Positions 1 through 64,000 of a DNA stretch of 64,000 bases are shown piece after piece (the stretch's first letter is position 1; each line of letters begins with the position of its first letter). A program made the position numbers and the translations under genes. This DNA comes from Gemmatimonadota bacterium (GTDB lineage Bacteria > Gemmatimonadota > Gemmatimonadetes > Longimicrobiales > Gaopeijiaceae). The DNA is taken from positions 1 to 64,000 of the forward strand of contig JAPPNO010000104.1 in assembly GCA_028873845.1 (NCBI GenBank), read 5' to 3'. The notes beneath the pieces were generated by a model that worked only from the letters and a program-made list of their open reading frames with translations, was not told the DNA's origin and made no database searches.

Positions 1-145
1 CAGCGCGGATGCATCGCCGTTCGAATGCCGGGGGGATTTTGTCCACGGGCTGCTCTAGGGGAGGACAGACAGCGAGGGCCCGGTTGCAGGATGCCGGTCG
101 GACCGGTCCCGGCAACCTGGCCGGCAACCCCGGCCAGCGCCGACG

Positions 146-1180
146 CTAACCCGTCATCGGGGGCACTTCCCGGGGAACCGCGGCCGCCCAGACCCGAAAC
201 GGACCGCGGTCGGCGACCGTGCGAACACGATGGAAGGAGCGGGCCAGGAGACTTCCGGCCGGCAGCCGCTTCTGGGCCACCATGATGAGTTCGCCCCGCC
301 GCGCGAGGATCCGGGGAGCCTCGCGAACCAGCGCCTCGACCGCGCCCAGGTCCTGGGATCCGCCCGCGTGGATCGGGGGATTCGAGACGATGAGGTCGAA
401 AGGTCCCGGTACGGCGCCGAGACCCCGTGCGAGCACACGTTCGCCCGTCGGGACATTCCGCGCCGCCGCGGCCAGCGAGATCGCGTCGTGGTCGAGGAGC
501 ACTGCCTCGGCATCGCCCCCGCCGCGTTCCAGGGCCGCGGCCGCGAGCGGACCGGAGCCTGCGCCGAAATCAAGGATGCGGGCCCCCGGCGGGACAGGCG
601 GCAGACAGTCGATGAGCAGGGCGGTTGCCGGGTCGAGGCGGCCGTGGGCGAAGACGCCGGGGTAGAAGGTCCAGGCACGGGGTCCGGTTCCCCAATCGAT
701 GGGCACCCGGGTCTGCCAGCTGTCGAGGCCGTCCTCGCGGGGCGGAGGCGCGTCCCTCGCTGCGGCCAGGACCCGGCAGCGGCGCTTTGTCAGGACCGTT
801 TCGACTTCGCCGGTGCCGGCCGGAAAGTGCTTCGCGGCCGAACGGATGCCCTCGTTGCCGGCGCCGAAGAGGAAGACGGGCGCGCCGTCCCCGATCCGGG
901 CCGCGGCGGCGTGCAGAAGCATGGCGGCTTCCAGCGAGGACCGCGGCATGCGCACCCAGACCTCGCCGAACGGGCCGGGCGGTGGCCACGCCGTGCACTG
1001 CTGCCCGCGCGAGAGGAAGCGGTGCCAGCGGGTCACCGCGTGCCCGGATTCCTCCAGGGCGCGGGCGAGGTGGGAGGCCGGGTCGGCGAGTACGAGGGCG
1101 GTGGCCGCGGCGGTGCGCGGCCGGGACCGTGCCCACTCGGCGGCCACGGTCGAGGCCACGTCCCCGCGCCCCCGGGTCAT
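146..1180 (-). CDS. RsmC-like class I SAM-dependent methyltransferase
   Basis: Predicted cytosolic RNA methyltransferase of the RsmC/RsmD (MTS) family, which in RsmC makes m2G in 16S rRNA. The 344-residue protein has the usual two-part layout. A divergent N-terminal half runs to about residue 165. The catalytic half opens with the PGVF...LD...LL signature (174-190), then the SAM-binding DFGAGSG (204-210) and the family motif NPPIH (267-271), which corresponds to the NPPFH catalytic loop of RsmC. Length matches RsmC (about 340). It starts with ATG and is separated by about 55 nt from the upstream minus-strand cardiolipin synthase, so the two may share a transcript. The exact substrate base is inferred; another guanine-N2 RNA methyltransferase is possible. 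Confidence 0.8.
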   Translation of the reverse strand: MTRGRGDVASTVAAEWARSRPRTAAATALVLADPASHLARALEESGHAVTRWHRFLSRGQQCTAWPPPGPFGEVWVRMPRSSLEAAMLLHAAAARIGDGAPVFLFGAGNEGIRSAAKHFPAGTGEVETVLTKRRCRVLAAARDAPPPREDGLDSWQTRVPIDWGTGPRAWTFYPGVFAHGRLDPATALLIDCLPPVPPGARILDFGAGSGPLAAAALERGGGDAEAVLLDHDAISLAAAARNVPTGERVLARGLGAVPGPFDLIVSNPPIHAGGSQDLGAVEALVREAPRILARRGELIMVAQKRLPAGSLLARSFHRVRTVADRGPFRVWAAAVPREVPPMTG

Positions 1181-1234
1181 GGCGCCCGCAAGCCCGCGGC
1201 CGTGCGACCCATCACGCGTCCCCGCGCGGGGGCG

Positions 1235-2692
1235 TCACAACAGCGCGCTGACCAGGCCGGCGACGTTCTCCGCCAACCTGCGGGGCCATTGGCGCGCCAC
1301 CCAGCGAGCCGCGTCCACCCGGACGCAGTCCTCCAGGTAGCGCATCTGCAGGAGGCGGAGTTGCGAGGCGAAGTCGGTGTCGTAGATCAGGGTGCTGATC
1401 TCGAAGTTGATCTCGAAGCTGCGCCGGTCGAGGTTGGCGGTGCTGACCAGGGCGAAGTCCCGGTCCACCGTGATGGTCTTGGCGTGCAGGAGCCCCCTGG
1501 TGAACTCGTGCACTTCGGCGCCCGCGTCCAGGAGCGGCTCGTAGAAGCTGCGGCTCGCCAGCGCCACCAGCGGCGAGTCGTTGCGCGCGGGCACCACGAT
1601 GATCGTGCGCACCCCGCGGATGGCCGCCGTGGTGATCGCGGCCAGCGTCCCCTCGTCCGGAACGAAGTAGGGCGTGGTCATGATCAACTCCTCGCGGGCC
1701 ATGTGGATGGCGGATTGAATCACGCGCACGAGCGCCTGGTTCTGCGAGTTCACCCCCGTCCCCACGATCTGCACGATCCGTCCATCCGGGTGTTCCTCGG
1801 GGGTGTAGGCGATCATGTGGTCGAGGTTCTCGGTGGTGTCCATGTACCAGTCCTCGATAAAGAGCGCCTGCAGATCGCGCACGGCCGGTCCCTCGATCCG
1901 CAGGGTCGCGTCCACCCAGGGGGCGAAGCGCGGTTTGGGATGGAAGTTCTCGGAGGCCACGTTGTGGCTGCCCGTGTAGCCCACCCTCCCGTCGACCACC
2001 CCGATCTTGCGGTGGTTGCGCATGTCGAACCGGATCGAGACGATCTGGGTGATCCGGGTCGGTAGCGCGGCCACGACCCGGACGCCGGCGTCCCGCAGTT
2101 CCCGGCAGAGCCGCGACTTGAGGAAGTCGCTGGAACCCACGTTGTCCACCAGCAGGCGGCAGGAAACCTCCCTGTTGCGGGCCCGGATCAACGCAGCCGC
2201 GACAGCCTGTCCCACCTCGTCGTCGAGGTAGATGTAGAAGAGCAGGTGGACGTGCCGCCCGGCGGCGTCGATATCGGCGACCAGCGACTGCACGAAGGAG
2301 TCGGCCGTGGCCAGCAGCGCCAGCCGGTTCCCCTGCCGGGGCAGCGTCTCGTCACCGAGGCGTGCCAGCCGGGCGATCGACTCCGTGCCCCACGGGACGA
2401 CGGTGTTCCGCGAAGTGGCGCTCCAGGCCTTCCGCACAACCGTGCGGATGTTCCTCTGGATGGTGCGATGCCGTCGTTTGCGGCGACTCCCGGTACGCAC
2501 CTCGCCCACGGCCAGATACAGGACGATACCCGCAACCGGCAGCACGACGATCACCAGGATCCAGGCCAGGGAGGAAGGCTGGCGCACGCGCGGCCGCAGG
2601 AGAACGAAGACCACGAACACCGCGTTGACCACGAAAAGGGCCGCGGCGGAAGCGAAGGCTGCGAGTGCGTTGAAAGCGTCCAGCATGGCCAT
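1235..2692 (-). CDS. cls: Cardiolipin synthase (phospholipase D superfamily)
   Basis: Makes cardiolipin from phosphatidylglycerol (or PG plus another phospholipid) at the inner membrane. The 485-residue protein shows the standard bacterial Cls layout: two N-terminal membrane helices (about 8-32 and 42-64), a basic linker, then two phospholipase-D domains, each with an HxKxxxxD motif. The first has H227, K229 and D234; the second has H403, K405 and D410. The conserved GSHN and TANLD strings follow the two motifs as expected. Two start codons (ATG GCC ATG) lie close together and no strong Shine-Dalgarno is visible, so the start could be two codons later. Length is normal for the family. I see nothing unusual in it. 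Confidence 0.93.
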   Translation of the reverse strand: MAMLDAFNALAAFASAAALFVVNAVFVVFVLLRPRVRQPSSLAWILVIVVLPVAGIVLYLAVGEVRTGSRRKRRHRTIQRNIRTVVRKAWSATSRNTVVPWGTESIARLARLGDETLPRQGNRLALLATADSFVQSLVADIDAAGRHVHLLFYIYLDDEVGQAVAAALIRARNREVSCRLLVDNVGSSDFLKSRLCRELRDAGVRVVAALPTRITQIVSIRFDMRNHRKIGVVDGRVGYTGSHNVASENFHPKPRFAPWVDATLRIEGPAVRDLQALFIEDWYMDTTENLDHMIAYTPEEHPDGRIVQIVGTGVNSQNQALVRVIQSAIHMAREELIMTTPYFVPDEGTLAAITTAAIRGVRTIIVVPARNDSPLVALASRSFYEPLLDAGAEVHEFTRGLLHAKTITVDRDFALVSTANLDRRSFEINFEISTLIYDTDFASQLRLLQMRYLEDCVRVDAARWVARQWPRRLAENVAGLVSALL

Positions 2693-2796
2693 GTCAAGGT
2701 GGAGGACCGGGGACCGGGGAAGCTACGTCCGCGACGTCACGGACTCTTCAGGCGCCGGCGCCGGCAAGGTCGGTTCCGGCCGGCGATCCGCCCCGC

Positions 2797-3450
2797 CTAC
2801 CCGCCCCGCGGGGGCATGATCATGATGTGTGCCCCGGGGGTTCCCTTCATCATCAGCCAGGGCCCGCCCTCCTGGGGTTGCAGGGAAAGGCCGGTGCTCT
2901 GCGGAGTCGCGTCCGGAACGTAGATAACCCACCGCACCCTTCCCTCGGCCGTACCGGTCTCGGAATCCCAGCTGCCGTCGAAGATGTATTGGGTGGCCGA
3001 CATGACCGGCATCCGGAGCGTCCCGGCGCGCATCTCCTCGAACCGGATCCCGTAGCGGTCTTCGCGCGAAGCCCCCTCCGCGTCCAGCTCGCGGCCGCGG
3101 GCGAAGTACGGTTCCAGCGATTCATGGTAGCACGAGCTGGAGAAGTTCTCACGCGCGGGGTTCGACGACAGGCAGACCAGGTCGTTCGTGCCCGCGCGCA
3201 GCTCCACCACGCTGCCGTCGGTGGCGTATCCCAGAATACGGGCGCCTTCGGCCTTGTCCTCCGGCGCGGCGGCCAGAGCCTGCGCGATCTGTTCTTCCGG
3301 GTTCGCGACCTGGGACGACGCGCAACTCCAGGTGCCGGACAAGGCCAGCAGGGTCAGGGCCGACACTCCGTGGAACAGTCCGCGGGAGCCCGTCGCCGGC
3401 CGGCTGCCACAGGAATTCGCTCCGCGGAACATCGGGGTAGGGGGCTTCAT
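2797..3450 (-). CDS. Secreted or lipid-anchored protein of unknown function
   Basis: No function recognised. The open frame extends further upstream, but the ATG at 3450 is preceded by a good Shine-Dalgarno (AGGGAG, about 7 nt away) and is followed by an N-terminus that looks like a signal: a hydrophobic stretch at about residues 28-40 ending in a Cys-containing segment (TWSCASS). The lipobox is poor, so a cleaved secretory signal is equally possible. The mature part (about 175 residues) contains two conserved-looking Cys in a CLSS...SSCYHE segment, which may form a disulfide, and ends in a Gly-Pro-rich tail (PGAHIMI...PPRGG). It lies between cardiolipin synthase and a divergently transcribed serine hydrolase. 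The extracytoplasmic location is inferred from the N-terminus only. Confidence 0.7.
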   Translation of the reverse strand: MKPPTPMFRGANSCGSRPATGSRGLFHGVSALTLLALSGTWSCASSQVANPEEQIAQALAAAPEDKAEGARILGYATDGSVVELRAGTNDLVCLSSNPARENFSSSCYHESLEPYFARGRELDAEGASREDRYGIRFEEMRAGTLRMPVMSATQYIFDGSWDSETGTAEGRVRWVIYVPDATPQSTGLSLQPQEGGPWLMMKGTPGAHIMIMPPRGG

Positions 3451-3744
3451 GTTCAATCTCCCTGGTCGAATCGAGGGTGTGGTTCGGTGGATGCTGCGGG
3501 GCAACCCGCCAGCGGCGTCCAACATTCCCATGACATGGGTGGTTGCGCCAGAGGCACGCGCGTCCGGCCGTCGGGCGGACGCCCGCCTTCGTCGCGACCG
3601 CTCCGGGCACACTCGCTGGCGCCCGTTGGCCCGCGCGTACAGTTTTCAGTGCTCCTGGGCACTCGTTGGGCCTTGGCAGGGGAGACCCCCTTCGTGCGAC
3701 ATACTCCCGCTCATCTCGCCCCGCGCGGCCGTGGCGCCCGTTCC

Positions 3745-4851
3745 ATGCCGGGTGCGCCACCCCGCTGCGGGCTGCTGACCGCCGGGCTCCTTCTTGCGGC
3801 GTGCGGCGGCGAGACGGTAGTGCCGGAGTTCACCGGGGAGCCGAATGTCGATCTGGCGTTGCCGTGGGCCACCGCGTCGGTCGCCCAGGCGGGAGGCTCC
3901 GCGGAGATGGTGGAGGACGGTCTTGAGCGGGCGCGCGAAAACGAGCGACTGCTCAGCATGCTGGTCGTGAAGAGCGGGCGGCTGGTCGTCGAGGAGTACT
4001 TCGGCAACGCGGCGCGGGAGGATCTGCACGATGTGCGCTCCGTGACCAAGAGTGTCGTCTCGGCGCTCACCGGGCTGGTGATCGAGCGGGGCGACATCGC
4101 CGGCGTCGAGGATCCCATCGGCGGCTACCTCGACACGCTCGTCAGTGACCTGGAACCCGAGAAGGCCGCGATCACGATCGAGCACCTCCTGAACATGGCG
4201 AGCGGCCTGGAGTGGGACGAGTCCGGCGGGTTCGGCGACTACACCGACTGGATCCGGTCGGATGACCGTCTCGGCTACGTCCTCGGCAAGCCCCTCGTTG
4301 AAGTGCCCGGGGCGCAGTACAACTACAACTCCGGAGCGGTGCACGTGCTGGGCGTCGTGCTGGAACAGGCCACGGGCACGCCGCTGCCCGAACTCGCCGA
4401 CGAGCTGCTGTTCAGTCGCATCGGCATCTCGAGAAGTCGCTGGGAGCCGTTTCCCGAGGGGTTCCACAACGGGGGCGCGGGACTCGATCTGCGTCCCCGG
4501 GACCTGGCCCGCTTCGGGCAGCTCTTCCTCCAGCAGGGTGAAAGCGCCGGAAGCCCGGTCCTTCCCCGGGAATGGGTTGCCCGTTCATCGGTCCCGTATT
4601 TCGGCTGGCGCTTCAACCTCGGGAAACTGACGGGCATCTCGTACGGTTTCCTCTGGTGGGTCGTGCCGGGGACTTCAGGGCCGCTGTACTTCGCCTGGGG
4701 GTTCGGGGGCCAGTACGTGGTCGTCGTGCCCGAACTCTACCTGGTGGTCGTCACGACCAACAACTGGCGCGGCGTCGGTGCGGCCGCCGGTCGCTACGAG
4801 CGCCAGACGATGGATGTGCTGGTGGACTACATCATTCCGGCGTTCCGCTGA
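3745..4851 (+). CDS. Serine hydrolase lipoprotein, class C beta-lactamase/DD-peptidase fold
   Basis: Predicted lipid-anchored serine hydrolase of the beta-lactamase-related (PF00144-type) family; its members include esterases, DD-peptidases and D-aminopeptidases. The chosen ATG gives 368 residues with a short signal ending in a canonical lipobox (LLLAAC). The nucleophile motif SxxK is visible as SVTK, followed by the second motif in the form YNYNSG...LG and a C-terminal WGFGG that takes the place of the HxG/KTG third motif. The upstream open frame is much longer (it begins near 2827), but its N-terminal part is Arg/Gly-rich non-coding sequence antisense to the preceding gene. No clear ribosome site is seen. 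Whether it acts on peptidoglycan, peptides or esters cannot be told from the sequence. Confidence 0.85.
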   Translation: MPGAPPRCGLLTAGLLLAACGGETVVPEFTGEPNVDLALPWATASVAQAGGSAEMVEDGLERARENERLLSMLVVKSGRLVVEEYFGNAAREDLHDVRSVTKSVVSALTGLVIERGDIAGVEDPIGGYLDTLVSDLEPEKAAITIEHLLNMASGLEWDESGGFGDYTDWIRSDDRLGYVLGKPLVEVPGAQYNYNSGAVHVLGVVLEQATGTPLPELADELLFSRIGISRSRWEPFPEGFHNGGAGLDLRPRDLARFGQLFLQQGESAGSPVLPREWVARSSVPYFGWRFNLGKLTGISYGFLWWVVPGTSGPLYFAWGFGGQYVVVVPELYLVVVTTNNWRGVGAAAGRYERQTMDVLVDYIIPAFR

Positions 4852-4867
4852 CCGGCCCCGCAAGGGT

Positions 4868-5395
4868 TCACCCCGCGAAGCGCAGGATCAGGGGCGAATG
4901 GGCCTCCGCCTCGAGAAACCGCAGCAGTCCGGCCCGGGTGACGGTCGTGGTCCTCGAGTTGTCCAGCGGGTGGAAGTTGAGCGGCTCCCGTTCCAGGAGG
5001 TCGGCGTCGAGTGCCACGCGCACGATCCCGGTGACGTCGTTCAGGATGGCGAAGGGCGATACGGACCCGGGCCGGATCCCCAGGTATCCCGCGAGCCGGC
5101 GCCGGCTGCAGAAGGTCAACCGGCCGGTTCCCAGCTCCCCGGCCAGCCACTTCAGGTCGAGTTGCCTGTCGCTGAGGCACGAGACCAGCCAGTGCCGTTC
5201 CTTCTTGTCACGCACGAAGAGGTTCTTGGAGTGGGCCCCCGGTATGCGGCCGCGCAGTCGGACGGCCTCCTCCACGGTGAACACCGGATCGTGCCGCATG
5301 GTCCGGTGGGCGATGCCGAGTTCGTCGAGACGGAGAAAGAGGTCGCGCGGGCCCCTGGGAACTTCGCCGCCGATCAGGTGTGGAATGTCGTTCAG
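4868..5395 (-). CDS. proX: ProX/YbaK-type aminoacyl-tRNA editing deacylase
   Basis: Stand-alone editing domain of the YbaK/ProX/INS family, expected to hydrolyse mischarged Ala- or Cys-tRNA(Pro) in the cytosol. The visible body matches the family: the DLFLRLDELGI start of the fold, PVFTVEEA, the Lys-containing HSKNLFVRDKK substrate loop, and the late GSVSPFAILND segment typical of ProX. Length (about 175) suits the single-domain form. The start is the problem. The frame stays open far upstream but there overlaps the two plus-strand genes, and no ATG or GTG lies just before the domain. The CTG at 5395 (with GGGAA upstream) or a nearby non-standard codon is the best guess. It is transcribed divergently from the lipoprotein at 5528. 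Confidence 0.85.
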   Translation of the reverse strand: MNDIPHLIGGEVPRGPRDLFLRLDELGIAHRTMRHDPVFTVEEAVRLRGRIPGAHSKNLFVRDKKERHWLVSCLSDRQLDLKWLAGELGTGRLTFCSRRRLAGYLGIRPGSVSPFAILNDVTGIVRVALDADLLEREPLNFHPLDNSRTTTVTRAGLLRFLEAEAHSPLILRFAG

Positions 5396-5527
5396 GGATC
5401 GTTCCCGGCTTCTGGTGTATACAAATGCGAAACCGTATGTTGTTGAATGTCCCTCCTGTTGTCCAAGGGTGCGCGGAACAGCGGGCGGCGCACCCCGAAC
5501 GAATCCCGCCCCTGTTTGGAGGTTTCG

Positions 5528-5977
5528 GTGTTGATTCTGAATCCAGGGCGAATCGGTTTGCGCGGTGCCGCGGCAGCCGTGACAGCGGCCGTTCTCGTGG
5601 CGGGTTGCGGCGAGGAACCGATCGAGCCGGATGAAACGCCCCCCGACCTGTCCGGCTCGTACACGCTCGTGTCCTTCTATGTGCCCCTGGCGGGGGACAC
5701 GCTCAGGCCGCCGGACGTCAGCGGCTCGTTCTGGCTGGACCAGACCAGCGTGGTGGGGCAGGAAGCCATGGGGACGCTCGACACCCTGAGCATCACGTTC
5801 CCCGGGGGCAGCCAGAACGGCAAGGGGTTGTACAGGAACCGATTCGACGGTTCGTGGGAGCAGGAGATGACGACGGGGTTCCAGTTCCTGGGAACTTATA
5901 CCCTCCAGGGCAACACACTGACCGTTGAGGTCACCGAGCCGGAATTCGCCCTTTCGACCACCGTGTGGCGGAAGTAG
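5528..5977 (+). CDS. Small lipocalin-like lipoprotein
   Basis: Short lipoprotein of unknown function (about 149 residues). A strong Shine-Dalgarno (GGAGG, 5518-5522) sits just before adjacent GTG and TTG codons; either could start, and both give a signal ending in a good lipobox (VLVAGC). The mature chain has alternating beta-like segments of the form SGSYTL...SGSFWL...GTYTL...GNTLTVEV, which resembles small lipocalin-like barrel proteins common in this kind of genome. It ends 4 nt before the start of the TonB-dependent receptor, so the two are almost certainly translated from one mRNA. A role in binding or presenting the receptor's ligand is a reasonable inference, but nothing in the sequence proves it. 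Confidence 0.8.
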   Translation: MLILNPGRIGLRGAAAAVTAAVLVAGCGEEPIEPDETPPDLSGSYTLVSFYVPLAGDTLRPPDVSGSFWLDQTSVVGQEAMGTLDTLSITFPGGSQNGKGLYRNRFDGSWEQEMTTGFQFLGTYTLQGNTLTVEVTEPEFALSTTVWRK

Positions 5978-5981
5978 CACC

Positions 5982-8147
5982 GTGCACCGGACCGGTCGAC
6001 GCGGAACGCCGGCCTGGCTGTGGATGGGGGCGCTGCTCCTGCCCGCGTCACTCGGTGCGCAGGAGCCGCCCGCCATACGCGGAATCGTGATCAATGGCGA
6101 GACCGGCGACCCGGTCGCCGGCGCGAGCGTCCTGATCCGTGCCACACCTCTACGCGCATCCACCGCCGAGGACGGCAGCTTCGCCATCACGCCGCTCGCC
6201 GCGGGCACCTACACCCTCGTGGTGGCGGCGGACGGGTTCCGCACCGCCGAACGTTCGATCCAGCCGATGGCGGCGGAGGATCCACCGATCCGCATCGAAC
6301 TGGAGCGGCGCCTCTTCGAGGTTCCGGGCCTCACCGTCACCGCCAACCGCGGAACCCGCCCGGGCGACGCGCCCACCAGCGTCGCGGTCGTCAGCGGCGA
6401 CGAACTGGAGCGGCGCAACGTCACCGGTCTCGACGAGGCGCTGCCCTTCGCCCAGGGTGTGACCTTCAACGCCGGAGAGATGGACATCCGCGGCTCCAGC
6501 GGCATCTCCCGGGGCGTGGGCAGCCGGGTGCTGATGCTGCTCGACGGGCACCGCACGCTGGGGGGCGTAACTTCGGCCATCGACTTCGGGGTCTTGCCGA
6601 TTCTCGACGTGGAGCGCATCGAGATCGTCAAGGGGCCCCACTCGACGCTGTGGGGCTCCAACGCTCTGGGGGGCGTCGTCAACGTGATCACGCGGCCTCC
6701 GCTGGGCGGCACCCGCACAGTCGTGCGCGGATACTACGGTCTCTTCGATACCCCGGTTCACCTCGACTTCTCCGACGAGCGTCTCAGCATGCGGGGGATC
6801 CAGGTTCAGCATTCCCAGAAGATCGGGAGCGCCCATGCCACGGTCTTCCTGGGGCGCGAGGGATCCGACGGTTTTCGGCAGAATGGCGAGATGGACCGCT
6901 GGCACGTGCGCGGGAAGGCGATCTTCCGCGCCGAGTCGGCCGCGCCGTGGGAGTTCTTCGCGACCTGGAAGCTTCAGGACCTCCAGGAGTTCTTCACCTG
7001 GGCGTCGCCGGAGCGTCCCCTGGAGGTCGATCCGGTCTATCTGGATGACTGGAAGCGGGATTCGGACCTGATCGTGGGTCTCACGGCCAGACCTCTGGTC
7101 ACCCCGCGGGTAAGTATGGAGTTGCGTCCACAGGTCCAGCACGTTCGAACGCAGAACCATTTTCACGACAGCGACGACTACCACCGTTCCACGCGGTACG
7201 GCTCCGATCTGCAACTGTCCCTCTATACGGGCGGCCGGCACACGGTCACACTCGGAGGAGAGGCGGCGTTCACGGGTGTGTCGTCGAACTTCCTGGAACC
7301 GAACCCCGGCGTCACGGATCTGGCACTGTTCGCACAGGACGAAATCGATTTCTCCGAGCAGGTTCACGGGTCCATCGGATTGCGTTTCGACACGCACAGG
7401 GCGTCGTTCGTCGAGAACGATCTTGCCTTCAATCCCAAGATCGGGGTCGTCTACCGGCCCTCCGACCGCTTGAGCCTGCGCACTTCGCTGAGCCGCGGCT
7501 ACCGGGCCCCGAGCGTGTCCGAGCAGTTCACGTCCACGACCGTCTTCGGCTTCCGGGTCGTCCCGAACCTGGAATTGCGCGGCGAGTCGGCCTGGGCGGG
7601 CGAGATCGGCGCCACCGCATCATCGCCCGGCGACCGCCTCTGGTTCGATGCGGGCGTCTTCTGGAGCGAGTACTCCGGGCTCATCGAGGTGGCGCTGGCT
7701 CCGGGTGAGGCGGAGCTCTTCACCTTCCAGTTCAGCAACGTGTCCGAAGCCAGAATCCGGGGACTCGACACGGGCGTGCGCGTCGGCGTGATACCGAACC
7801 GGCTCAACCTGGGCACGAACTACCTCTTCCTCGACTCGAGGGATCTCGAATCCGGCAAGCGGCTCGCCTACCGGTCGCGTCACAACCTCACCACGACCCT
7901 GTCGGCGTGGGGGGACGCGGTCGGCCTGGACATGCGCTATCGAACCCGGCCCGAGGTGGTGCTCGCGTACCCGCTCGACGAACGGGGCGACGTGACGCTG
8001 GTCGACCTGCGCCTGAACTTCGAGGTCATGAACGTCGACGTGCAGACCAAGGTCGCCAATCTCCTCCAGGCGGAATACGTGGACATCCAGGAACGGAACC
8101 CGGGGGCTTCGCGGAGCTTTCGCGTGACCGTGACATCGCGCTTTTGA
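5982..8147 (+). CDS. TonB-dependent outer-membrane receptor
   Basis: Outer-membrane gated channel for a siderophore, cobalamin or other large ligand, powered by TonB. Domains in order: signal peptide ending near SLGAQ, a carboxypeptidase-regulatory-like beta-sandwich (about 25-105, beginning RGIVINGETGDPVAGASV), a plug domain (about 112-235, with the VLMLLDGHR and GPHSTLWGSNALGGVVNVIT signatures), then a 22-strand barrel ending in an aromatic residue (SRF), as outer-membrane proteins do. Total about 721 residues, similar to BtuB/CirA-type receptors. GTG at 5982 is preferred because it puts the signal peptide at the N-terminus; an ATG at 5925 would overlap the upstream lipoprotein. The lipoprotein before it and the rhodanese after it are likely operon partners. 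Ligand unknown. Confidence 0.92.
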   Translation: MHRTGRRGTPAWLWMGALLLPASLGAQEPPAIRGIVINGETGDPVAGASVLIRATPLRASTAEDGSFAITPLAAGTYTLVVAADGFRTAERSIQPMAAEDPPIRIELERRLFEVPGLTVTANRGTRPGDAPTSVAVVSGDELERRNVTGLDEALPFAQGVTFNAGEMDIRGSSGISRGVGSRVLMLLDGHRTLGGVTSAIDFGVLPILDVERIEIVKGPHSTLWGSNALGGVVNVITRPPLGGTRTVVRGYYGLFDTPVHLDFSDERLSMRGIQVQHSQKIGSAHATVFLGREGSDGFRQNGEMDRWHVRGKAIFRAESAAPWEFFATWKLQDLQEFFTWASPERPLEVDPVYLDDWKRDSDLIVGLTARPLVTPRVSMELRPQVQHVRTQNHFHDSDDYHRSTRYGSDLQLSLYTGGRHTVTLGGEAAFTGVSSNFLEPNPGVTDLALFAQDEIDFSEQVHGSIGLRFDTHRASFVENDLAFNPKIGVVYRPSDRLSLRTSLSRGYRAPSVSEQFTSTTVFGFRVVPNLELRGESAWAGEIGATASSPGDRLWFDAGVFWSEYSGLIEVALAPGEAELFTFQFSNVSEARIRGLDTGVRVGVIPNRLNLGTNYLFLDSRDLESGKRLAYRSRHNLTTTLSAWGDAVGLDMRYRTRPEVVLAYPLDERGDVTLVDLRLNFEVMNVDVQTKVANLLQAEYVDIQERNPGASRSFRVTVTSRF

Positions 8148-8167
8148 CGGCGGATCGGCGGCCCCCC

Positions 8168-9181
8168 TTGACCCGGATCGCTGTTTCGCGCGCGCCGCCG
8201 TGGCGGGGCGCCGCTGCTGAGCGGCCGGGCACCTCGCGTCGCCGGACCGCCATGGTGGTCCCACTCCTCGCGGCCGCCTGCCTGTTCCCGCCCGCTTCGG
8301 CCCCGGCTCAGGCACCGGCCCTGCAGACCGCCCCCGTCGATCCCCTGGTCGAGGCCGCCTGGCTGCTCGACCACATCGGCGACGACGACGTGGTGGTCCT
8401 TCACATGGAGCGCAGGTCGGGCCGGTTCGAGCAGGAGCACATCGCCGGCGCGCGTCCACTCCGCTTCGATGAGATCGCGTGGGCAGGGGAGGAGGGGTGG
8501 ATCGCCCAGTTCCGGGACCGGGACGAGATCGTGGCGGCCTTGCGGCGCGCCGGAGTCGGCCGGGACTCGCGCGTCGTCATCTACGGCGCGAGCATGACCG
8601 CGACCGCGCGCACCTGGGTCACCTTCGACCTGCTGGGCCTGGGGGACCGGGCTTTCGTGCTGGACGGCGGGATGACCGCGTGGAAGGCCGCGGGGGGTGC
8701 GGTGGAGAACGGACCCGCCGCCGCCGTGGAACCGGGTGACGTCGTCGCCGCCGAACCGGCCGACTTTCGTGTTTCCGCCGACTGGATCCACGCGCGCCTG
8801 GGCGACGAGTCGCTGGTCCTGCTCGACGCCCGTCCCGACGACGAGTATACGGGCGAGGACGGGGGGCTGGGGGACGGGGGACGGCCCGGGCACATTCCCG
8901 GTGCCGCGCAGCTTTACTGGGAGGAACTGATGGACCCGGACAACAACACGCGGTTCCTGCCTCGCGACGAGGTCGCCAGGGTCCTGGAGCGGCACGGGGC
9001 CGGGGCAGGCAAGACCCACGTGGTCTACTGCATGATCGGCATGCGGGCCAGTGTGGACTACATGGCCGCGCGCATGACGGGTCTGGACGTGTACTTCTAC
9101 GACGGCAGCTGGCGCGACTGGGGGGACCGGGTGGATCTGCCGACCGAGATGGGGCGGGATCCGCGGAACGGGTGGCGGTAG
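8168..9181 (+). CDS. Exported two-domain rhodanese (sulfurtransferase)
   Basis: Thiosulfate/3-mercaptopyruvate sulfurtransferase of the tandem rhodanese type. The N-terminal rhodanese domain is the structural, inactive copy, with a Gly-Ala string where the catalytic loop should be. The C-terminal domain carries the catalytic cysteine in YCMIGMRAS. A signal peptide precedes the first domain: an Arg-rich n-region (SRRRTA), a hydrophobic core and an AQA cleavage site. So the enzyme should act in the periplasm, which is where SseA-like enzymes are not usually found. The TTG at 8168 keeps the basic n-region; the ATG at 8252 would remove it and is the alternative. It follows the TonB-dependent receptor by about 20 nt and is probably co-transcribed. 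The physiological sulfur donor and acceptor are unknown. Confidence 0.85.
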   Translation: MTRIAVSRAPPWRGAAAERPGTSRRRTAMVVPLLAAACLFPPASAPAQAPALQTAPVDPLVEAAWLLDHIGDDDVVVLHMERRSGRFEQEHIAGARPLRFDEIAWAGEEGWIAQFRDRDEIVAALRRAGVGRDSRVVIYGASMTATARTWVTFDLLGLGDRAFVLDGGMTAWKAAGGAVENGPAAAVEPGDVVAAEPADFRVSADWIHARLGDESLVLLDARPDDEYTGEDGGLGDGGRPGHIPGAAQLYWEELMDPDNNTRFLPRDEVARVLERHGAGAGKTHVVYCMIGMRASVDYMAARMTGLDVYFYDGSWRDWGDRVDLPTEMGRDPRNGWR

Positions 9182-9231
9182 GGGTCCGAAGGCAACCGGT
9201 AGGGCACGCAACCAAAGTCCCAAGTCTCAAC

Positions 9232-9271
9232 TATGTAAAGTATTTTTTCCATTTTGTCAACCGTGATGTAC
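9232..9271 (-). repeat. Copy A of a dispersed AT-rich intergenic element
   Basis: AT-rich island in the 155-nt gap between the rhodanese and the AbiE-like pair. It contains GTCAACCGTGATGTAC (9256-9271). Read on the minus strand it has a promoter-like TTGACA, a 17-nt spacer and TACATA (9260 down to 9232). Similar sequences occur near 24706, 52697 and 63066. No minus-strand gene lies downstream of this copy, so a simple promoter role does not explain it. Confidence 0.55.
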
Positions 9272-9312
9272 ATTGCTGGGATGACCAAGACCCCAATTCC
9301 ATTGCGATAAGT

Positions 9313-9326
9313 TGCTGAATTCAGCA
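9313..9326. promoter_or_regulatory. Perfect palindrome, candidate AbiEi operator
   Basis: A 14-bp perfect inverted repeat, TGCTGAATTCAGCA, ends 10 nt before the start codon of the AbiEi-like gene. AbiEi antitoxins characterised elsewhere repress their own operon by binding inverted repeats in the promoter region with a winged-helix domain, so this is the obvious operator candidate. A related half-site (GCTGAATTGC) recurs a few codons into the coding region. Confidence 0.55.
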
Positions 9327-9336
9327 TTTTTCACGC

Positions 9337-9975
9337 ATGAAATTCGCTGAATTGCTCGAAATCGTCGAGGACGAGCCCGTTTTCGAAACCGGCTTGCTGG
9401 TCGCCGGGCGTCCTCTTGAGCCGGGGCTTTCCGCCCAGCTCAGCCGCTGGTGCGCTTCCGGCAGGCTGCTTCGCCTGCGACGCGGCCTGTTCGCGCTGGC
9501 GCCGCCCTACCGCAAGGTGATCCCGCACCCGTTCCTGGTGGCCAACCGCCTGGTTCCCGGCTCGTTCGTCAGCGGCCTCTCCGCGCTGGCTTTCGCGAAC
9601 GCCATACCGGAATTCGTTCCCGAAGTCACCAGTTGCGGCCCGGGGCGGCCGTGCGTCAGGGAGACACCGCTCGGCCGCTTTTCCTTCCGTTACCTGAGGG
9701 CGGGGCTTCGGGCAGGGTACCGCCAGGTGGAACTCGGGGGGGGACAGAGGGCCTTCGTGGCTTTTCCGGAGAAGGCCTTCCTCGATCTCGTCCACCTGCA
9801 GCCGGGGGGTGACGACCCGGCCTGGATCGATGAGCTGAGGCTGAACCCGGAAGCGCTGAAGCCGGACCGGATGGAGGCCATGGCGGCCGCGGCCGCGAGC
9901 CCGAAGCTGATGCGTGCCGCAGCCCATGTGCGCCGGCTGGCGAACGACGCGGCCCTGACATACGCGGCGCTGTGA
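9337..9975 (+). CDS. abiEi: AbiEi-family antitoxin / transcriptional regulator
   Basis: Antitoxin and autorepressor half of a type IV (AbiE-type) toxin-antitoxin pair. The 212-residue protein begins with a winged-helix-like region (about 1-60) containing the characteristic LSRWCASGRLLRLRRGLFAL segment, followed by the family's PHPFLVANRLVPGS(F)VSGLSALA stretch and a C-terminal alpha/beta region. The next gene overlaps its stop codon by 4 nt (GTGA), which is typical of translationally coupled TA pairs. No clear Shine-Dalgarno precedes the ATG; the perfect palindrome at 9313-9326 lies just upstream. The pair stands alone among housekeeping and envelope genes, with no integrase or other mobile-element gene nearby. 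Confidence 0.85.
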   Translation: MKFAELLEIVEDEPVFETGLLVAGRPLEPGLSAQLSRWCASGRLLRLRRGLFALAPPYRKVIPHPFLVANRLVPGSFVSGLSALAFANAIPEFVPEVTSCGPGRPCVRETPLGRFSFRYLRAGLRAGYRQVELGGGQRAFVAFPEKAFLDLVHLQPGGDDPAWIDELRLNPEALKPDRMEAMAAAAASPKLMRAAAHVRRLANDAALTYAAL

Positions 9976-10769
9976 AGGATCATCTGCTCGAACTGGTGCG
10001 CGGGCTCGATCCGCTGGCCGGCCGCAACATCCTGCGCGAATACCTTCAGGCCAGGATCCTCGAGGGCCTGCAGCGCGCAGGGGCGATGTCGGCTCTGGCC
10101 TTCCAGGGTGGTACTGCGCTGCGCTTTCTCTACCGCCTGCCCAGGTACTCCGAGGACCTTGATTTCGCGGTGGAGGGCGCCCGCGAATCGTACGATCTGC
10201 GGGCATGGATGACCGGGGTGGCCGGGCAGTTCCGCCGTGAGGGCCATGAGGTCGCGGCCTCATTGCGGGATCGGGGCAACGTCCACTCGGGATGGCTGCG
10301 TTTCCGGGGACTGCTTTCCGAGGTCGGCCTGTCGCCGCACGGCGATGAGGTTCTGGGAATCAAGGTCGATGTGGACACCAGGCCGCCGGCCGGCGCGGTC
10401 ACGGAGACGCGCCTGGTCCGCCGGCATGTGTCCGTGCGGATTCACCACCACGACCGCGCGTCACTTCTGGCGGGCAAGCTGCACGCGGTGCTCAGGCGCC
10501 CCTGGGCGAAGGGTCGGGACATCTACGACCTGGGGTGGTATCTGAGCGATCACCAGTGGCCGCCGCCGAATCTGGCGCTGCTGAATGCGGCGTTGCGGCA
10601 GGGGGATCCCTCGGCGGTTCGCCTGACGGGGGAGACGTGGCGGGGGAGGGTGGCGGAGCGCGTTGGCGGCCTGGATTGGGAGGCGGTGAACGCGGATGTG
10701 CGGCCGTTTCTGGAGCACGGAGTGGAGATGGTGGGGAGGGGGGAGCTGTTGGGCCTGCTGGCCGGGTAG
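9972..10769 (+). CDS. abiEii: AbiEii/AbiGii-type nucleotidyltransferase toxin
   Basis: Predicted toxin: a DNA polymerase beta-fold nucleotidyltransferase. Characterised relatives of the AbiEii/MenT group block growth by transferring nucleotides to targets such as tRNA. The signature is visible: the GG(T) nucleotide-binding motif at residues 46-48, followed by the metal-binding acidic pair in SEDLDF (D62, D64), and the later third acidic region in the KVDVDT strand. A KLHAVLRR...KGRDIYDL segment typical of the family follows. The 265-residue length is normal. It starts with GTG inside the antitoxin's stop codon. All visible catalytic residues are intact, so it looks functional rather than degenerate. 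It could serve in phage defence or plasmid-style stabilisation; the sequence does not say which. Confidence 0.87.
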   Translation: MKDHLLELVRGLDPLAGRNILREYLQARILEGLQRAGAMSALAFQGGTALRFLYRLPRYSEDLDFAVEGARESYDLRAWMTGVAGQFRREGHEVAASLRDRGNVHSGWLRFRGLLSEVGLSPHGDEVLGIKVDVDTRPPAGAVTETRLVRRHVSVRIHHHDRASLLAGKLHAVLRRPWAKGRDIYDLGWYLSDHQWPPPNLALLNAALRQGDPSAVRLTGETWRGRVAERVGGLDWEAVNADVRPFLEHGVEMVGRGELLGLLAG

Positions 10770-10911
10770 ATCGGAGGCGCGGGCTCACAGACATGTGGCC
10801 ATCGGGCAGGTCGGGCCGAGCGTCGACTCGCCCATGCCGGGCCGGGATCTCCAGGAACGACTGTGGCGAAGGGTTTTACGGGGCGGAGCGGGACGGGGTG
10901 GCGCGAACCCG

Positions 10912-13900
10912 CTAGGAACCGTGGAGGCTCGCACCCGGAACGGCCTGCCGAACTTCCCGCCCCCCCGTCACCCGGTGATGCACCATCGCCAGCGCCGGCA
11001 CGATCATCATCAGCACGGCCGTCCCGAACAGGATCCCGAACCCCAGCGAAGCAGCCATCGGGATCAGGAACTGCGCCTGCAGGCTCGTCTCGAAGACGAG
11101 CGGCGCCACCCCCAGGAAGGTCGTCACCGAGGTCAGGAAGATCGGGCGGAAGCGCGCCTTCGCCCCCGCGATGATCGCGTCGCGTCCGGACATGCCCTGG
11201 CGCAGGCGCTCGTTGATGAAGTCGATCATGACCAGTGAGTCGTTCACGACCACCCCGCTCAGCCCCACGATCCCGAAGAGCGACATGATCGCCACGTTCA
11301 GACCGAGGATCAGGTGTCCCAGCACGGCCCCGATGATCCCGAACGGGATTGCCGCCATGATGATCAGCGGCTTGGTGTAGGAGCCGAAGGGGATGGCCAG
11401 CAGCGCGTAGATGGCCAGCAGGGCGAGGGCGAAGCCGCCCCCCAGGGCGCCGAAGGATTCGACCTGTTCCTGCCGCTCGCCGCCGAAGGCATAGCTCAGT
11501 CCCGGGTTTCGGGTCACGAGTTCGGGAAGGATCGAACTCTCCAGGACGTCGTTCATCTCGGGGCCGGTCACGATCGCGCGGACGACATCGGCGGTCACGG
11601 TCACGACCCGGTCGCCGTCCTTGCGGCGGATGGTCGTGGGCGAGCTGCCGAAGCGGACGTGGGCGACACGTCCGAGCGGGACCACGCCGCCCGCCGGGGT
11701 CCGGACCATATACCCCTCCACGTCCGCAATCGCGTTCCGCTCCTCCTCGGGCAGGCGCACGTAGACGCGGACATCCTCGCGGCCGCGCTGCACGCGCAGG
11801 GCCTCGTCGCCGAAGAACGCCGCCCGCACCTGCCTGGCCAGGTTGTCGAGCGTGAGCCCCAGCGTCCGAGCCTCCGGGCGAAGATCGAGCCGGATCTCGC
11901 GGAGCCCCGTCTCCTGGTCGGCCTGAATGTCGTAGACGCCGTCGAACTCCTGGAGACGCGCCATCACCGTGTCGGCGATCACTGCCAGCCGCTGCGGATC
12001 GGGATGGGCGAGTTCGACGTGAACCGGGTCCCCGAGCCGGAGGATGTCGGAGTTGATGCTGATCGATTTGGCCCTCGGCAGGGGACCCAGCAGGCGGCGC
12101 CACGCAATCTGGAACTCGACCGCCGAGACTTCGCGCTGATCGGCTGACACGAGTTTGAATTCGATGGCGGCGATCGCGGCGCGCGGAGTGGTCGCGGCGC
12201 CCGCATCGCCCGCCGGCCCCGACTGCCGGGCGGCCTGGCCGATCGTGACGTTCACGCCCTCGACCAGGTCGTCCACCTCCAGGCCCTCCTCGGCGGCGAG
12301 TCGCTCGAGCACCCGGTATCCCGCCCTCTCCAGAATCAGGGCCATGTTGGCGGTGCGCTGGACGGGCGTCCCCTCGGGCATCTCGAGGTTGGCGGTCACC
12401 AGGTCGCCCTCCACCGTGGGCATGAAGCTGACCCGGATGATCCCGGCCGGAATCATCGCTACGCAGATGATGATCATCCCCACCCCCGACGCGATGACGA
12501 TTCCCGGCCGGCCGGTCGCGAAGCGGAGGCTGCGGTCGAGCGGCCCCGCCACGAAGCGCTTGAGCCAGCCGTCCACCCGCGTCTGAATCCGCTTGATCGG
12601 ATGAACCCTCTCCCGCCTGTCCGAGAGCCGCCCCGGGCGGGGGAGGTGGGACAGGTGATTCGGGAGAACCAGCAGCGATTCGAGCAGCGAGAAGAGCAGC
12701 ACCGAGATTACGATGATCGGGATCTCGCCGATGATCCTCCCCAGCGAGCTCGGTATGAAGAAGAGCGGACAAAACGCGACCCCCGTGGTCAGGACCGCGA
12801 AGATCACCGGCCTGGTGATCCGCCGGGTGCCGCGGATCGACGCGGCCACGCCCCTAGAGCCCTTTTCCCGCTCCGCGTAGATGTTCTCGCCCACCACGAT
12901 CGCATCGTCCACCACAATTCCCACCGCGAGGATGAAGGCGAAGAGCGACATCAGGTTGACGGACACGCCCAGCACCGACATCACCGCGAAGGTGCCGACG
13001 AAGGACACCGCGATTCCCACCGCGACCCAGAAGGCCAGCCGTGTTTCGAGGAAGAGCGCCAGGGCGATGAGAACCAGAGCCAGCCCGATCAGCCCGTTCT
13101 TCACCAGCAGCCCCAACCGCGACTTCAGGATGTCGGCGTCGTTGTTCCAGATGGAGAGCTGCACGCCGGCCGGCAGGGATGGGACTACCTCTTCTTCGAG
13201 GTGCTTCTCCACCGCGTCGACGATCCCGAGGACCTTCTCGTCCGCGGTGCGGAAGACCTCGACATAGGCGGCGGGCCGTCCCTCGTAGAGGCTGATGAGA
13301 TCGACGTCGCGGAATCCGTCGCGAACCTCCGCGATGTCGCCCAGCCGCACCACGGTTCCGTCGGCCCGGCTGAGAACGATGATGTCCTCGAAGTCCTGCT
13401 GCGTGTAGTTCTGTCCGGTCGTGCGGATCCTCACCTCCTCGTCCCGCGTGTCGATGCTGCCGGCCGAGAGGTCCAGCGAGCTGCCGCGCACGGTGTTGGA
13501 GATGTCCTGAAGGGTAAGCCCGAGAGATCTGAGGCGATCCAGGGAAACCTCGATGGAGATTTCGTAGTCCCGCACGCCCGTGGTCTCCACGTAGGAGACT
13601 TCCGGCAGGTCCGCGAGAGCATCCTCGGTGGCGTACGCCACCTCCTTGAGGCTCCTTTCCGAGACATCGCCATGGAGCGCGATCCGGATCACGCTCTGCC
13701 GGCTGGTCACCTCGGTGACCTCCGGGCGCTCGGCCCCGGCGGGAAAGGTCTGAATCCTGTCGATCTGCGCCTTGACATCGTCCAGGGCCCGGCTCAGGTC
13801 CTCCCCGAGATTCAGCTCCACGACGACCGATCCCCGCCCCTCCGCCGCGGTCGACCGGACCCGCTTTACGCCGTCGACGCCCTCGATCCGCTCCTCGATC

Positions 13901-14130
13901 TTGAGGATGATCGATTCCTCGACCTCGTCCGGCGTGGCGCCCGGATAGGGAACCGTGATCCTGATCCGGTCCAGCGACACCTCGGGGAAGACTTCCTGCA
14001 CCAGCCCCCGCAGCGCAAAGAACCCCGCCACGAGGATGAACAGCATCAGGAGGTTGGCGGCGACCCCGTTTCGAGCCATGTAAGCGACGGGCCCGCGCAT
14101 CTCACGCGGGCGGAGGTCGCTAGGGTTCAT
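10912..14130 (-). CDS. RND-family efflux pump permease
   Basis: Inner-membrane proton-driven pump of the AcrB/MexB-like resistance-nodulation-division superfamily. It is 1072 residues, in the usual range. It has the duplicated topology: TM1 near residue 25-45, a large periplasmic loop (porter/docking) to about 340, six helices containing the FAFILAVGIVVDDAIVVGENIY proton-relay region with adjacent acidic residues, then a second TM, loop and helix bundle ending with MSLFGIVGLSGVVVNDSLVMIDFIN. It overlaps the adaptor gene by 11 nt (14120-14130) and has its own Shine-Dalgarno (GGAGAG). The three genes form a full tripartite system transcribed right to left. Substrates cannot be read from the sequence; the closest overall style is a broad drug/lipid exporter rather than the CusA metal type. 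Confidence 0.93.
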   Translation of the reverse strand: MNPSDLRPREMRGPVAYMARNGVAANLLMLFILVAGFFALRGLVQEVFPEVSLDRIRITVPYPGATPDEVEESIILKIEERIEGVDGVKRVRSTAAEGRGSVVVELNLGEDLSRALDDVKAQIDRIQTFPAGAERPEVTEVTSRQSVIRIALHGDVSERSLKEVAYATEDALADLPEVSYVETTGVRDYEISIEVSLDRLRSLGLTLQDISNTVRGSSLDLSAGSIDTRDEEVRIRTTGQNYTQQDFEDIIVLSRADGTVVRLGDIAEVRDGFRDVDLISLYEGRPAAYVEVFRTADEKVLGIVDAVEKHLEEEVVPSLPAGVQLSIWNNDADILKSRLGLLVKNGLIGLALVLIALALFLETRLAFWVAVGIAVSFVGTFAVMSVLGVSVNLMSLFAFILAVGIVVDDAIVVGENIYAEREKGSRGVAASIRGTRRITRPVIFAVLTTGVAFCPLFFIPSSLGRIIGEIPIIVISVLLFSLLESLLVLPNHLSHLPRPGRLSDRRERVHPIKRIQTRVDGWLKRFVAGPLDRSLRFATGRPGIVIASGVGMIIICVAMIPAGIIRVSFMPTVEGDLVTANLEMPEGTPVQRTANMALILERAGYRVLERLAAEEGLEVDDLVEGVNVTIGQAARQSGPAGDAGAATTPRAAIAAIEFKLVSADQREVSAVEFQIAWRRLLGPLPRAKSISINSDILRLGDPVHVELAHPDPQRLAVIADTVMARLQEFDGVYDIQADQETGLREIRLDLRPEARTLGLTLDNLARQVRAAFFGDEALRVQRGREDVRVYVRLPEEERNAIADVEGYMVRTPAGGVVPLGRVAHVRFGSSPTTIRRKDGDRVVTVTADVVRAIVTGPEMNDVLESSILPELVTRNPGLSYAFGGERQEQVESFGALGGGFALALLAIYALLAIPFGSYTKPLIIMAAIPFGIIGAVLGHLILGLNVAIMSLFGIVGLSGVVVNDSLVMIDFINERLRQGMSGRDAIIAGAKARFRPIFLTSVTTFLGVAPLVFETSLQAQFLIPMAASLGFGILFGTAVLMMIVPALAMVHHRVTGGREVRQAVPGASLHGS

Positions 14131-15310
14131 TCACGACTCTCCGCTCCACGCCGGTCCGCACGGCCATCCCTTCGGTGGCGATCTGGATGCCGCTCACCAC
14201 CACCGCCTGGTCCGCCTCCAGATTCCCGGTGACGTAGACGACGTCGTCGGAACGCTGCAACACCTGCACGGACACGATGGTGATCGTGTCGTCGCCGTTG
14301 AGCGCCCACACCTCGTTGCCGGTCCTGAGTGCGGCGCGGGGAATCGTGAAGTAGCGCTCCGGCGCGACGCCCGCGATCTCCACCTCGACGAACTGGCCCA
14401 CCAGGAGCGGGGGACCGTCGCCGGAAAAGGGCCGCGGCACGCGCACGATGACGTCGATGGTGCGCGTCTGCTCGTCCAGCGCGGCCTCGGCCCGGTCGAC
14501 GTATCCCTCCCGCGCGTGGCTCCGGTCGCCGTATTCGGCGCTGACGGTCGCTCGAACCCGCCGGTTCCCGTCGCCCGCGCGGAGCGCCCAGAGGTCGGGG
14601 ATCAGCGCGGCATCGGCGTCGGAAACGGGGACCACGACCTCGACCGCGTCGGACGCGTAGAGGCGCCCCACCCCCTGTCCCGCCGCCACGAACTGGCCCG
14701 GATCGACCGACTCGTTGCGCACGATGCCGTTGAACGGCGCCGCCACTTCGGTACGCGCCAGCGCGAGATCGGCGTCGGCGAGTGCCGCGCTGTCACGCGC
14801 GAGCGCCGCACGTGCGGCCTCGAGCTGGGGTTGCCGCAGGGTAAGGGGGTTCGCGCCGCCGGAGGCCGCGTCCGGCTGCCTTTTCCGGAACAGCTCGTAC
14901 TCCTCGCGGGCGACGCGCGCGTCCTCCTCCGCCTGCAGCAGAGCGACCTCGCCCGCGGCCACGTTGGCCCGCGCCTGCTGCACCCGGTTCCGGTAGTCGG
15001 CCTCGTCGATCCGGAACAGGGTCTCTCCCTCGCCCACCCGTCCCCCGCCCTGGAAGGACGGATTGACCCACGCGACCTTGCCGTTGACCTGCGCGGATAC
15101 GTCGATCTCGGCCCGGGGCCGTACCGTGCCGGCGCCGTACACCGGAATCGCTCCCTCGCCGGGCACGGCGGAGGCGGTGGTCACGAAGGGCACCCGCGAC
15201 GGCGGCTCGCGCAGCGGCGGATCGGGCCTGAGCTGCACCATGATCACGGCAACGGCGACGGCCCCGAGAAGGATACCCGTGGCCAGCATGAAACTCTTGC
15301 GGCGACTCAT
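14120..15310 (-). CDS. RND efflux periplasmic adaptor (membrane fusion protein)
   Basis: Periplasmic adaptor that bridges the RND pump and the outer-membrane channel. The 396-residue protein has one N-terminal membrane anchor (about 8-27), then the HlyD/AcrA-type barrel-sandwich half (DVSAQVNGKVAWV...GEGETLFRID), a coiled-coil hairpin (about 105-185, Ala/Glu/Arg-rich), the second lipoyl half (TEVAAPFNGIV...VDPGQFVAAGQ), a beta-barrel domain and a membrane-proximal domain. The start codon overlaps the stop of the upstream channel gene by 4 nt (ATGA), and the 3' end overlaps the pump gene, so the operon order is channel, adaptor, pump. Confidence 0.92.
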   Translation of the reverse strand: MSRRKSFMLATGILLGAVAVAVIMVQLRPDPPLREPPSRVPFVTTASAVPGEGAIPVYGAGTVRPRAEIDVSAQVNGKVAWVNPSFQGGGRVGEGETLFRIDEADYRNRVQQARANVAAGEVALLQAEEDARVAREEYELFRKRQPDAASGGANPLTLRQPQLEAARAALARDSAALADADLALARTEVAAPFNGIVRNESVDPGQFVAAGQGVGRLYASDAVEVVVPVSDADAALIPDLWALRAGDGNRRVRATVSAEYGDRSHAREGYVDRAEAALDEQTRTIDVIVRVPRPFSGDGPPLLVGQFVEVEIAGVAPERYFTIPRAALRTGNEVWALNGDDTITIVSVQVLQRSDDVVYVTGNLEADQAVVVSGIQIATEGMAVRTGVERRVVNEP

Positions 15311-17013
15311 CTACTTGCTCCCTTGGGACTTGGATTCGGAGGGACTTCCGGGCGAATCGAGTCGTCGGCGGGGACCATCCGGGTTCCTTCCGGCGTCTCC
15401 GCCTCGGGCTTCCAGTCGCCCCCCAGCGCGCGGTGGACGGCGAGGCGGGCGAGTGCTAGGTCGCGGCCCGCCGCCGCCAGCGTGGATTCCACGTTGAGCA
15501 GGGTGCGCAGGGCATCGAGGTAGTCGGTGTAGCCACCGATTCCGGACTCGTAGCGTTCCGACTGAAGGGCTACCGATGCCTGGGCCTCCTCGTGCTGGGA
15601 GGTGAGGAACGCGTGTCTCCGGCTCTCGTTGGAGAGCGCGGCCAGAGCGGCCTCGACCTCGTAGACCGCCGTCACCACCGCGCGGCCATACGCCGCCGCA
15701 AGCTGGTTGAACTGGGCGTGCGCGAGCGCGATGTTGCTGCGGATGCGACCGCCCTGGAAGATCGGCGCGGTCAGGTTGCCCAGCAGGTTGCGGAACCACT
15801 GGTCCACCTTGAAGAGCCCGTCGGCCTTCGAGGACTGCACCCCGATCGTGCCGGAGACGGACAGCGAGGGAAGCAGCTCCGCCCGGCGGGCGCCGATCGT
15901 GAAGCGTGCGGCTTCCAGGCGCAGGCCCGCGGCGCGCACATCGGGCCGCTGGAAGAGCAGGTCGGCGGGGACGCCCGCCACGACCGGATCGGCCAGCGTG
16001 GCCGGAGCCAGCGACTCCGGCACGATCGCGTCCATCCTGGACCGGTAACCGCCCAGCAGAACCGCGAGACGTCCCTCGGCGTCGTTCAGCCCGGTCTCGA
16101 GCTGGGGCAGTCCGGCCTGGGTGTTGCGGCTGTCCTGGCGCACCTGGTAGAGCTCGAGCGAGGTGATCAGGCCGCGTTCGTAGCGGGAACCGGCCAGGTC
16201 CTCGCGCTCCTGCAGGACCTCGACGAGTTCGCGGGCAAGCGCAGTCTGGCGCCGGAGCGCGACGATCTCGAAGTACGTGGTGATGGTCGTGGCCAGCACC
16301 CCGATGCGCGCGGCGTGGTAGTCCGCCTCGGTTGCCAGGTACCGGGCTCCGGCGGCGTGGGCGTCGTTGCGCGCACGGCCCCAGAAGTCCAGCTCCCAGG
16401 CGAAGTCCGCACCGAGCGAATAGGTGGTGAACTCGAGGCGGTCGGGGAACTCTATCCCGCCCGGCAGCTCGCCTCCGTCACCGCCGGCCAGCTTGCGGAA
16501 CTGCTCGCCGAAACCCGCGTTGGCCGGGGTGTTCTGATCGGTTGCCGAGGCGCCGGCCTGTACGGAAGGGAAGAGGCCGGCACGCGCGATACCCGCCTGG
16601 GCGCGGGCCTGTTCCACCCGCGCCACGGCCTCGGCAAGGTCGAAGTTGGCGGCCAGCGCCGAGTCGACGACGGCGTTCAGAACCGGGTCGTCGAAGGCCG
16701 TCCACCACTCGCGCACCTGGTAGTCGCCGGGCAGGGCGCCGCCCGCGAAGCTGGCCGGGACCTCGGCGACCGGCTCCGGAACCGAGGGTGCCGGGGCGAA
16801 GGAACAGGCGGCGGGATGAAGGACGACGGCGATCGCGAGCAGCCCGCGCCATGCCGGGCCATGTTCGGCCGCCCGCCTGACCCGGTGTGCGCCTCGCTTC
16901 TTCCGGTGCTCTTTGGACTTGGGCCACCGGACGACAGGGGCGGGTCCGAGCCGCCGTCCGCGGATGGCTGCCCGCCTCGCGCCGCCGGCCGCCGGGGTCC
17001 GTCTCGATCTCAT
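15307..17013 (-). CDS. Outer-membrane efflux channel (TolC/OprM/NodT family)
   Basis: Outer-membrane exit duct of the RND system, first gene of the operon. The mature part has the two repeated OEP domains of the family: DPVLNAVVDSALAANFDLAEA near the start of repeat one, GLFPSVQ, then FQRPDVRAAGLRLEAARFTIGARRAELLPSLSVSG opening repeat two, and the C-terminal coiled region before ALGGDWKPEA. A Cys after a hydrophobic stretch (LLAIAVVLHPAAC) suggests a lipoprotein, as in OprM. The start is uncertain: ATG at 17013 gives an unusually long basic leader of about 75 residues before that Cys, and no better ATG, GTG or TTG lies closer. An alternative start at 17109 would be longer still. Confidence 0.88.
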   Translation of the reverse strand: MRSRRTPAAGGARRAAIRGRRLGPAPVVRWPKSKEHRKKRGAHRVRRAAEHGPAWRGLLAIAVVLHPAACSFAPAPSVPEPVAEVPASFAGGALPGDYQVREWWTAFDDPVLNAVVDSALAANFDLAEAVARVEQARAQAGIARAGLFPSVQAGASATDQNTPANAGFGEQFRKLAGGDGGELPGGIEFPDRLEFTTYSLGADFAWELDFWGRARNDAHAAGARYLATEADYHAARIGVLATTITTYFEIVALRRQTALARELVEVLQEREDLAGSRYERGLITSLELYQVRQDSRNTQAGLPQLETGLNDAEGRLAVLLGGYRSRMDAIVPESLAPATLADPVVAGVPADLLFQRPDVRAAGLRLEAARFTIGARRAELLPSLSVSGTIGVQSSKADGLFKVDQWFRNLLGNLTAPIFQGGRIRSNIALAHAQFNQLAAAYGRAVVTAVYEVEAALAALSNESRRHAFLTSQHEEAQASVALQSERYESGIGGYTDYLDALRTLLNVESTLAAAGRDLALARLAVHRALGGDWKPEAETPEGTRMVPADDSIRPEVPPNPSPKGASR

Positions 17014-17182
17014 ACGCCTACTCGCATTGATGACTCGTACAGGATTCTTGCCCGTGCCTCGGTCCCGCGACCGCGCGGACCGGAACACATGTGCAGAACA
17101 TTCCCTCACCAGCGATTGCCGCGCAAGTAAGATCCACCGGGTGGCTCGGGCCCGTCAATCAGCCGGCCGGACCGCAGGGCGG

Positions 17183-18310
17183 TCACACGATCGTGTCGAG
17201 CGCGCTCTCGAGGCTCCGCACCGCGCGGTCCACATCCGCCAGCTTGTCGAGCCCGAAGAGCCCGATCCTGAAGGTCCGGAACCCTTCCGGCTCACCGCAC
17301 ATGAGCGGCACCCCGGCCGCGGTCTGCAGTCCGGCCGCGGCGAACCGGGTGCCGTTCTGGACCGCCGGGTCATCGGTATGGCCGACCACCACGCCGGGCG
17401 CCTCGAATCCGGCGGCGGCCACGCTCGGAAACCCGCGCCCGGCCAGAAGTCCCCGCACGCGGCTCCCCAGTTCCCACTGCCTCCGCCTCGCGCGGGCGAA
17501 CCCGAACGCCTCGGTGTCCGCCATCGCCTCGGCGGACATGCGGAGCGCATCGGTCGGCATCGTGGTGTGATAGGTGTGACCGCCCGCCTCGTAGCTCCTC
17601 ATGACCTGGAGCCAGCGCAGCAGATCGCAGCTGAAGCTCGTGTTGGCGCCGGGGTCCATGCTGGCGAGGGCCTCGGGACCCAGCATGACCAGGCCGGCGC
17701 ACGGCGACCCGCTCCACCCCTTCTGCGGCGCGCTGATCAGCACATCCACCCCGGACTCCCTCATGTCCACCCACACCGCACCCGAGGCCACGCAGTCCAG
17801 GACGAAGAGCGCCCCCGCCTCGCGCGCGGCCCCCGCAACGGCACCGAGGTAGTCGTCCGGCAGGATGATGCCCGACGAGGTCTCGACGTGCGGCGCGAAT
17901 ACGACATCGGGGCGCACGGCGCGGATCGCCGCGGCGACCTCGCCGGCGGGGGGCGGGGCGAACGGGGACTGTGGCCCGTCGCCTGTGGGGCGGGCCCTGA
18001 GCACCGCCGATTCCGAGGGGATGGCGCCGGCTTCGAAGATCTGGGTCCAGCGGTAGCTGAAGAACCCGTTGCGGATGACCAGGCAGCGCCTGCCCGAGCC
18101 GAACTGCCGCGCGACCGCCTCCATCGCGTAGGTGCCGCCCCCCGGCACCACGGCCACCCCTTCCGCCCCGTACGTCCGTTTGAGGGTCGTGGACAGGTAC
18201 TTCATCACGTCGCGGAAACGCCGTGACATATGGTTCAATGACCGGTCGCTGAAGACGACCGAGTATTCCAGAAGTCCGTCGGGATCGATATCGGGAAGCA
18301 ACCCGGGCAC
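17183..18310 (-). CDS. Class V aminotransferase (alanine-glyoxylate type)
   Basis: PLP-dependent enzyme of fold type I, class V. The 375-residue protein has the PGGGTYAMEA phosphate-binding region (56-65), D172 in LDCVAS for the pyridine nitrogen, and the Schiff-base lysine K197 in SAPQKGW. The C-terminal half contains the substrate-domain GEPEGFRTFRIGLFGLD segment. Overall it resembles alanine-glyoxylate/serine-pyruvate and 2-aminoethylphosphonate aminotransferases; which substrate is used is not decidable here. The GTG start is fixed by a strong Shine-Dalgarno (AAAGGAGGA about 6 nt upstream). It is transcribed divergently from the glutaminyl cyclase, with a 183-nt gap between them. Confidence 0.87.
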   Translation of the reverse strand: MPGLLPDIDPDGLLEYSVVFSDRSLNHMSRRFRDVMKYLSTTLKRTYGAEGVAVVPGGGTYAMEAVARQFGSGRRCLVIRNGFFSYRWTQIFEAGAIPSESAVLRARPTGDGPQSPFAPPPAGEVAAAIRAVRPDVVFAPHVETSSGIILPDDYLGAVAGAAREAGALFVLDCVASGAVWVDMRESGVDVLISAPQKGWSGSPCAGLVMLGPEALASMDPGANTSFSCDLLRWLQVMRSYEAGGHTYHTTMPTDALRMSAEAMADTEAFGFARARRRQWELGSRVRGLLAGRGFPSVAAAGFEAPGVVVGHTDDPAVQNGTRFAAAGLQTAAGVPLMCGEPEGFRTFRIGLFGLDKLADVDRAVRSLESALDTIV

Positions 18311-18493
18311 TGTCTCCTCCTTTGGATGGCCGGGAGCAGCGAGCGGTTTGCCACCGCGATCGAATGCGGCGGGGGAATCGCTACCGCCGGCTCCCGCGGA
18401 TGTGATAGGTTAGCCAGTCGGCCGGACGATGAGAATACACCGCGCAGTGCGCGACCGGGCACCGCGCCCCGGCCCGATCACGGAGAAAGCAAT

Positions 18494-19330
18494 ATGACAC
18501 CCTCCGCCAGGAGAAGAGGCAGGGCCGTTTCCCCTCGCAGCGCCATTGCAAGCCGCCACGGGAATCCCTCCGCCGTTCGCGCGGCGGTGCTCGCCGCCTG
18601 CGCCACGGTGCTGTGGAGCTGCGACCGCCCCGTGGCCCAGCTGGACTACGAGCTGCGCCGCCAGCTCCCCCACGATCCCGAGGCCTACACCCAGGGGCTG
18701 CTCATTCACGACGGGACCTTCTTCGAGAGCACCGGGCAGTACGGAAGCTCGGACGTGCGCCAGGTCGACATCGCCACCGGTCAGGTGCTTCGCATCCACG
18801 CCCTCGGCGAGGAGCACTTCGGGGAAGGCCTGGCCCTGGTCGGCGACAGGCTGGTGCAGCTGACCTGGAAGGCGGGACTGGCCTTCGTCTACGACGCCGC
18901 CACGCTCACGCCGGTGGACACGTTGGAATACGAGGGGGAGGGATGGGGGCTCTGCCACGACGGCCGGTCGCTCTTCATGACCGACGGAAGCGGCACCCTG
19001 CAGCGCCGCGATCCGCAGACCTTCGACCTCGTCGAGGAGATCCGCGTCACCCGCGACGGCTTCTCCGTGCGCAACCTGAACGAGCTCGAATGCGTGGGCG
19101 ACCACATCTACGCGAACATCTATCTCAAGGATGAAATCGTGCGCATCGACAAGGTCTCGGGCGAGATAAACGCTACACTGGACGCCTTTTCCCTGTCCGT
19201 GTACGGCGGCCGCCCGGCCGATGTGGGGGCCGTGTTCAACGGCATCGCCTACGACCCGGGGACGGGGACCTTCTATGTGACGGGGAAGCTCTGGTCGAGC
19301 ATGTTCGAGATTGCGATAGCCGGGGGGTAG
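18494..19330 (+). CDS. Glutaminyl-peptide cyclotransferase (glutamine cyclase), exported
   Basis: Converts N-terminal glutamine of peptides or proteins to pyroglutamate, releasing ammonia. The 278-residue protein matches the plant/bacterial-type glutamine cyclotransferase family (five-bladed propeller): PHDPEAYTQGLLI near the mature start, FFESTGQYGSS, FGEGLAL, the RNLNELECVGDHIYANIY string, and a final FNGIAYDPGTGTFYVTGK-like segment are all family signatures. An N-terminal basic region and hydrophobic stretch ending at a Cys (VLWSC) indicate export, perhaps as a lipoprotein. The start is supported by GGAGAAAG just upstream. It precedes the tandem metalloproteases, but the 144-nt gap suggests a separate promoter for those. 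Confidence 0.9.
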   Translation: MTPSARRRGRAVSPRSAIASRHGNPSAVRAAVLAACATVLWSCDRPVAQLDYELRRQLPHDPEAYTQGLLIHDGTFFESTGQYGSSDVRQVDIATGQVLRIHALGEEHFGEGLALVGDRLVQLTWKAGLAFVYDAATLTPVDTLEYEGEGWGLCHDGRSLFMTDGSGTLQRRDPQTFDLVEEIRVTRDGFSVRNLNELECVGDHIYANIYLKDEIVRIDKVSGEINATLDAFSLSVYGGRPADVGAVFNGIAYDPGTGTFYVTGKLWSSMFEIAIAGG

Positions 19331-19474
19331 TTGGCCCGGGGGTCGCGGTAGTGGAGACCGGACGATCCGCTCATACCGGCGCTGCCGTCCGACACTCCCC
19401 CTTGACTGGACCGGGGAACGCCGCATGATGATTGTAGTGATGCAGGGAATCCCGTCGCGTGCGGAGGGCGACTT

Positions 19475-21280
19475 ATGACGAGCATCGGGCGGAGAGCGGC
19501 GCTTCTGGCCGGGACTGTCCTGCTGGGTGCCTGCGCCGATCTGGCCCTGGAAGCGGATCGCATACCGACATCGGTCGAGATCTCGCCGCGGGGCGGTTTC
19601 TTCACTGAGGGCGAGACCGTCAAGCTGCGAGTCGTGGTGTACGACCAGAACGACGAGGAGATGCCGGTCCCGAGCTGGGCGCCCACCTGGAAGATCACGG
19701 ACACGACCATCGTGCGGGTCGCTCGGGACGGCACGATGAGCACGGTCGGAGGCGGCGAGGTCGTGGTTGGAGTGGAGGTGGCCGGCAGCGCCGCCACCGC
19801 ACGGTTCCGCGTCAACCCCAACCAGGTCGACCTTGCGGCACCGGTGATCTATCTGAACCAGGCTGCGCAGAACCGGCGCGGCGACGTGCCGCTCATTCCG
19901 GGCCGGCCGGGACTGCTGCGGGTCTTCGTGGTCGGAGACGAGACCAGCTACTACGAGCCCAGCGTTCGCGTCACCCTTTTCCGGGACGGTTCCGAGGTCT
20001 TTCGGGAGGTGATCCCGGCACAGGCCGATTCCACTTCCACGAAGGTCATGGAGGCCGGGCTGACGGATTCGTACAACGTTGTCATTCCCGGGCACCTGGT
20101 CCACCAGGGGACGGGGATGGTGGTCGAGCTCGACCCGGAGGGCGTGGTGCCCCTGGGTCCGGGCGCCCGGACCCGCTATCCGGCTACGGGTACGATGCCG
20201 ATCGAGCCGGTGGAGCCCCCGTTGCTTCGCCAGATCATGGTTCCGACCATCGCGGTGGCCAACTCGAGCAACGCGGGCCTGAACTGGACCGAGGGACTGC
20301 ATGCCGGGAGTGCGCGGATGCGCATGGCGAGGACCACCCTGTCGGTCGGCGCGCTCGAGGTGGAAGTGCGCGAGACCTACCGCACCGGAAACGATCTTCG
20401 AACCTTCGAAGGGTGGAGCGAGTACATCAACGAGGTTCGTGCGCTGTACCTGGCCGAGGGCCAGCGCGGCTACTACTACGGCGTCGTTGGTGTTTCAGCC
20501 GGATCGGCGATCGGCGGCCTGGGCTTCATCGGCTTTCCGGTGAGCGTGGGGCTTCCGTACGCCTACATCTACGCGCACGAACTGGGCCACAACATGAACC
20601 TGCTCCACGCGCCCTGCGGGGGTGCGGGCGGGTTCGACGGCTCCTATCCGCACAGCAACGGATCCATCGGAATCTGGGGATACGACGTGGCTGGTGAGCG
20701 GCTGCTGGATCCGGATGTCTACAACGACCTCATGGGCTACTGCGGAAACCGCTGGGTCAGCGACTACCACTTCAAGAAGGCGTTCGACCACAGGCTGAAC
20801 GGGGATGGGGGGGTCGTTCTCGATGGCGCTTCGGACGCGTCCAGGGGCGACATGCTGGTGGTTTGGGGGAGAATCCGGGACGGACGGGTGACCCTCGACC
20901 CGGCGTTCCTGCTGAACGGTCCCGCGGCGCTTCCCGATGAAGACGGTCCCTATCGCGTCGAGGGGATCGGTGTGGACGGACAGTCCAGGTTCTCGGTCTC
21001 GTTCTCTCCGACGCCGCTCGAGTACGGCGGTGGGGGATTCGTCTTCCTCGTCCCCTGGGAGCCGGATTGGGCCGGGACGCTGGACCGGATGGTTCTGACC
21101 GGGCCCGAGGGGACCGACACCGTAACACGCACCGGTTCGCCCCCGATCGCCGTGGTGACCGACCGCTCGACCGGCGTCATTCGGGCCATCATCCGCGACT
21201 GGGACGGGGGACCGCTTCCGGGCGAGGCCGGCGCGGACGTGACCATCTCCAGGGGTATACCCGGAGGCGTTGGGCGATGA
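19475..21280 (+). CDS. Metzincin-like zinc metalloprotease lipoprotein, copy 1
   Basis: Cell-surface or periplasmic zinc protease of a family I cannot name precisely. The 601-residue protein has a signal with a canonical lipobox (LLGAC at about 16-20), then an Ig-like (Big2-type) domain to about residue 110 (PTSVEISP...LRVVVYDQND), a middle region, and a catalytic domain with HELGHNMNLLH (H368, E369, H372, third ligand H378). A Met-turn (DLMGYC) lies about 40 residues later. That combination is metzincin-like, except that the usual Gly before the third His is Asn; M66 (StcE-type) proteases are the nearest thing I know. Two cysteines (HAPC and MGYC) flank the site. A beta-rich C-terminal region follows. 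The next gene is a paralogue of the same length. Confidence 0.82.
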   Translation: MTSIGRRAALLAGTVLLGACADLALEADRIPTSVEISPRGGFFTEGETVKLRVVVYDQNDEEMPVPSWAPTWKITDTTIVRVARDGTMSTVGGGEVVVGVEVAGSAATARFRVNPNQVDLAAPVIYLNQAAQNRRGDVPLIPGRPGLLRVFVVGDETSYYEPSVRVTLFRDGSEVFREVIPAQADSTSTKVMEAGLTDSYNVVIPGHLVHQGTGMVVELDPEGVVPLGPGARTRYPATGTMPIEPVEPPLLRQIMVPTIAVANSSNAGLNWTEGLHAGSARMRMARTTLSVGALEVEVRETYRTGNDLRTFEGWSEYINEVRALYLAEGQRGYYYGVVGVSAGSAIGGLGFIGFPVSVGLPYAYIYAHELGHNMNLLHAPCGGAGGFDGSYPHSNGSIGIWGYDVAGERLLDPDVYNDLMGYCGNRWVSDYHFKKAFDHRLNGDGGVVLDGASDASRGDMLVVWGRIRDGRVTLDPAFLLNGPAALPDEDGPYRVEGIGVDGQSRFSVSFSPTPLEYGGGGFVFLVPWEPDWAGTLDRMVLTGPEGTDTVTRTGSPPIAVVTDRSTGVIRAIIRDWDGGPLPGEAGADVTISRGIPGGVGR

Positions 21281-21429
21281 ATGAGAACGGGGACCTCGGC
21301 GTTAGCCACGGGCCTGCCGACCCCGGCGGGCTCGCATGGCAGCGATTCGGGGGCTACGATGGTGGCAAGCCGGGGGGTTTTGTCCGCGGCCTGCCAGGCC
21401 AGGTGGGATCAACACAAGGGAGGAAAGAG

Positions 21430-23232
21430 ATGAAGACGATCATGCGAAAAGGGATTCCGTTGGCGGCCGCGGTGCTGATTGCGGCCTGCGCCGATCTGGC
21501 CCTGGAGGCGGATCGCGTGCCGACGTCGATGGAGATTTCGACTCACGACATCCTGATCCGGGAAGATCAGTCCGCGAAGCTGGACGTGGAGGTGCGGGAT
21601 CAAAACGACGAGATCATGCCGTTGCCCTCCTGGGCACCTCTGCAATGGGAGGTTGTGGACCCTACCATCGCGGATGTCGCCCTTGATGGCAGCGTCAACC
21701 CCCTGAAGGGCGGGGAAACCCGCGTACTGGTGAAGCTGGCCGGTCTGGGTGCCGCGTCGCGGATTCGCATCAACCCCAACCAGGTGGCTCTTTCGGCTCC
21801 GCTGATGTACGTGACGCAGAGCATCCAGACCCATGACCACGATGTCGTGCTCATCGCGGGGCGCGCTGCGGTGGTCCGCGTCTTCATGGTCGGGGACGAA
21901 ACCAGCTTCTATGGGCCGAGCGTCCGCATCAGAATGCTGCTGGACGACCGGGAGATCTTCCGGCAGGATTACGCGCAGGAACGCGACCGGACTCCCAGCG
22001 AGGTCATCGAATCGGAGCTGGACGGGTCGGTCAACGCAGTGATCCCCGGGTCCGCGATCCGGCCTGGTGTCCGTATGGTCGTCGAGCTCGATCCCGAGGG
22101 GGTCGTGCCGCTGGCGCCGGGTTCCCGAACACGCTATCCGGAGAGTGGTTCAATGCCGCTCACGGTCAAGGAAGTCCCCTTGTTCCGTCAGATCATCGTT
22201 CCGACAATCCACGTTACGTCATCGAACGAATCGATTGTCGCCTGGGCCAATGGCCTGAGCCTCGACCACCCCTACATACAGCTCCTCCGCGCCCTTCTGC
22301 CGGTCGCCGAGATGGAGCTGGAGATCCACGAGCCCTTCCGCGCGGACCTCAACACCGGCAACGGTTGGTTTTCCTGGCTCAATGACATGCGGACGATGTT
22401 CCATCAGGAGGGCCGGCGCGGCTACTTCCACGGCGCGGCGGGACAGTCGGCGGGAGGTCTGTTGGGAGTGGCGTACCTCGGTGTCCCGGCGAGCGTGGCG
22501 ATCAACCGGGCCGATGTCTACACGCATGAAGTGGGACACAACATGTCCCTGTTCCATGCGCCGTGCGGTGTCGCCGGCGACCCCAATTTCCCGCACGGTG
22601 GCGCATCGATCGGGTATTGGGGGTACGACCCCTTCCGGAAGGCCCTGAAGAGCCCGCGCGACTTCGTGGACGTCATGTCCTACTGCAACCCGGTCTGGAT
22701 CAGCGACTACCATTTCACCCGGGCGACCGCGCATCGGCTCAGCGGGGACGGCGGCGTCATACTCGATGCCCCACCCGTGGCCGCGGGCGGCACGGAGGGC
22801 AAGGTGCTTGTGGTGCGGGGCCTGCTTCGGGATGGCGGGTTGATGCTGGAACCCGCGTTTGTCCTGACGGGGCCGCCGGCGCTTCCCGAGACCGACGGTC
22901 CCTACCGGGTCGACGGGATCGGTGTGGACGGCCAAACCGAGTTCTCGCTCTCGTTCTCGCCGACCCCGATGGAACACGGTGGCGGCGGCTTCGTCTTCCT
23001 GGTTCCATACCGGGCCGACTGGGCCGAGACGCTGGACCGGATGGTACTGACCGGCCCCGAGGGGACGGACACGGTGACCCGCACCGGATTGCCCCCGATG
23101 GCCGTGGTCACGAATCCTGCCACCGGTGTCATCCAGGCGATCATCAGGGACTGGGACGGCGGACCGCTGCCCGGTGAGGGTGTCTCGAGGGTGACGATCA
23201 CCCGGGGGATTCCGACGGGCGAGGGCCGGTAG
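21430..23232 (+). CDS. Metzincin-like zinc metalloprotease lipoprotein, copy 2
   Basis: Tandem paralogue of the preceding gene, 600 residues and collinear with it throughout. It has a lipobox LIAAC, an Ig-like N-domain with the same DQNDE...PSWAP wording, the zinc site HEVGHNMSLFH (H366, E367, H370, H376) and the Met-turn VMSYC. The C-terminal third (ALPETDGPYRVDGIGVDGQ onward) is close to identical to copy 1, whereas the central substrate-side region differs more. That pattern suggests an old duplication with diverged specificity. The ATG at 21430 follows GAGGAAAGAG. The 149-nt gap after copy 1 has no gene. The conserved paired cysteines near the zinc site are kept. Confidence 0.82.
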   Translation: MKTIMRKGIPLAAAVLIAACADLALEADRVPTSMEISTHDILIREDQSAKLDVEVRDQNDEIMPLPSWAPLQWEVVDPTIADVALDGSVNPLKGGETRVLVKLAGLGAASRIRINPNQVALSAPLMYVTQSIQTHDHDVVLIAGRAAVVRVFMVGDETSFYGPSVRIRMLLDDREIFRQDYAQERDRTPSEVIESELDGSVNAVIPGSAIRPGVRMVVELDPEGVVPLAPGSRTRYPESGSMPLTVKEVPLFRQIIVPTIHVTSSNESIVAWANGLSLDHPYIQLLRALLPVAEMELEIHEPFRADLNTGNGWFSWLNDMRTMFHQEGRRGYFHGAAGQSAGGLLGVAYLGVPASVAINRADVYTHEVGHNMSLFHAPCGVAGDPNFPHGGASIGYWGYDPFRKALKSPRDFVDVMSYCNPVWISDYHFTRATAHRLSGDGGVILDAPPVAAGGTEGKVLVVRGLLRDGGLMLEPAFVLTGPPALPETDGPYRVDGIGVDGQTEFSLSFSPTPMEHGGGGFVFLVPYRADWAETLDRMVLTGPEGTDTVTRTGLPPMAVVTNPATGVIQAIIRDWDGGPLPGEGVSRVTITRGIPTGEGR

Positions 23233-23313
23233 GGGCGGGCTTTACCGGCTGGGCGGGGAGGGTCCGGGTACCGCCGCGCGTGCGCCCCGGGGGCTCGGCC
23301 AGCGGCGAAGCCC

Positions 23314-24621
23314 TCACCCGAACAGCGCCCTCCCATCCTCGTTCTGCACGAATTCGGCGAAGCCCGACGCGTCCTCCGCCGCCTCCTCGATCCGCTCCAC
23401 GCCACGCCGTATGTCCTCCATGCCGTTCGCGATCGAGAGGCGGAGGAAGTCCTGCCCCTCCGCCCCGATCCTGCCGAACGAGGCCCGGTCCATCGTGGCC
23501 ACCCCGTAGCGGTACAGCAGGAACATCTGCAGCATCCCCGCGGGTGTCGCACGGCTCGGAGCCACCTTGTGAATCCGTTCACAGGCGTCGTACACGCCCA
23601 GCCGCTCACACAGCCCCGACACGTCCGGGAAGACGTAGAACGCGCCCTTCGGCGTGCGGCACCTCACGCCGGGTATCCGGTTCAGCGCGGGCACGATCCG
23701 GTTCCGCCGCCTCTCGAAGGCGCCCACCATCCTGCGCACCTCCACTGCCGACGCGGGGTCCTCGTACGCGGCCGCCCCCGCCTCCTGCAGAAAGGGTGGC
23801 ACGCACGACATGATGTTGATGTTGATCCGCTTGAAGATCGCGGCCTCCTCCCCGGTGGGCAGGACCGCCCATCCGAGCCGCCACCCGGTCATCGCGAAGC
23901 CCTTGGAGTGGCCGCTGGCGAGCACCGTGCGCTCGGGCATGCCCGGGTGCGACACGATGCTCTCGTGTTCGAGGCCGTCGAAGAGAATCTGCTCGTAGAT
24001 CTCGTCGGAGTAGACGCGCACGTCGGGACGGCACCGCTCGCGGACCAGTTCGGCGATCCCGGCCAGGTCGTCGCGCGACAGCACGCCGCCGGTCGGGTTC
24101 GAGGGCGAGCAGAGGATGATCAGCTTGGTGCGATCAGTGATGAGGGCCGCCAGGTCGTCGGCGGTGAAGGCGAAGTCCCGGTCTTCGGAGAGCGGGAGCG
24201 GGACCGGCACGGCCCCCACGAACCGCACCCAGGACTCGTAGATGGGGAAGCCGGGGGACGGGTAGATGACCTCGTCGCCCTCGTCCACGTAGGTCTGCAG
24301 CGTGTAGCCGATGGGCGGCTTGGCCCCGGGGGTGACGACGACGCGGTCCGGGGCGACCTCCACGCCCCGGGTGTTGCGGACGTGGTCGGTGATGGCCTGG
24401 CGGAAGGGGAGGATGCCGGCTGGGTCGCAGTAGCCTGAGCGTCCGGCGTCGAGGGCCGCGCCGGCAATCCGGTTGAGGTGCGGCGCGCTGCGGAAGTCGG
24501 GCGCGCCCAGGTTGAAGCGGATGATGTCCATGCCCCGGTCGACGCATCGCTGGATGTCGTCGCCGAGCTTGAAGGCGTTCTCGGTGCCCAGGCGGCTCAT
24601 GCGGCGGGCGATCAGGGGCAC
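23314..24621 (-). CDS. Class I aminotransferase (aspartate aminotransferase family)
   Basis: Cytosolic PLP enzyme of the AspAT/ArAT Igamma-like family. All key residues are present: the NPTG phosphate/PLP site (175-178), the D206-x-x-Y209 pair in SDEIY, the Schiff-base lysine K240 in SGHSKGFAMTGWRLGW, and a late Arg in FLRLSIAN for the substrate carboxylate. It is 435 residues, a little longer than the ~390 norm because of an insertion near 325-380 and a short tail. The amino-acid substrate cannot be assigned. The AT-rich element at 24700-24745 lies about 85 nt upstream in the right orientation to act as its promoter. It is divergent from the Tat-exported class V enzyme. Confidence 0.9.
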   Translation of the reverse strand: MPLIARRMSRLGTENAFKLGDDIQRCVDRGMDIIRFNLGAPDFRSAPHLNRIAGAALDAGRSGYCDPAGILPFRQAITDHVRNTRGVEVAPDRVVVTPGAKPPIGYTLQTYVDEGDEVIYPSPGFPIYESWVRFVGAVPVPLPLSEDRDFAFTADDLAALITDRTKLIILCSPSNPTGGVLSRDDLAGIAELVRERCRPDVRVYSDEIYEQILFDGLEHESIVSHPGMPERTVLASGHSKGFAMTGWRLGWAVLPTGEEAAIFKRININIMSCVPPFLQEAGAAAYEDPASAVEVRRMVGAFERRRNRIVPALNRIPGVRCRTPKGAFYVFPDVSGLCERLGVYDACERIHKVAPSRATPAGMLQMFLLYRYGVATMDRASFGRIGAEGQDFLRLSIANGMEDIRRGVERIEEAAEDASGFAEFVQNEDGRALFG

Positions 24622-24928
24622 GGGGGATCTCCTTGTGGATTGTGGCGCGGGGGTGGCCCGGTCAGGGGCTTAGGGGACAGCGTACGATGGTCCAGGTGGG
24701 AGAAGTGTATACTATACATGACAAAATGTAATGTTGACATAACATCGTGAAAAGGTTCACAAGGAGGTCGGCCCTTGGCGGCATCGCGGGGAAGCCTGCC
24801 GCGGAGGACACATCCACTGGCCGCGGAAGCAGCCGGCGGGCATGGCCCCAACCACCCGCCGACACCTATGATCAGCGAGAAGCCCGGTCCGGCAATGGCC
24901 GGTGGCCGGTCAGTACCGGAGAGCGACC
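24622..24928. other. Divergent intergenic region without a gene
   Basis: About 307 nt between two divergent PLP-enzyme genes. The left part carries the AT-rich element copy D (24706-24740). An AAGGAGGT string followed by TTG occurs at 24761-24777, but the frame it opens runs into Arg/Pro-rich shadow sequence and is not in phase with the downstream enzyme. I see no RNA gene or convincing small protein here. Confidence 0.6.
24706..24740 (-). repeat. Copy D of the dispersed AT-rich element, probable promoter
   Basis: Read on the minus strand: GTCAAC (24738-24733), then ATTTTGTCATGT and a TATACA hexamer at 24711-24706. It aligns with the other three copies over about 40 nt and here lies about 85 nt upstream of the aminotransferase start at 24621, so a promoter or operator role is plausible. 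Confidence 0.5.
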
Positions 24929-26212
24929 ATGACGAGACCATCCACACGCCGAACCTTCCTTGCCACGCTGGCCGCCGGAGCCGCCGCCGCCCCGGACGCG
25001 CTCTCCGGCGTTCGCCCGGGGACCCGCGCCCCACTCCCGCTCCCCTCCGGCACCACACCGCGCGACGAATCCTACTGGGAGCTGGTCCGCGCCCAGTTCG
25101 CCTTCCGCGAGGAACGCGTCCCGATGAACGCGGCCAACCTGTGCCCCTCCCCCCGTTCGGTGGCCGCCCGCGTGGAGGAACTGACGCGCGACATCGACCG
25201 GGACTGTTCCTTCAACAACCGCGCCAGGTTCCGCGGCCTCACCGAGGCGTCGCGGAGCGCGGTGGCCGCCCAGCTCGGAGTCAGCTCCGACGAGATCGCG
25301 CTGGTCCGCAACACCAGCGAGGCCAACAACACCATCAACAACGGCGTTCCGTTGCGCGCCGGCGACGAGGTGGTCATCTGGGACCAGAATCACCCCACCA
25401 ACAACGTCGCCTGGGAGGTGCGGGCGGCGCGCTTCGGGATCGTGGTGAGGCGCGTGTCCGTGCCGCCCCGCCCGCCCTCGATCGACGCGCTCATCGGTCC
25501 CTTCGCCGCGGCCCTGACCGATCGCACCCGCGTGCTGTCTCTCACGCATGTGTCGAATGTGAGCGGGATCCGCCTCCCGGTGCGGGAGCTGTGCGAGGTG
25601 GCGCACCGGCGCGGCATCCACGTCCACGTGGACGGCGCCCAAAGCTGGGGTGCGCTGGATGTCGACCTGCGCGAGCTCGGCTGCGACTCCTACGCCGCGT
25701 CCGCGCACAAGTGGTTCATGGGACCGAAGGAGGCGGGCCTGCTCTATGTGCGCGCGGACCGGATCGGCGAGATCTGGCCCAACATCGTGGCGCCGGGGTG
25801 GGGCAGCGACGCCGAACCCGACGTGAGGGGCGCGCGCAAGTTCGAGTCGCTGGGGCAGCGGGACGACGCGTGCCTGGCGGCGGTGGGAACCGGGGCGGAA
25901 TTCCAGGCGGCGATCGGCGCGGCCGAGGTCGAAGGGCGGGTGATCCAGCTGGCGACTGCGCTCAAGGAGGGGATGGCCGAGCTGGGGATGACGCTGGTGA
26001 CGCCGATGGACCCGGACCTTTCAGGCGGCGTCTGCATCATGGAGGTGCCGGGGGACCGGCGCGCGGCGCTTGACGGCTTGTACGAGGCGCACGGGATTGC
26101 GGGGGCGGGGACGGGGGGGCTGCGGCTGTGCCCGCACGTGTACAATACGGTGGCGCACGTCAAGCGGGCCCTGGAGGGGATCGGGGCGCTGCGGAAGGTG
26201 ATTCTGGGGTGA
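24929..26212 (+). CDS. Tat-exported class V PLP enzyme (isopenicillin-N-epimerase-like)
   Basis: PLP-dependent fold-type-I enzyme of the class V/cysteine-desulfurase-like superfamily, with an export signal. The N-terminus STRRTFLATLAAGAAAA (5-21) fits the twin-arginine consensus, which would allow folded, cofactor-loaded enzyme to be exported. The catalytic body has the NTSEANNT phosphate region (128-135), HVDGAQS with D235, and the Schiff-base lysine K261 in AHKWFMGPKEAG. It is 427 residues, as in isopenicillin N epimerase and related proteins. The true reaction (epimerase, desulfurase or aminotransferase) is unknown. GGAGAG precedes the ATG. Its 3' end overlaps the convergent dapB gene by 53 nt. 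A periplasmic PLP enzyme is uncommon. Confidence 0.82.
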   Translation: MTRPSTRRTFLATLAAGAAAAPDALSGVRPGTRAPLPLPSGTTPRDESYWELVRAQFAFREERVPMNAANLCPSPRSVAARVEELTRDIDRDCSFNNRARFRGLTEASRSAVAAQLGVSSDEIALVRNTSEANNTINNGVPLRAGDEVVIWDQNHPTNNVAWEVRAARFGIVVRRVSVPPRPPSIDALIGPFAAALTDRTRVLSLTHVSNVSGIRLPVRELCEVAHRRGIHVHVDGAQSWGALDVDLRELGCDSYAASAHKWFMGPKEAGLLYVRADRIGEIWPNIVAPGWGSDAEPDVRGARKFESLGQRDDACLAAVGTGAEFQAAIGAAEVEGRVIQLATALKEGMAELGMTLVTPMDPDLSGGVCIMEVPGDRRAALDGLYEAHGIAGAGTGGLRLCPHVYNTVAHVKRALEGIGALRKVILG

Positions 26213-27017
26213 GGGGACTGCAACCGAAGAGAAGCATATCCAGTCCCCTGACCAGTCCCGTCACCTCCCCGACCCTGCGAACGGCGAGCAGCGTGCCGGC
26301 CACGTAGGGTTCGGGGCTCAGGCCCGCATCGTGGCGTATGGTCAGCCGTTCGCCGGGCAGCCCGAACAGCGCCTCGACCGAGAGTACGTACCCCGGCAGC
26401 CGCACCGAGTGCACCTGGGTTCCGGCGAGCGATGCACCCCGGGTGGCGGGCTCTCCGAGGATGTCGTCGACCGGACGGGACAGCCGGTTGGGCGCGATCG
26501 CGGCCAGGTGGTCCGCCAGTTCCCGCGCGGTGCCGCTGGGAGCGTCGGGCTTGTCCGCATGCGAAAAGTCGACGATCTCGCGGTGGGGCAGGTGCCGGGC
26601 GGCGATCCCGGCCAGGTGTTTGAGGAGGGCGGCCGTGAGGGAGAAGTTTCCCGCCGCGATCACGCCGGAGTGCGCGGCGCGGGCGGCCGCGTCGAGGTCG
26701 CGGTAGTCGGCCGCGCTCAGCCCCGATGTGCCGATCACCACGCGGACGCCCGCCTCGAGTGCGGCGAGGGCGTGCCCCTTCACCGCCACAGGGTGCGTGT
26801 AGTCGATCCAGACGTCGGGATTGGCGGCCAGGGCCCTCGCGGGATCGGCCGTGATCGCGACTCCGGCCGGCCTGTCTTGGCCGATGGCGGTGCCTGCGTC
26901 CCGGCCGGCCGCCTCGCGCGCCAGCCCGGCCACCAGCCGCAGGTCCTCGGACCGCAGCACGGCAGCGGCGATGGCGCGGCCGGTCCAACCGGTCACACCC
27001 GCGACGCAGACGCGCAA
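26160..27017 (-). CDS. dapB: 4-hydroxy-tetrahydrodipicolinate reductase
   Basis: Lysine/diaminopimelate pathway enzyme that reduces HTPA with NAD(P)H in the cytosol. It has the Rossmann start VCVAGVTGWTGRAI (3-16), the GTSGLS loop, GNFSL, and the active-site segment DFSHADKPDAPSGTA, which matches the DapB H-x-x-x-K-x-DAPSGTA motif. Substitution of the usual leading HH by SH is mild. It is 285 residues, about 15-20 longer than typical. The extra C-terminal tail (after GLDMLLFG) is Ser/Pro-rich and lies in the part that overlaps the convergent PLP enzyme, so it may be a read-on product of a lost stop. The start is TTG with AGGAG about 10 nt upstream. Confidence 0.9.
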   Translation of the reverse strand: MRVCVAGVTGWTGRAIAAAVLRSEDLRLVAGLAREAAGRDAGTAIGQDRPAGVAITADPARALAANPDVWIDYTHPVAVKGHALAALEAGVRVVIGTSGLSAADYRDLDAAARAAHSGVIAAGNFSLTAALLKHLAGIAARHLPHREIVDFSHADKPDAPSGTARELADHLAAIAPNRLSRPVDDILGEPATRGASLAGTQVHSVRLPGYVLSVEALFGLPGERLTIRHDAGLSPEPYVAGTLLAVRRVGEVTGLVRGLDMLLFGCSPLTPESPSAAPRSPPGPA

Positions 27018-27101
27018 GGGTTACGAGCTCCTGGATGGTTCCGGCGGTCCGTGGATCAATCCGTCGGCGTGCCTGGGGGCATGCCCGCGGGCTCCTGACA
27101 C

Positions 27102-27599
27102 CTAACCCGTCTCCGCCTCCTCCGCAGCGCGCCGCACCGCGATCCCCATCACCTCGAAACGCGCCCCGAAGAGGAGCGTTCCCGACCCGAGGAAGGCCCG
27201 CGCCGGGAACTCGGTGGTGAAGTACGTGCGGTACACGCTGTTGAAGGCTCCGTAGTCCCCTACGTCGGAGGCGTACACCTGCACCACCACGAGGTCGTCC
27301 ATGGTCAGCCCCGCGGTCTCCAGCACGCCTTTGACGTTGTCGAGGACGTTGGTGGCCTCCTGCTCCGGCGTCTCGGGAACCTGGCCGCCCTCCAGTCCGA
27401 GCATTCCGGACACGTAGAGCGTGTTGCCGACCCAGACCGCCCCGCTGAACGGTGCGACTTCGCCGTCGGCGGGCGACCGCGGGTTGATGTACTCGACGAC
27501 GGGCGGGGCGTCCGTCGCCAGGCCGGAGGTGTCGACTTCGAACTGGCACCCGGCGGCCAGCACGACGAGGGTTGGAATGAGCAGCAGGGGACGGTTCAT
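27102..27599 (-). CDS. RidA/YjgF-family lipoprotein
   Basis: RidA family proteins hydrolyse reactive enamine/imine intermediates from PLP enzymes, usually in the cytosol. This 165-residue copy has an N-terminal signal with a good lipobox (VVLAAGC at 12-18), so it should be tethered outside the cytoplasm. The RidA core is clear: PFSGAVWVGNTLYVSGMLG, the EATNVLDNVKGVLETAGLTMDDLVVVQVY helix-strand, and the C-terminal FPARAFLGSGTLLFGARFEVMGIAV, where PAR holds the catalytic-type arginine. It is adjacent to dapB (84 nt away, same strand) and close to the Tat-exported PLP enzyme. A partner role in clearing products of that enzyme outside the membrane is an attractive inference, not shown. Confidence 0.88.
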   Translation of the reverse strand: MNRPLLLIPTLVVLAAGCQFEVDTSGLATDAPPVVEYINPRSPADGEVAPFSGAVWVGNTLYVSGMLGLEGGQVPETPEQEATNVLDNVKGVLETAGLTMDDLVVVQVYASDVGDYGAFNSVYRTYFTTEFPARAFLGSGTLLFGARFEVMGIAVRRAAEEAETG

Positions 27600-27745
27600 C
27601 GGGAGGTCTCCAATGGGGGGTTCGGGTCGTCCGTTGGGCGCGTGGGCCCTATCTTTGCGCGTCGGACACTTGTCGTTCGGCTGCGAGTTTACGCGGATGC
27701 GGCGACGTGCGGCAAGGGTGGTGTGTCACAACGGTGAGGGTGAGC

Positions 27746-28990
27746 ATGAGATACATGTTCGTCGCGGCAGCCGCGATCCTGCACGCCGCATGCAGCGAAT
27801 CCCCCGAAGCCACCCCTTCCGGCGTCGAGGTCACCGACTCGGCGGGTACCCGAATCGTCACCAGCCCGCCCGCCGATGTAGTCTTCGCGGAGCTGGCCCC
27901 GGAACCCGCGCTCTCGATCGGCCTCCTCGACGGCCCGGAGGAGCTGCTCTTCGGCGATATCGAATCCGTGGCGCGTGACGCAAGGGGCAACGTGATCGTG
28001 GCTGACGGGCAGGCCCTCGAGATCCGCGTCTTCGGCCCGGATGGGGGCTGGCTGCGGTCGCTGGGCAGGGAAGGGGAGGCCCCCGGGGAATTTTTGGACC
28101 TGACCGGTGCCTGGGTGCTTTCCGATGGCGGCATACTCGCGCTGGACTACCGTTTGGACCGGATCACCCGGTTCGGCGCGAAGGACGCGTCGGTGCGCAC
28201 GGCAACCTTCTCCAACCCGGAAGACCTGATCGTCCTGCCGGTCGGGCTCGGCGGAACCGGTGCGGTGATGAGCAGGGCGTCTTTTTTCAGTTATCGGAAC
28301 CCCTTCGGGCGGACCGTGACCGGGTCGCTGGAGGAAATCATGGAGAGCATGTTCGGGTACGAGGATCAGAGGCTCCTGTTCCTGCGCCACCGTTTTGACG
28401 GCACCCTGATCGACACAGTCGCGGAGGGGATCGACCAGTCCCGGGCCGTACTGTCTTCGGAGCGCGGCCCGGACGTCGTGGAGATGGTGGCCGTGCCGTT
28501 TTCGCCTAGATCCATCGCCAGGGGATCCGCGCACGGCGTCGCGTTCACGAACGGCGCAACGTACGAGATCAGGGTCTTCGACGATGCCGGCGACCTCCGC
28601 CTGATTGCGCGCCTCGATGAAGCCCCGCCGGTGCGGACGGATCAGCACCTGGAGACCTACGTCCGGAATCCCGGTGGGCGCCAGCGCGACGAAGCGTGGG
28701 TCCGGGAGCGGCTGGGGCAGTACCGGAGCCTGGAGCTGCCGGAGTCGCTCCCGGCCTACACCCTCGTCCTCTTCGCCGATACCGGAGACCTCTGGGCTCG
28801 GCGTTACAGAATGCGGGGCGAGTCAATGGACCGCTGGGACGTGTTCGCGGCCGACGGCGTCCATCTCGGGCGTACGATGGTCCCCGCATCCTTCCGGATC
28901 GAGGAGATCAGCCGCGGCCAGGTTGTCGGAATCGCGACGGACGAGCTGGGAGTCGAGCGCGTGGAGGTGCGCGACCTTAGTTTCGAGTGA
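27746..28990 (+). CDS. Six-bladed beta-propeller lipoprotein
   Basis: Exported protein of the 6-bladed beta-propeller (NHL-like) group, function unknown. The 414 residues begin with a signal and lipobox-like AILHAAC, then propeller repeats: DIESVARDARGNVIVADGQALEIRVFGPDG...LGREGEAPGEF is the diagnostic first blade, with the later YEIRVFDDAGDL and DLWARRY...WDVFAADG blades. The start is supported by GAGGGTGAG just before ATG. It is divergent from the RidA lipoprotein with 146 nt between them. The selenoprotein gene begins 36 nt after its stop. A related propeller lipoprotein is found at 57103. Such paralogues are common in genomes of this type, and their ligands are unknown. Confidence 0.82.
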   Translation: MRYMFVAAAAILHAACSESPEATPSGVEVTDSAGTRIVTSPPADVVFAELAPEPALSIGLLDGPEELLFGDIESVARDARGNVIVADGQALEIRVFGPDGGWLRSLGREGEAPGEFLDLTGAWVLSDGGILALDYRLDRITRFGAKDASVRTATFSNPEDLIVLPVGLGGTGAVMSRASFFSYRNPFGRTVTGSLEEIMESMFGYEDQRLLFLRHRFDGTLIDTVAEGIDQSRAVLSSERGPDVVEMVAVPFSPRSIARGSAHGVAFTNGATYEIRVFDDAGDLRLIARLDEAPPVRTDQHLETYVRNPGGRQRDEAWVRERLGQYRSLELPESLPAYTLVLFADTGDLWARRYRMRGESMDRWDVFAADGVHLGRTMVPASFRIEEISRGQVVGIATDELGVERVEVRDLSFE

Positions 28991-29026
28991 CCGTTGTCAA
29001 TCCGTGGAGAACAAGGAGACACCCCA

Positions 29027-29383
29027 GTGAGTCAGAACCTCGAATGGCGGTATCACCGCCCCGGCTGAACCGGCTGCAAACGCACGCAGGAGTTTCTTGC
29101 GCAGAACGGAATCGAAGCGGCCGAGACGCGAAACGCGACCAGGGACCCCGTGGTCGCGGACGAAGCGCTCGCCCTGCTCGAAGGCATGACCGAGCTTTGT
29201 GTCGCCAAGGGCAGGAAGGTCGTCCGCGTGGACCTCTCGGCCGACGACCGGCCGGCGGACGATGAGCTCGCCAGGCTGATGGTCAGCCGCTGGGGGAAGC
29301 TCAGGGCCCCGACGCTCAAGGTCGGCACCACGCTGGTGGTCGGCTTCAACCGGGAGATGCTGGCGTCGGTCTTCGGGACGTAG
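29027..29383 (+). CDS. ArsC-like thioredoxin-fold selenoprotein with in-frame TGA
   Basis: Predicted redox selenoprotein. GTG at 29027 follows a strong Shine-Dalgarno (AAGGAG, 8-nt spacing). The same frame runs through a single TGA at 29066-29068 and stays open to TAG at 29381, giving 118 residues. Read as selenocysteine, the TGA is residue 14 in YHRPG-U-TGCKRT, a U-x-x-C redox motif (U14, C17) exactly where ArsC/Spx-like proteins carry C-x-x-C. The rest (TQEFLAQNGIEAAETR..., then LRAPTLKVGTTLVVGF with the cis-Pro-type APT turn) is a thioredoxin-like fold. I recall Cys-containing homologues annotated as an ArsC-family (seleno)protein group. Starting instead at the GTG 29150 would delete the active site. 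A weak stem-loop follows the TGA. Requires selA/B/C/D elsewhere in the genome. Confidence 0.85.
29074..29104 (+). promoter_or_regulatory. Candidate bacterial SECIS hairpin
   Basis: Just downstream of the TGA, CTGCAAAC (29074-29081) can pair with GTTT (29092-29095) and GCAG (29101-29104), leaving a 10-nt loop that contains GG and a 5-nt bulge. The position suits a bacterial SECIS element, which SelB recognises inside the coding region. The pairing is modest and was found by eye, so treat it as tentative. Confidence 0.3.
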
Positions 29384-29487
29384 CGGCTGCCCCCGCCGTG
29401 CTGTTCGCCCGGTACTGGCGTCGGCCCCGCTCCCGTCGCAACCTTTCCCCCCGCTTGTCCTTGCCACCCCCGACCGGAGTCCCGACG

Positions 29488-32397
29488 ATGACCCCCCGGC
29501 CCCTCCGCCCCTTCGCCTACGCCCTCTCGCTCATCCTGCTGGCCGCGGCGACCGCCACCCCCGCCATCGCCCAGCAGCGCGCCCTCGACCACGACGACGC
29601 CCTGCGCTGGAACCGGATCACGGGCTCGGCCCTGTCCCCGAACGGCGCTTGGCTGGTGTACGTGCTGGTCGCCATGGAGGGCGACCCGGTGCTCCATTTC
29701 GGATCTGCCGGCCCCGTCGGGCAGGGGCCATCGCACGCGGTCCGGGGCACCCGCCCCGCGTTCACCTCCGATTCACGCTTCGTCGTCTACTCCATACCGC
29801 CGGTCGAGGCCGTCGTCGATTCCCTGAAACGTGAAGGGAAGCGGGGCGACGATCTGCCGCCCGATTCGCTGGGGTTTGCGGAAATGGAAGCCGTGTTCGC
29901 GGAGGGACCCCAGCCGAGGACGATCGGCGCGGTCGAGAACTTCAAGGTGGCGGGCGAGGGGGCCTGGGTCGCGTACACGCCCGTCGAGGACGACGAAGAG
30001 GAGGGCGAGAGTGCGGAGGAGGAGGGCGCCGAGGAGCCGGAGGCCGAGCCCGAGCCCGAACCGGAGCCGGAACCGGAGGAGGAGGGCGAGGAGGAGGAGA
30101 AGGAGGAAAAGAAGAAGGACGATGGATCGCCCCTCGTCCTGCTCAACCTCGCGACCGGCGAAGAGGTGCGGTACGAGAAGGTGACCGCGTACTACTTCGC
30201 GGCCGAGGCCGCCGTGCTGACCTTCGCGACCTCCGCAAAGGACGGCGAGGGCGATGGGGTCTTCGTGGTGAACCTCGACGACATGGCGCACCGTGCGGTC
30301 ATGGAGGGGAAGGGGAACTACAGGCAGCTGGTGGTGGCCGAGGACGGGTCGCAGGTCGCCTTCCTGTCGGACCGGGACGACTACGAGGCCGATGAGCCCG
30401 AATTCACCCTGTACCACGGTGCCGCACCGGACTGGGCGGGCGCGACAATGGCCAATTCGGCCACCGCCGGCGTCCCCGCGGGCTGGTGGGTCAGCGAGAA
30501 CGGCGGCGTACGCTTCTCCGACGGCGGCGGACGCATCCACTTCGGCACGGCTCCCCGGCCCGAACCCGAGGAGGAGGACGAGACGCTCGACGAAGACAAG
30601 GTCACGCTCGACATCTGGAACTGGAAGGACCCCTACCTGCAGCCCATGCAGCTCGTACAGGCGGGCCGGGAGCGCAACCGCACCTACGCGGCGGTGGCCC
30701 ATCTGGACGGGGGTACCGTGGTCCAGCTCGGTACCGAAGAGGTGCCGGACGTGAACTTCCCCGCCGATGGAGACACACCCTGGGCCGTGGGCATCTCGAA
30801 CCTGCCGCACCGCCAGCTCGTCTCCTGGGACGGGCGCTACAACGACTACTACGCGATCGATGTCGCCACCGGCGAGCGCCGCCTGATCGCGGAGAGGACC
30901 AAGGGATTCGCCTCCCCGTCCCCCTCTGGCCGCTACGTATCCTGGTGGGACGGCGCGGCGCGGCACTGGATGGTGGCCCCGCTGGCAGGCGGCGACCCGG
31001 TCGCAGCGAGCGCCGGTGTCCCCCACGCCGTCTGGAACGAACTCGACGACCACCCCGACCTGCCGCCCTCCTACGGCTCGGCCGGCTGGACCGAGGACGA
31101 CGAGGCGTTCCTCTTCTACGACCGCCACGACGTCTGGCGCTTCGAGCCGGCCACCGGCGAGACCACCAACGTGACCGCGGGCGCCGGACGCGCCGGGAAC
31201 ATGCGTTTCCGCTACACCCGCACCGACTTCGAGGACCCCCATCTGGCCGAGGGCGAGGCGCTCTGGGGCGCATTCCACTACCGGAACAAGCAGTCCGGCT
31301 TCTACCGTGGCCGCACCGACCGCGAGGCCGCGCCCGAGCGGATCGTCATGGCCGACAAGGCCATCCGCTTCAACTTCGGCGGCCATGCCGACGACGCGGA
31401 CCGCTGGCTCATGACCCGCCAGGACTTCCGCGAGTTCCCGGACCTCTGGGTCACCGACGGCGAGATCACCGACATGGTCAGGCTCACCGACGCCAATCCC
31501 CAGCAGGCCGGGTACCGATGGGGCACGGCCGAGATCGCCGAGTGGACCTCGAACGACGGCACGCCGCTCCAGGGCATCCTCATCAAGCCCGACGGCTTCG
31601 ACCCCACGCAGAAGTACCCGATGATGGTGTACTTCTACGAGCGCAGCTCCGACGGACTGCACTCCTACCGCTCGCCCACCCCCGGCGGCTCATCGATCTC
31701 CTACTCCTTCTACGCGAGCCGCGGCTACGTGGTCTTCGTCCCGGACATTCCCTACGAGGTGGGCTATCCGGGCGAGAGCGCGCTCGACGCGGTGGTGCCG
31801 GGCGTGCTCAGCATCGTGGCGCAGGGGTACGTGGACCGCGAAAAGATCGGGGTCCAGGGTCACTCATGGGGCGGCTACCAGATCGCGTACATGATCACCA
31901 AGACCAACCTCTTCGCGGCGGCCGAGGCGGGCGCACCCGTCAGCAACATGACGAGCGCATACGGGGGCATCCGCTGGGCGTCGGGGATGAGCCGCATGTT
32001 CCAGTACGAGCGCACCCAGAGCCGCATCGGCGGCACCCTGTGGGAGTCCACCGCCGAGTACATCCACAACTCGCCGGTCTTCTACGCCGACAAGATCCAC
32101 ACCCCGCTCCTCATGATGCACAACGACGAGGACGGGGCGGTCCCTTGGTACCAGGGGATCGAGATGTTCGTGGCGATGAGGCGGCTGGCGAAGCCGGTCT
32201 GGATGCTCAACTACAACGGCCAGGGCCACGGGCTGAGCCGCGAGGCCGACCGCAAGGACTGGGCGATCCGCATGCAGCAGTTCTTCGACCACTACCTCAT
32301 GGACGCGCCAGCCCCGATCTGGATGGAGGAGGGGGTCCCGGCGATCCTGAAGGGGAAGGAAACGGGACTGGGGGTCAGGGCAAAGAAGATCTCCTAG
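29488..32397 (+). CDS. S9-family prolyl-oligopeptidase-like serine peptidase, exported
   Basis: Exported peptidase of the prolyl oligopeptidase/dipeptidyl-peptidase (S9) family. The 969 residues comprise a signal peptide (cleavage near AIAQQ), a long N-terminal propeller domain, and a C-terminal alpha/beta-hydrolase domain from about residue 690. The triad is visible: Ser793 in GHSWGGYQ, Asp882 in EDGAVPW, His914 in GQGHGLS. The protein is longer than the ~700 typical of S9 because of the large N-domain. An unusual insertion at about 166-212 consists almost only of Glu, Asp, Pro and Lys, including an (EP)n run. GGAG lies just before ATG. It ends on a CTAG shared with the convergent barrel gene, whose stop uses the other strand. 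Confidence 0.93.
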   Translation: MTPRPLRPFAYALSLILLAAATATPAIAQQRALDHDDALRWNRITGSALSPNGAWLVYVLVAMEGDPVLHFGSAGPVGQGPSHAVRGTRPAFTSDSRFVVYSIPPVEAVVDSLKREGKRGDDLPPDSLGFAEMEAVFAEGPQPRTIGAVENFKVAGEGAWVAYTPVEDDEEEGESAEEEGAEEPEAEPEPEPEPEPEEEGEEEEKEEKKKDDGSPLVLLNLATGEEVRYEKVTAYYFAAEAAVLTFATSAKDGEGDGVFVVNLDDMAHRAVMEGKGNYRQLVVAEDGSQVAFLSDRDDYEADEPEFTLYHGAAPDWAGATMANSATAGVPAGWWVSENGGVRFSDGGGRIHFGTAPRPEPEEEDETLDEDKVTLDIWNWKDPYLQPMQLVQAGRERNRTYAAVAHLDGGTVVQLGTEEVPDVNFPADGDTPWAVGISNLPHRQLVSWDGRYNDYYAIDVATGERRLIAERTKGFASPSPSGRYVSWWDGAARHWMVAPLAGGDPVAASAGVPHAVWNELDDHPDLPPSYGSAGWTEDDEAFLFYDRHDVWRFEPATGETTNVTAGAGRAGNMRFRYTRTDFEDPHLAEGEALWGAFHYRNKQSGFYRGRTDREAAPERIVMADKAIRFNFGGHADDADRWLMTRQDFREFPDLWVTDGEITDMVRLTDANPQQAGYRWGTAEIAEWTSNDGTPLQGILIKPDGFDPTQKYPMMVYFYERSSDGLHSYRSPTPGGSSISYSFYASRGYVVFVPDIPYEVGYPGESALDAVVPGVLSIVAQGYVDREKIGVQGHSWGGYQIAYMITKTNLFAAAEAGAPVSNMTSAYGGIRWASGMSRMFQYERTQSRIGGTLWESTAEYIHNSPVFYADKIHTPLLMMHNDEDGAVPWYQGIEMFVAMRRLAKPVWMLNYNGQGHGLSREADRKDWAIRMQQFFDHYLMDAPAPIWMEEGVPAILKGKETGLGVRAKKIS

Positions 32398-33086
32398 AAG
32401 ACCTCCGCGCCCAGGCTCACGGACAGTCCGCGCGCCCGCCACCCGTAGTGGACTTCGATTTCCGGTGAGAGGAAGCTCCAGGGAATGAGCGAGCGGAAGT
32501 AGCTGACCCGCAGGTGCATGGGTCCCCACGCCACGCCGGCGCCGCCGGTGAATGGCCATCTGCTGCGGACCTCCCGGTCCTCTTCGAAGGCACCGGTCCT
32601 CTCCGAGCCTCCCGAAGCGACCTCGGTTCGCACTCGGTGAACCCCCATGAAGAACAGCATTCGCTGGGTGCCGCGACCGACCTTGCGTTCGAGGCCGACG
32701 TTGAGCCCCAGGCCGCGCTTGTTGGTGTAGTCCCACGTTCCGGGGCCGATATCGTGCGGGGAATCGCCCGACGTGGGCTCGATGTCGCCCTCGATGGTGC
32801 GCGGGGCGTAGATGACGGCTTCGACTCCGACATCCAGGAACCAGTTGTTCCCGGGCTGCCCGCGAAAGCCGCCAGCCAGGTGCATGGTCAGCTCGGCCTC
32901 CGTCGACTCGGAGGAAACGAAACTGTAGGACTGTCCGACCGATACCTCCTTGGTGTGCTCGACCGTGGTCCGGGCAAACCCGGGTGCGAGGCGCACATAG
33001 TATCCCAGCTGCTGGGCGGCTGCCGGAGCCGGTGCGAGAAGGGAGCCGCACAGCGCAACGGTCCAGACAGCGGTTGATCTAGTCAT
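32394..33086 (-). CDS. Outer-membrane beta-barrel-like protein, copy 2
   Basis: Small outer-membrane barrel of unknown role. The 230 residues start with a signal peptide (cleavage after PAAAQQ). The mature chain is rich in alternating amphipathic strands with Gly/Tyr turns: LGYYVRLAPGF near the start, GLGLNVGLERKVGRG, RWPFTGGAGVAWGPMHLRVSYFRS. It ends in VSLGAEVF, a terminal aromatic as in BAM substrates. It is paralogous to the gene just upstream (33095-33823): both share the HTKxV segment after the first strand, the SGxxPHD/SGTHAVWPG-W(D/E)(Y/F)TN(K/R) loop and the RWP(F/L)TGG strand. The start is 8 nt after the stop of that gene, so they form a two-gene operon. Its 3' end shares four bases with the convergent S9 peptidase. 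Confidence 0.75.
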   Translation of the reverse strand: MTRSTAVWTVALCGSLLAPAPAAAQQLGYYVRLAPGFARTTVEHTKEVSVGQSYSFVSSESTEAELTMHLAGGFRGQPGNNWFLDVGVEAVIYAPRTIEGDIEPTSGDSPHDIGPGTWDYTNKRGLGLNVGLERKVGRGTQRMLFFMGVHRVRTEVASGGSERTGAFEEDREVRSRWPFTGGAGVAWGPMHLRVSYFRSLIPWSFLSPEIEVHYGWRARGLSVSLGAEVF

Positions 33087-33094
33087 GGCGTGGT

Positions 33095-33823
33095 TCACCT
33101 CGTTCCCAGCCCCACCGAGAGGGCCAGGCCTTGTACAGCGAAGGAATAGTCGAACTCCAGAGCTTGCCCGTCGAAGTCGTGGCTGGCACTCCAACCCGTC
33201 TCCGAGCGATAGTAGCGCAATCGGATGTCCAGCGGCCGCTCGAACGGCAGCGTGAAGCCGATCCCCCCGGTCAGGGGCCACCTCGCGGTCACCCGCTGGT
33301 CCTCGATCGATTCCTCCGATGCGGGATCGGCACCGGCGGAGCGAAAGTCGGAGTTCCATCTCGCAAGGCCCCCGAAGAGATAGCCTCTGGAGTTCATGGA
33401 TCCCAGTTGCCGCCCGAGGATGAGGTTCGCCCCGAGGCCCACGCGGTTGGTGAACTCCCAGGGACCGGGCCAGACGGCGTGAGTGCCGCTGCCTCCGGTG
33501 GGGGTTACCCCGTCTATGTCCTCCCGCAGAGCGATCGTCCCGCGGAACTCTCCGCCGATCACCCAGCCCGATCCCGGCAGCAGATACCCCAGGTAGAAGT
33601 TGATGCCCCCCTCCGGTCTGGTGGTCGAGGATTCGCTGGAACTCGAACCCGCTCCGCTCGTGACTTTTTTCGTGTGCATCACGGACGTCACCGCGACCTC
33701 GGGCAGCAAGCGCAGGTAGAACGTCGATTGGGCAAGGGTGTCCGCCGGCGTGAGCAGGCACGCGCAAAGGCTGACGAGGACGGCACCGAGTGGTTTTCGC
33801 ACTGAACTGGATCTCCGGATCAT
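33095..33823 (-). CDS. Outer-membrane beta-barrel-like protein, copy 1
   Basis: First gene of the two-gene barrel operon. The 242-residue protein has a signal peptide (basic start MIRRSSSVRK, core LGAVLVSLCACLL, cleavage near TLAQS) and a strand-rich mature region. A Ser-rich segment (GAGSSSSESSTT) lies where the paralogue has VSSEST, probably a surface loop. Shared features with copy 2 are the HTKKV motif, the GPWEFTNRVGLGANL strand and RWPLTGGIGF. It ends ...ALSVGLGTR rather than with an aromatic residue. Function unknown; such proteins can be porins, adhesin supports or assembly factors. It is divergent from the FmdB zinc-ribbon gene. Confidence 0.72.
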   Translation of the reverse strand: MIRRSSSVRKPLGAVLVSLCACLLTPADTLAQSTFYLRLLPEVAVTSVMHTKKVTSGAGSSSSESSTTRPEGGINFYLGYLLPGSGWVIGGEFRGTIALREDIDGVTPTGGSGTHAVWPGPWEFTNRVGLGANLILGRQLGSMNSRGYLFGGLARWNSDFRSAGADPASEESIEDQRVTARWPLTGGIGFTLPFERPLDIRLRYYRSETGWSASHDFDGQALEFDYSFAVQGLALSVGLGTR

Positions 33824-33942
33824 GGGGATGGGCTCGGCGAAGCTACGGTACGAGGGCGGAGGCGTCAAAGTCTCGTGGACGATACCCGGCGTGGCCGGAA
33901 CGGTTCCGTGACGGCAGGGCCGCGACGCCTTACCTTCGTGCC

Positions 33943-34194
33943 ATGCCAATATACGAATATACCTGCGAAGATTGCGGATTGGACTTCGAGCGCCTGGTGC
34001 TGGGCCGCACGCGCCCGTCCTGTCCGGGTTGCGAGAGCACCCGGCTGGAGCGCCGCCTTTCGTTGCCCGGGGTGAAGTCCTCGAGCACCCGCGACATGGC
34101 CATGCGGGCCGCGAAGAGGCGGGACGCCGCGCAGGCTCGCGACCGGATGCACGAACGGATCCGGTACGAAGAGAGCCACGATCGCCACGGGTAG
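33943..34194 (+). CDS. FmdB-family zinc-ribbon protein
   Basis: Small zinc-ribbon protein (83 residues) of the FmdB/CxxC regulatory family. It begins MPIYEYTCEDCGLDFE and has the second knuckle CPGC, giving the four-cysteine site typical of the family. A basic, Arg/Ala-rich helical tail follows (AAKRRDAAQARDRMHERIR). Family members were first described as a regulator of formamidase, but most are of unknown function. The APC permease begins 42 nt after it on the same strand, so co-expression is possible. Confidence 0.88.
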   Translation: MPIYEYTCEDCGLDFERLVLGRTRPSCPGCESTRLERRLSLPGVKSSSTRDMAMRAAKRRDAAQARDRMHERIRYEESHDRHG

Positions 34195-34236
34195 CGGTCG
34201 TGACGGAACTTCCCGGCACCGGGCCCCGGGGTTGAG

Positions 34237-35718
34237 GTGACCTCCGGACCCGGACTGAGCCGGCGCCTCGGTCTGTTGGGCCTGACCGCGACCGGCATCT
34301 GCGCCATGCTCGGGGCGGCGATCAACGTCATCCCGATCATGTTGCAGCGAAGCGTGCCCGGTATCGGGCCCCATGTGCTGACCGCGTACGCCTTCGCGGC
34401 GCTCCCCGCCCTGCTGGCGGCGCTTGCCTACGCCAGCCTGGCCTCGGCCATGCCGCGGGCGGGCGGCAGCTACGTCTACGTGAGCCGCTCGCTGAGCCCG
34501 TACTGGGGATTCGTGGCGAGCTTTTCGCAATGGTTCGGGCTGTCGATCGCGATCGGGGTCGTCTCCTACGTGCTGATTCCGTTTCTGCGCGACATCGCGG
34601 ATGCGGTGGGGTGGGCGGGGACCGCCGAAGCGCTGGACAGGGGGCCGGTCCGGGTGGGGCTGGCGCTCGCCTTCCTCTGGACCTTCGTATGGGTGAATCT
34701 GCGGGGGCTGGGCGCCTACCAGCTCGCGCTGGTGCCGATGATGTTCATCATGTTCCTGCTGGGGAGCGTGGCGATCGTTGCCGGGTTCAGCTTCGACCAC
34801 GGCGATTTTTCCGCGGCGCTCATGGCCACCGAGGGAAGGGCTGTTCCGACCGAGCCCGACGCTCCCTTCCGGATCGGGCCCTTCCTCGCCGCGGCGGCGC
34901 TCCTCTTCTCCTCCTTCATCGGGTTCGACGCGATCGCGCAGGCCGGGGGCGAGGCGCGCCGTCCCGCCCGCAACCTCCCCCTGGCCACCGTACTCGCGGT
35001 TGTTTCGGTCGGCACCTTCTACCTCCTCTTCGCGGCCGCGATCTATCACGCGGTACCCTGGAGCTTCGTGGCCGAGGAGGCGCAACTGCGCGACCTCACG
35101 GCGCCTGGCCTGCTCGGCTATCTGCTTCCCACGGGCTGGACGGTCGCGATCGTCGCGGGCGCCGCCGTCGCGCTCATCAACGATCTGCCGGCGATGCTGC
35201 TCGCGGTCTCGCGCCTGATGTTCGCGTGGGGGGAGGACGGGATCTTCCCGCGCGGGGTCGCGGCCGTACATCCGCGGCGGCGGACTCCGCAGGTTGCGCT
35301 GGTGGCGAGCGGCGCGATGGCGTCGGTGGGGATTCTGGGGAGCCACTTCGCCGGTGACTTCTTCCTGGGTGTCGACATCCTGGTGACTTCGATGCTGGTC
35401 AATTTCCTGCTCATGTCGCTCTCGCTGCTGACGCTTGCGCGACGCAATCCGGAGCGCGCGGCCGAGATGCGGGTGCTCGCGGGCCGGCGGGGGCAGTGGG
35501 TGGCCGGAGTCGGAGGGATCGCGCTTCTCGGCGTGTTTCTTGTCGTGCACGTCCGCAAGGACCTGAGCGCCGAGGTGGGGGCGTGGTATTTTCACTCGAC
35601 CTGGCTGTGGCTGGGTGTGATGGCGGTCGCGTCGGGGATTTTCGTGCGCGAGGTGCGGCGGATGAGGGGGAGCGGCGGTGATGTGGAGGCTGTGTTCAGG
35701 GAATTACCGCGGGGGTGA
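34237..35718 (+). CDS. APC-superfamily amino acid permease
   Basis: Inner-membrane amino acid/polyamine/organocation transporter, 493 residues with about 12 predicted helices. The first helix contains the family's unwound GxxG-type substrate site (TGICAMLGAAINV), followed by the long AALPALLAALAYASLASAMPRAGGSYVYVSRS segment that is diagnostic of APC permeases. A second conserved region, SSFIGFDAIAQAGGEARRPARNLP, marks helix 6 and the adjacent loop. The GTG start is chosen because it gives a short cytosolic N-terminus before helix 1. The substrate is not predictable. A second, not closely related, APC permease lies at 40612-41934. Confidence 0.9.
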   Translation: MTSGPGLSRRLGLLGLTATGICAMLGAAINVIPIMLQRSVPGIGPHVLTAYAFAALPALLAALAYASLASAMPRAGGSYVYVSRSLSPYWGFVASFSQWFGLSIAIGVVSYVLIPFLRDIADAVGWAGTAEALDRGPVRVGLALAFLWTFVWVNLRGLGAYQLALVPMMFIMFLLGSVAIVAGFSFDHGDFSAALMATEGRAVPTEPDAPFRIGPFLAAAALLFSSFIGFDAIAQAGGEARRPARNLPLATVLAVVSVGTFYLLFAAAIYHAVPWSFVAEEAQLRDLTAPGLLGYLLPTGWTVAIVAGAAVALINDLPAMLLAVSRLMFAWGEDGIFPRGVAAVHPRRRTPQVALVASGAMASVGILGSHFAGDFFLGVDILVTSMLVNFLLMSLSLLTLARRNPERAAEMRVLAGRRGQWVAGVGGIALLGVFLVVHVRKDLSAEVGAWYFHSTWLWLGVMAVASGIFVREVRRMRGSGGDVEAVFRELPRG

Positions 35719-35831
35719 GGGATCGGTCCACGGTGACGAGGCCGCAACCCACTTGTCCGGCCCATCTCGCGTGGCTTTGACTCGACGCCTATCCTCATTG
35801 GAGTGTGCACCGCTGACCAGGGAGGACGGGA

Positions 35832-36665
35832 ATGTCGGATCCGTACAGGGAAGCCACCCGCAACGAAACCGGGCGCAGGAGCCCTCTCTCCGGTCCCGTT
35901 CTGCTTGCAGGCGGGGTCTTCATGTCGCTGCTGATTGCCGTGCTCGTATGGATGGTCGTGGGCAGGGGAGGGTCGTTCGAAGCGTCGCCCGGAGCGGTGA
36001 CGGAGTTGAACTTCCGGCAGGCGACGGCACGGGCCGCGGCCGTCGGTGCGGTCATGCGGGCACCTCGACCACGCACGGGACTGCAGGTCGGGGTGACCCA
36101 CGGGCTTGCCGACGCCCGGCAGCTCTCCAGGGCCGCGGCGGCTGTGCTGGGGTCGATTCTGGAGGACGAGGGCTACACCGTCACCCCGCGTGATGAACAC
36201 GCCGACTTCAGCCTCGATGTCACACGGCAGACCGGTGATCGGACGCGATCGGATCGATTGTCGATCCCTGTGGTTGCGGACCGGATTGAAAGGGTAACAC
36301 GAAGGGACTCACGGCTGATGTCCGGAGCTCCGGGCCTCCCCAACTGGGTGCCCGTGTACCCCGGGGCCCGCATGTTCGTCCGGGGATCGCGCCATTCCAC
36401 CGGTGCCCTGGACTATGTCGGTCTCGTCGCGGAGGCCGGTGCCGGTGAGATCGTCGACTGGTATGAGGACGTTGCGCGGTGGATCGAGGAAGATGTGGGG
36501 GACCCTTCTCTCCAGGCCGAGAGGCGGGTCGCGACGGTCCGGATGGGTCCCGACGGCAGGGTGCGGGAAAGGTTCGCGATGCGTTGGGACGATCGGATGG
36601 TGTCGCTTGTCATCACCGAAGACGAGTACGGGGACAGCATGGTTGTCCTGATCTTCAGGGGGTGA
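35832..36665 (+). CDS. Membrane-anchored protein with WVPVYPG motif, copy 1
   Basis: Function not recognised. The 277 residues contain one membrane helix at about 24-44, preceded by a charged N-terminus, so the rest should lie outside the cytoplasm. Domain-like region one (about 55-150) includes a DEGYTVTP strand. Region two opens with LPNWVPVYPGAR, continues with an alpha/beta segment (EIVDWYEDVARWIEEDVG), and ends MVSLVITEDEYGDSMVVLIFRG. The following gene has the same order of elements (GGWKVTPAG, then PDWVPVYPGVR, then LLMWYFNWADRIG, then SLLVVLYTK), so the two are diverged paralogues. GGGAGGA lies just before the ATG. They sit between an APC permease and the aldo-keto reductase fusion. 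Confidence 0.7.
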   Translation: MSDPYREATRNETGRRSPLSGPVLLAGGVFMSLLIAVLVWMVVGRGGSFEASPGAVTELNFRQATARAAAVGAVMRAPRPRTGLQVGVTHGLADARQLSRAAAAVLGSILEDEGYTVTPRDEHADFSLDVTRQTGDRTRSDRLSIPVVADRIERVTRRDSRLMSGAPGLPNWVPVYPGARMFVRGSRHSTGALDYVGLVAEAGAGEIVDWYEDVARWIEEDVGDPSLQAERRVATVRMGPDGRVRERFAMRWDDRMVSLVITEDEYGDSMVVLIFRG

Positions 36666-36735
36666 CCGCCGACGAAGGGCCCCCGCACGACGGCCGTAGC
36701 GAGTGTGCACATATCCAGGATCAAGGGGGTTGAGA

Positions 36736-37509
36736 ATGTCGTTGGCATTGAACGGAGGTGCGTTGCGAGGTAGCCGCAGGATCTCCCGGTTCACCACGGT
36801 CGCTCTCGCCGTGGGGTGCCAGTTGGTGGTGGTGGGTGGGGCAGCGCCGAAAGCCGCCTGCCTCCAGGAGAACGAGCCGGCTGCGGGCGTACGGCAGAGT
36901 GCGGCCCCGGAACTGGCCAGCGCGATCGCGGCGGCGCTGAATTCCGCGTTGGAGGGTGGGGGCTGGAAGGTCACGCCGGCCGGAGAGGGTTCCGGGTTCG
37001 CATTCGAGGTGACCGGTCCGGGCGGAAGATCGATGGAATTCGAGCTCCCCGACCTGACCGATATTCTCGGCAGGGTGTCGCGCGGTGAAGCCGGCTTCGC
37101 GGAGTTGGGCGGGGCGGGGATCACGGAACCGGAGCCGCCGCCGGACTGGGTGCCCGTCTATCCCGGCGTGCGCTCTCACATGAACACGTCCATCAGGACC
37201 ACCGATCTCGTCGTTGGCGGAAATGTGTACGTCGCGGGTGCGGGCACGGCGGACCTGTTGATGTGGTACTTCAATTGGGCCGATCGCATCGGCACCCGCG
37301 GAGCGGCGGAGGAGCTGCACATACCCGCTTCGGGTTCGGGTGGCATCGGGCGTTTCGTGCTCTCCTTCGATCTCTGGTCGGTGACGGTGTTCGCGACCGG
37401 GGACGGCCGCGGTTCCAGCCTCCTCGTCGTCCTCTACACGAAGTTTGCCGAGGGCGGGAAGGTCTCGGCGGGAGACCCGGCTTCGGCGGGTGGAAGCCGA
37501 TCCCGGTGA
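36736..37509 (+). CDS. Exported protein with WVPVYPG motif, copy 2
   Basis: Diverged paralogue of the preceding gene (257 residues). The N-terminus is basic and hydrophobic (signal or anchor, about 15-45, with Cys residues but no clean lipobox). Then come a GGWKVTPAGEGSGFAFEVTG strand pair, the shared PDWVPVYPGVR motif, and a TADLLMWYFNWADRI helix in the same place as in copy 1. The WVPVYPG string, followed by a Trp-rich helix and a closing beta-strand, looks like a small repeated fold. The start ATG follows GGGGTTGAG. The stop is 4 nt before the GTG of the aldo-keto reductase fusion, so these are probably translated together. Confidence 0.68.
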   Translation: MSLALNGGALRGSRRISRFTTVALAVGCQLVVVGGAAPKAACLQENEPAAGVRQSAAPELASAIAAALNSALEGGGWKVTPAGEGSGFAFEVTGPGGRSMEFELPDLTDILGRVSRGEAGFAELGGAGITEPEPPPDWVPVYPGVRSHMNTSIRTTDLVVGGNVYVAGAGTADLLMWYFNWADRIGTRGAAEELHIPASGSGGIGRFVLSFDLWSVTVFATGDGRGSSLLVVLYTKFAEGGKVSAGDPASAGGSRSR

Positions 37510-37513
37510 CAGC

Positions 37514-39085
37514 GTGACCGCGGCCATGGAGGGTGGCCTCGCGAAGAGCCCCCGTGCCCTCCTCGCCCCCGGCCTCGAAATCTCCCGGGTCGTGACCGGG
37601 CTCTGGCAGGTGGCGGACCAGGAACGCGGTGGGACGGCCCTCGATCCAGCCGCCGCCGCCCGCGCGATGGACCCCTATGCCGACGCGGGGCTCACCACCT
37701 TCGACATGGCCGACCATTACGGTTCGGCCGAGGTGATTGCGGGAGCTTTCGCGGCGCGCCGCGACGATGTCCGGCTTCTCACCAAGTGGGTGCCGGAGCC
37801 GGGCGCCTGCAGCCCGCAGGCGGTGGCCGCGGCGGTCGACCGCGCTCTGGGCCGTCTCGGCACCGGCCGGATCGATCTCCTGCAGTTCCACGCCTGGAAC
37901 TACGCCGATCCCGGCTGGCTGGACTGCCTCTTCGAGTTGGCCGAACACCGGGCGGCGGGCCGCATCCGCCACCTCGGACTGACCAACTGCGACGCCGTCC
38001 ACCTCGACATGGCCGTGCGCAGCGGCGTGCCGATCGTCTCCAACCAGGTGTGCTTCTCGCTGCTGGACCGAAGGGCGGCGGGCGCGATGACCGAGGTTTG
38101 CCGGCGACATGGGGTGGCGCTGCTGGCCTACGGCACGCTGGCCGGAGGCTTCCTGAGCGAACGGTGGCTGGGGTGCCCCGAGCCGCTGATCGACGAGTCG
38201 CTGACGTGGTCGCAGATGAAGTACCGCCGCTTCATCGACCAGGCGGGGGGGTGGGATCGGTTCCAGGGGTTGCTGGAGGTGGTGTCCCGGGTGGCCGGGC
38301 GGTTGGGCGAGAGCAACCCTGACGTAACGTTAGGGTTGGCGGAAGAGACGCGGAGTGGCCCTCACGTAACGTCAGGGTTGGCGGAAGACACGGCCGTCTC
38401 GGGATCGCCGGGCGTGTCCATGGCCAATGTGGCCTGTCGCTACGTGCTGGAGCAGGCGGCAGTGGCGGGAATCATCGTGGGCGCGCGGTTGGGCGAGCGG
38501 AGCCACATCGAAGACAATCTCGGCCTCTTTCGCTTCTCGCTCGACGACGAGGCCCGCCGCGATCTGGACGCGGCGTGCGCAGCGCTGGCCCCGATCCCCG
38601 GCGACTGCGGCGACGAGTACCGCCGCCCCCCCTTTCTCACCGCCTCGGGCGACCTCAGCCACCACCTCACGCACCTCCCGCCGCCCTACCCGGTGCGGCG
38701 GTCCGGCAGCGCCGAACTCGTGTCCAGCGGGACGCCCTGGGAGGAGATGGCCGGGTACAGCCGCGCCGTGCGCAAGGGCGGCCGGATTCACGTCGCGGGG
38801 ACCACGGCCAGCCACGGCGGCCGCCTGATCGGGGGACGGGACCCGGCCGCCCAGACCCACTTCATCATCGACAAGGTGGAGGGGGCGCTGCAGTCGCTCG
38901 GTGCGGGACTGGCCGACGTGGTGCGGACCCGCGTGTACATCCGCGAGGGAGTGGACTGGGAGCTGGTGGCGCGGGCGCACGGGGCGCGTTTCGGCGAAAT
39001 CCGTCCCGCGAACACGCTGGTGCACGCCAACACCGTCGGCGAGGAGCTGCTGGTCGAGATCGAGGCCGAGGCGGAGGTGTCGTGA
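37514..39085 (+). CDS. Aldo-keto reductase fused to a RidA-like domain
   Basis: A two-domain protein (about 523 residues). Residues about 15-390 form an aldo-keto reductase barrel with the complete tetrad: Asp and Tyr in FDMADHYG, Lys in RLLTK, His in LLQFHAW. An atypical insertion interrupts it at about 268-296. Residues about 405-523 form a RidA/YjgF-type domain (KGGRIHVAGTTA...VEGALQSLGAGLADVVRTRVY...LLVEIEAEA). In this domain the position of the usual catalytic Arg (P-A-R-T/S) reads PANT, so the RidA half may not be an active deaminase. The start is GTG at 37514, or ATG at 37526 four codons in. Such a fusion may link carbonyl reduction with reactive-intermediate removal; that is inference. 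Confidence 0.85.
   Translation: MTAAMEGGLAKSPRALLAPGLEISRVVTGLWQVADQERGGTALDPAAAARAMDPYADAGLTTFDMADHYGSAEVIAGAFAARRDDVRLLTKWVPEPGACSPQAVAAAVDRALGRLGTGRIDLLQFHAWNYADPGWLDCLFELAEHRAAGRIRHLGLTNCDAVHLDMAVRSGVPIVSNQVCFSLLDRRAAGAMTEVCRRHGVALLAYGTLAGGFLSERWLGCPEPLIDESLTWSQMKYRRFIDQAGGWDRFQGLLEVVSRVAGRLGESNPDVTLGLAEETRSGPHVTSGLAEDTAVSGSPGVSMANVACRYVLEQAAVAGIIVGARLGERSHIEDNLGLFRFSLDDEARRDLDAACAALAPIPGDCGDEYRRPPFLTASGDLSHHLTHLPPPYPVRRSGSAELVSSGTPWEEMAGYSRAVRKGGRIHVAGTTASHGGRLIGGRDPAAQTHFIIDKVEGALQSLGAGLADVVRTRVYIREGVDWELVARAHGARFGEIRPANTLVHANTVGEELLVEIEAEAEVS
38317..38400 (+). repeat. 42-bp tandem duplication within the aldo-keto reductase gene
   Basis: Two adjacent 42-nt units (38317-38358 and 38359-38400) match almost perfectly over the first 34 nt. 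Each begins with an inverted repeat, CCCTGACGTAACGTTAGGG in the first and CCCTCACGTAACGTCAGGG in the second. The 42-nt period keeps the frame (14 codons: PDVTLGLAEET... / PHVTSGLAEDT...). Confidence 0.85.
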
Positions 39086-39122
39086 GCGGCGCGATGCCTG
39101 CCCGGCCCGGCGACCCTCGGGG

Positions 39123-39794
39123 ATGGTTCCTTCCGTGAGCACCGCGATCCGCGTGCCGCTCCCCGTGGCCAACCCGTTGCCGCCGAAGGTCATTCTCTTC
39201 GACCTTCTTTCCGCCCTGCTCGATTCATGGTCCCTGTGGGACGGGATCGCCGGGGGGGAGGAGGCGGGGCGGCGGTGGCGCATGGAGTACCTTGAGCGCA
39301 CCTACGCCACGGGCGCCTACGTCCCGTACCTGGACCTGGTGGCGGATTCGGCGGAGGCGGTGGGGCTGTCCCGTGCGCGTGCCGCCGAACTCGAGGCCCG
39401 CTGGGACGAGCTGGCGCCGTGGCCGGGGTTGGAACCGGTGCTCCGGGAGCTGGCCCGGGACAGGCCGCTGGGCGTCGTGACCAACTGCTCGGAGTTGCTC
39501 GGCCGCCGGGCGGCCGCCCTGGCGGGGGACCACTTCAGCGCCGTGGTCACCGCCGAATCCGCCGGCTTCTACAAGCCCGATCCCCGTATCTACATGGCCG
39601 GAGCCGGGGCTCTGCGCGCGCGCCCGGACGAAGTGCTTTTCGTCGCGGGCTCCCCCTTCGATGTCGTCGGCGCCCACGGCGCCGGCCTGAGCGTTGTCTG
39701 GCACAACCCGGCGAAACTGGCGGGGGCCGAAGCCGGGCGGCGAGCGGTCGCGGTCCTTCGGAATCCGGCGGACATCCGGACCCTGCTGGCGTGA
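39123..39794 (+). CDS. HAD-superfamily hydrolase (haloacid dehalogenase-like)
   Basis: Cytosolic HAD-fold hydrolase, about 223 residues with a helical cap after motif I. Motif I is ILFDLLSALLDSW: the nucleophile Asp is kept, but the second Asp of the phosphatase DxD is Leu, a pattern closer to dehalogenases than phosphatases. Motif II is VVTNCS, motif III the Lys in FYKPDPRIY, and motif IV is VAGSPFDVVGAHGAG, with a single acidic residue. ATG at 39123 or GTG at 39135 could start. It is 37 nt after the aldo-keto reductase/RidA fusion and probably in its operon. Substrate unknown: a 2-haloacid or a small phosphate ester are both possible. Confidence 0.82.
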   Translation: MVPSVSTAIRVPLPVANPLPPKVILFDLLSALLDSWSLWDGIAGGEEAGRRWRMEYLERTYATGAYVPYLDLVADSAEAVGLSRARAAELEARWDELAPWPGLEPVLRELARDRPLGVVTNCSELLGRRAAALAGDHFSAVVTAESAGFYKPDPRIYMAGAGALRARPDEVLFVAGSPFDVVGAHGAGLSVVWHNPAKLAGAEAGRRAVAVLRNPADIRTLLA

Positions 39795-39940
39795 CGCCCA
39801 CGCGGCATTACCTTGCAGCGTCGGCGTCCCGTGCCGGCGGTCCCCCACAGCCGGCCGGCAAGCGCCTTCTCCGCTCCCGTTGCGCGCGCGAATTGCCCCG
39901 GGCAGCTTCACGTCGCTTTCCCACAGGAGGAATGCTCCAA

Positions 39941-40606
39941 ATGTCCAATCGACTTCGCCTGATCACCATACCCGTTCTCCTGGCCGTCACCGCCTGCCTG
40001 CCCGACGTGGCCCTCGAGACCGACGCCCAGAAGGCCAGCTACGGGATCGGCCGGAACATCGGCAACTCCCTGGTGGACGTTCAGGAACACCTGGACATGA
40101 TGGCGCTGATGATGGGGGTCACCGACGCCCTCAACGAGATGGACCCCGCGCTCACCGACGAGGAGATCGAGACCGCGCTGGTTGCCTTCAACGAGATGGT
40201 GCAAGAGTCGGCGAGAGAGCAGGGCGCGACGGAGGGGGCGGCGTATCTGGAGGAGAATGCGGCCCGGGAAGGGGTGATCGTCACCGAATCCGGGCTTCAG
40301 TACGAAGTGCTGCACGAGGGGGACGGCCCGTCGCCCGTTTCGGGACAGAGCGTGACGATTCACTACAGCGGCACGCTGCCGGACGGAAGCGAGTTCGACT
40401 CGTCGCACAGCCGTGGGGCACCTGCCACCCTCGACGTGGACGCCTTCGTCAGTGGTTTCTCCGAAGCGCTGAAGCTGATGAGGGTGGGGGGCCGGATGCG
40501 TGCGGTCATCCCGAGTGACCTGGCGTACGGGCCGGACGGGAGGCCCCCGCTCATCGCGCCGAACCAGGTGCTGGTGTTCGAAATCGAGCTGCTGGCGGTG
40601 GAGTAG
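39941..40606 (+). CDS. FKBP-type peptidyl-prolyl isomerase lipoprotein (FkpA/Mip-like)
   Basis: Periplasmic folding catalyst. The AGGAGG at 39925-39930 is spaced correctly (10 nt) for the ATG at 39941; the earlier ATG at 39932 is too close. The 221-residue protein has a signal with lipobox LLAVTAC, an FkpA-type N-terminal helical dimerisation domain (KASYGIGRNIGNSL...), then an FKBP domain from about residue 112 (ESGLQYEVLHEGDG, VTIHYSGTLPDGSEFDSS, then YGPDGRPPLIAPNQVLVFEIELL). The key aromatic and Asp residues of the FKBP pocket (HYSG, EFDSS) are present. It is convergent with the APC permease next to it; the 146-nt gap upstream likely holds its own promoter. Confidence 0.92.
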   Translation: MSNRLRLITIPVLLAVTACLPDVALETDAQKASYGIGRNIGNSLVDVQEHLDMMALMMGVTDALNEMDPALTDEEIETALVAFNEMVQESAREQGATEGAAYLEENAAREGVIVTESGLQYEVLHEGDGPSPVSGQSVTIHYSGTLPDGSEFDSSHSRGAPATLDVDAFVSGFSEALKLMRVGGRMRAVIPSDLAYGPDGRPPLIAPNQVLVFEIELLAVE

Positions 40607-40611
40607 CTTTT

Positions 40612-41934
40612 TCACCGCCCCCCCCGGGCGATCAGGTGGAGGACGAGCCCGCTCCCGATCAGCGGTACCGCCATCAACGCCTCGGCGGGCCTGTCCATGG
40701 CGATGTAGGCCAGCGTACAGAGCGTCAGCCCGATGTAGACGAGCGGCGTGAAGGGGAACCCCCAGGCCCGGTAGGGACGCCCGGCGTCCGGCTCGCGCAC
40801 CCGCAGCACGAAAACGCCTGCCACCGTCAGAAGGCTGTTCAGCCCCAGGGTGAAGCCCGCGAAGACCAGGATCGTCTCGAACGAAGCGGTCACGATGAAG
40901 AGCAGTGAGAGCGCGGCCTGCGTGAGGATCGCGACCGCGGGGATGCCGTCGCGGTTGGTGCGGCTCAGCCGCCGGAACAGGGGGTAGTCCTCGCCGATCA
41001 CCTGGAGCACGCGGGGCCCCGCCATGACCATCGCGCTCACCGTGGAGACCAGGAGCACGGCCAGCGCAACGCCCATGATCGCGGCGCCGGAAGGGCCGAA
41101 GGCGTGGGACGCGGCGACGTAGCCGACCTCGAGCCTGCCCGCCATCGCGTCCATCGGGGCCGCCTTCAGGAAGGCGTAGTTGAGGCTGACGTAGAGCACC
41201 GTGACCAGGAGGGTGCCGCCGCCCAGCACACGCGGCAGGGTGCGTTGCGGGTCCGCCAGTTCCCCGGTCAGGTACGTTGCCGCGTTCCAGCCGGTGTAGG
41301 CGTAGGAAACGTAGATGAGCGAGACGGCGAAGGCGCCGCTGAAGACGAGTGCTCCGTCGCCCGCCACGGGGAGCAGCGAGACCGGCTGGGCAGGGTCGGC
41401 GAGGGCGACCGCGGCGACGCAGAAGGCCAGGATCAGGACCACCTTGACGGTCGTGAAGCCGCGCTGGAAGAGGCTGGAGCTGCGATAGGTGGTGGCGTGG
41501 ACTCCGGTCAGCAGTGCCACCAGGCCCGCCCCGAGCCAGGTGGGCGAAAGGGCGGGGAAGACCGATGCCAGGTATGTCCCGAAGGTGATGGCGGCCAGCG
41601 CCGTGGGCGCCGCGAATCCGATGGTCGCCGAGATCCAGCCCGAAACGAGTCCGACCACTGGGTGGTAGATGCGCGAAAGGAAGGTGTACTCGCCGCCGGA
41701 ACGGGGAATGGCCGCGCCGAGTTCCGCGTAGGAGACGGCGCCGCAGAAGGCGGCCGCGCCCCCCACGACCCAGAGGAGGAGCAGGGGGAAGGTGGACCGG
41801 ATGTCCAGGAGCTGGAAGCCGAGGCTGGTGAAGACGCCGGTGCCGATCATGTTGGCGACCACGACGGCGGTTGCGGCGTACGGGCCATAGCCGTTTCGCG
41901 GTGTTGGGGCCGCCGCCGCGGGGGCGGAGTTCAT
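40612..41934 (-). CDS. APC-superfamily amino acid permease
   Basis: Inner-membrane transporter of the APC superfamily (440 residues, about 12 helices). It shows the helix-1 motif ANMIGTGVFTSLG, the AAFCGAVSYAELGAAIPRSGGEYTFLSRIYHP segment, and the helix-6 SYAYTGWNAATYLTGELADPQRTLPR motif of the LAT/cationic amino acid group. A longer open frame exists to 42135, but the ATG at 41934 with GGAG upstream is preferred because the extra residues are Arg/Ser-rich and antisense to the divergent gene. It is transcribed divergently from the LOG-family gene; the ~100-nt gap must hold both promoters. Substrate not predictable. Confidence 0.9.
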   Translation of the reverse strand: MNSAPAAAAPTPRNGYGPYAATAVVVANMIGTGVFTSLGFQLLDIRSTFPLLLLWVVGGAAAFCGAVSYAELGAAIPRSGGEYTFLSRIYHPVVGLVSGWISATIGFAAPTALAAITFGTYLASVFPALSPTWLGAGLVALLTGVHATTYRSSSLFQRGFTTVKVVLILAFCVAAVALADPAQPVSLLPVAGDGALVFSGAFAVSLIYVSYAYTGWNAATYLTGELADPQRTLPRVLGGGTLLVTVLYVSLNYAFLKAAPMDAMAGRLEVGYVAASHAFGPSGAAIMGVALAVLLVSTVSAMVMAGPRVLQVIGEDYPLFRRLSRTNRDGIPAVAILTQAALSLLFIVTASFETILVFAGFTLGLNSLLTVAGVFVLRVREPDAGRPYRAWGFPFTPLVYIGLTLCTLAYIAMDRPAEALMAVPLIGSGLVLHLIARGGR

Positions 41935-42033
41935 TGGCGTGGGGACTCCGGAGGCGCGAGGTTTCAGCGGAACGATCGCCGGGACGCTCGTTCGACACCG
42001 AAAACTCTTTCTCCAACGTGTTTTGAACCACCC

Positions 42034-42579
42034 TTGAAACGACTTCCCATCGTCGGGGTGATGGGTGCGGGAGCCCACGCCCACGAAGACCTGGCCGTGC
42101 CGCTGGGACGGCAGCTCGCCCGGCTCGGTGTCCACCTGCTGACCGGTGGCGGCTCAGGGGTCATGACGTCGGTGTCGCGGGCGTTTTCGGAGGTGGAGGA
42201 CCGCGCGGGACTGGTGATCGGAGTGTTGCCGCTGGCGGAGGCCATCGGGGTTCCCGGGGCCGGGGAAGGCTACCCGCACCCCTGGGTGGAAGTGCCGGTC
42301 CGGACGCATCTGGGCAAACTGGGCGCGGATACGTTCTCGCGAAACCACGTCAACGTACTGACCTCGGATGTTGTGGTCGCGCTGCCGGGAAGCTCCGGCA
42401 CGGCCTCCGAAGTCGCGCTCTCGATCCATTACGGACGCCCCCTCGTTCTCTTCGGCGACCTGAACCGCGCCCGTGATCTCCCGGGCACGGTCGCTACCGC
42501 AACCTCCGTCGACGAGGTCATCGCCTTCGTGCGAAACGCGCTCGCACGGATGGGCGGGTCCGCCCCGCCCCCGTCGTGA
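42034..42579 (+). CDS. LOG/SLOG-family Rossmann protein (lysine decarboxylase-like)
   Basis: Rossmann-fold protein of the SLOG/LOG group, 181 residues. It shows IVGVMGAGA near the start, LTGGGSGVM, and PGSSGTASE in place of the LOG signature PGGxGTxxE. LOG enzymes hydrolyse cytokinin-type nucleotide monophosphates, while related SLOG proteins bind nucleotides or molybdenum cofactor without catalysis. The change of the second Gly to Ser in the signature leaves activity open. The start is taken as TTG at 42034 because it directly precedes the first beta-strand. Its stop overlaps the next gene's GTG by 4 nt, so it is translationally coupled to the divergent aminotransferase. Confidence 0.8.
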   Translation: MKRLPIVGVMGAGAHAHEDLAVPLGRQLARLGVHLLTGGGSGVMTSVSRAFSEVEDRAGLVIGVLPLAEAIGVPGAGEGYPHPWVEVPVRTHLGKLGADTFSRNHVNVLTSDVVVALPGSSGTASEVALSIHYGRPLVLFGDLNRARDLPGTVATATSVDEVIAFVRNALARMGGSAPPPS

Positions 42580-43751
42580 GCGCACCCCCGCCCCGTCCCG
42601 CCTCCCGTCTTGACGACATCGAGGGCTTCTCGATCGACCGGGTCGCGCGTGCCGCCGGGACGGACCCGGAAGTCCTTCGTCTCGAGAACCTCGACACGGA
42701 CGTTCCGCCGCCGCGGGCGGTCATCGGTGTCACGCGCGCGGCCGTCAGCCGCACCGACGCCAACAGCTACCTCCCCTTCTTCGGCCTGGACGACCTCCGC
42801 GCGGCCGCGGCCCGCCACGTCACCCGGCAAAGCGGCGTCCACCACGACCCGGACACGCAGACCGTCATCACCGCCGGCGGCACGGAGGGCATGTTCAACG
42901 CGCTGCTCGCCCTCGTCGAACCGGGGGACGAGGTCGTCGTCACCGACCCCACCTACGCGGGCATGATCCATCGCGTCCACCTCGCGGGCGGCGTACCGCG
43001 CTTCGTCCCCTTCGTGGTCCGCGCCGGCCGCTGGACCCTCGACCTGCAGCGCTTCCACGATGCCGTCAACGAGCGGACCCGGGTCGTCTTCCTCATGAAC
43101 CCGTCCATCCCGTCGGGCGCGGTTCTGACCCGCGAGGACTGGGAGGAGGTCGCGCGGGTGTGCGACGGGCGCGGCATCTGGCTCCTCTACAACGCCGCGA
43201 TGGAGCGCATCCTGTTCGGCGGCCGCGAGTACATCCATCCCGCGAGCGTGGGCGGGCTGGCCGACCGGACGATCACGGTGGGGTCCGTGTCGAAGGAGTA
43301 CCGCATGATCGGCTGGCGGGTGGGGTGGGTGGCGGGGCCGCGGCGCATCATGGACCGGATCGGCCTGGTGGGCATCTACAACGTCGTGACGCCGGTGGGG
43401 CTGTCGCAGCCGGGTGCGGTCGCGGCGCTCACGGACCCGGGTGGGGCGGGGGTGGCGGAAGCGGTTGCCGAGTGGGAGCGGCGGTGCGACACCGTGCAGG
43501 CGGAGTTGGCCGGGCTGCCGTTCGTGCGGGCGGACGGCGGGTGGTCGCTGTTGCTGGACACCGGGCGGATGGGGGTTGACGGGGTGGTTGCGTCGGGGCG
43601 GTTGCTGGAGCGGGGGAGGGTCGCGGCCACGCCCATGATCCACTGGGGGCGGGAGAACGCGGGCCAGTACGTGCGGATCGTCTTCAGCAACGAGCCGCCG
43701 GGGCGGCTGGCGGGGCTGGGGGAACGGGTCGCGGACGCATTGCGCCCGTAG
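42576..43751 (+). CDS. Divergent class I aminotransferase-like PLP protein
   Basis: Fold-type-I PLP protein of the class I aminotransferase family (391 residues) with altered cofactor-site residues. The Schiff-base lysine K240 (GSVSKEYRMIGWRVGW) and the late carboxylate Arg (YVRIVFSN) are kept. But the usual NPTG reads IPSG (residues 178-181, Asn replaced by Ile). The usual DEIY reads NAAM, so the Asp that pairs with the PLP nitrogen is Asn206 and the Tyr is Met209. A normal family member is present at 23314-24621 for comparison. The protein may bind PLP differently, catalyse a non-transamination reaction, or be regulatory. GTG starts within the stop codon of the LOG-family gene. Confidence 0.83.
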   Translation: MSAPPPRPASRLDDIEGFSIDRVARAAGTDPEVLRLENLDTDVPPPRAVIGVTRAAVSRTDANSYLPFFGLDDLRAAAARHVTRQSGVHHDPDTQTVITAGGTEGMFNALLALVEPGDEVVVTDPTYAGMIHRVHLAGGVPRFVPFVVRAGRWTLDLQRFHDAVNERTRVVFLMNPSIPSGAVLTREDWEEVARVCDGRGIWLLYNAAMERILFGGREYIHPASVGGLADRTITVGSVSKEYRMIGWRVGWVAGPRRIMDRIGLVGIYNVVTPVGLSQPGAVAALTDPGGAGVAEAVAEWERRCDTVQAELAGLPFVRADGGWSLLLDTGRMGVDGVVASGRLLERGRVAATPMIHWGRENAGQYVRIVFSNEPPGRLAGLGERVADALRP

Positions 43752-43972
43752 GCGAACGGACTGCGTGAGGAGGGCTCCTTCCGTCCGGACCGGTGTATGA
43801 CCTTGCACGTGCGCGAACCCGCGACCGCGCGGCGTCTCGTGCAGCGTTCGGCATAGCGGTTATGATGCATGGCACGGTGAGGCGCCGCGCAGCGCCTCGA
43901 TACCGCACACGGGCCGTGGGTACTTTGCGGTCGCAGCCTCCGCGCCGACCGAATCAAACCAGGGAGGGGACT

Positions 43973-46900
43973 GTGGAAAGCGCATCCCGCCGCCGCATCC
44001 GACCACGGGGCATTCCGCTCCTCATCACGGTGGCTCTGCTCGCCCCGAGTCTCCCCCTGTCCGCCCAGAGCGCCTCCACCGGGGGACTGCGCGGCCGCGT
44101 CCTCGACCAGGACGGCGCACCCGTCGAGGCCGCGCTGATCACCCTCGTGCACACGCGGACCGGTGCGGCCAGCACGGCCCTGAGCGTCGCCGACGGACGG
44201 TACACCCTGCGCGGCCAGCGTCCCGGCGGCCCCTATACCGTCACCATCGCGCGCATCGGTTTCCGCGAGTTCGTGCGCGAGGACATCGAACTGCTCCTGG
44301 GCCGGTTCGTGGACCTGAACATCACCCTGGTGTCGGAGGCCATCGAAATCGAGGGACTGGTGGTCGAGGCCGACCCGGATCCGGTCTTCAACCCGGGCCG
44401 CATCGGCATCTCCACCCTGGTGACCTCCGACGTCCTCCGCGGACTCCCCACCCTGACGCGCAACTTCCTGGACTTCGCGGCGCTCTCACCCCTCGTGCGC
44501 ACCTCGGAGGAGGGCATTTCGGTCGCCGGCGCGAACTACCGCTTCAACACCCTGAACATCGATGGCGCGCTCAACCAGGACGTCTTCGGACTGTCGACCA
44601 ACAACATCGCGGGCGGGCGCGCCGGAGCCCGGGTCATTCCCCTGGAGGCGGTCGAGCAGTTCCAGGTGGAGGTCGCGCCCTTCGATATCCGGCAGTCGGG
44701 GTTCACCGGCGGCGCGCTGAACGCCGTAACCAGGTCCGGGACCAACCGGTTCGAGACCGCTGCCTTCGGGTTCCATCGCAACAGCGCGCTGGTCGGCCCA
44801 CTGCTGATCGACGATGTCTCGACCTCGCCCGATCTGTCCACGCTCCGTGCCGGGTTCACCGCCGGCGGGCCCATCCGCCGTGACCGCGCGCACTTCTTCG
44901 TCGCCGGCGAATGGGAACGCGTGCGCGAGCCGCCGACCGGCTTCCACGTGGGCGAGTCCGACCCGCTGCGTATGTCGCTCGTGCCCGACTCGGTGGCGCG
45001 CCTGCAGTCGCTGTTGCGGGAGCTGGGCGTCGATCCCGGTACCGCTTCCTCGTTCTCGCTCGAGAACCGGCTCGCCAACATCTTCGCCCGCTTCGACTGG
45101 AAGATCGGGGAGCGTCACGACGCCATGGCGCGCTACAGCTTCGCCGCGGCCGATGACGAAGCCGACCCCAACCGGCTTCCCGGCGCCGCCTACGAGCTGT
45201 CGTCGGGCGGGAGCGAGATCCGCTCGCGCAACCACTCGGCGGTGCTCAGGCTGGTGTCGTCGCTGGGAAGTCGGCTCTCGAACGAGTTCTCGGCGAACAT
45301 CCAGGTGCTGAGTGACGATGAAACCGCCCGGTCCACCTCCCCGCAGGTCGAGGTCACGGTGGACGGCAAGGTCGACGGGCTGCTGGTGACCCGGGACGTG
45401 CGCGCCGGCGCCGGCTTCTTCGCCCAGGACAACGCGCTCGACCAGCGGATCCTGCAGCTCTCCAACGACCTCAGTGTCGATCTGGGGGACCATCAGCTGC
45501 TCTTCGGCGCCTCGGGCACCTGGTTCCACTTCGACCGCCGCTTCGTGCCGGGGGTGCTCGGCAGCTACGAGTTCGACAGTCTCGAGGACCTCGCGCTGAA
45601 CCGGCCGGACCGATACGAGGTCACGATCCCGCTGACCGGCCAGGGAGCGGCCCCGAGCTTCGGCGTACGCGAGTTCGGGCTCTACGCCCAGGACGAGTGG
45701 GAGGCGCACGACCGCCTCACGCTGCGCGCCGGCGCCCGCTTCGATGTCCCGATCTTCACGGGACGGCCCGAACCGAACCCGCTGCTGGAGCAGGAATTCG
45801 GAGTCGACGCCTCGCTGCTTCCCGACAAGCGGCCCACCTATTCGGTGCGCGGCGGGATCAACTGGCGGCCGTTCGAGGGTTCGCAGCTGAGGGCGGGCGC
45901 GGGCATCTTCACCGGCCGGCCCGCCTTCTCCTGGCTGGCCAACGCATTCCAGAACAACGGGCTCGCGGTGACCACGCTCCTGTGCAGGGGCGACCAGGCG
46001 CCCGCCTTCGATCCCTCGAACGCGCCCACGGAGTGCGCCGGAGGACCCGACGTCGGCAAGTCGCCCCCCATCATCAACTACTTCGACCCCGAATTCCGCT
46101 TTCCGCAGGACCTGCGGACGATGATCGCCATCGATCAGCGGCTGCCCGGCGGCGTGGTGCTCTCGGCCAGCTGGATGAGCAATCTGGCCCTCAAGCAGAT
46201 CTTCATCACCAACGAGAACCTGTCGTCCTCGACCACGTGGGGTGCGCCCGGGGACGGATACACCTTGGGTTTCGGGTTCTGGACGCGGCATGTGTGGGGG
46301 ATTCCCGTCGAGGGACGGGAGGAGACGCTCTGGGTAGGCGGCCGCCTGAGCGAACTCTTCGGCCCGGTGCTGCGGATCGGCAATCGGGACGGCAACTACG
46401 CCTACGCCGCCACGGCCGAACTGCGCAAGGACTTCGGAAACGCCCTCGAGCTGCGGGCGGGCTACTCGCTGACGCGTTCGGCCGACCTCCAGGATCTCCT
46501 GTCCATCGATGTCACGTCGAACTACGCCACCACGCCCATCAACCACAATCCCAACGACCCGACATCCCAGCGGTCGCGGTTCGACCGCCCTCACAAGGTG
46601 GTGGCGAGTGCCCGGACCTCGATCCTGCCGCGCTTCGGCGGCACCGAGATCAGCGCAATGTATATCGGACAGTCGGGGGTCCCCTACTCCTATGTGTATG
46701 AAGGCGATGTGAATGGAGACGGCTTCAACGGACCGCGAGCAGCGAGGCTGGCCAACGACCTGATCTACATTCCGCGCTTTGCCAGCAAGCTTCCGACCAA
46801 CTTCGTGAGTCAGATTCTATGGGAGACCCTCCTCGAGGCGGAGGAGTGCCTGACGGAACAGAAGGGACGGATTCTGGCGCGCAACTCCTGCGCGACGCCC

Positions 46901-47227
46901 TGGTCGAACCGGCTCGACCTGCGCGTCTCGCAGACCGTCGAAGCGAGGGCCTTCAGGGCCGAAATGACCCTCGACATGCTCAACGTGCTCAACTTCCTGA
47001 ATTCGTCGTGGGGTGTGGTTCAGGTCGCCAACCCCGTGGTTCAGCTGTTCCGGGTGCGCAGGGAGGACGAGGTTCTGGGACTGGATCCGCTGGTGGCCCG
47101 GTACATGGGCGCGTTGCAACGGGATCCCGCGACCCGCCTGCCGCGCGCTTTGCGGCCCTTCGCGCCCGAAGTCCCGACATCCCAGTGGCGGGCACAGCTG
47201 GGAGTGAGGGTGTCGCTCGCGCGCTGA
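43973..47227 (+). CDS. Large TonB-dependent receptor (Oar-like)
   Basis: Outer-membrane TonB-dependent transporter of the large, Oar/RagA-like type, 1084 residues. The order is signal peptide (cleavage near PLSAQS), carboxypeptidase-regulatory-like domain (GGLRGRVLDQDGAPVEAALITL..., about 33-118), plug domain (about 135-250, with IPLEAVEQFQVEVAPFDIRQSGFTGGALNAVTRSGTN), then a long barrel. The C-terminus (QLGVRVSLAR) does not end in an aromatic. Oar-like proteins handle large substrates such as peptides or proteins, which would fit the several exported proteases in this window. GTG at 43973 is supported by AGGGAGGGG just upstream. It stands alone, with a 221-nt leader region that contains no gene. 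Confidence 0.9.
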   Translation: MESASRRRIRPRGIPLLITVALLAPSLPLSAQSASTGGLRGRVLDQDGAPVEAALITLVHTRTGAASTALSVADGRYTLRGQRPGGPYTVTIARIGFREFVREDIELLLGRFVDLNITLVSEAIEIEGLVVEADPDPVFNPGRIGISTLVTSDVLRGLPTLTRNFLDFAALSPLVRTSEEGISVAGANYRFNTLNIDGALNQDVFGLSTNNIAGGRAGARVIPLEAVEQFQVEVAPFDIRQSGFTGGALNAVTRSGTNRFETAAFGFHRNSALVGPLLIDDVSTSPDLSTLRAGFTAGGPIRRDRAHFFVAGEWERVREPPTGFHVGESDPLRMSLVPDSVARLQSLLRELGVDPGTASSFSLENRLANIFARFDWKIGERHDAMARYSFAAADDEADPNRLPGAAYELSSGGSEIRSRNHSAVLRLVSSLGSRLSNEFSANIQVLSDDETARSTSPQVEVTVDGKVDGLLVTRDVRAGAGFFAQDNALDQRILQLSNDLSVDLGDHQLLFGASGTWFHFDRRFVPGVLGSYEFDSLEDLALNRPDRYEVTIPLTGQGAAPSFGVREFGLYAQDEWEAHDRLTLRAGARFDVPIFTGRPEPNPLLEQEFGVDASLLPDKRPTYSVRGGINWRPFEGSQLRAGAGIFTGRPAFSWLANAFQNNGLAVTTLLCRGDQAPAFDPSNAPTECAGGPDVGKSPPIINYFDPEFRFPQDLRTMIAIDQRLPGGVVLSASWMSNLALKQIFITNENLSSSTTWGAPGDGYTLGFGFWTRHVWGIPVEGREETLWVGGRLSELFGPVLRIGNRDGNYAYAATAELRKDFGNALELRAGYSLTRSADLQDLLSIDVTSNYATTPINHNPNDPTSQRSRFDRPHKVVASARTSILPRFGGTEISAMYIGQSGVPYSYVYEGDVNGDGFNGPRAARLANDLIYIPRFASKLPTNFVSQILWETLLEAEECLTEQKGRILARNSCATPWSNRLDLRVSQTVEARAFRAEMTLDMLNVLNFLNSSWGVVQVANPVVQLFRVRREDEVLGLDPLVARYMGALQRDPATRLPRALRPFAPEVPTSQWRAQLGVRVSLAR

Positions 47228-47273
47228 GGCGGCTTGCGGCTTCCGGCGTTCGCGACGCCCGGCTCGAGGACCT

Positions 47274-48233
47274 CTACGAGTCCCCCACGATCTCGTCCAT
47301 CCACGCCTCGATCGCCCGCTGGTAGTAGCCGGGATCGAAGAGTACCCACTCGCCCAGGTCTTCCGGCACCTGAAACCGCGAAGCGGCCTCCTCCGCGGTC
47401 ATTCCCAGCCGCCACACCTCGCGCGCGTACTCTCCCACCACGTCGATCATGGCGATGTAGCGCGCCACGTCGTCGACGTCGGCCAGGGGACCGTGCCCCG
47501 GCACGAAGACCTCCGTCCGCAGCGCGTGCAGCGCGTACACGGACCGTGCCAGGCGAGTGGGCTCCGCGTCCATGTAGTTGGGGAACATCGCGTTCCAGAC
47601 CAGGTCCCCGCACCACACCGGCCCCTCCCCCCCGTCCACCTCCACCGTCACGTCGCTGGCGGTGTGTCCGCCGCGCGGCACGACCGTCGCCACCCGGCCG
47701 CCCAGGTCGATCCCGGTCTCCGCGTCACCGGCCAGGATCACCGCGTCGGCCCACGCCGCCTTCAGCTCCTCGTCGGCGCGGGAATCCAGCACGAGGTCCC
47801 GCGTCGCCTCGGTGGCATGGAGCGAGTGCGGCGTGCCGTCGCCGCGTGCGAACGCCCCCGCCCCCGCCGCATGGTCCCTGTGGTAGTGGGTCACGACCAC
47901 GTGGGTGGGCCACCCGCCCGTGAGCTCGAGGGCCTGCTCGCAGACCCAGGCCGCGCCCTCCGGCGACGCGAAGGCCTCCACCACCAGCGTCGCCGTCCGT
48001 CCCATGATGATGCCCCCGTTGCACACCGTCGTGTAGTCCCCGTCCAGGGGCGTCGATACGATCGCGAACATCCCGAGTCCCAGGTCCTCGATGCGGGCGA
48101 ACGGTTCCTGGGCCACGATCCGCCGGCGCGGGGTGCGCCAGCGCCCCAGCGCCGCGGGTGGCAGCAACGGTCCCGCTGCCGCCAGGTACCCCGCGCAACC
48201 CGCCGAGGCCGCAAGAAAGCGGCGGCGGCTCAT
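47274..48233 (-). CDS. Tat-exported metallo-beta-lactamase-fold hydrolase
   Basis: Periplasmic metallo-hydrolase. The ATG at 48233 follows a strong GGAGGGAGG and gives an N-terminus MSRRRFLAAS, a classic twin-arginine signal. The body has the metal motif THYHRDHAAG (H116, H118, D120, H121), the GGHTASDV histidine, the acidic residue in WCGDLVW and the final GHG histidine, so a two-zinc site looks complete. It is 319 residues. Resemblance is to the glyoxalase II/quinoprotein-relay (SoxH-like) class rather than to true class B lactamases. It lies 79 nt downstream of the MATE-like transporter on the same strand. Substrate unknown. Confidence 0.88.
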   Translation of the reverse strand: MSRRRFLAASAGCAGYLAAAGPLLPPAALGRWRTPRRRIVAQEPFARIEDLGLGMFAIVSTPLDGDYTTVCNGGIIMGRTATLVVEAFASPEGAAWVCEQALELTGGWPTHVVVTHYHRDHAAGAGAFARGDGTPHSLHATEATRDLVLDSRADEELKAAWADAVILAGDAETGIDLGGRVATVVPRGGHTASDVTVEVDGGEGPVWCGDLVWNAMFPNYMDAEPTRLARSVYALHALRTEVFVPGHGPLADVDDVARYIAMIDVVGEYAREVWRLGMTAEEAASRFQVPEDLGEWVLFDPGYYQRAIEAWMDEIVGDS

Positions 48234-48312
48234 CTCGCGACCTCCCTCCGCCGGCCCTTTCGCACACGCTCCCGAACCACCGCCGGGGACGGCCCCATCG
48301 CCGGCCGGCCGC

Positions 48313-49644
48313 TCAACCGCCACGCTTCTCTCTCCGCAGTCGTGCAATCTCGCCACGTGCTTCCAGGTAGAGGTTCGACAGGAGGCGCCCGCCCAGAAAC
48401 GCGATCGTCGCGGCCGTGACGCCCACGAGGTCCAGACCCCAGCCCGCCACCGCGAAGATGAGCCCGATCGCCGCGACTTCCAGCATCGTCGCCACGGTCA
48501 GGGGCTTGGTCCGGTGCCTGAGCACGTTAACCGCGCGCTGGTAGGACAGCCAGACCGAGAGCGCGGGCAGGGGCACGAGCAGAATGAGCGGTACCCAGGC
48601 GTAGGCGGCCAAATCGGGGGCCAGTCCGGATACGGTCTCGAACCAGAGGCGGAAGAAGGGATCGAAGGCGAAGACGGCCAGCCCGAGCGAGCACGCCAGC
48701 GCCAGGCCGGCCGCGAACCGTCCCACCACGCGGCGATGCTCCAGATCGTCTCCCAGCAGGGCGATGGCCGCCTCCTGGTAGCTTAGCCCGACGGCCCGGA
48801 AGACGAAGGACAGGGACCCGATCACCGGGTAGACGGCCAGCGACTCCAGGGGCGCCGGGGCCCGGCCCATGAAGAAGGTCAGCATGGGGTGCGTCGCGAG
48901 TCCGATCACCGAGGTGAGGGCGAGGGGATAGTAGAAGGTGACGATCCCCCGGTAGGTGAGCGTCCCGGCACCGGACGGCGCAGGGGCGCGGATGGCCAGC
49001 GTGCGCCGAATCGCGGCCGCCCCCATCCACCGCGCAGCGACCGCTTCGACCAGCACGCCGACAACGAGGGCGGCCGAGCCCAGCCACGCCCCCGGAAGAT
49101 CGAAGAAGCGGAAGAGCACGACCGCCGTGCCGGCCATCGCGCCGAGGCGGCACAGCGTCCCGGCCGCGACCCGCCGCGTGGCGCCCGCCTGGATCATGAC
49201 GCCGTGCACGAACCGCCGGTACCCGATCGCGGCGGTCCATGGGACGAAGAACCAGAGCGCGCCGTAGGTCAGCCGGACGACGTCGGCGGGCAGGGCCAGC
49301 AGTCCGCCGACCAGCGCGTCGAACACCGGCGGGATCAGGAGTATGCAAAGCGGCAGCGTGGACAGCGCGTTCAGCCCGTGCGTGAAGATCCGCAGCCGGC
49401 GGTAGCTGTCGCGGTCGCGCACCAGCGCCGTGGCCGCGCTCATCAGCATCATGACCGGAGCTTCCACGAGGATCGCGATCGAGAAGGCGATGCCGTAGGC
49501 CGCCAGGTTGATCTTGGGATCGGGGAGACGCGCGATCAGCGCCGCCAGCACCGGCCCCTCCAGCGACATCATGATCCAGGTCGCGGCGAGCGGGGACCAG
49601 AATCGCGTGATATGCCCGGCGGTGGGTGCCGGGGCGACATTCAT
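48313..49644 (-). CDS. MATE/MOP-superfamily transporter, ANKH-like
   Basis: Inner-membrane protein with about 12 helices (443 residues) of the MOP exporter superfamily. The pattern is unlike NorM-type MATE pumps. Elements such as NLAAYGIAFSIAILVEAPV, followed by a loop with RDRDSYRRLRIF, and the later VPLILLVPLPALSVWLSYQRAVNVLR recall the ANKH (progressive ankylosis) group, which in animals exports pyrophosphate, citrate or nucleotides. This assignment rests on my memory of those motifs and is only suggestive. It may form an operon with the downstream Tat-exported hydrolase, which would put a transporter and an extracytoplasmic hydrolase together. Confidence 0.75.
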   Translation of the reverse strand: MNVAPAPTAGHITRFWSPLAATWIMMSLEGPVLAALIARLPDPKINLAAYGIAFSIAILVEAPVMMLMSAATALVRDRDSYRRLRIFTHGLNALSTLPLCILLIPPVFDALVGGLLALPADVVRLTYGALWFFVPWTAAIGYRRFVHGVMIQAGATRRVAAGTLCRLGAMAGTAVVLFRFFDLPGAWLGSAALVVGVLVEAVAARWMGAAAIRRTLAIRAPAPSGAGTLTYRGIVTFYYPLALTSVIGLATHPMLTFFMGRAPAPLESLAVYPVIGSLSFVFRAVGLSYQEAAIALLGDDLEHRRVVGRFAAGLALACSLGLAVFAFDPFFRLWFETVSGLAPDLAAYAWVPLILLVPLPALSVWLSYQRAVNVLRHRTKPLTVATMLEVAAIGLIFAVAGWGLDLVGVTAATIAFLGGRLLSNLYLEARGEIARLRREKRGG

Positions 49645-49879
49645 GAGCGGGTGTTTCCGGTTGGAGGGGGATGAAACGCGACTGCTACGATAACCACGGC
49701 CACAACGCCCCTGAACCCCGTTGGCGCATGCTTGGGAAATCTTTCACATGGGCGAAGAGTCTTCAGCGGCGCGCACCCATGGCGGCCCCGCACGATTGCA
49801 AGGACGGTCCCGCCCGCCTATGCTTCAGAAAGTCCCTGCAAGCAAGCCCGAAGCGCCAGGACCGCCAAGGAGGAAGAAG

Positions 49880-50581
49880 ATGAAGACCCTGCTCCGCTCG
49901 ACCGTGCCCGCCGTCGTCGCCTTGGCCTGTGCCCTGCCGGCACCCCGGCCGCTCGAGGCCCAGGTCCCGGAACCGACCGAGAAGTTTGCCAGCCAGTGGC
50001 AGGTGCTGATCCGCCCCCGAGGCGGATTCCTCGCGCCCAAGTGGCAGTACGCGGCGGATCGATCGTTGCCCAAGCGGCCCATGGCGGGGATCGAGGTGCT
50101 CATGCGCCCAGCCTTCTCCTGGTACGGCGGGCGCCTTCTCCTGGAGCGAACCACCCAGTGGCTGAGTGCGGACCTGTGGTCCTGGCCCCCGGACCAGGAG
50201 ATGGAGGCCTACCAATCCGTCATCGCGGACTTCATCTACTATCCGACCTGGACCCTGGAGATGTTGCCGTATGTCTTCATGGGCGGCGGGTTCAAGACCT
50301 ATGCCACCGAGGACTCCGACATCATCGTCTTCCCGCTTCCCTTCTTTGCGGGCGAACGGAGGGCGGCCCTGCACGCCGGCGTGGGGTTCGAGGTTCCGGT
50401 GCGGAAGTTCCTCGTATCCCTGGAAATCGGCGACTACTACGGGGAGATCATGAACTTCGGCAGGGTGCACGACCTTCACATGAGCATGGTCGTCGGGTAC
50501 ACGGGATTCGGCGAGTTCTTCGACAGGCTCTTCCAGGATCGGTCCGAAGAGCTCATGCCGCCCGAGGAGGATCGGCGGTAG
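49880..50581 (+). CDS. Exported outer-membrane-like protein of unknown function
   Basis: Function not recognised. The start is firm: AAGGAGGAAGAAG immediately precedes ATG. The 233 residues begin with a signal peptide (cleavage near LEAQV). The mature chain is aromatic and strand-rich: WQVLIRPRGGFLAPKWQYAAD, FSWYGGRLLLERTTQW, LPYVFMGGGFKTY, ALHAGVGFEVPV, LVSLEIGDYYGEI. This looks like a small beta-barrel of the OmpA/PagL-like size. It ends in an acidic tail (PPEEDRR) rather than the aromatic terminus of classical porins. The GNAT gene begins about 60 nt later on the same strand. The 235-nt upstream gap has no gene. Confidence 0.7.
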   Translation: MKTLLRSTVPAVVALACALPAPRPLEAQVPEPTEKFASQWQVLIRPRGGFLAPKWQYAADRSLPKRPMAGIEVLMRPAFSWYGGRLLLERTTQWLSADLWSWPPDQEMEAYQSVIADFIYYPTWTLEMLPYVFMGGGFKTYATEDSDIIVFPLPFFAGERRAALHAGVGFEVPVRKFLVSLEIGDYYGEIMNFGRVHDLHMSMVVGYTGFGEFFDRLFQDRSEELMPPEEDRR

Positions 50582-50643
50582 GCCGCTCTTTCCGTGGCGC
50601 GGGCGCGGAGGACGGCGGCCCGCGGACAGTCGCAAGGTTCCGG

Positions 50644-51480
50644 CTGAAGGTCATACGCCACGACGGGCCCCGCGCCTTCCTGCAGCGCGCGGAGCCGTGG
50701 CTGCTCGAGCGCGAGGCCGAGAACAACCTCGTCCTGGGTCTTGCCGACTCTCTCGCCCGCGGCGCGGAGGACTACGAATCGCCCCTCTACTTCGCGACCG
50801 TCGAGGGCGGGAGCGAAGTCCGGGGGTGCGCCTTTCGCACACCGCCGTACAAGCTTGGACTCACCCGCATGCCTGTCGAGGCGGCGTCTCTCGTGGCGAC
50901 CGATGTGGCCGGGGTCTACGGCTCGCTCCCCGCGGTGCTTGGGCCGGCGGATGTAGCGCGAGCGGTGGGGGACGCCTGGGCCGCGCTCAAGGGGGTGCGG
51001 GCCGTGGACGGCATGCGACAGCGCGTCCACAGCCTCGACCGGGTGCGTTTCCCGGTGCGGGGGGCTGCGGGAAGGATGCGCCTCGCCGGCGAAGGTGACC
51101 TCGCCCTGGCCGGGTCCTGGATCCGGTCGTTCGTCAGGACCACCGGTCTCGCCGGCGTGCGCGACCCCGAAACACGTGCCCGGCAGCTCGTGGCGGCGCG
51201 GTTCCTGGCCCTGTGGGAGAACCGTGTGCCCGTGTCCATGGCGGCCTTTCCCGCGCGCACCCGCAACACCGTGCGCGTCGGCTACGTGTACACCCCGGAC
51301 GAACACCGCCGCCGTGGCTACGCCACCGCCCTGGTCGCGCAGGTGAGCCGTCACATCCTCGACTCGGGGTTCCGCCGGTGCATCCTCTACACAGACCTCG
51401 CGAACCCGACCTCCAACCGCATCTACCACGCGATCGGATACCGGCCGGTCCAGGATGTGATGGACGTGAACTTTGCGTGA
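50644..51480 (+). CDS. GNAT-family N-acetyltransferase
   Basis: Acetyl-CoA-dependent acyltransferase (about 278 residues) of the two-part GNAT type. The N-terminal half is a degenerate GNAT-like domain. The C-terminal half has motif A, RVGYVYTPDEHRRRGYATALV, with the acetyl-CoA-binding R-x-x-G-x-A loop, then the YTDLANPTSNRIYHAIGY strand-helix (motif B), which is usual in such acetyltransferases. The start is not certain: there is no ATG, GTG or TTG close to the domain, so CTG at 50644 is the nearest codon that fits (AAGG upstream). Substrate unknown; relatives acetylate amines, amino acids or ribosomal proteins. The next gene is threonine aldolase. Confidence 0.82.
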   Translation: MKVIRHDGPRAFLQRAEPWLLEREAENNLVLGLADSLARGAEDYESPLYFATVEGGSEVRGCAFRTPPYKLGLTRMPVEAASLVATDVAGVYGSLPAVLGPADVARAVGDAWAALKGVRAVDGMRQRVHSLDRVRFPVRGAAGRMRLAGEGDLALAGSWIRSFVRTTGLAGVRDPETRARQLVAARFLALWENRVPVSMAAFPARTRNTVRVGYVYTPDEHRRRGYATALVAQVSRHILDSGFRRCILYTDLANPTSNRIYHAIGYRPVQDVMDVNFA

Positions 51481-51586
51481 CCGCGGGTTCAGGGGGATGC
51501 GATCGCCGCGCCGTGCCGCCGGGCCGCGCGGTGTCGCCGGGCCTCGCCGCCTTGATCGTCGCGGTGCTCGCCGATAGGGTAGCCGC

Positions 51587-52675
51587 ATGATCGATCTGCG
51601 CAGCGACACCGTCACGCGACCGAGCCCGGCCATGCGCGAGGCCATGGCGAAAGCGGACGTGGGCGACGATGTCTACGGGGATGACCCCACCGTCAAGCGG
51701 CTCGAGGCGCGCGTCGCCGAACTGCTGGGCAAGGAGGACGCGGTCTACATGCCCACCGGTTCGATGACCAACCAGGTGGCGATCCGCTCCCACACCGAGT
51801 CCGGCGACCTGGTGCTCATGGATGCGGCCTCGCACGTGGTGCGCTCGGAGGGCGGGGGACCCGCGGCGCTCTCGGGCGTGACCGCGCAGCGGATCGCCGG
51901 GGACCGGGGCATCTTCACGGCGGCCCAGGTCGAGGATGCGCTGGGCACGCCCCACGCGGGGTCTCCCACGACCCTTGCGCCGCCCGCCACGCTGCTATGC
52001 GTGGAGAACACCCACAACGGCGGCGGCGGCAGCATCTGGCCGCTGGAGACCCTGGATGCGGTGGTCGCCGCCGGACGACGGGCCGGACTGCGATGCCACC
52101 TCGACGGTGCCCGCGTCTGGAACGCGTCGGCGGCCACGGGCGTGGCCCCGGCCCGCTACGCGCGCGACTTCGACAGCGTGTCGGTGTGCTTCTCCAAGGC
52201 GCTGGGTGCGCCGGTGGGGTCGGCACTGTGCGGGTCGACCGCCTTCGTGCGGCGGGCGCGCCGCTTCAAGCAGCTCTTCGGGGGCGGGTTCCGGCAGGCG
52301 GGGGTCATCGCGGCGGGGGCCCTCCATGCGCTCGAACACCACCGCGACGGGCTGGCGCACGATCACGCGAAGGCGGGCTTCCTCGCCGATGTGCTGGTGT
52401 CCATTCCGGGGGTGGAACTCGCGAGGGAGCATGTCGAGACGAACATCCTGCGCTTCAGGGTGCCGGGCCGGGCGGGGGACTTCGTGGACGCGTGCCTGGA
52501 GGAGGGCGTGGCCATGCTGGTGGCGGGGCGGCGCGATGTACGGGCCGTGATGCACCGCGATGTGTCGGTGGCCGATGTGGAGAGGGCGGGGGAGGTGGTG
52601 CAGGGGGTGTTGGAAGCGCGCGCCGGGCAACGGATCGTGCTTGCTACTCGCGGGGAGGCCACGAAGGGACTTTGA
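51587..52675 (+). CDS. ltaE: Low-specificity L-threonine aldolase
   Basis: PLP enzyme that cleaves L-threonine/allo-threonine to glycine and acetaldehyde. The 362-residue protein begins at once with the family start MIDLRSDTVTRPSPAMREAM, then DVYGDDPT, the HLDGAR segment with the PLP-pairing Asp (171-176), and the Schiff-base lysine K204 in CFSKALGAPVG. Only the last 30 residues differ in length from the ~340 norm. It is convergent with the small gene at 52772; the AT-rich element copy B lies between their 3' ends. Confidence 0.92.
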   Translation: MIDLRSDTVTRPSPAMREAMAKADVGDDVYGDDPTVKRLEARVAELLGKEDAVYMPTGSMTNQVAIRSHTESGDLVLMDAASHVVRSEGGGPAALSGVTAQRIAGDRGIFTAAQVEDALGTPHAGSPTTLAPPATLLCVENTHNGGGGSIWPLETLDAVVAAGRRAGLRCHLDGARVWNASAATGVAPARYARDFDSVSVCFSKALGAPVGSALCGSTAFVRRARRFKQLFGGGFRQAGVIAAGALHALEHHRDGLAHDHAKAGFLADVLVSIPGVELAREHVETNILRFRVPGRAGDFVDACLEEGVAMLVAGRRDVRAVMHRDVSVADVERAGEVVQGVLEARAGQRIVLATRGEATKGL

Positions 52676-52690
52676 CCCCGTGGCGCTACA

Positions 52691-52740
52691 TTAAATGTCA
52701 ACTGTGATTGACGTTTTGTAAACTCTAATATACATATCTG
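52691..52740 (+). repeat. Copy B of the dispersed AT-rich element
   Basis: The clearest copy: an imperfect inverted repeat GTCAACTGTGATTGAC (52697-52712), overlapping TTGACG, a 17-nt spacer and TACATA (52731-52736). It lies between two convergent genes, where a promoter would not be expected; the next plus-strand gene begins about 520 nt away. Confidence 0.55.
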
Positions 52741-52771
52741 GACAGCCCATCCATTCCGGACCGCGTCAATT

Positions 52772-53203
52772 TCAACCCTCCCCGATCTCTTCGAGCAATC
52801 CCTCGATCTCCGCGATGCGCACGCGCGCCTCCGGGAACCCCGTCAGAAACGCGCCCCCCGGGCCCACCAGGTCGAAGAGCGTGGCCGCCTTGGCCAGCGA
52901 CGACCTGGCCGCTGCGGATTCCCCGCTCTGCAGCCGGTGGACCCCGTCGGTCATGAGCGCCTCGGCCAACACCCAGCAGCGGGCGGGCTCCACCTCGCCC
53001 GTGGGCGCCACCATGGCCGGTAGCGCCTCGGCCGAGGCCGCGCGCGCAAGCTCGATGTCCATCCCGGCGCTGCTGGCCGCCCGGCGCAGCGTGTCCTCCA
53101 CCTCACCGGCGGGTGCCTTCCCCCCGAAGATGGCCTTGCGGAGCGCGATCAGGGCCGCGCCCAGCTCCTCGATCATGCGCAGGATGTAGTCTCGCTGGAC
53201 CAT
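52772..53203 (-). CDS. Small helical protein, DUF6483-like
   Basis: Cytosolic, mostly helical protein of 143 residues without assigned function. It begins MVQRDYILRMIEELGAAL, a start seen in the DUF6483 group (I recall the form QQDYLMRQIEQL), and continues as Ala/Glu/Leu-rich helices resembling TPR-type packing: a helical hairpin around CWVLAEALMTDGVHRLQSG, then SSLAKAATLFDLVG. No catalytic residues stand out. It is divergent from the DoxX-like gene, with a 60-nt gap, and convergent with threonine aldolase. Function not inferable. Confidence 0.72.
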   Translation of the reverse strand: MVQRDYILRMIEELGAALIALRKAIFGGKAPAGEVEDTLRRAASSAGMDIELARAASAEALPAMVAPTGEVEPARCWVLAEALMTDGVHRLQSGESAAARSSLAKAATLFDLVGPGGAFLTGFPEARVRIAEIEGLLEEIGEG

Positions 53204-53263
53204 GTCGCCGTCAGCCTTCTCTCATTGTGCCGCGGAACCGCGTGAGCAATGTTGTCCCGCGAA

Positions 53264-53695
53264 ATGTCCACAAAGATCGCACCAAAGTGCTGGGCCGCGT
53301 TCGTGACCCGGGTCATCCTGGGACTGATCTTCCTGGCCGCCGGGTTCTGGAAGGTGTTTTCGCTGGGCGCGTTCGAGCACGCCCGGGACCTGTTCGTCGT
53401 ACCGTACGAGGCGAGCTTCCTGCCCGAGTGGTCGCTCTGGGTCGCCGGCACGACCATCCCTTTCGTGGAACTCGTGTGCGGGGCCCTCATGGTCGTTGGC
53501 TGGCAGCGTTTTCCGGCCGCGATCGGACTGGGCGCCGTCCTGGTGCTCGTCACCTTCGGGCACCTGGTCGCCGATCCGCTATACGCCTTCAATACACACG
53601 TCATCCCGCGCGTGATCCTGCTGGTGCTGGCGATGGCGATGTTCGAGGATGACAGTCTGAGCGTCGACGCCTGGCTGGCGCGGCGGCGCGCGTGA
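53264..53695 (+). CDS. DoxX-like integral membrane protein
   Basis: Four-helix inner-membrane protein (143-148 residues) resembling the DoxX/MauE-type family, whose members associate with redox or respiratory functions. Helix one is ILGLIFLAAGFWKVF with the family's conserved G-x-x-F-x-x-AG-x-x-K pattern; a second helix holds LWVAGTTIPFVELVCGALMVVGW, and the third and fourth follow. Two in-frame ATGs, 53249 and 53264, are both possible. It overlaps nothing; the VPS10-like gene starts about 20 nt after its stop. Confidence 0.75.
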   Translation: MSTKIAPKCWAAFVTRVILGLIFLAAGFWKVFSLGAFEHARDLFVVPYEASFLPEWSLWVAGTTIPFVELVCGALMVVGWQRFPAAIGLGAVLVLVTFGHLVADPLYAFNTHVIPRVILLVLAMAMFEDDSLSVDAWLARRRA

Positions 53696-53716
53696 AACCC
53701 GAACCCGAGGATCTCC

Positions 53717-56700
53717 ATGAGGCCCCGTCCCCCATCATCCACCGCCCTTCGGGAAACGCCATGTGCGGCCATCGCCGCCGCCGCTTCGCGCCCGGCCACC
53801 GTCGCCCTCGTCCGCCGCGCTTCCGCGGTCATGGCCACCGCCGCCCTGGCCGCGCTCGCAGTCCCCCCTCCCACCCCCCTCCACGCCCAGTCCGGCGCCG
53901 CTCCCGCTCCCCCCGCTGTCACCACCTCGTTCCTCTCCGCCCTCGAGCTCCGCGGCATCGGCCCCGCGCTCATGTCCGGCCGGATCGCCGACATCGCCGT
54001 CGACCCCGCGAACCGGAGCGTCTGGTACGTGGCCACCTCCTCCTCGAACGTCTGGAAGACCGTCAACCGCGGCACCACCTGGACGCCCATCTTCGACGCG
54101 TACCCTTCCTACTCGACCGGCGCGATCGCCATCGACCCCACCGACCCGAACATCATCTGGCTGGGAACCGGCGAGAACACCAGCCAGCGCAGCGTCGGCT
54201 GGGGAGACGGCGTCTACAAGAGCCTGGACGGGGGACGCAGCTGGACCAACACCGGACTGCGCACCTCCGAGCACATCGGCAAGATCCTGATCGACCCGCG
54301 TGACCCCGACGTGGTGTACGCCGCCGCGATGGGAGGCCTCTGGGCGCCCGGCGGCGACCGCGGCCTCTTCAAGACGACCGACGGCGGCGACAGCTGGACC
54401 CCGGTCCTCGAGATCAGCGAGCACACCGGCATCGCCGACGTCCACTTCGACCCCCGCGACCCCGACGTCCTCTACGCCGTCGCCTTCCAACGCCGCCGCC
54501 ACGTCGGCATCCTCGTCGCGGGCGGCCCCGAATCCGGCGTCTGGAAGAGCACCGACGGCGGCGAGACCTGGCGCGACATCACCGCGGGCCTGCCCGCCGG
54601 CGACCTGGGCCGCATCGCCCTGGCCGTTTCCCCCATTGACCCGGACGTTCTCTACGCAAATCCCGCCGCCACCGAGGACCGCAGCGGCTTCTACCGGTCC
54701 CCCGACCGCGGCGAGACCTGGGTGCGCATGTCCGACTACATCGTCGTCGACCCGCAGTACTACGGCGAACTCTACCCCGACCCGCACCGGATGGACCGGG
54801 TCTACACGGTGGACGTCTTCATGCACGTCACCGACGACGGCGGCCGCACCTTCGAGCGGGTCAACTCGCGCTTCAAGCACGTCGACAACCACGCCATCGT
54901 CTTCGACCCCCACGACCCCGACTACATGCTGGCCGGCACCGACGGCGGCATCTACGAGACCTTCGACCGCACCCGCACCTGGCGCTACGTCCCCAACCTG
55001 CCGCTGACCCAGTTCTACCGCGTCGGCATCGACAAGATGTCGCCCTTCTACACCGTCTATGGCGGCACGCAGGACAATTCGTCGGTCGGGGGCCCGTCGC
55101 GCACCGACAACGTGCACGGGATCCGCAGCAGCGACTGGTTCATCACCCACGGGGGCGACGGGTTCGAGGTGCAGGTCGATCCGGAGGACCCGAACATCGT
55201 CTACACGCAGTCCCAGTACGCGGGGATCGTCCGCTACGACCGGGCGAGCGGGGAGGAGCTGGACATCCAGCCGCAGCCGGAGGCCGGCGAGGGGGCGCTG
55301 CGCTGGCACTGGGACTCGCCGCTGCTCATCAGCCCGCACGACTCGCGGCGGATCTGGTTCGCGGCCCAGAAGCTGTTCCGGTCGGACGACCGCGCCGAGA
55401 CGTGGACGGCGGTCAGCGGGGACCTGAGCCGGGGACTCGACCGCAACCAGCGCCCGGTGATGGGGCGGATCTGGCCGCCGGAGGCCGTGTGGAAGAACGT
55501 GTTCACGTCGCCGTTCGGGACGATCGTGGCGTTCGACGAGTCGCCGCTGGTCGAGGGGCTGCTGTACGTGGGGACGGACGACGGGCTCGTGCAGGTGAGC
55601 GGGGACGGGGGTGGGGAGTGGCGCCGGGAGGAGGTGTTTCCCGGGGTGCCGCCGATGGCCTATGTGGCCGACGTGATGGCCTCGCGGCACGAGCCGGACC
55701 GGGTCTACGCGGTCTTCAACAACCACAAGGAGGGGGACTTCCGGCCCTACGTTGTGCGGAGCGATGACCGGGGTGCGAGCTGGACGAACGTCACGGGGGA
55801 CGTGCCGGACGGACAGTCGAGCTGGACGATCGTCGAGGACCATGTCGATCCGGACCTGCTCTTCCTGGGGACGGAGTTCGGGTTGTTCGTGACTCGGGAC
55901 GGGGGTGGGTCGTGGGTGCGGCTCCGGGGCGGGCTGCCTACGATCGCGGTGCGCGACCTGGAGATTCAGCGGCGCGAGGACGACCTGGTGCTGGCGACCT
56001 TCGGGCGGGGGTTCTACATCCTCGACGACTACTCGCCGCTCAGGGCGATGAACGAGGCCGTGGCGGCGGGGGAGGCCTACCTGTTCGAGGTGAAGGACCC
56101 GTGGGCGTACATCCCCGCGCGGCCGCTCGGGGGGCAGGAGAAGGGGACGCTGGGCGATGACTTCTACACGGCACCGAATCCACCCTTCGGCGCGGTCTTC
56201 ACGTACCACCTGCGCGACGGCTACGAGTCGTTGAAGGAACGGCGGCAGCGGCTGGAGCGGGAGGCGCTGGCGCGGGGAGAGGACATCGAATATCCCGATC
56301 AGGCCACCCTGGCCGCCGAAGACATGGAACGGCCACCCGAGGTGTTCATGGTGGTGTCGGACGGCGCGGGCGAGGTGGTGCGGCGCGTCCCCGCGCCGCG
56401 CCGCGCCGGTCTCCACCGCATCGCGTGGGACCTGCGGTATGCGTCGCTGGAACCCCCGTCGCCCGGCGGCGGAGAGGCCGACGGCCCCATGGTGGCGCCC
56501 GGCGAGTACTCGTCGCGTGTGGTGCTGGTCAGCGATGGCCAGTACCGGGACCTGACGGCCCCCCGGTCCTTCACGGTCAAACCCCTCGGCACGGCCACGC
56601 TCGCCGCCGCCGACCGGGACGCGCTCGTCGCCTTCCAACGCGAGGTCGCCCTCCTGCAGCGCGCCGCCATCGCCACCGACCGCGCCGCACGCGAGACCTC

Positions 56701-57091
56701 GGGCCGGCTGGCCTTGCTGCGCCGTGCCGTCCGCGCCGCCCCCGGCCTGGACGCCACCCCTTACGAGACCCGCATCACCACCTTCGAGGACCGCCTCTTC
56801 GAGATCGGCCGCGTCCTGTCCCGGGACCGCACCGCGCTCGACCGCGCCGAATTCGCGCCCCCATCGGTCCTGCAGCGCATCTCGCGGATCGTGCGGGCGC
56901 AGTTCAGGTCCACGTCCGCGCCCACCACCACCCAGCGCGACAGCTACGCGGTGGCGTCGGCGCAGCTGGCGGAGATGTCGGAGATGCTCAGAACGCTGGT
57001 CGAGGAGGACCTGGCAGTGCTCGGAGCCGAGCTGGAGGCCGCAGGCGTGCCCTGGACGCCGGGACGGCCGATCCCGCGGTGGCCGGGTTGA
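53717..57091 (+). CDS. Exported sortilin/VPS10-like BNR-repeat protein
   Basis: Very large exported protein (1124 residues) built of BNR/Asp-box-type repeats, the kind seen in sialidases and VPS10/sortilin-like proteins. Asp-box strings recur: SxDGGxxW forms such as KSLDGGRSW, KTTDGGDSW, KSTDGGETW and RSDDRGASW, spread across about residues 90-780, consistent with a ten-bladed propeller. After that comes a C-terminal alpha-helical/coiled region (about 930-1110, Ala/Arg/Glu-rich). There are no sialidase catalytic residues that I can identify. The signal at the N-terminus is long and Ala-rich (cleavage near LHAQS). Bacterial proteins of this build are often called glycosyl hydrolases, but that label has weak support. 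It may bind peptides or act in a protease/uptake complex. Confidence 0.8.
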   Translation: MRPRPPSSTALRETPCAAIAAAASRPATVALVRRASAVMATAALAALAVPPPTPLHAQSGAAPAPPAVTTSFLSALELRGIGPALMSGRIADIAVDPANRSVWYVATSSSNVWKTVNRGTTWTPIFDAYPSYSTGAIAIDPTDPNIIWLGTGENTSQRSVGWGDGVYKSLDGGRSWTNTGLRTSEHIGKILIDPRDPDVVYAAAMGGLWAPGGDRGLFKTTDGGDSWTPVLEISEHTGIADVHFDPRDPDVLYAVAFQRRRHVGILVAGGPESGVWKSTDGGETWRDITAGLPAGDLGRIALAVSPIDPDVLYANPAATEDRSGFYRSPDRGETWVRMSDYIVVDPQYYGELYPDPHRMDRVYTVDVFMHVTDDGGRTFERVNSRFKHVDNHAIVFDPHDPDYMLAGTDGGIYETFDRTRTWRYVPNLPLTQFYRVGIDKMSPFYTVYGGTQDNSSVGGPSRTDNVHGIRSSDWFITHGGDGFEVQVDPEDPNIVYTQSQYAGIVRYDRASGEELDIQPQPEAGEGALRWHWDSPLLISPHDSRRIWFAAQKLFRSDDRAETWTAVSGDLSRGLDRNQRPVMGRIWPPEAVWKNVFTSPFGTIVAFDESPLVEGLLYVGTDDGLVQVSGDGGGEWRREEVFPGVPPMAYVADVMASRHEPDRVYAVFNNHKEGDFRPYVVRSDDRGASWTNVTGDVPDGQSSWTIVEDHVDPDLLFLGTEFGLFVTRDGGGSWVRLRGGLPTIAVRDLEIQRREDDLVLATFGRGFYILDDYSPLRAMNEAVAAGEAYLFEVKDPWAYIPARPLGGQEKGTLGDDFYTAPNPPFGAVFTYHLRDGYESLKERRQRLEREALARGEDIEYPDQATLAAEDMERPPEVFMVVSDGAGEVVRRVPAPRRAGLHRIAWDLRYASLEPPSPGGGEADGPMVAPGEYSSRVVLVSDGQYRDLTAPRSFTVKPLGTATLAAADRDALVAFQREVALLQRAAIATDRAARETSGRLALLRRAVRAAPGLDATPYETRITTFEDRLFEIGRVLSRDRTALDRAEFAPPSVLQRISRIVRAQFRSTSAPTTTQRDSYAVASAQLAEMSEMLRTLVEEDLAVLGAELEAAGVPWTPGRPIPRWPG

Positions 57092-57102
57092 GTGGCGCCG
57101 TG

Positions 57103-58410
57103 ATGTCCGCACGATCCGCCCACGGGTCCGGATCCGGCGTGCCCACCGCGCACCGCCCCCTCACGATCCGGGCCGCGGCGGCCTTCCTCGCAGCAACCGC
57201 CTGCGAATCCGCCCCCGACATCATACACACCGTACACACCGATTCGGCCGGCATCCCCATCGCCACCGCCGTCACCCCTCTTTGGGGCCCCGGCGAAGGC
57301 TGGACCGTAAACGACGAACCCCTCGTCGAAATCGGCACCGTCTCCGGCGCCCCCGAGTACCAGTTCGCCAAGGTCGTCGCGGCCGCGCGGCTCGCGGACG
57401 GCGGCATCGTGGTCGCGGACTACGGCGCCTCCGAACTGCGGCGCTACGACGCAGAGGGAGTGTTCATGTGGAGCGCCGGCAGGGAAGGGGAGGGTCCTGG
57501 CGAGTTCGAGAGCCTCGACTTCGTGGCCGCCATGCCCGGCGACTCGGTGGTGACCTGCGACTGGGTGCTGATGCGCATCCAGGTGTTCGACCCGGACGGA
57601 CGGCTGGTGCGCACCGTGCGGGCCGAGCTCCCGAGCGACATTGCCCCGCCCAGCGGATCGGCGCTGGACAGGCCGGTCGGCATGGTGGACGGCCGCCTGA
57701 TCGTCCGGTTCGTCGAAATGGCAGACGTAGCGACCACGGGCATCGTGAGGTGGGTCAACTATCGCCTGGTGGCGCTCGACCCGGGGGACGGCTCCGCCAC
57801 GTCGCTCATCGTGGTCGGCGGACAGGAGGTCGACCTGGTGCGCCGCGAGGACGGCGGCCTCGACGACGGCCGCTACGTGTTCTTCAATCAGCCCGAGTTC
57901 GGAGCCGCGGCGGGACCTGTCGCGGTCATCGACACCGAGGCCTGGCGGGTGCGGCTCGTCTCCCCGCTGGACGGCGCGATCGAGCGAGTCATCCGCAGGG
58001 AAGTGGAGCCCCCCGAAGCGACGGACGAGATATACGAGGCGCACATCGAGGGCATCGTGGGCATGGTGGCGGGGGGCGGGGCACCGCCGGAACAGGTCGA
58101 TTTCGTCAGACGGATGTGGCGAGAATCCAGCAGAGCCCCGACACTCCCGGTCCTTCGCTCCGTGCACGTGGACGCCTCCGGACACCTGTGGCTGGCGCCC
58201 TACTATATCGCCGGCGCCGACCCTCCGCCCTTCGAGGTCTTCGCGCCGGACGGAACCTGGCTGGGAGCGGTCACGCTGCCCCCGGGGCTGGAGCGCGGAT
58301 TCATCCAGTACCAGGCCCCGTACATGGAGATCGGGGAGGACTACGTGCTCGGGGTGTGGCGGGACGGGCTCGGCATCCAGTACGTGCGGATGTACCGGCT
58401 GCGCAGGTAG
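57103..58410 (+). CDS. Six-bladed beta-propeller lipoprotein
   Basis: Second propeller lipoprotein (435 residues), related in style to the one at 27746. It has a signal with a Cys-ending hydrophobic stretch (AAAFLAATAC), then the mature start with SAGIPIATAV. The blade signature is KVVAAARLADGGIVVADYGASELRRYDAEG...AGREGEGPGEF, the same G-R-E-G-E-x-P-G-E-F string as in the other copy. ATG at 57103, immediately after a GTG, follows the VPS10-like gene by 11 nt, so the two are likely co-expressed. The open frame runs further upstream (to 56425) but there only reads the preceding gene out of frame. Function unknown. Confidence 0.8.
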   Translation: MSARSAHGSGSGVPTAHRPLTIRAAAAFLAATACESAPDIIHTVHTDSAGIPIATAVTPLWGPGEGWTVNDEPLVEIGTVSGAPEYQFAKVVAAARLADGGIVVADYGASELRRYDAEGVFMWSAGREGEGPGEFESLDFVAAMPGDSVVTCDWVLMRIQVFDPDGRLVRTVRAELPSDIAPPSGSALDRPVGMVDGRLIVRFVEMADVATTGIVRWVNYRLVALDPGDGSATSLIVVGGQEVDLVRREDGGLDDGRYVFFNQPEFGAAAGPVAVIDTEAWRVRLVSPLDGAIERVIRREVEPPEATDEIYEAHIEGIVGMVAGGGAPPEQVDFVRRMWRESSRAPTLPVLRSVHVDASGHLWLAPYYIAGADPPPFEVFAPDGTWLGAVTLPPGLERGFIQYQAPYMEIGEDYVLGVWRDGLGIQYVRMYRLRR

Positions 58411-58411
58411 T

Positions 58412-58555
58412 AGCACCCCCGGCTCCCACCGGCTCCCCGGCTTCCACGGCTCCCCGGCTTCCCCGGCTTCCACGGCTCCCCCGGCTTCCCACAGCCCCAC
58501 GGCTCCCCCGGCTCCCCGGCTTCCCACACCCCCACGGCTCCCCCGCTCCCACCGA
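58412..58555. repeat. C-rich imperfect tandem repeat
   Basis: About 140 nt built of short units related to CCCCGGCTTCCACGGCTC, with period roughly 9-12 nt and variable phase, between the propeller lipoprotein and the iron operon. The opposite strand is G-rich, so G-quadruplex or slippage-prone structure is possible. No coding potential is evident; units differ too much and lack spacers, so it is not a CRISPR array. Confidence 0.7.
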
Positions 58556-58590
58556 ACCCCGGCGCGCCAACCAGCCTGCCCCACCTGGAC

Positions 58591-58619
58591 TTGCCATGAT
58601 TTTTAGGCTTGCCTAAATT
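58591..58619 (+). promoter_or_regulatory. Predicted sigma-70-type promoter of the iron operon
   Basis: TTGCCA (58591-58596) and TAAATT (58614-58619) with a 17-nt spacer. The DtxR-type palindrome sits across the spacer and the -10 hexamer, so repressor binding would block polymerase. Confidence 0.5.
58602..58617. promoter_or_regulatory. DtxR-type metal-regulator operator
   Basis: TTTAGGC-TT-GCCTAAA, a 7-bp inverted repeat with a 2-nt centre, closely matches the known iron-box core TTAGGNNNNCCTAA of DtxR/IdeR-family repressors. It lies about 60 nt upstream of the start codon of a DtxR-family gene, making autoregulation of the regulator-feoB operon very likely. Confidence 0.8.
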
Positions 58620-58677
58620 TCGGAATGAAGCCGAGCTGGAACCGATCCACCCCGCCGTCCCTCGGGAGTCCCCCCCA

Positions 58678-59715
58678 ATGCCCGATCCCGCCTTCGCATT
58701 GCTTGTCTTCTTCGCCCTCGCGGCCATCTGCGCAGCCATCTTCTGGCCGGCTGCCGGGATCGCCTGGCGGCTGCGCCGAATCGCCCGTCTCACCGAACGC
58801 GTGCGCATGGAGGACGTGCTCAAGCAGCTCTACAAGCTCGAGTACGACCGGCTGCCCGCCACCGCGGACAGCGTGGCCGGCGGCGTCCAGATCTCGCGCA
58901 GTCAGGCCATCCGCCTGCTCCAGCGGCTGGAGGAGAAGCGGCTCGTCACCGCCGGGGCCGCACGCTTCCGGCTGACCGAACCGGGCCGGGCCCAGGCCCT
59001 GCACATCGTGCGCACGCACCGGCTGTGGGAGCGATTCCTGGCCGACCGCACCGGCACGCCCCCGGAGGAGTGGCACGGACAGGCCGAAGCGCGCGAACAC
59101 CTGCTCTCGGCGGCGGAGGCAAACGACCTGGCGGCTGCGCTGGGCCACCCCGTCTACGACCCCCACGGAGACCCCATCCCGACCGCCGCCGGAGAAATGC
59201 CCGCCCGCACCGGCGTGCCGCTTTCCGCGCTCGAACCCGGGGAGCGCGCGGTGATCACCCACCTCGAAGACGAGCCCGAGGAGATCTACCGCGAACTGGT
59301 GGGCCTCGGGCTGGGACTCATGGTGCCCGTGGAGCGGCTCCGGGGGGATGCGGGCCGGGTGCGCTTCCGGAGCGGAGAGGATCGCTACGACATTTCCGGC
59401 GCACAGGCCCGCAACGTCACCGTGGAGCCCTCCACCGAGGTGGCCGAAGCCGGTTCGTCGCGGACGCTGGCCGAAATCCGGCCGGGCGAATCGGCGACGG
59501 TGGCGGGGATCGCGCCGGCGTGCCGCGGCCCGGCGCGCCGCCGCCTCCTGGATCTCGGCGTGGTGCCCGGAACGGTGATCCACGCCCGCATGCGCAGCGC
59601 CGCCGGCGACCCGGTCGCATACGACATCCGCGGAGCACTGGTCGCTCTCCGCCACGAGCAGGCGGCCCACATCCGCGTGGACATCCCCGGCCGGGCCGGG
59701 AAAATGGCGTCGTGA
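58678..59715 (+). CDS. Membrane-anchored DtxR-family regulator with two FeoA domains
   Basis: Metal-dependent repressor predicted to be tethered to the inner membrane. The ATG at 58678 has GGGAG about 10 nt upstream; total 345 residues. The order is: hydrophobic helix (5-27), basic linker, winged helix-turn-helix (44-105), DtxR dimerisation/metal domain (112-172), FeoA/SH3-like domain 1 (180-250), FeoA-like domain 2 (261-335). Metal-ligand positions read D46, H114, E118, H133, E137, E140, H141, closer to the MntR set than to DtxR (Asp for Met10, Glu for Cys102). A helix before the DNA-binding domain is unusual. It ends 55 nt before feoB, so it replaces separate feoA and regulator genes in one polypeptide. 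Confidence 0.85.
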
Positions 59716-59770
59716 ACGCCGTCTCCCGCTCCTCCTCCCGCGCCTCCTGTCCCCGCGTGGAACGAGCCTC

Positions 59771-62113
59771 GTGAAGTCCGCCGCCGCGGCCACCCGCCCG
59801 CCGCACCCGCCGGGACGTTCCCGCAACCTGGTCCGCCTGGGCCTCAGCCCGCACCGCTGGGACCACCTGATCGCGCTGGCCGGCAATCCCAACGTCGGCA
59901 AGACCACCGTCTTCAACGCGCTGACCGGCTTGCGCCAGCACACCGGCAACTGGCCCGGCAAGACCGTCGCGCGGGCAGAGGGTGCGTTCGTCCACGACGG
60001 CCGCCGCGTCAAGGTGGTCGACCTGCCCGGCACCTACTCGCTGCAGGCCGGCAGTGCCGACGAGGAGATCGCCCGCGACTTCATCCTCTTCGGGCAGCCG
60101 GACGTGACGGTCGTGGTCGTCGACGCGACCCGCCTGGAGCGCAACCTCAACCTCGTGCTCCAGATCCTGGAGATCACCGACCGGGTCGTGGTCTGCCTCA
60201 ACCTGGTGGACGAGGCCCGGCGCCACGGGATCTCGGTGGACGCGAAACGGCTGGAGCGCGAGCTGGGCGTGCCGGTTGTCCCGGCGGTCGCGCGCCGAAG
60301 CGAAGGGATCGATGCCCTGCTGAAGGCGGCAACCGAGGTGGCGGCGGGGGCCCGCAGAAACCGTCCCCGCCGACTGCGGTCGCACCCTGCCGCGGTCGAG
60401 GGGGCCGTGGACGCGATCGCGCCTCTGGTGGCCCGGGAGTTTCCGAAGCTGCCCAACGCGCGCTGGGTCGCACTGCGCCTGCTCAACGCCGACGAGCGGG
60501 TGACCGAGGCCGTGCGCTCGGGGGAAATCGGGCAGCTGGGCGGCAACGGTACTACGGGGCCGGGCAAGGTGGGGCGGGAGGAGGGGGGGGGAGGAGTGGA
60601 TGCCGGTACGGCCGCCGTTCGAGCGGGCGGCTCGCCACCGTCACGCGACGACGGCACCGGGACCCCCGGCGCGGTTCTCTCCACGGGCTCCCGCGGCCGC
60701 GCCCGCATACTCCAGGCCGCGACCCGGCAACGCTGGACGCTCCGGCCCGGCTTCCACGACGCGCTGGCCGAGAACCTCTACCGCGAGGCGACCCGGATCA
60801 CGGACAGGTGCGTGCGCACGGGGGTCGGAACCGGGGGCCCGCAGTGGGACCGCAAGCTCGACCGGTGGCTCACCAGCCGCATCTTCGGCTTCCCCCTCAT
60901 GCTGGGCATTCTCGCGGTGGTGTTCTGGCTCACCATCGCGGGCGCCAACGTCCCCTCGGCGATGCTGGCGACCCTTCTGCTCGACAATGTCCACCCCGCA
61001 TTGGGCACCTTCGGCGAGTGGGCGCGAATGCCCTGGTGGCTGAGCGGCTTCCTCTTCGACGGCGTCTACCTGGCGACGGCGTGGGTGGTGAGCGTCATGC
61101 TCCCGCCGATGGCGATCTTCTTCCCCCTCTTCACCCTGCTCGAGGACTTCGGGTACCTGCCGCGGGTCGCCTTCAACCTCGACTCGCTCTTCCGCCGCGC
61201 GGGCGCGCACGGCAAGCAGGCGCTGACGATGAGCATGGGCTTCGGCTGCAACGCCGCCGGCGTCGTCGCCACGCGCGTGATCGACAGCCCCAGGGAGCGT
61301 CTGATCGCGGTCATCACCAACAACTTCTCGCTCTGCAACGGCCGCTGGCCCACCCAGATCCTGATCGCGACCATCTTCATCGGCGCGCTGGTCCCGCCCC
61401 ACCTCGCGGGGGTGGTCTCGGCGGGGGCGGTCGTCGGGATCGCGCTGCTGGGGATCGTCTTCATGTTCCTCACCTCGTGGGGCCTCTCGCGCACGGTGCT
61501 CAAGGGCGAGGCCACCACCTTCTCGCTGGAACTTCCCCCCTACCGCCCCCCGCGCGTCCTGCAGACCCTCTACACGTCGGTTATCGACCGCACCCTGATC
61601 ATCCTCTGGCGCGCGGTCCTCTTCGCGATCCCCGCCGGCGCGGTCATCTGGCTGCTCTCGAACATCTCGGTGGGCGGCGCCTCGCTGGCCGAGCACGGCA
61701 TCGGCCTCCTGGACCCGTTCGGGATCCTGCTCGGGCTGAACGGGGTGATCCTGCTCGCGTACGTGATCGCGATCCCCGCCAACGAGATCGTGATCCCCAC
61801 GGTGCTCATGTTGACGGTGGCGACGCTCGGCGACCCCACGCTCGGGGAAGGCGCGGGCGTGATGTTCGAGCGGGACTCGGTCGGTGAAGTGGCGGGGCTC
61901 CTCGCGGCCGGGGGCTGGACGCTGCTGACCGGCGTGAACCTCATGCTCTTCAGCCTGCTCCACAATCCGTGCTCCACGACGATCTACACGATCTACAAGG
62001 AGACGGGGAGCGGGCGGTGGACGACGCTGTCGGCGCTGCTGCCGCTCGCGATGGGGTTCGTGGTGTGCTTTCTGGTGGCGCAGGCGTGGCGGCTGGCGGG
62101 GGGGACCGGCTGA
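59771..62113 (+). CDS. feoB: Ferrous iron transporter FeoB
   Basis: GTP-gated Fe(II) permease of the inner membrane, 780 residues. The N-terminal G domain has GNPNVGKTT (G1), DLPGTYS (G3), and NLVD as G4; a GDI-like helical region follows. The membrane domain contains the core motifs FGCNAAGV, with the conserved Cys, and [16 protein letters not shown]. The linker between the G domain and the membrane domain (about 256-308) is unusually long and Gly/Thr/Ser-rich, encoded by a run of G in the DNA near 60573-60600. The GTG start lies 55 nt after the DtxR-FeoA gene, so both are under the DtxR-type operator at 58602. No separate feoA or feoC is seen. Confidence 0.94.
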
Positions 62114-62152
62114 CCCTTAGGTCGTCGCGGGGGCCGAGTCGGAGCGATCTCT

Positions 62153-62959
62153 TCAGGATTCCGGCAAACGGAGAAGAAGCGCTCCCTCCTCGTCCAGAAT
62201 ACGAATCGACGGTTCACCGTCACGGGGAGCTTCGATGACGATGCGCGGGCGTCCCTCACCATCCCGTAGTGTGAGCGTGGCTTCTCCACCGGGAGTCGAT
62301 CCGAAGAATGCCCGGTTGGTGCCGGACAACCCCTGCAGCCGAGCATCCCTCCCCTCTTCGGGCAGTGCCTGAATCGCGGCCTGAAGCTGCTCTCTCGACG
62401 CACCGGCTGACAGCCCCAGCTGGGCGAGGGCATCGAGGATGGATACGTCAGGCCGGTCAACGATTCTCAGACCGGACGTCGATCCCTCCGGACTCTGGTA
62501 GTGCATGAGAACGACGGTCTGGTCCTGGTTGTATGCATCGAGGGACAGGTGTCTGATCGCGCTGTATCCGCCGGCCGTCTCCCTGACTCCGAACATCATG
62601 CCGCCGACCTCGTCTCCCCGGCCATCGAAGAAGACGATGGTGGGCGTACCCCTTCGCTCCTCATCCTGTCCCTCCATGAGGACCTTGCCGTCAATCGTCG
62701 CAACCGCGGGTCTCTGCGAATTGGCGAGGACCATCGACAGCGAGCCATCGGGTTCCACGATTTCCAATCGCTCGGTACTCAGCACGTCCGGCATAGCCGT
62801 ATCGGTCGCCAGAATCCAGGCAACCGTAGCCGACAACGCGAGACCGAGGACCGCGATCGCGGTCCAGAGCAGTGTCAGTTGGCGCCGCAATCCGCCGTTG
62901 TCAGTCGTCCTGGTGCCGTCTTGGGATTCCATGCGATTCGTCTCTTTGGGTTTTGGCAT
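62153..62959 (-). CDS. Membrane-anchored protein of unknown function
   Basis: Function not recognised. The 268-residue chain has a charged N-terminus, one membrane helix (about 28-51, LTLLWTAIAVLGLALSATVAWIL) and a beta-rich external part. Two related segments appear: LEIVEPDGSLSMVLANSQRPAVATIDGK near 68-95, and TLRDGEGRPRIVIEAPRDGEPSIRILDEEGALLLRLPES at the end. This pattern suggests repeated short beta-hairpins, a kind seen in many unassigned proteins of this sort of genome. ATG at 62959 or 62932 may start. It is convergent with feoB. The AT-rich element copy C lies about 107 nt upstream in the correct orientation for a promoter. Confidence 0.68.
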   Translation of the reverse strand: MPKPKETNRMESQDGTRTTDNGGLRRQLTLLWTAIAVLGLALSATVAWILATDTAMPDVLSTERLEIVEPDGSLSMVLANSQRPAVATIDGKVLMEGQDEERRGTPTIVFFDGRGDEVGGMMFGVRETAGGYSAIRHLSLDAYNQDQTVVLMHYQSPEGSTSGLRIVDRPDVSILDALAQLGLSAGASREQLQAAIQALPEEGRDARLQGLSGTNRAFFGSTPGGEATLTLRDGEGRPRIVIEAPRDGEPSIRILDEEGALLLRLPES

Positions 62960-63065
62960 GAGAGGGCTCCCGCCCGTCGGATTGCAGGAACCGACGGGCC
63001 GATTGCCATAGCGGTTTCGAGGCGAGGATGCCGCTGCGGCCTGTTATCGTCGGATGCACATCAAG

Positions 63066-63106
63066 TTAGGTGAAGTGTGCTTTACCAAATGACAACCGTG
63101 GTTGAC
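63066..63106 (-). repeat. Copy C of the dispersed AT-rich element
   Basis: Contains the near-perfect inverted repeat GACAACCGTGGTTGAC (63091-63106). Read on the minus strand it aligns with copies A and B over about 40 nt (GTCAACCACGGTTGTCA, then TTTGGTAAA). It lies between the truncated reductase and the anchored protein at 62153, toward which it points. Confidence 0.55.
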
Positions 63107-63124
63107 TCTGGGCAGCCGGAACAG

Positions 63125-64000
63125 CTAGCCGCCGAGTCCCTGATCCACCACCCCCGCCGCCCCCAGCATCTCCCCCACCGTGCAGAACTTCACCCGCGGC
63201 CGCCCCTGCGCATTCCCCCGCTCCGTCTCCACGGCGTCCAGCCGCCCCCAACCCCCCACATCCACCCACCGCACCCCCCTCCGCCGCAGCAACTCGGCCA
63301 GGTCACCCTCCTCACGCCGACCGCCCCCGCCCCCCGCCACCACCCCACCCCCCCGATCCTCGCGCATCAGCGCCACCGTCGCCGCCGCGTCCGCCTTGTT
63401 CGTCCCGATCACCCCCGACGGCCCCCGCTTCGCCCACCCCACCACATACTCCCCCGGCACCACCTCGACCCCCGCCACGCCCTCGGCCCCTGCCACCGCA
63501 CCACCCCCTTCCCCCGCCCTCACCACCCTCCCCCCCTCGTTCGGCACGATCCCACGCCTCTCGTCAAACGGCACACCCGGCAGCGGCACCCCCCGGTACC
63601 CCACCGAGCGGATCACCATCCCGCACGGCACCACCTCCGTGTCGCCCGTCCCCTCGGCCCGCAGGTAGCCGTCTTCCGCGGCCACCAGGCGGTTCCTCTC
63701 GATCCTCACGCCCGTCACGCGCCCCCCTTCGCCCACCACCTCGACCGGCGAGACCAGGAAGCGGAACCGCACCACCCGGTCGCCTTCTTCGCACGCCGAT
63801 TTCGCGTACGCCCGCAGCGTCGCCATGTTGCGCGTCTTCACCGCGTTGCCCTCGATCTCCGCCTCGCTGGCCGCATCCAGCTCGAGCTCCGCGCCGTCCA
63901 CCTCCGCGCACACCCCGTCCAGCCGTCCGAATTCGCGCAGCTCAGGATTCGTGAACGAGGCCTGAGCCGGTCCCCTGCGTCCCAGCAGCGTAACCCGCTT
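63125..64000 (-). CDS. Ferredoxin/adrenodoxin-NADP reductase (FprA-like), 5' part cut by window end
   Basis: C-terminal 291 residues of a glutathione-reductase-like FAD/NADP oxidoreductase; the rest lies beyond base 64000. At the window edge the frame reads VTLLGRRGPAQASFTNPELREFG, which is the NADP-domain GRRGPxQAxFTxxELRE signature of the FprA/adrenodoxin reductase family. RSVGYRG and GEYVVGWAKRGPSGVIGTNKADA, the typical WxKRGPxGxIGTN motif, follow. A Gly-rich segment near the C-terminus (AGGGGGRREEG) is unusual. The start codon near 63913 would be internal and should not be used. Function: electron transfer between NADPH and a ferredoxin or similar carrier. Confidence 0.88.
   Translation of the reverse strand, partial: KRVTLLGRRGPAQASFTNPELREFGRLDGVCAEVDGAELELDAASEAEIEGNAVKTRNMATLRAYAKSACEEGDRVVRFRFLVSPVEVVGEGGRVTGVRIERNRLVAAEDGYLRAEGTGDTEVVPCGMVIRSVGYRGVPLPGVPFDERRGIVPNEGGRVVRAGEGGGAVAGAEGVAGVEVVPGEYVVGWAKRGPSGVIGTNKADAAATVALMREDRGGGVVAGGGGGRREEGDLAELLRRRGVRWVDVGGWGRLDAVETERGNAQGRPRVKFCTVGEMLGAAGVVDQGLGG

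Follow-up and report, generated by a model that had tools for sequence, protein, structure and literature searches.

A predicted ArsC-related selenoprotein of Gemmatimonadota and the covarying SECIS-type hairpin within its coding sequence

The gene analyzed here, carried by a 64,000-nucleotide stretch of DNA from a Gemmatimonadota bacterium (hereafter the window), very probably encodes a selenoprotein of the NF041106 family, in which UGA codon 14 would be decoded as selenocysteine (Sec) by means of a hairpin and which most likely acts as a stand-alone thiol-disulfide oxidoreductase (Table 1). The first-pass annotation had described a Shine-Dalgarno sequence, a GTG start and one TGA at codon 14 in a frame open to 29383, and inspection of the sequence confirmed these points, the stop of the frame being TAG (29381-29383) and codon 14 its sole internal TGA. 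With TGA read as U, the translation is VSQNLEWRYHRPGUTGCKRTQEFLAQN...LRAPTLKVGTTLVVGFNREMLASVFGT, with UTGC as the active-site motif. Without read-through, the same frame leaves a 77-residue ORF starting with GTG (29150-29383) and devoid of both U14 and C17, just as had been anticipated for a start placed after the TGA; the active site would be lost by any gene caller that makes no provision for Sec. Overall, the proposed Sec interpretation is supported by conservation, hairpin covariation, the sel genes and the fold, with one gap, selC.

Table 1. Features of the selenoprotein locus (positions in the window)
Feature	Position	Strand	Remarks
Selenoprotein gene, family NF041106	29027..29383	+	118 codons, then TAG stop; GTG start
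Shine-Dalgarno AAGGAG	29014..29019	+	~8 nt 5' of the GTG at 29027; by sequence inspection
In-frame TGA, codon 14, read as selenocysteine (U14)	29066..29068	+	TGA in 63/63 distinct relatives
Codon C17, resolving Cys of the U-x-x-C site	29075..29077	+	invariant in a 36-sequence alignment
SECIS-type hairpin CGCAGGA-GUU-UCUUGCG	29085..29101	+	stem 7 bp; loop begins 23 nt after UGA

A TGA-interrupted frame is by itself not rare, since the window contains 54 comparable ones, with a start no more than 60 codons ahead of a TGA that is followed by 100 or more open codons. What goes beyond chance, as judged from the compared sequences, is the conservation of the TGA at one codon. Indeed, relatives from the genus, the family, the class and a few other phyla provided 63 distinct genes caught by the motif, all with TGA at the same codon, as is also the case for ten genes missed by the motif. 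Among 59 related genomes, a close match was found in 26, each with one internal TGA, and two more have only remote Cys-type Spx/ArsC proteins uninterrupted by a stop. Phylum-wide, 66 of 395 genomes possess a match above the NF041106 cut-off and every such match has one TGA. No Cys form of NF041106 was detected among the 63 distinct genes or the above-cut-off matches of these 395 genomes, and the Cys counterparts of the family are remoter Spx/ArsC proteins. On the basis of this phylum-wide pattern, we tentatively raise the possibility, itself rather doubtful, that NF041106 is an obligate selenoprotein family whose chemistry needs selenium and whose lineages lose the gene instead of replacing Sec by Cys.

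The residues preceding the TGA point in the same direction as the TGA itself. The W, Y, R and P residues ahead of it are invariant in spite of silent variation in most of their codons, and a comparison of codons -8 to -1 of the window gene with those of 19 congeners shows 34 silent changes for 6 replacements. This predominance of silent changes argues that the codons ahead of the TGA are translated and share the phase of those after it. Two minor observations were made in these comparisons. A congener MAG (APA_bin_39, L021/L066) has a U-T-G-Y motif, the C17 codon being changed from TGC to TAC with Sec kept. Furthermore, MAGs labelled as Gammaproteobacteria (L069, L070, L072 and L076) contain the gene in its Gemmatimonadota form; these labels look wrong, as the L072 protein is identical to that of G033 (L023), a genome of the window's family.

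The first-pass annotation had pointed to the bases following the TGA as the place for a SECIS element, and a SECIS-type hairpin with covariation is present there. According to the rules for bacterial SECIS (bSECIS) elements, the loop comprises 3-9 nt, the stem 4-16 bp, a G is found in the first two loop positions and the distance from the UGA is 16-37 nt (PMC13188914); the GUU loop, the 7-bp stem and the 23-nt spacing fall within these limits. The hairpin alone proves little, since a hairpin satisfying the rules follows 13% of all TGAs in the GC-rich window and its energy is borderline (-7.1 kcal/mol bare, -8.2 in context and -13.3 for the 45-nt region, the published limit being -7.5), and the weight is thus placed on conservation and covariation. 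The single sequence does not fold more stably than its shuffled versions (z -1.13), and an Rfam scan of positions 28900-29500 returned chance matches only.

Conservation at silent sites is enhanced in this region. At +1 to +14 after the TGA, codons for the same residue differ in 18% of comparisons versus ~36% elsewhere, a difference of 0.18 (permutation p 0.002). Across 62 distinct sequences, 96.3% of the pair cells in the hairpin are standard, and 22 cells are changed on both sides compared with a shuffle mean of 2.9, a figure reached by none of 500 shuffles; sliding the partner strand along destroys the pairing. RNAalifold, unprompted, recovered six of the seven pairs, the outermost one being absent. 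Compensatory changes affect three pairs (GC to UA or CG, AU to GC, and again AU to GC); in each of these pairs, a wobble position faces a replacement position on the opposite strand. For instance, the change of Thr ACG to ACT is paired with that of Ala GCG to Glu GAG, and the change of Leu CTT to CTC with that of Gln CAG to Arg CGA. The GUU loop is invariant. Conservation and covariation support the identification of this hairpin as a bacterial SECIS element located inside the coding sequence, which would make it a clean case of coding-region SECIS where base pairing in the RNA seems to shape the protein sequence.

The claim that the organism has the Sec machinery held for selA, selB and a Sec-containing selD; selC is missing from the draft. 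In the 4.05-Mb source draft genome, selA (contig C44), selB (C81) and selD (C74) were all found above profile cut-off. The selD gene encodes itself a selenoprotein: an in-frame TGA within it yields GAGUACK, in agreement with the UxxK motif of Sec-containing SelD (PMC13188914); the match ends at base 5 of contig C74, where the gene is therefore cut off. No selC was found in the draft using either the Rfam model or the selC DNA of a congener and its flanks as queries. Most congeners have a selC scoring ~69-80 bits, called tRNA-SeC by ARAGORN, and a 47.8-bit match to the selC model in the draft, being far below that range, was taken as another long-arm tRNA. As congeners have selC and as its ~16-kb neighbourhood is also absent from the draft, where the 16-kb selC surroundings of the nearest congener gave weak and scattered matches only, the absence of selC is best read as missing assembly. 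The selC gene lies at base 1 of a contig in several congener drafts (G003:C47, G004:C84, G007:C88 and G002:C79) and is present in two full-scoring copies in G005, a pattern suggestive of a repeat or insertion site at selC at which short-read assemblies break. The 59 relatives also link the gene to selA: both occur in 25 genomes, the gene only in 1, selA only in 19 and neither in 14 (Fisher p 0.0007, kinship uncorrected). These data support a selenocysteine-decoding lineage of Gemmatimonadota.

Other readings of the TGA have to be weighed against these data. Were the TGA a real stop, the locus would be a pseudogene or would be restricted to the ORF starting at 29150, which is indeed all that the standard code leaves open, and the many similar frames in the window are in keeping with this. 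However, 63 distinct genes from different genera and phyla share the TGA, the residues ahead of it are under protein selection, and the 77-residue product would have neither the redox site nor the first strand of the fold, so that this reading, in effect already refuted by conservation, retains hardly any probability. Some bacteria use codes in which TGA specifies an amino acid, such as Trp in code 4, and the codon could in principle be translated in this way or by near-cognate read-through. This is extremely improbable too, given that TGA serves as an ordinary stop in the same genome, for example at the end of the upstream gene (28988-28990), that the aligned position is a redox Cys in Spx, and that the genome carries sel genes and the TGA is followed by a SECIS-type element. 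Decoding as Sec is, by contrast, strongly supported by the sequence comparisons.

With 113.5 bits for a cut-off of 85 (E 6.5e-33, profile positions 1-106 of 107) and a UxxC motif in the form of UTGC with one in-frame TGA, the protein matches NF041106, an NCBIfam model named ArsC_rel_Se_1, 'ArsC family (seleno)protein'. It stays under the cut-offs of TIGR01617 (Spx/MgsR; 33.2 bits versus 75.05) and of Pfam ArsC PF03960 (21.3 bits versus a gathering cut-off of 24), and narrowly passes that of Pfam Glutaredoxin (25.3 versus 22.9). By description, it can also be likened to proteins assigned to cd03032, which we take to be ArsC_Spx. These are the 'Arsenate reductase 2' proteins of the Global Ocean Sampling selenoproteome, reported in 2008, which share with it an ArsC-type domain with UxxC and comprise 42 Sec forms and 238 Cys homologues (PMC2398784), whereas no Cys form was found here above the NF041106 cut-off. 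Reports of ArsC-like selenoproteins as such go back at least to 2006 (PMC1794560). Judging from its profile score, the gene adds a member to a known selenoprotein family, and the family itself is not new, as shown by the NCBIfam model and by its listing in a 2026 review of prokaryotic selenoproteins as 'Arsenate reductase-like protein', with UxxC and MDE3003982.1 as representative (PMC13188914, Table 1). The present protein belongs to that entry by the curated cut-off, has the same UxxC and one Sec, and does not differ from it substantially. As the family is already catalogued, the gain concerns how widely it is distributed taxonomically and what supports the RNA element; covariation within the SECIS hairpin and the lack of Cys forms in this phylum were measured here.

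The structure computed by AlphaFold2 on the family alignment (pLDDT 93.5, pTM 0.86) predicts a thioredoxin-like fold resembling that of Spx, ArsC and glutaredoxin, with U14 immediately ahead of helix 15-26. Among solved structures, Spx ranks first, with an E of 1.5e-5 and a TM of ~0.5 in Foldseek, and a Z of 8.7 with an rmsd of 2.7 for 88 residues in VIA-align; ArsC-related and glutaredoxin/NrdH chains come next, and the fold matches include arsenate reductases such as 3f0i (Z 7.7). Spx chains are also the best sequence matches among solved structures (E 1e-5), and, in the alignment, U14 and C17 correspond to C10 and C13 of Spx, respectively. Both the fold search and this alignment agree with the earlier proposal that U-T-G-C sits at the redox site of an ArsC/Spx-like fold. 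The match of U14 to a conserved Cys of homologues, which had been suggested as a check, holds for the first Cys of the Spx C-x-x-C, but the family itself yielded no Cys orthologue. The Bacillus subtilis Spx structures (1z3e, 3gfk and 3ihq) have the same fold with C-x-x-C at the equivalent place; the protein described here differs by the substitution of the first Cys by Sec, by a score under the Spx family cut-off and by an identity of 21-26%. In 36 sequences, W7, Y9, R11, U14, C17, F23, L24, G90, R93, P95, G100 and G106 are invariant.

The motif and the predicted fold make a selenol-based thiol-disulfide oxidoreductase the likely role of this protein. In the mechanism that we propose, UGA codon 14 would be decoded as Sec by SelB and tRNA-Sec under the direction of the hairpin, ~16-33 nt downstream of the UGA. 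As suggested by the UxxC motif, the U14 selenolate, located where helix 1 begins, would attack a disulfide or another oxidised substrate, C17 would resolve the mixed species to yield a Se-S bond, and this bond would be re-reduced by a cellular thiol system.

The active-site loop of E. coli ArsC is H-x-P-x-C, and the H-x-P-x-U-x-x-C of the present protein resembles it. This common H-x-P-x-[C/U] loop, the common fold, the arsenate reductases among the fold matches and the ArsC name borne by the family would be consistent with a Sec-containing arsenate reductase in which U14 reduces arsenate. We consider such an activity improbable and unsupported, as the score lies under the Pfam ArsC cut-off, E. 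coli ArsC (1i9d) is no close sequence match (E 1.4) and no ars gene was seen among the window neighbours examined or the ten neighbours sampled in distant relatives. The leading position of Spx chains in both the sequence and the fold searches would fit a Spx-like regulator, with putative binding to RNA polymerase and oxidation sensed by a Se-S switch; the TIGR01617 score, below the cut-off, speaks against it, and this role appears rather unlikely, regulation of RNA polymerase by this protein being likewise unsupported.

The neighbourhood of the gene gave no functional hint: synteny is mostly confined to the genus, the genes flanking it in distant relatives are mutually unrelated, and none of the neighbours examined is conserved beyond the genus. 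Downstream in the window, the S9-family peptidase (29398-32397) contains a stretch of ~50 residues rich in Glu and Pro.
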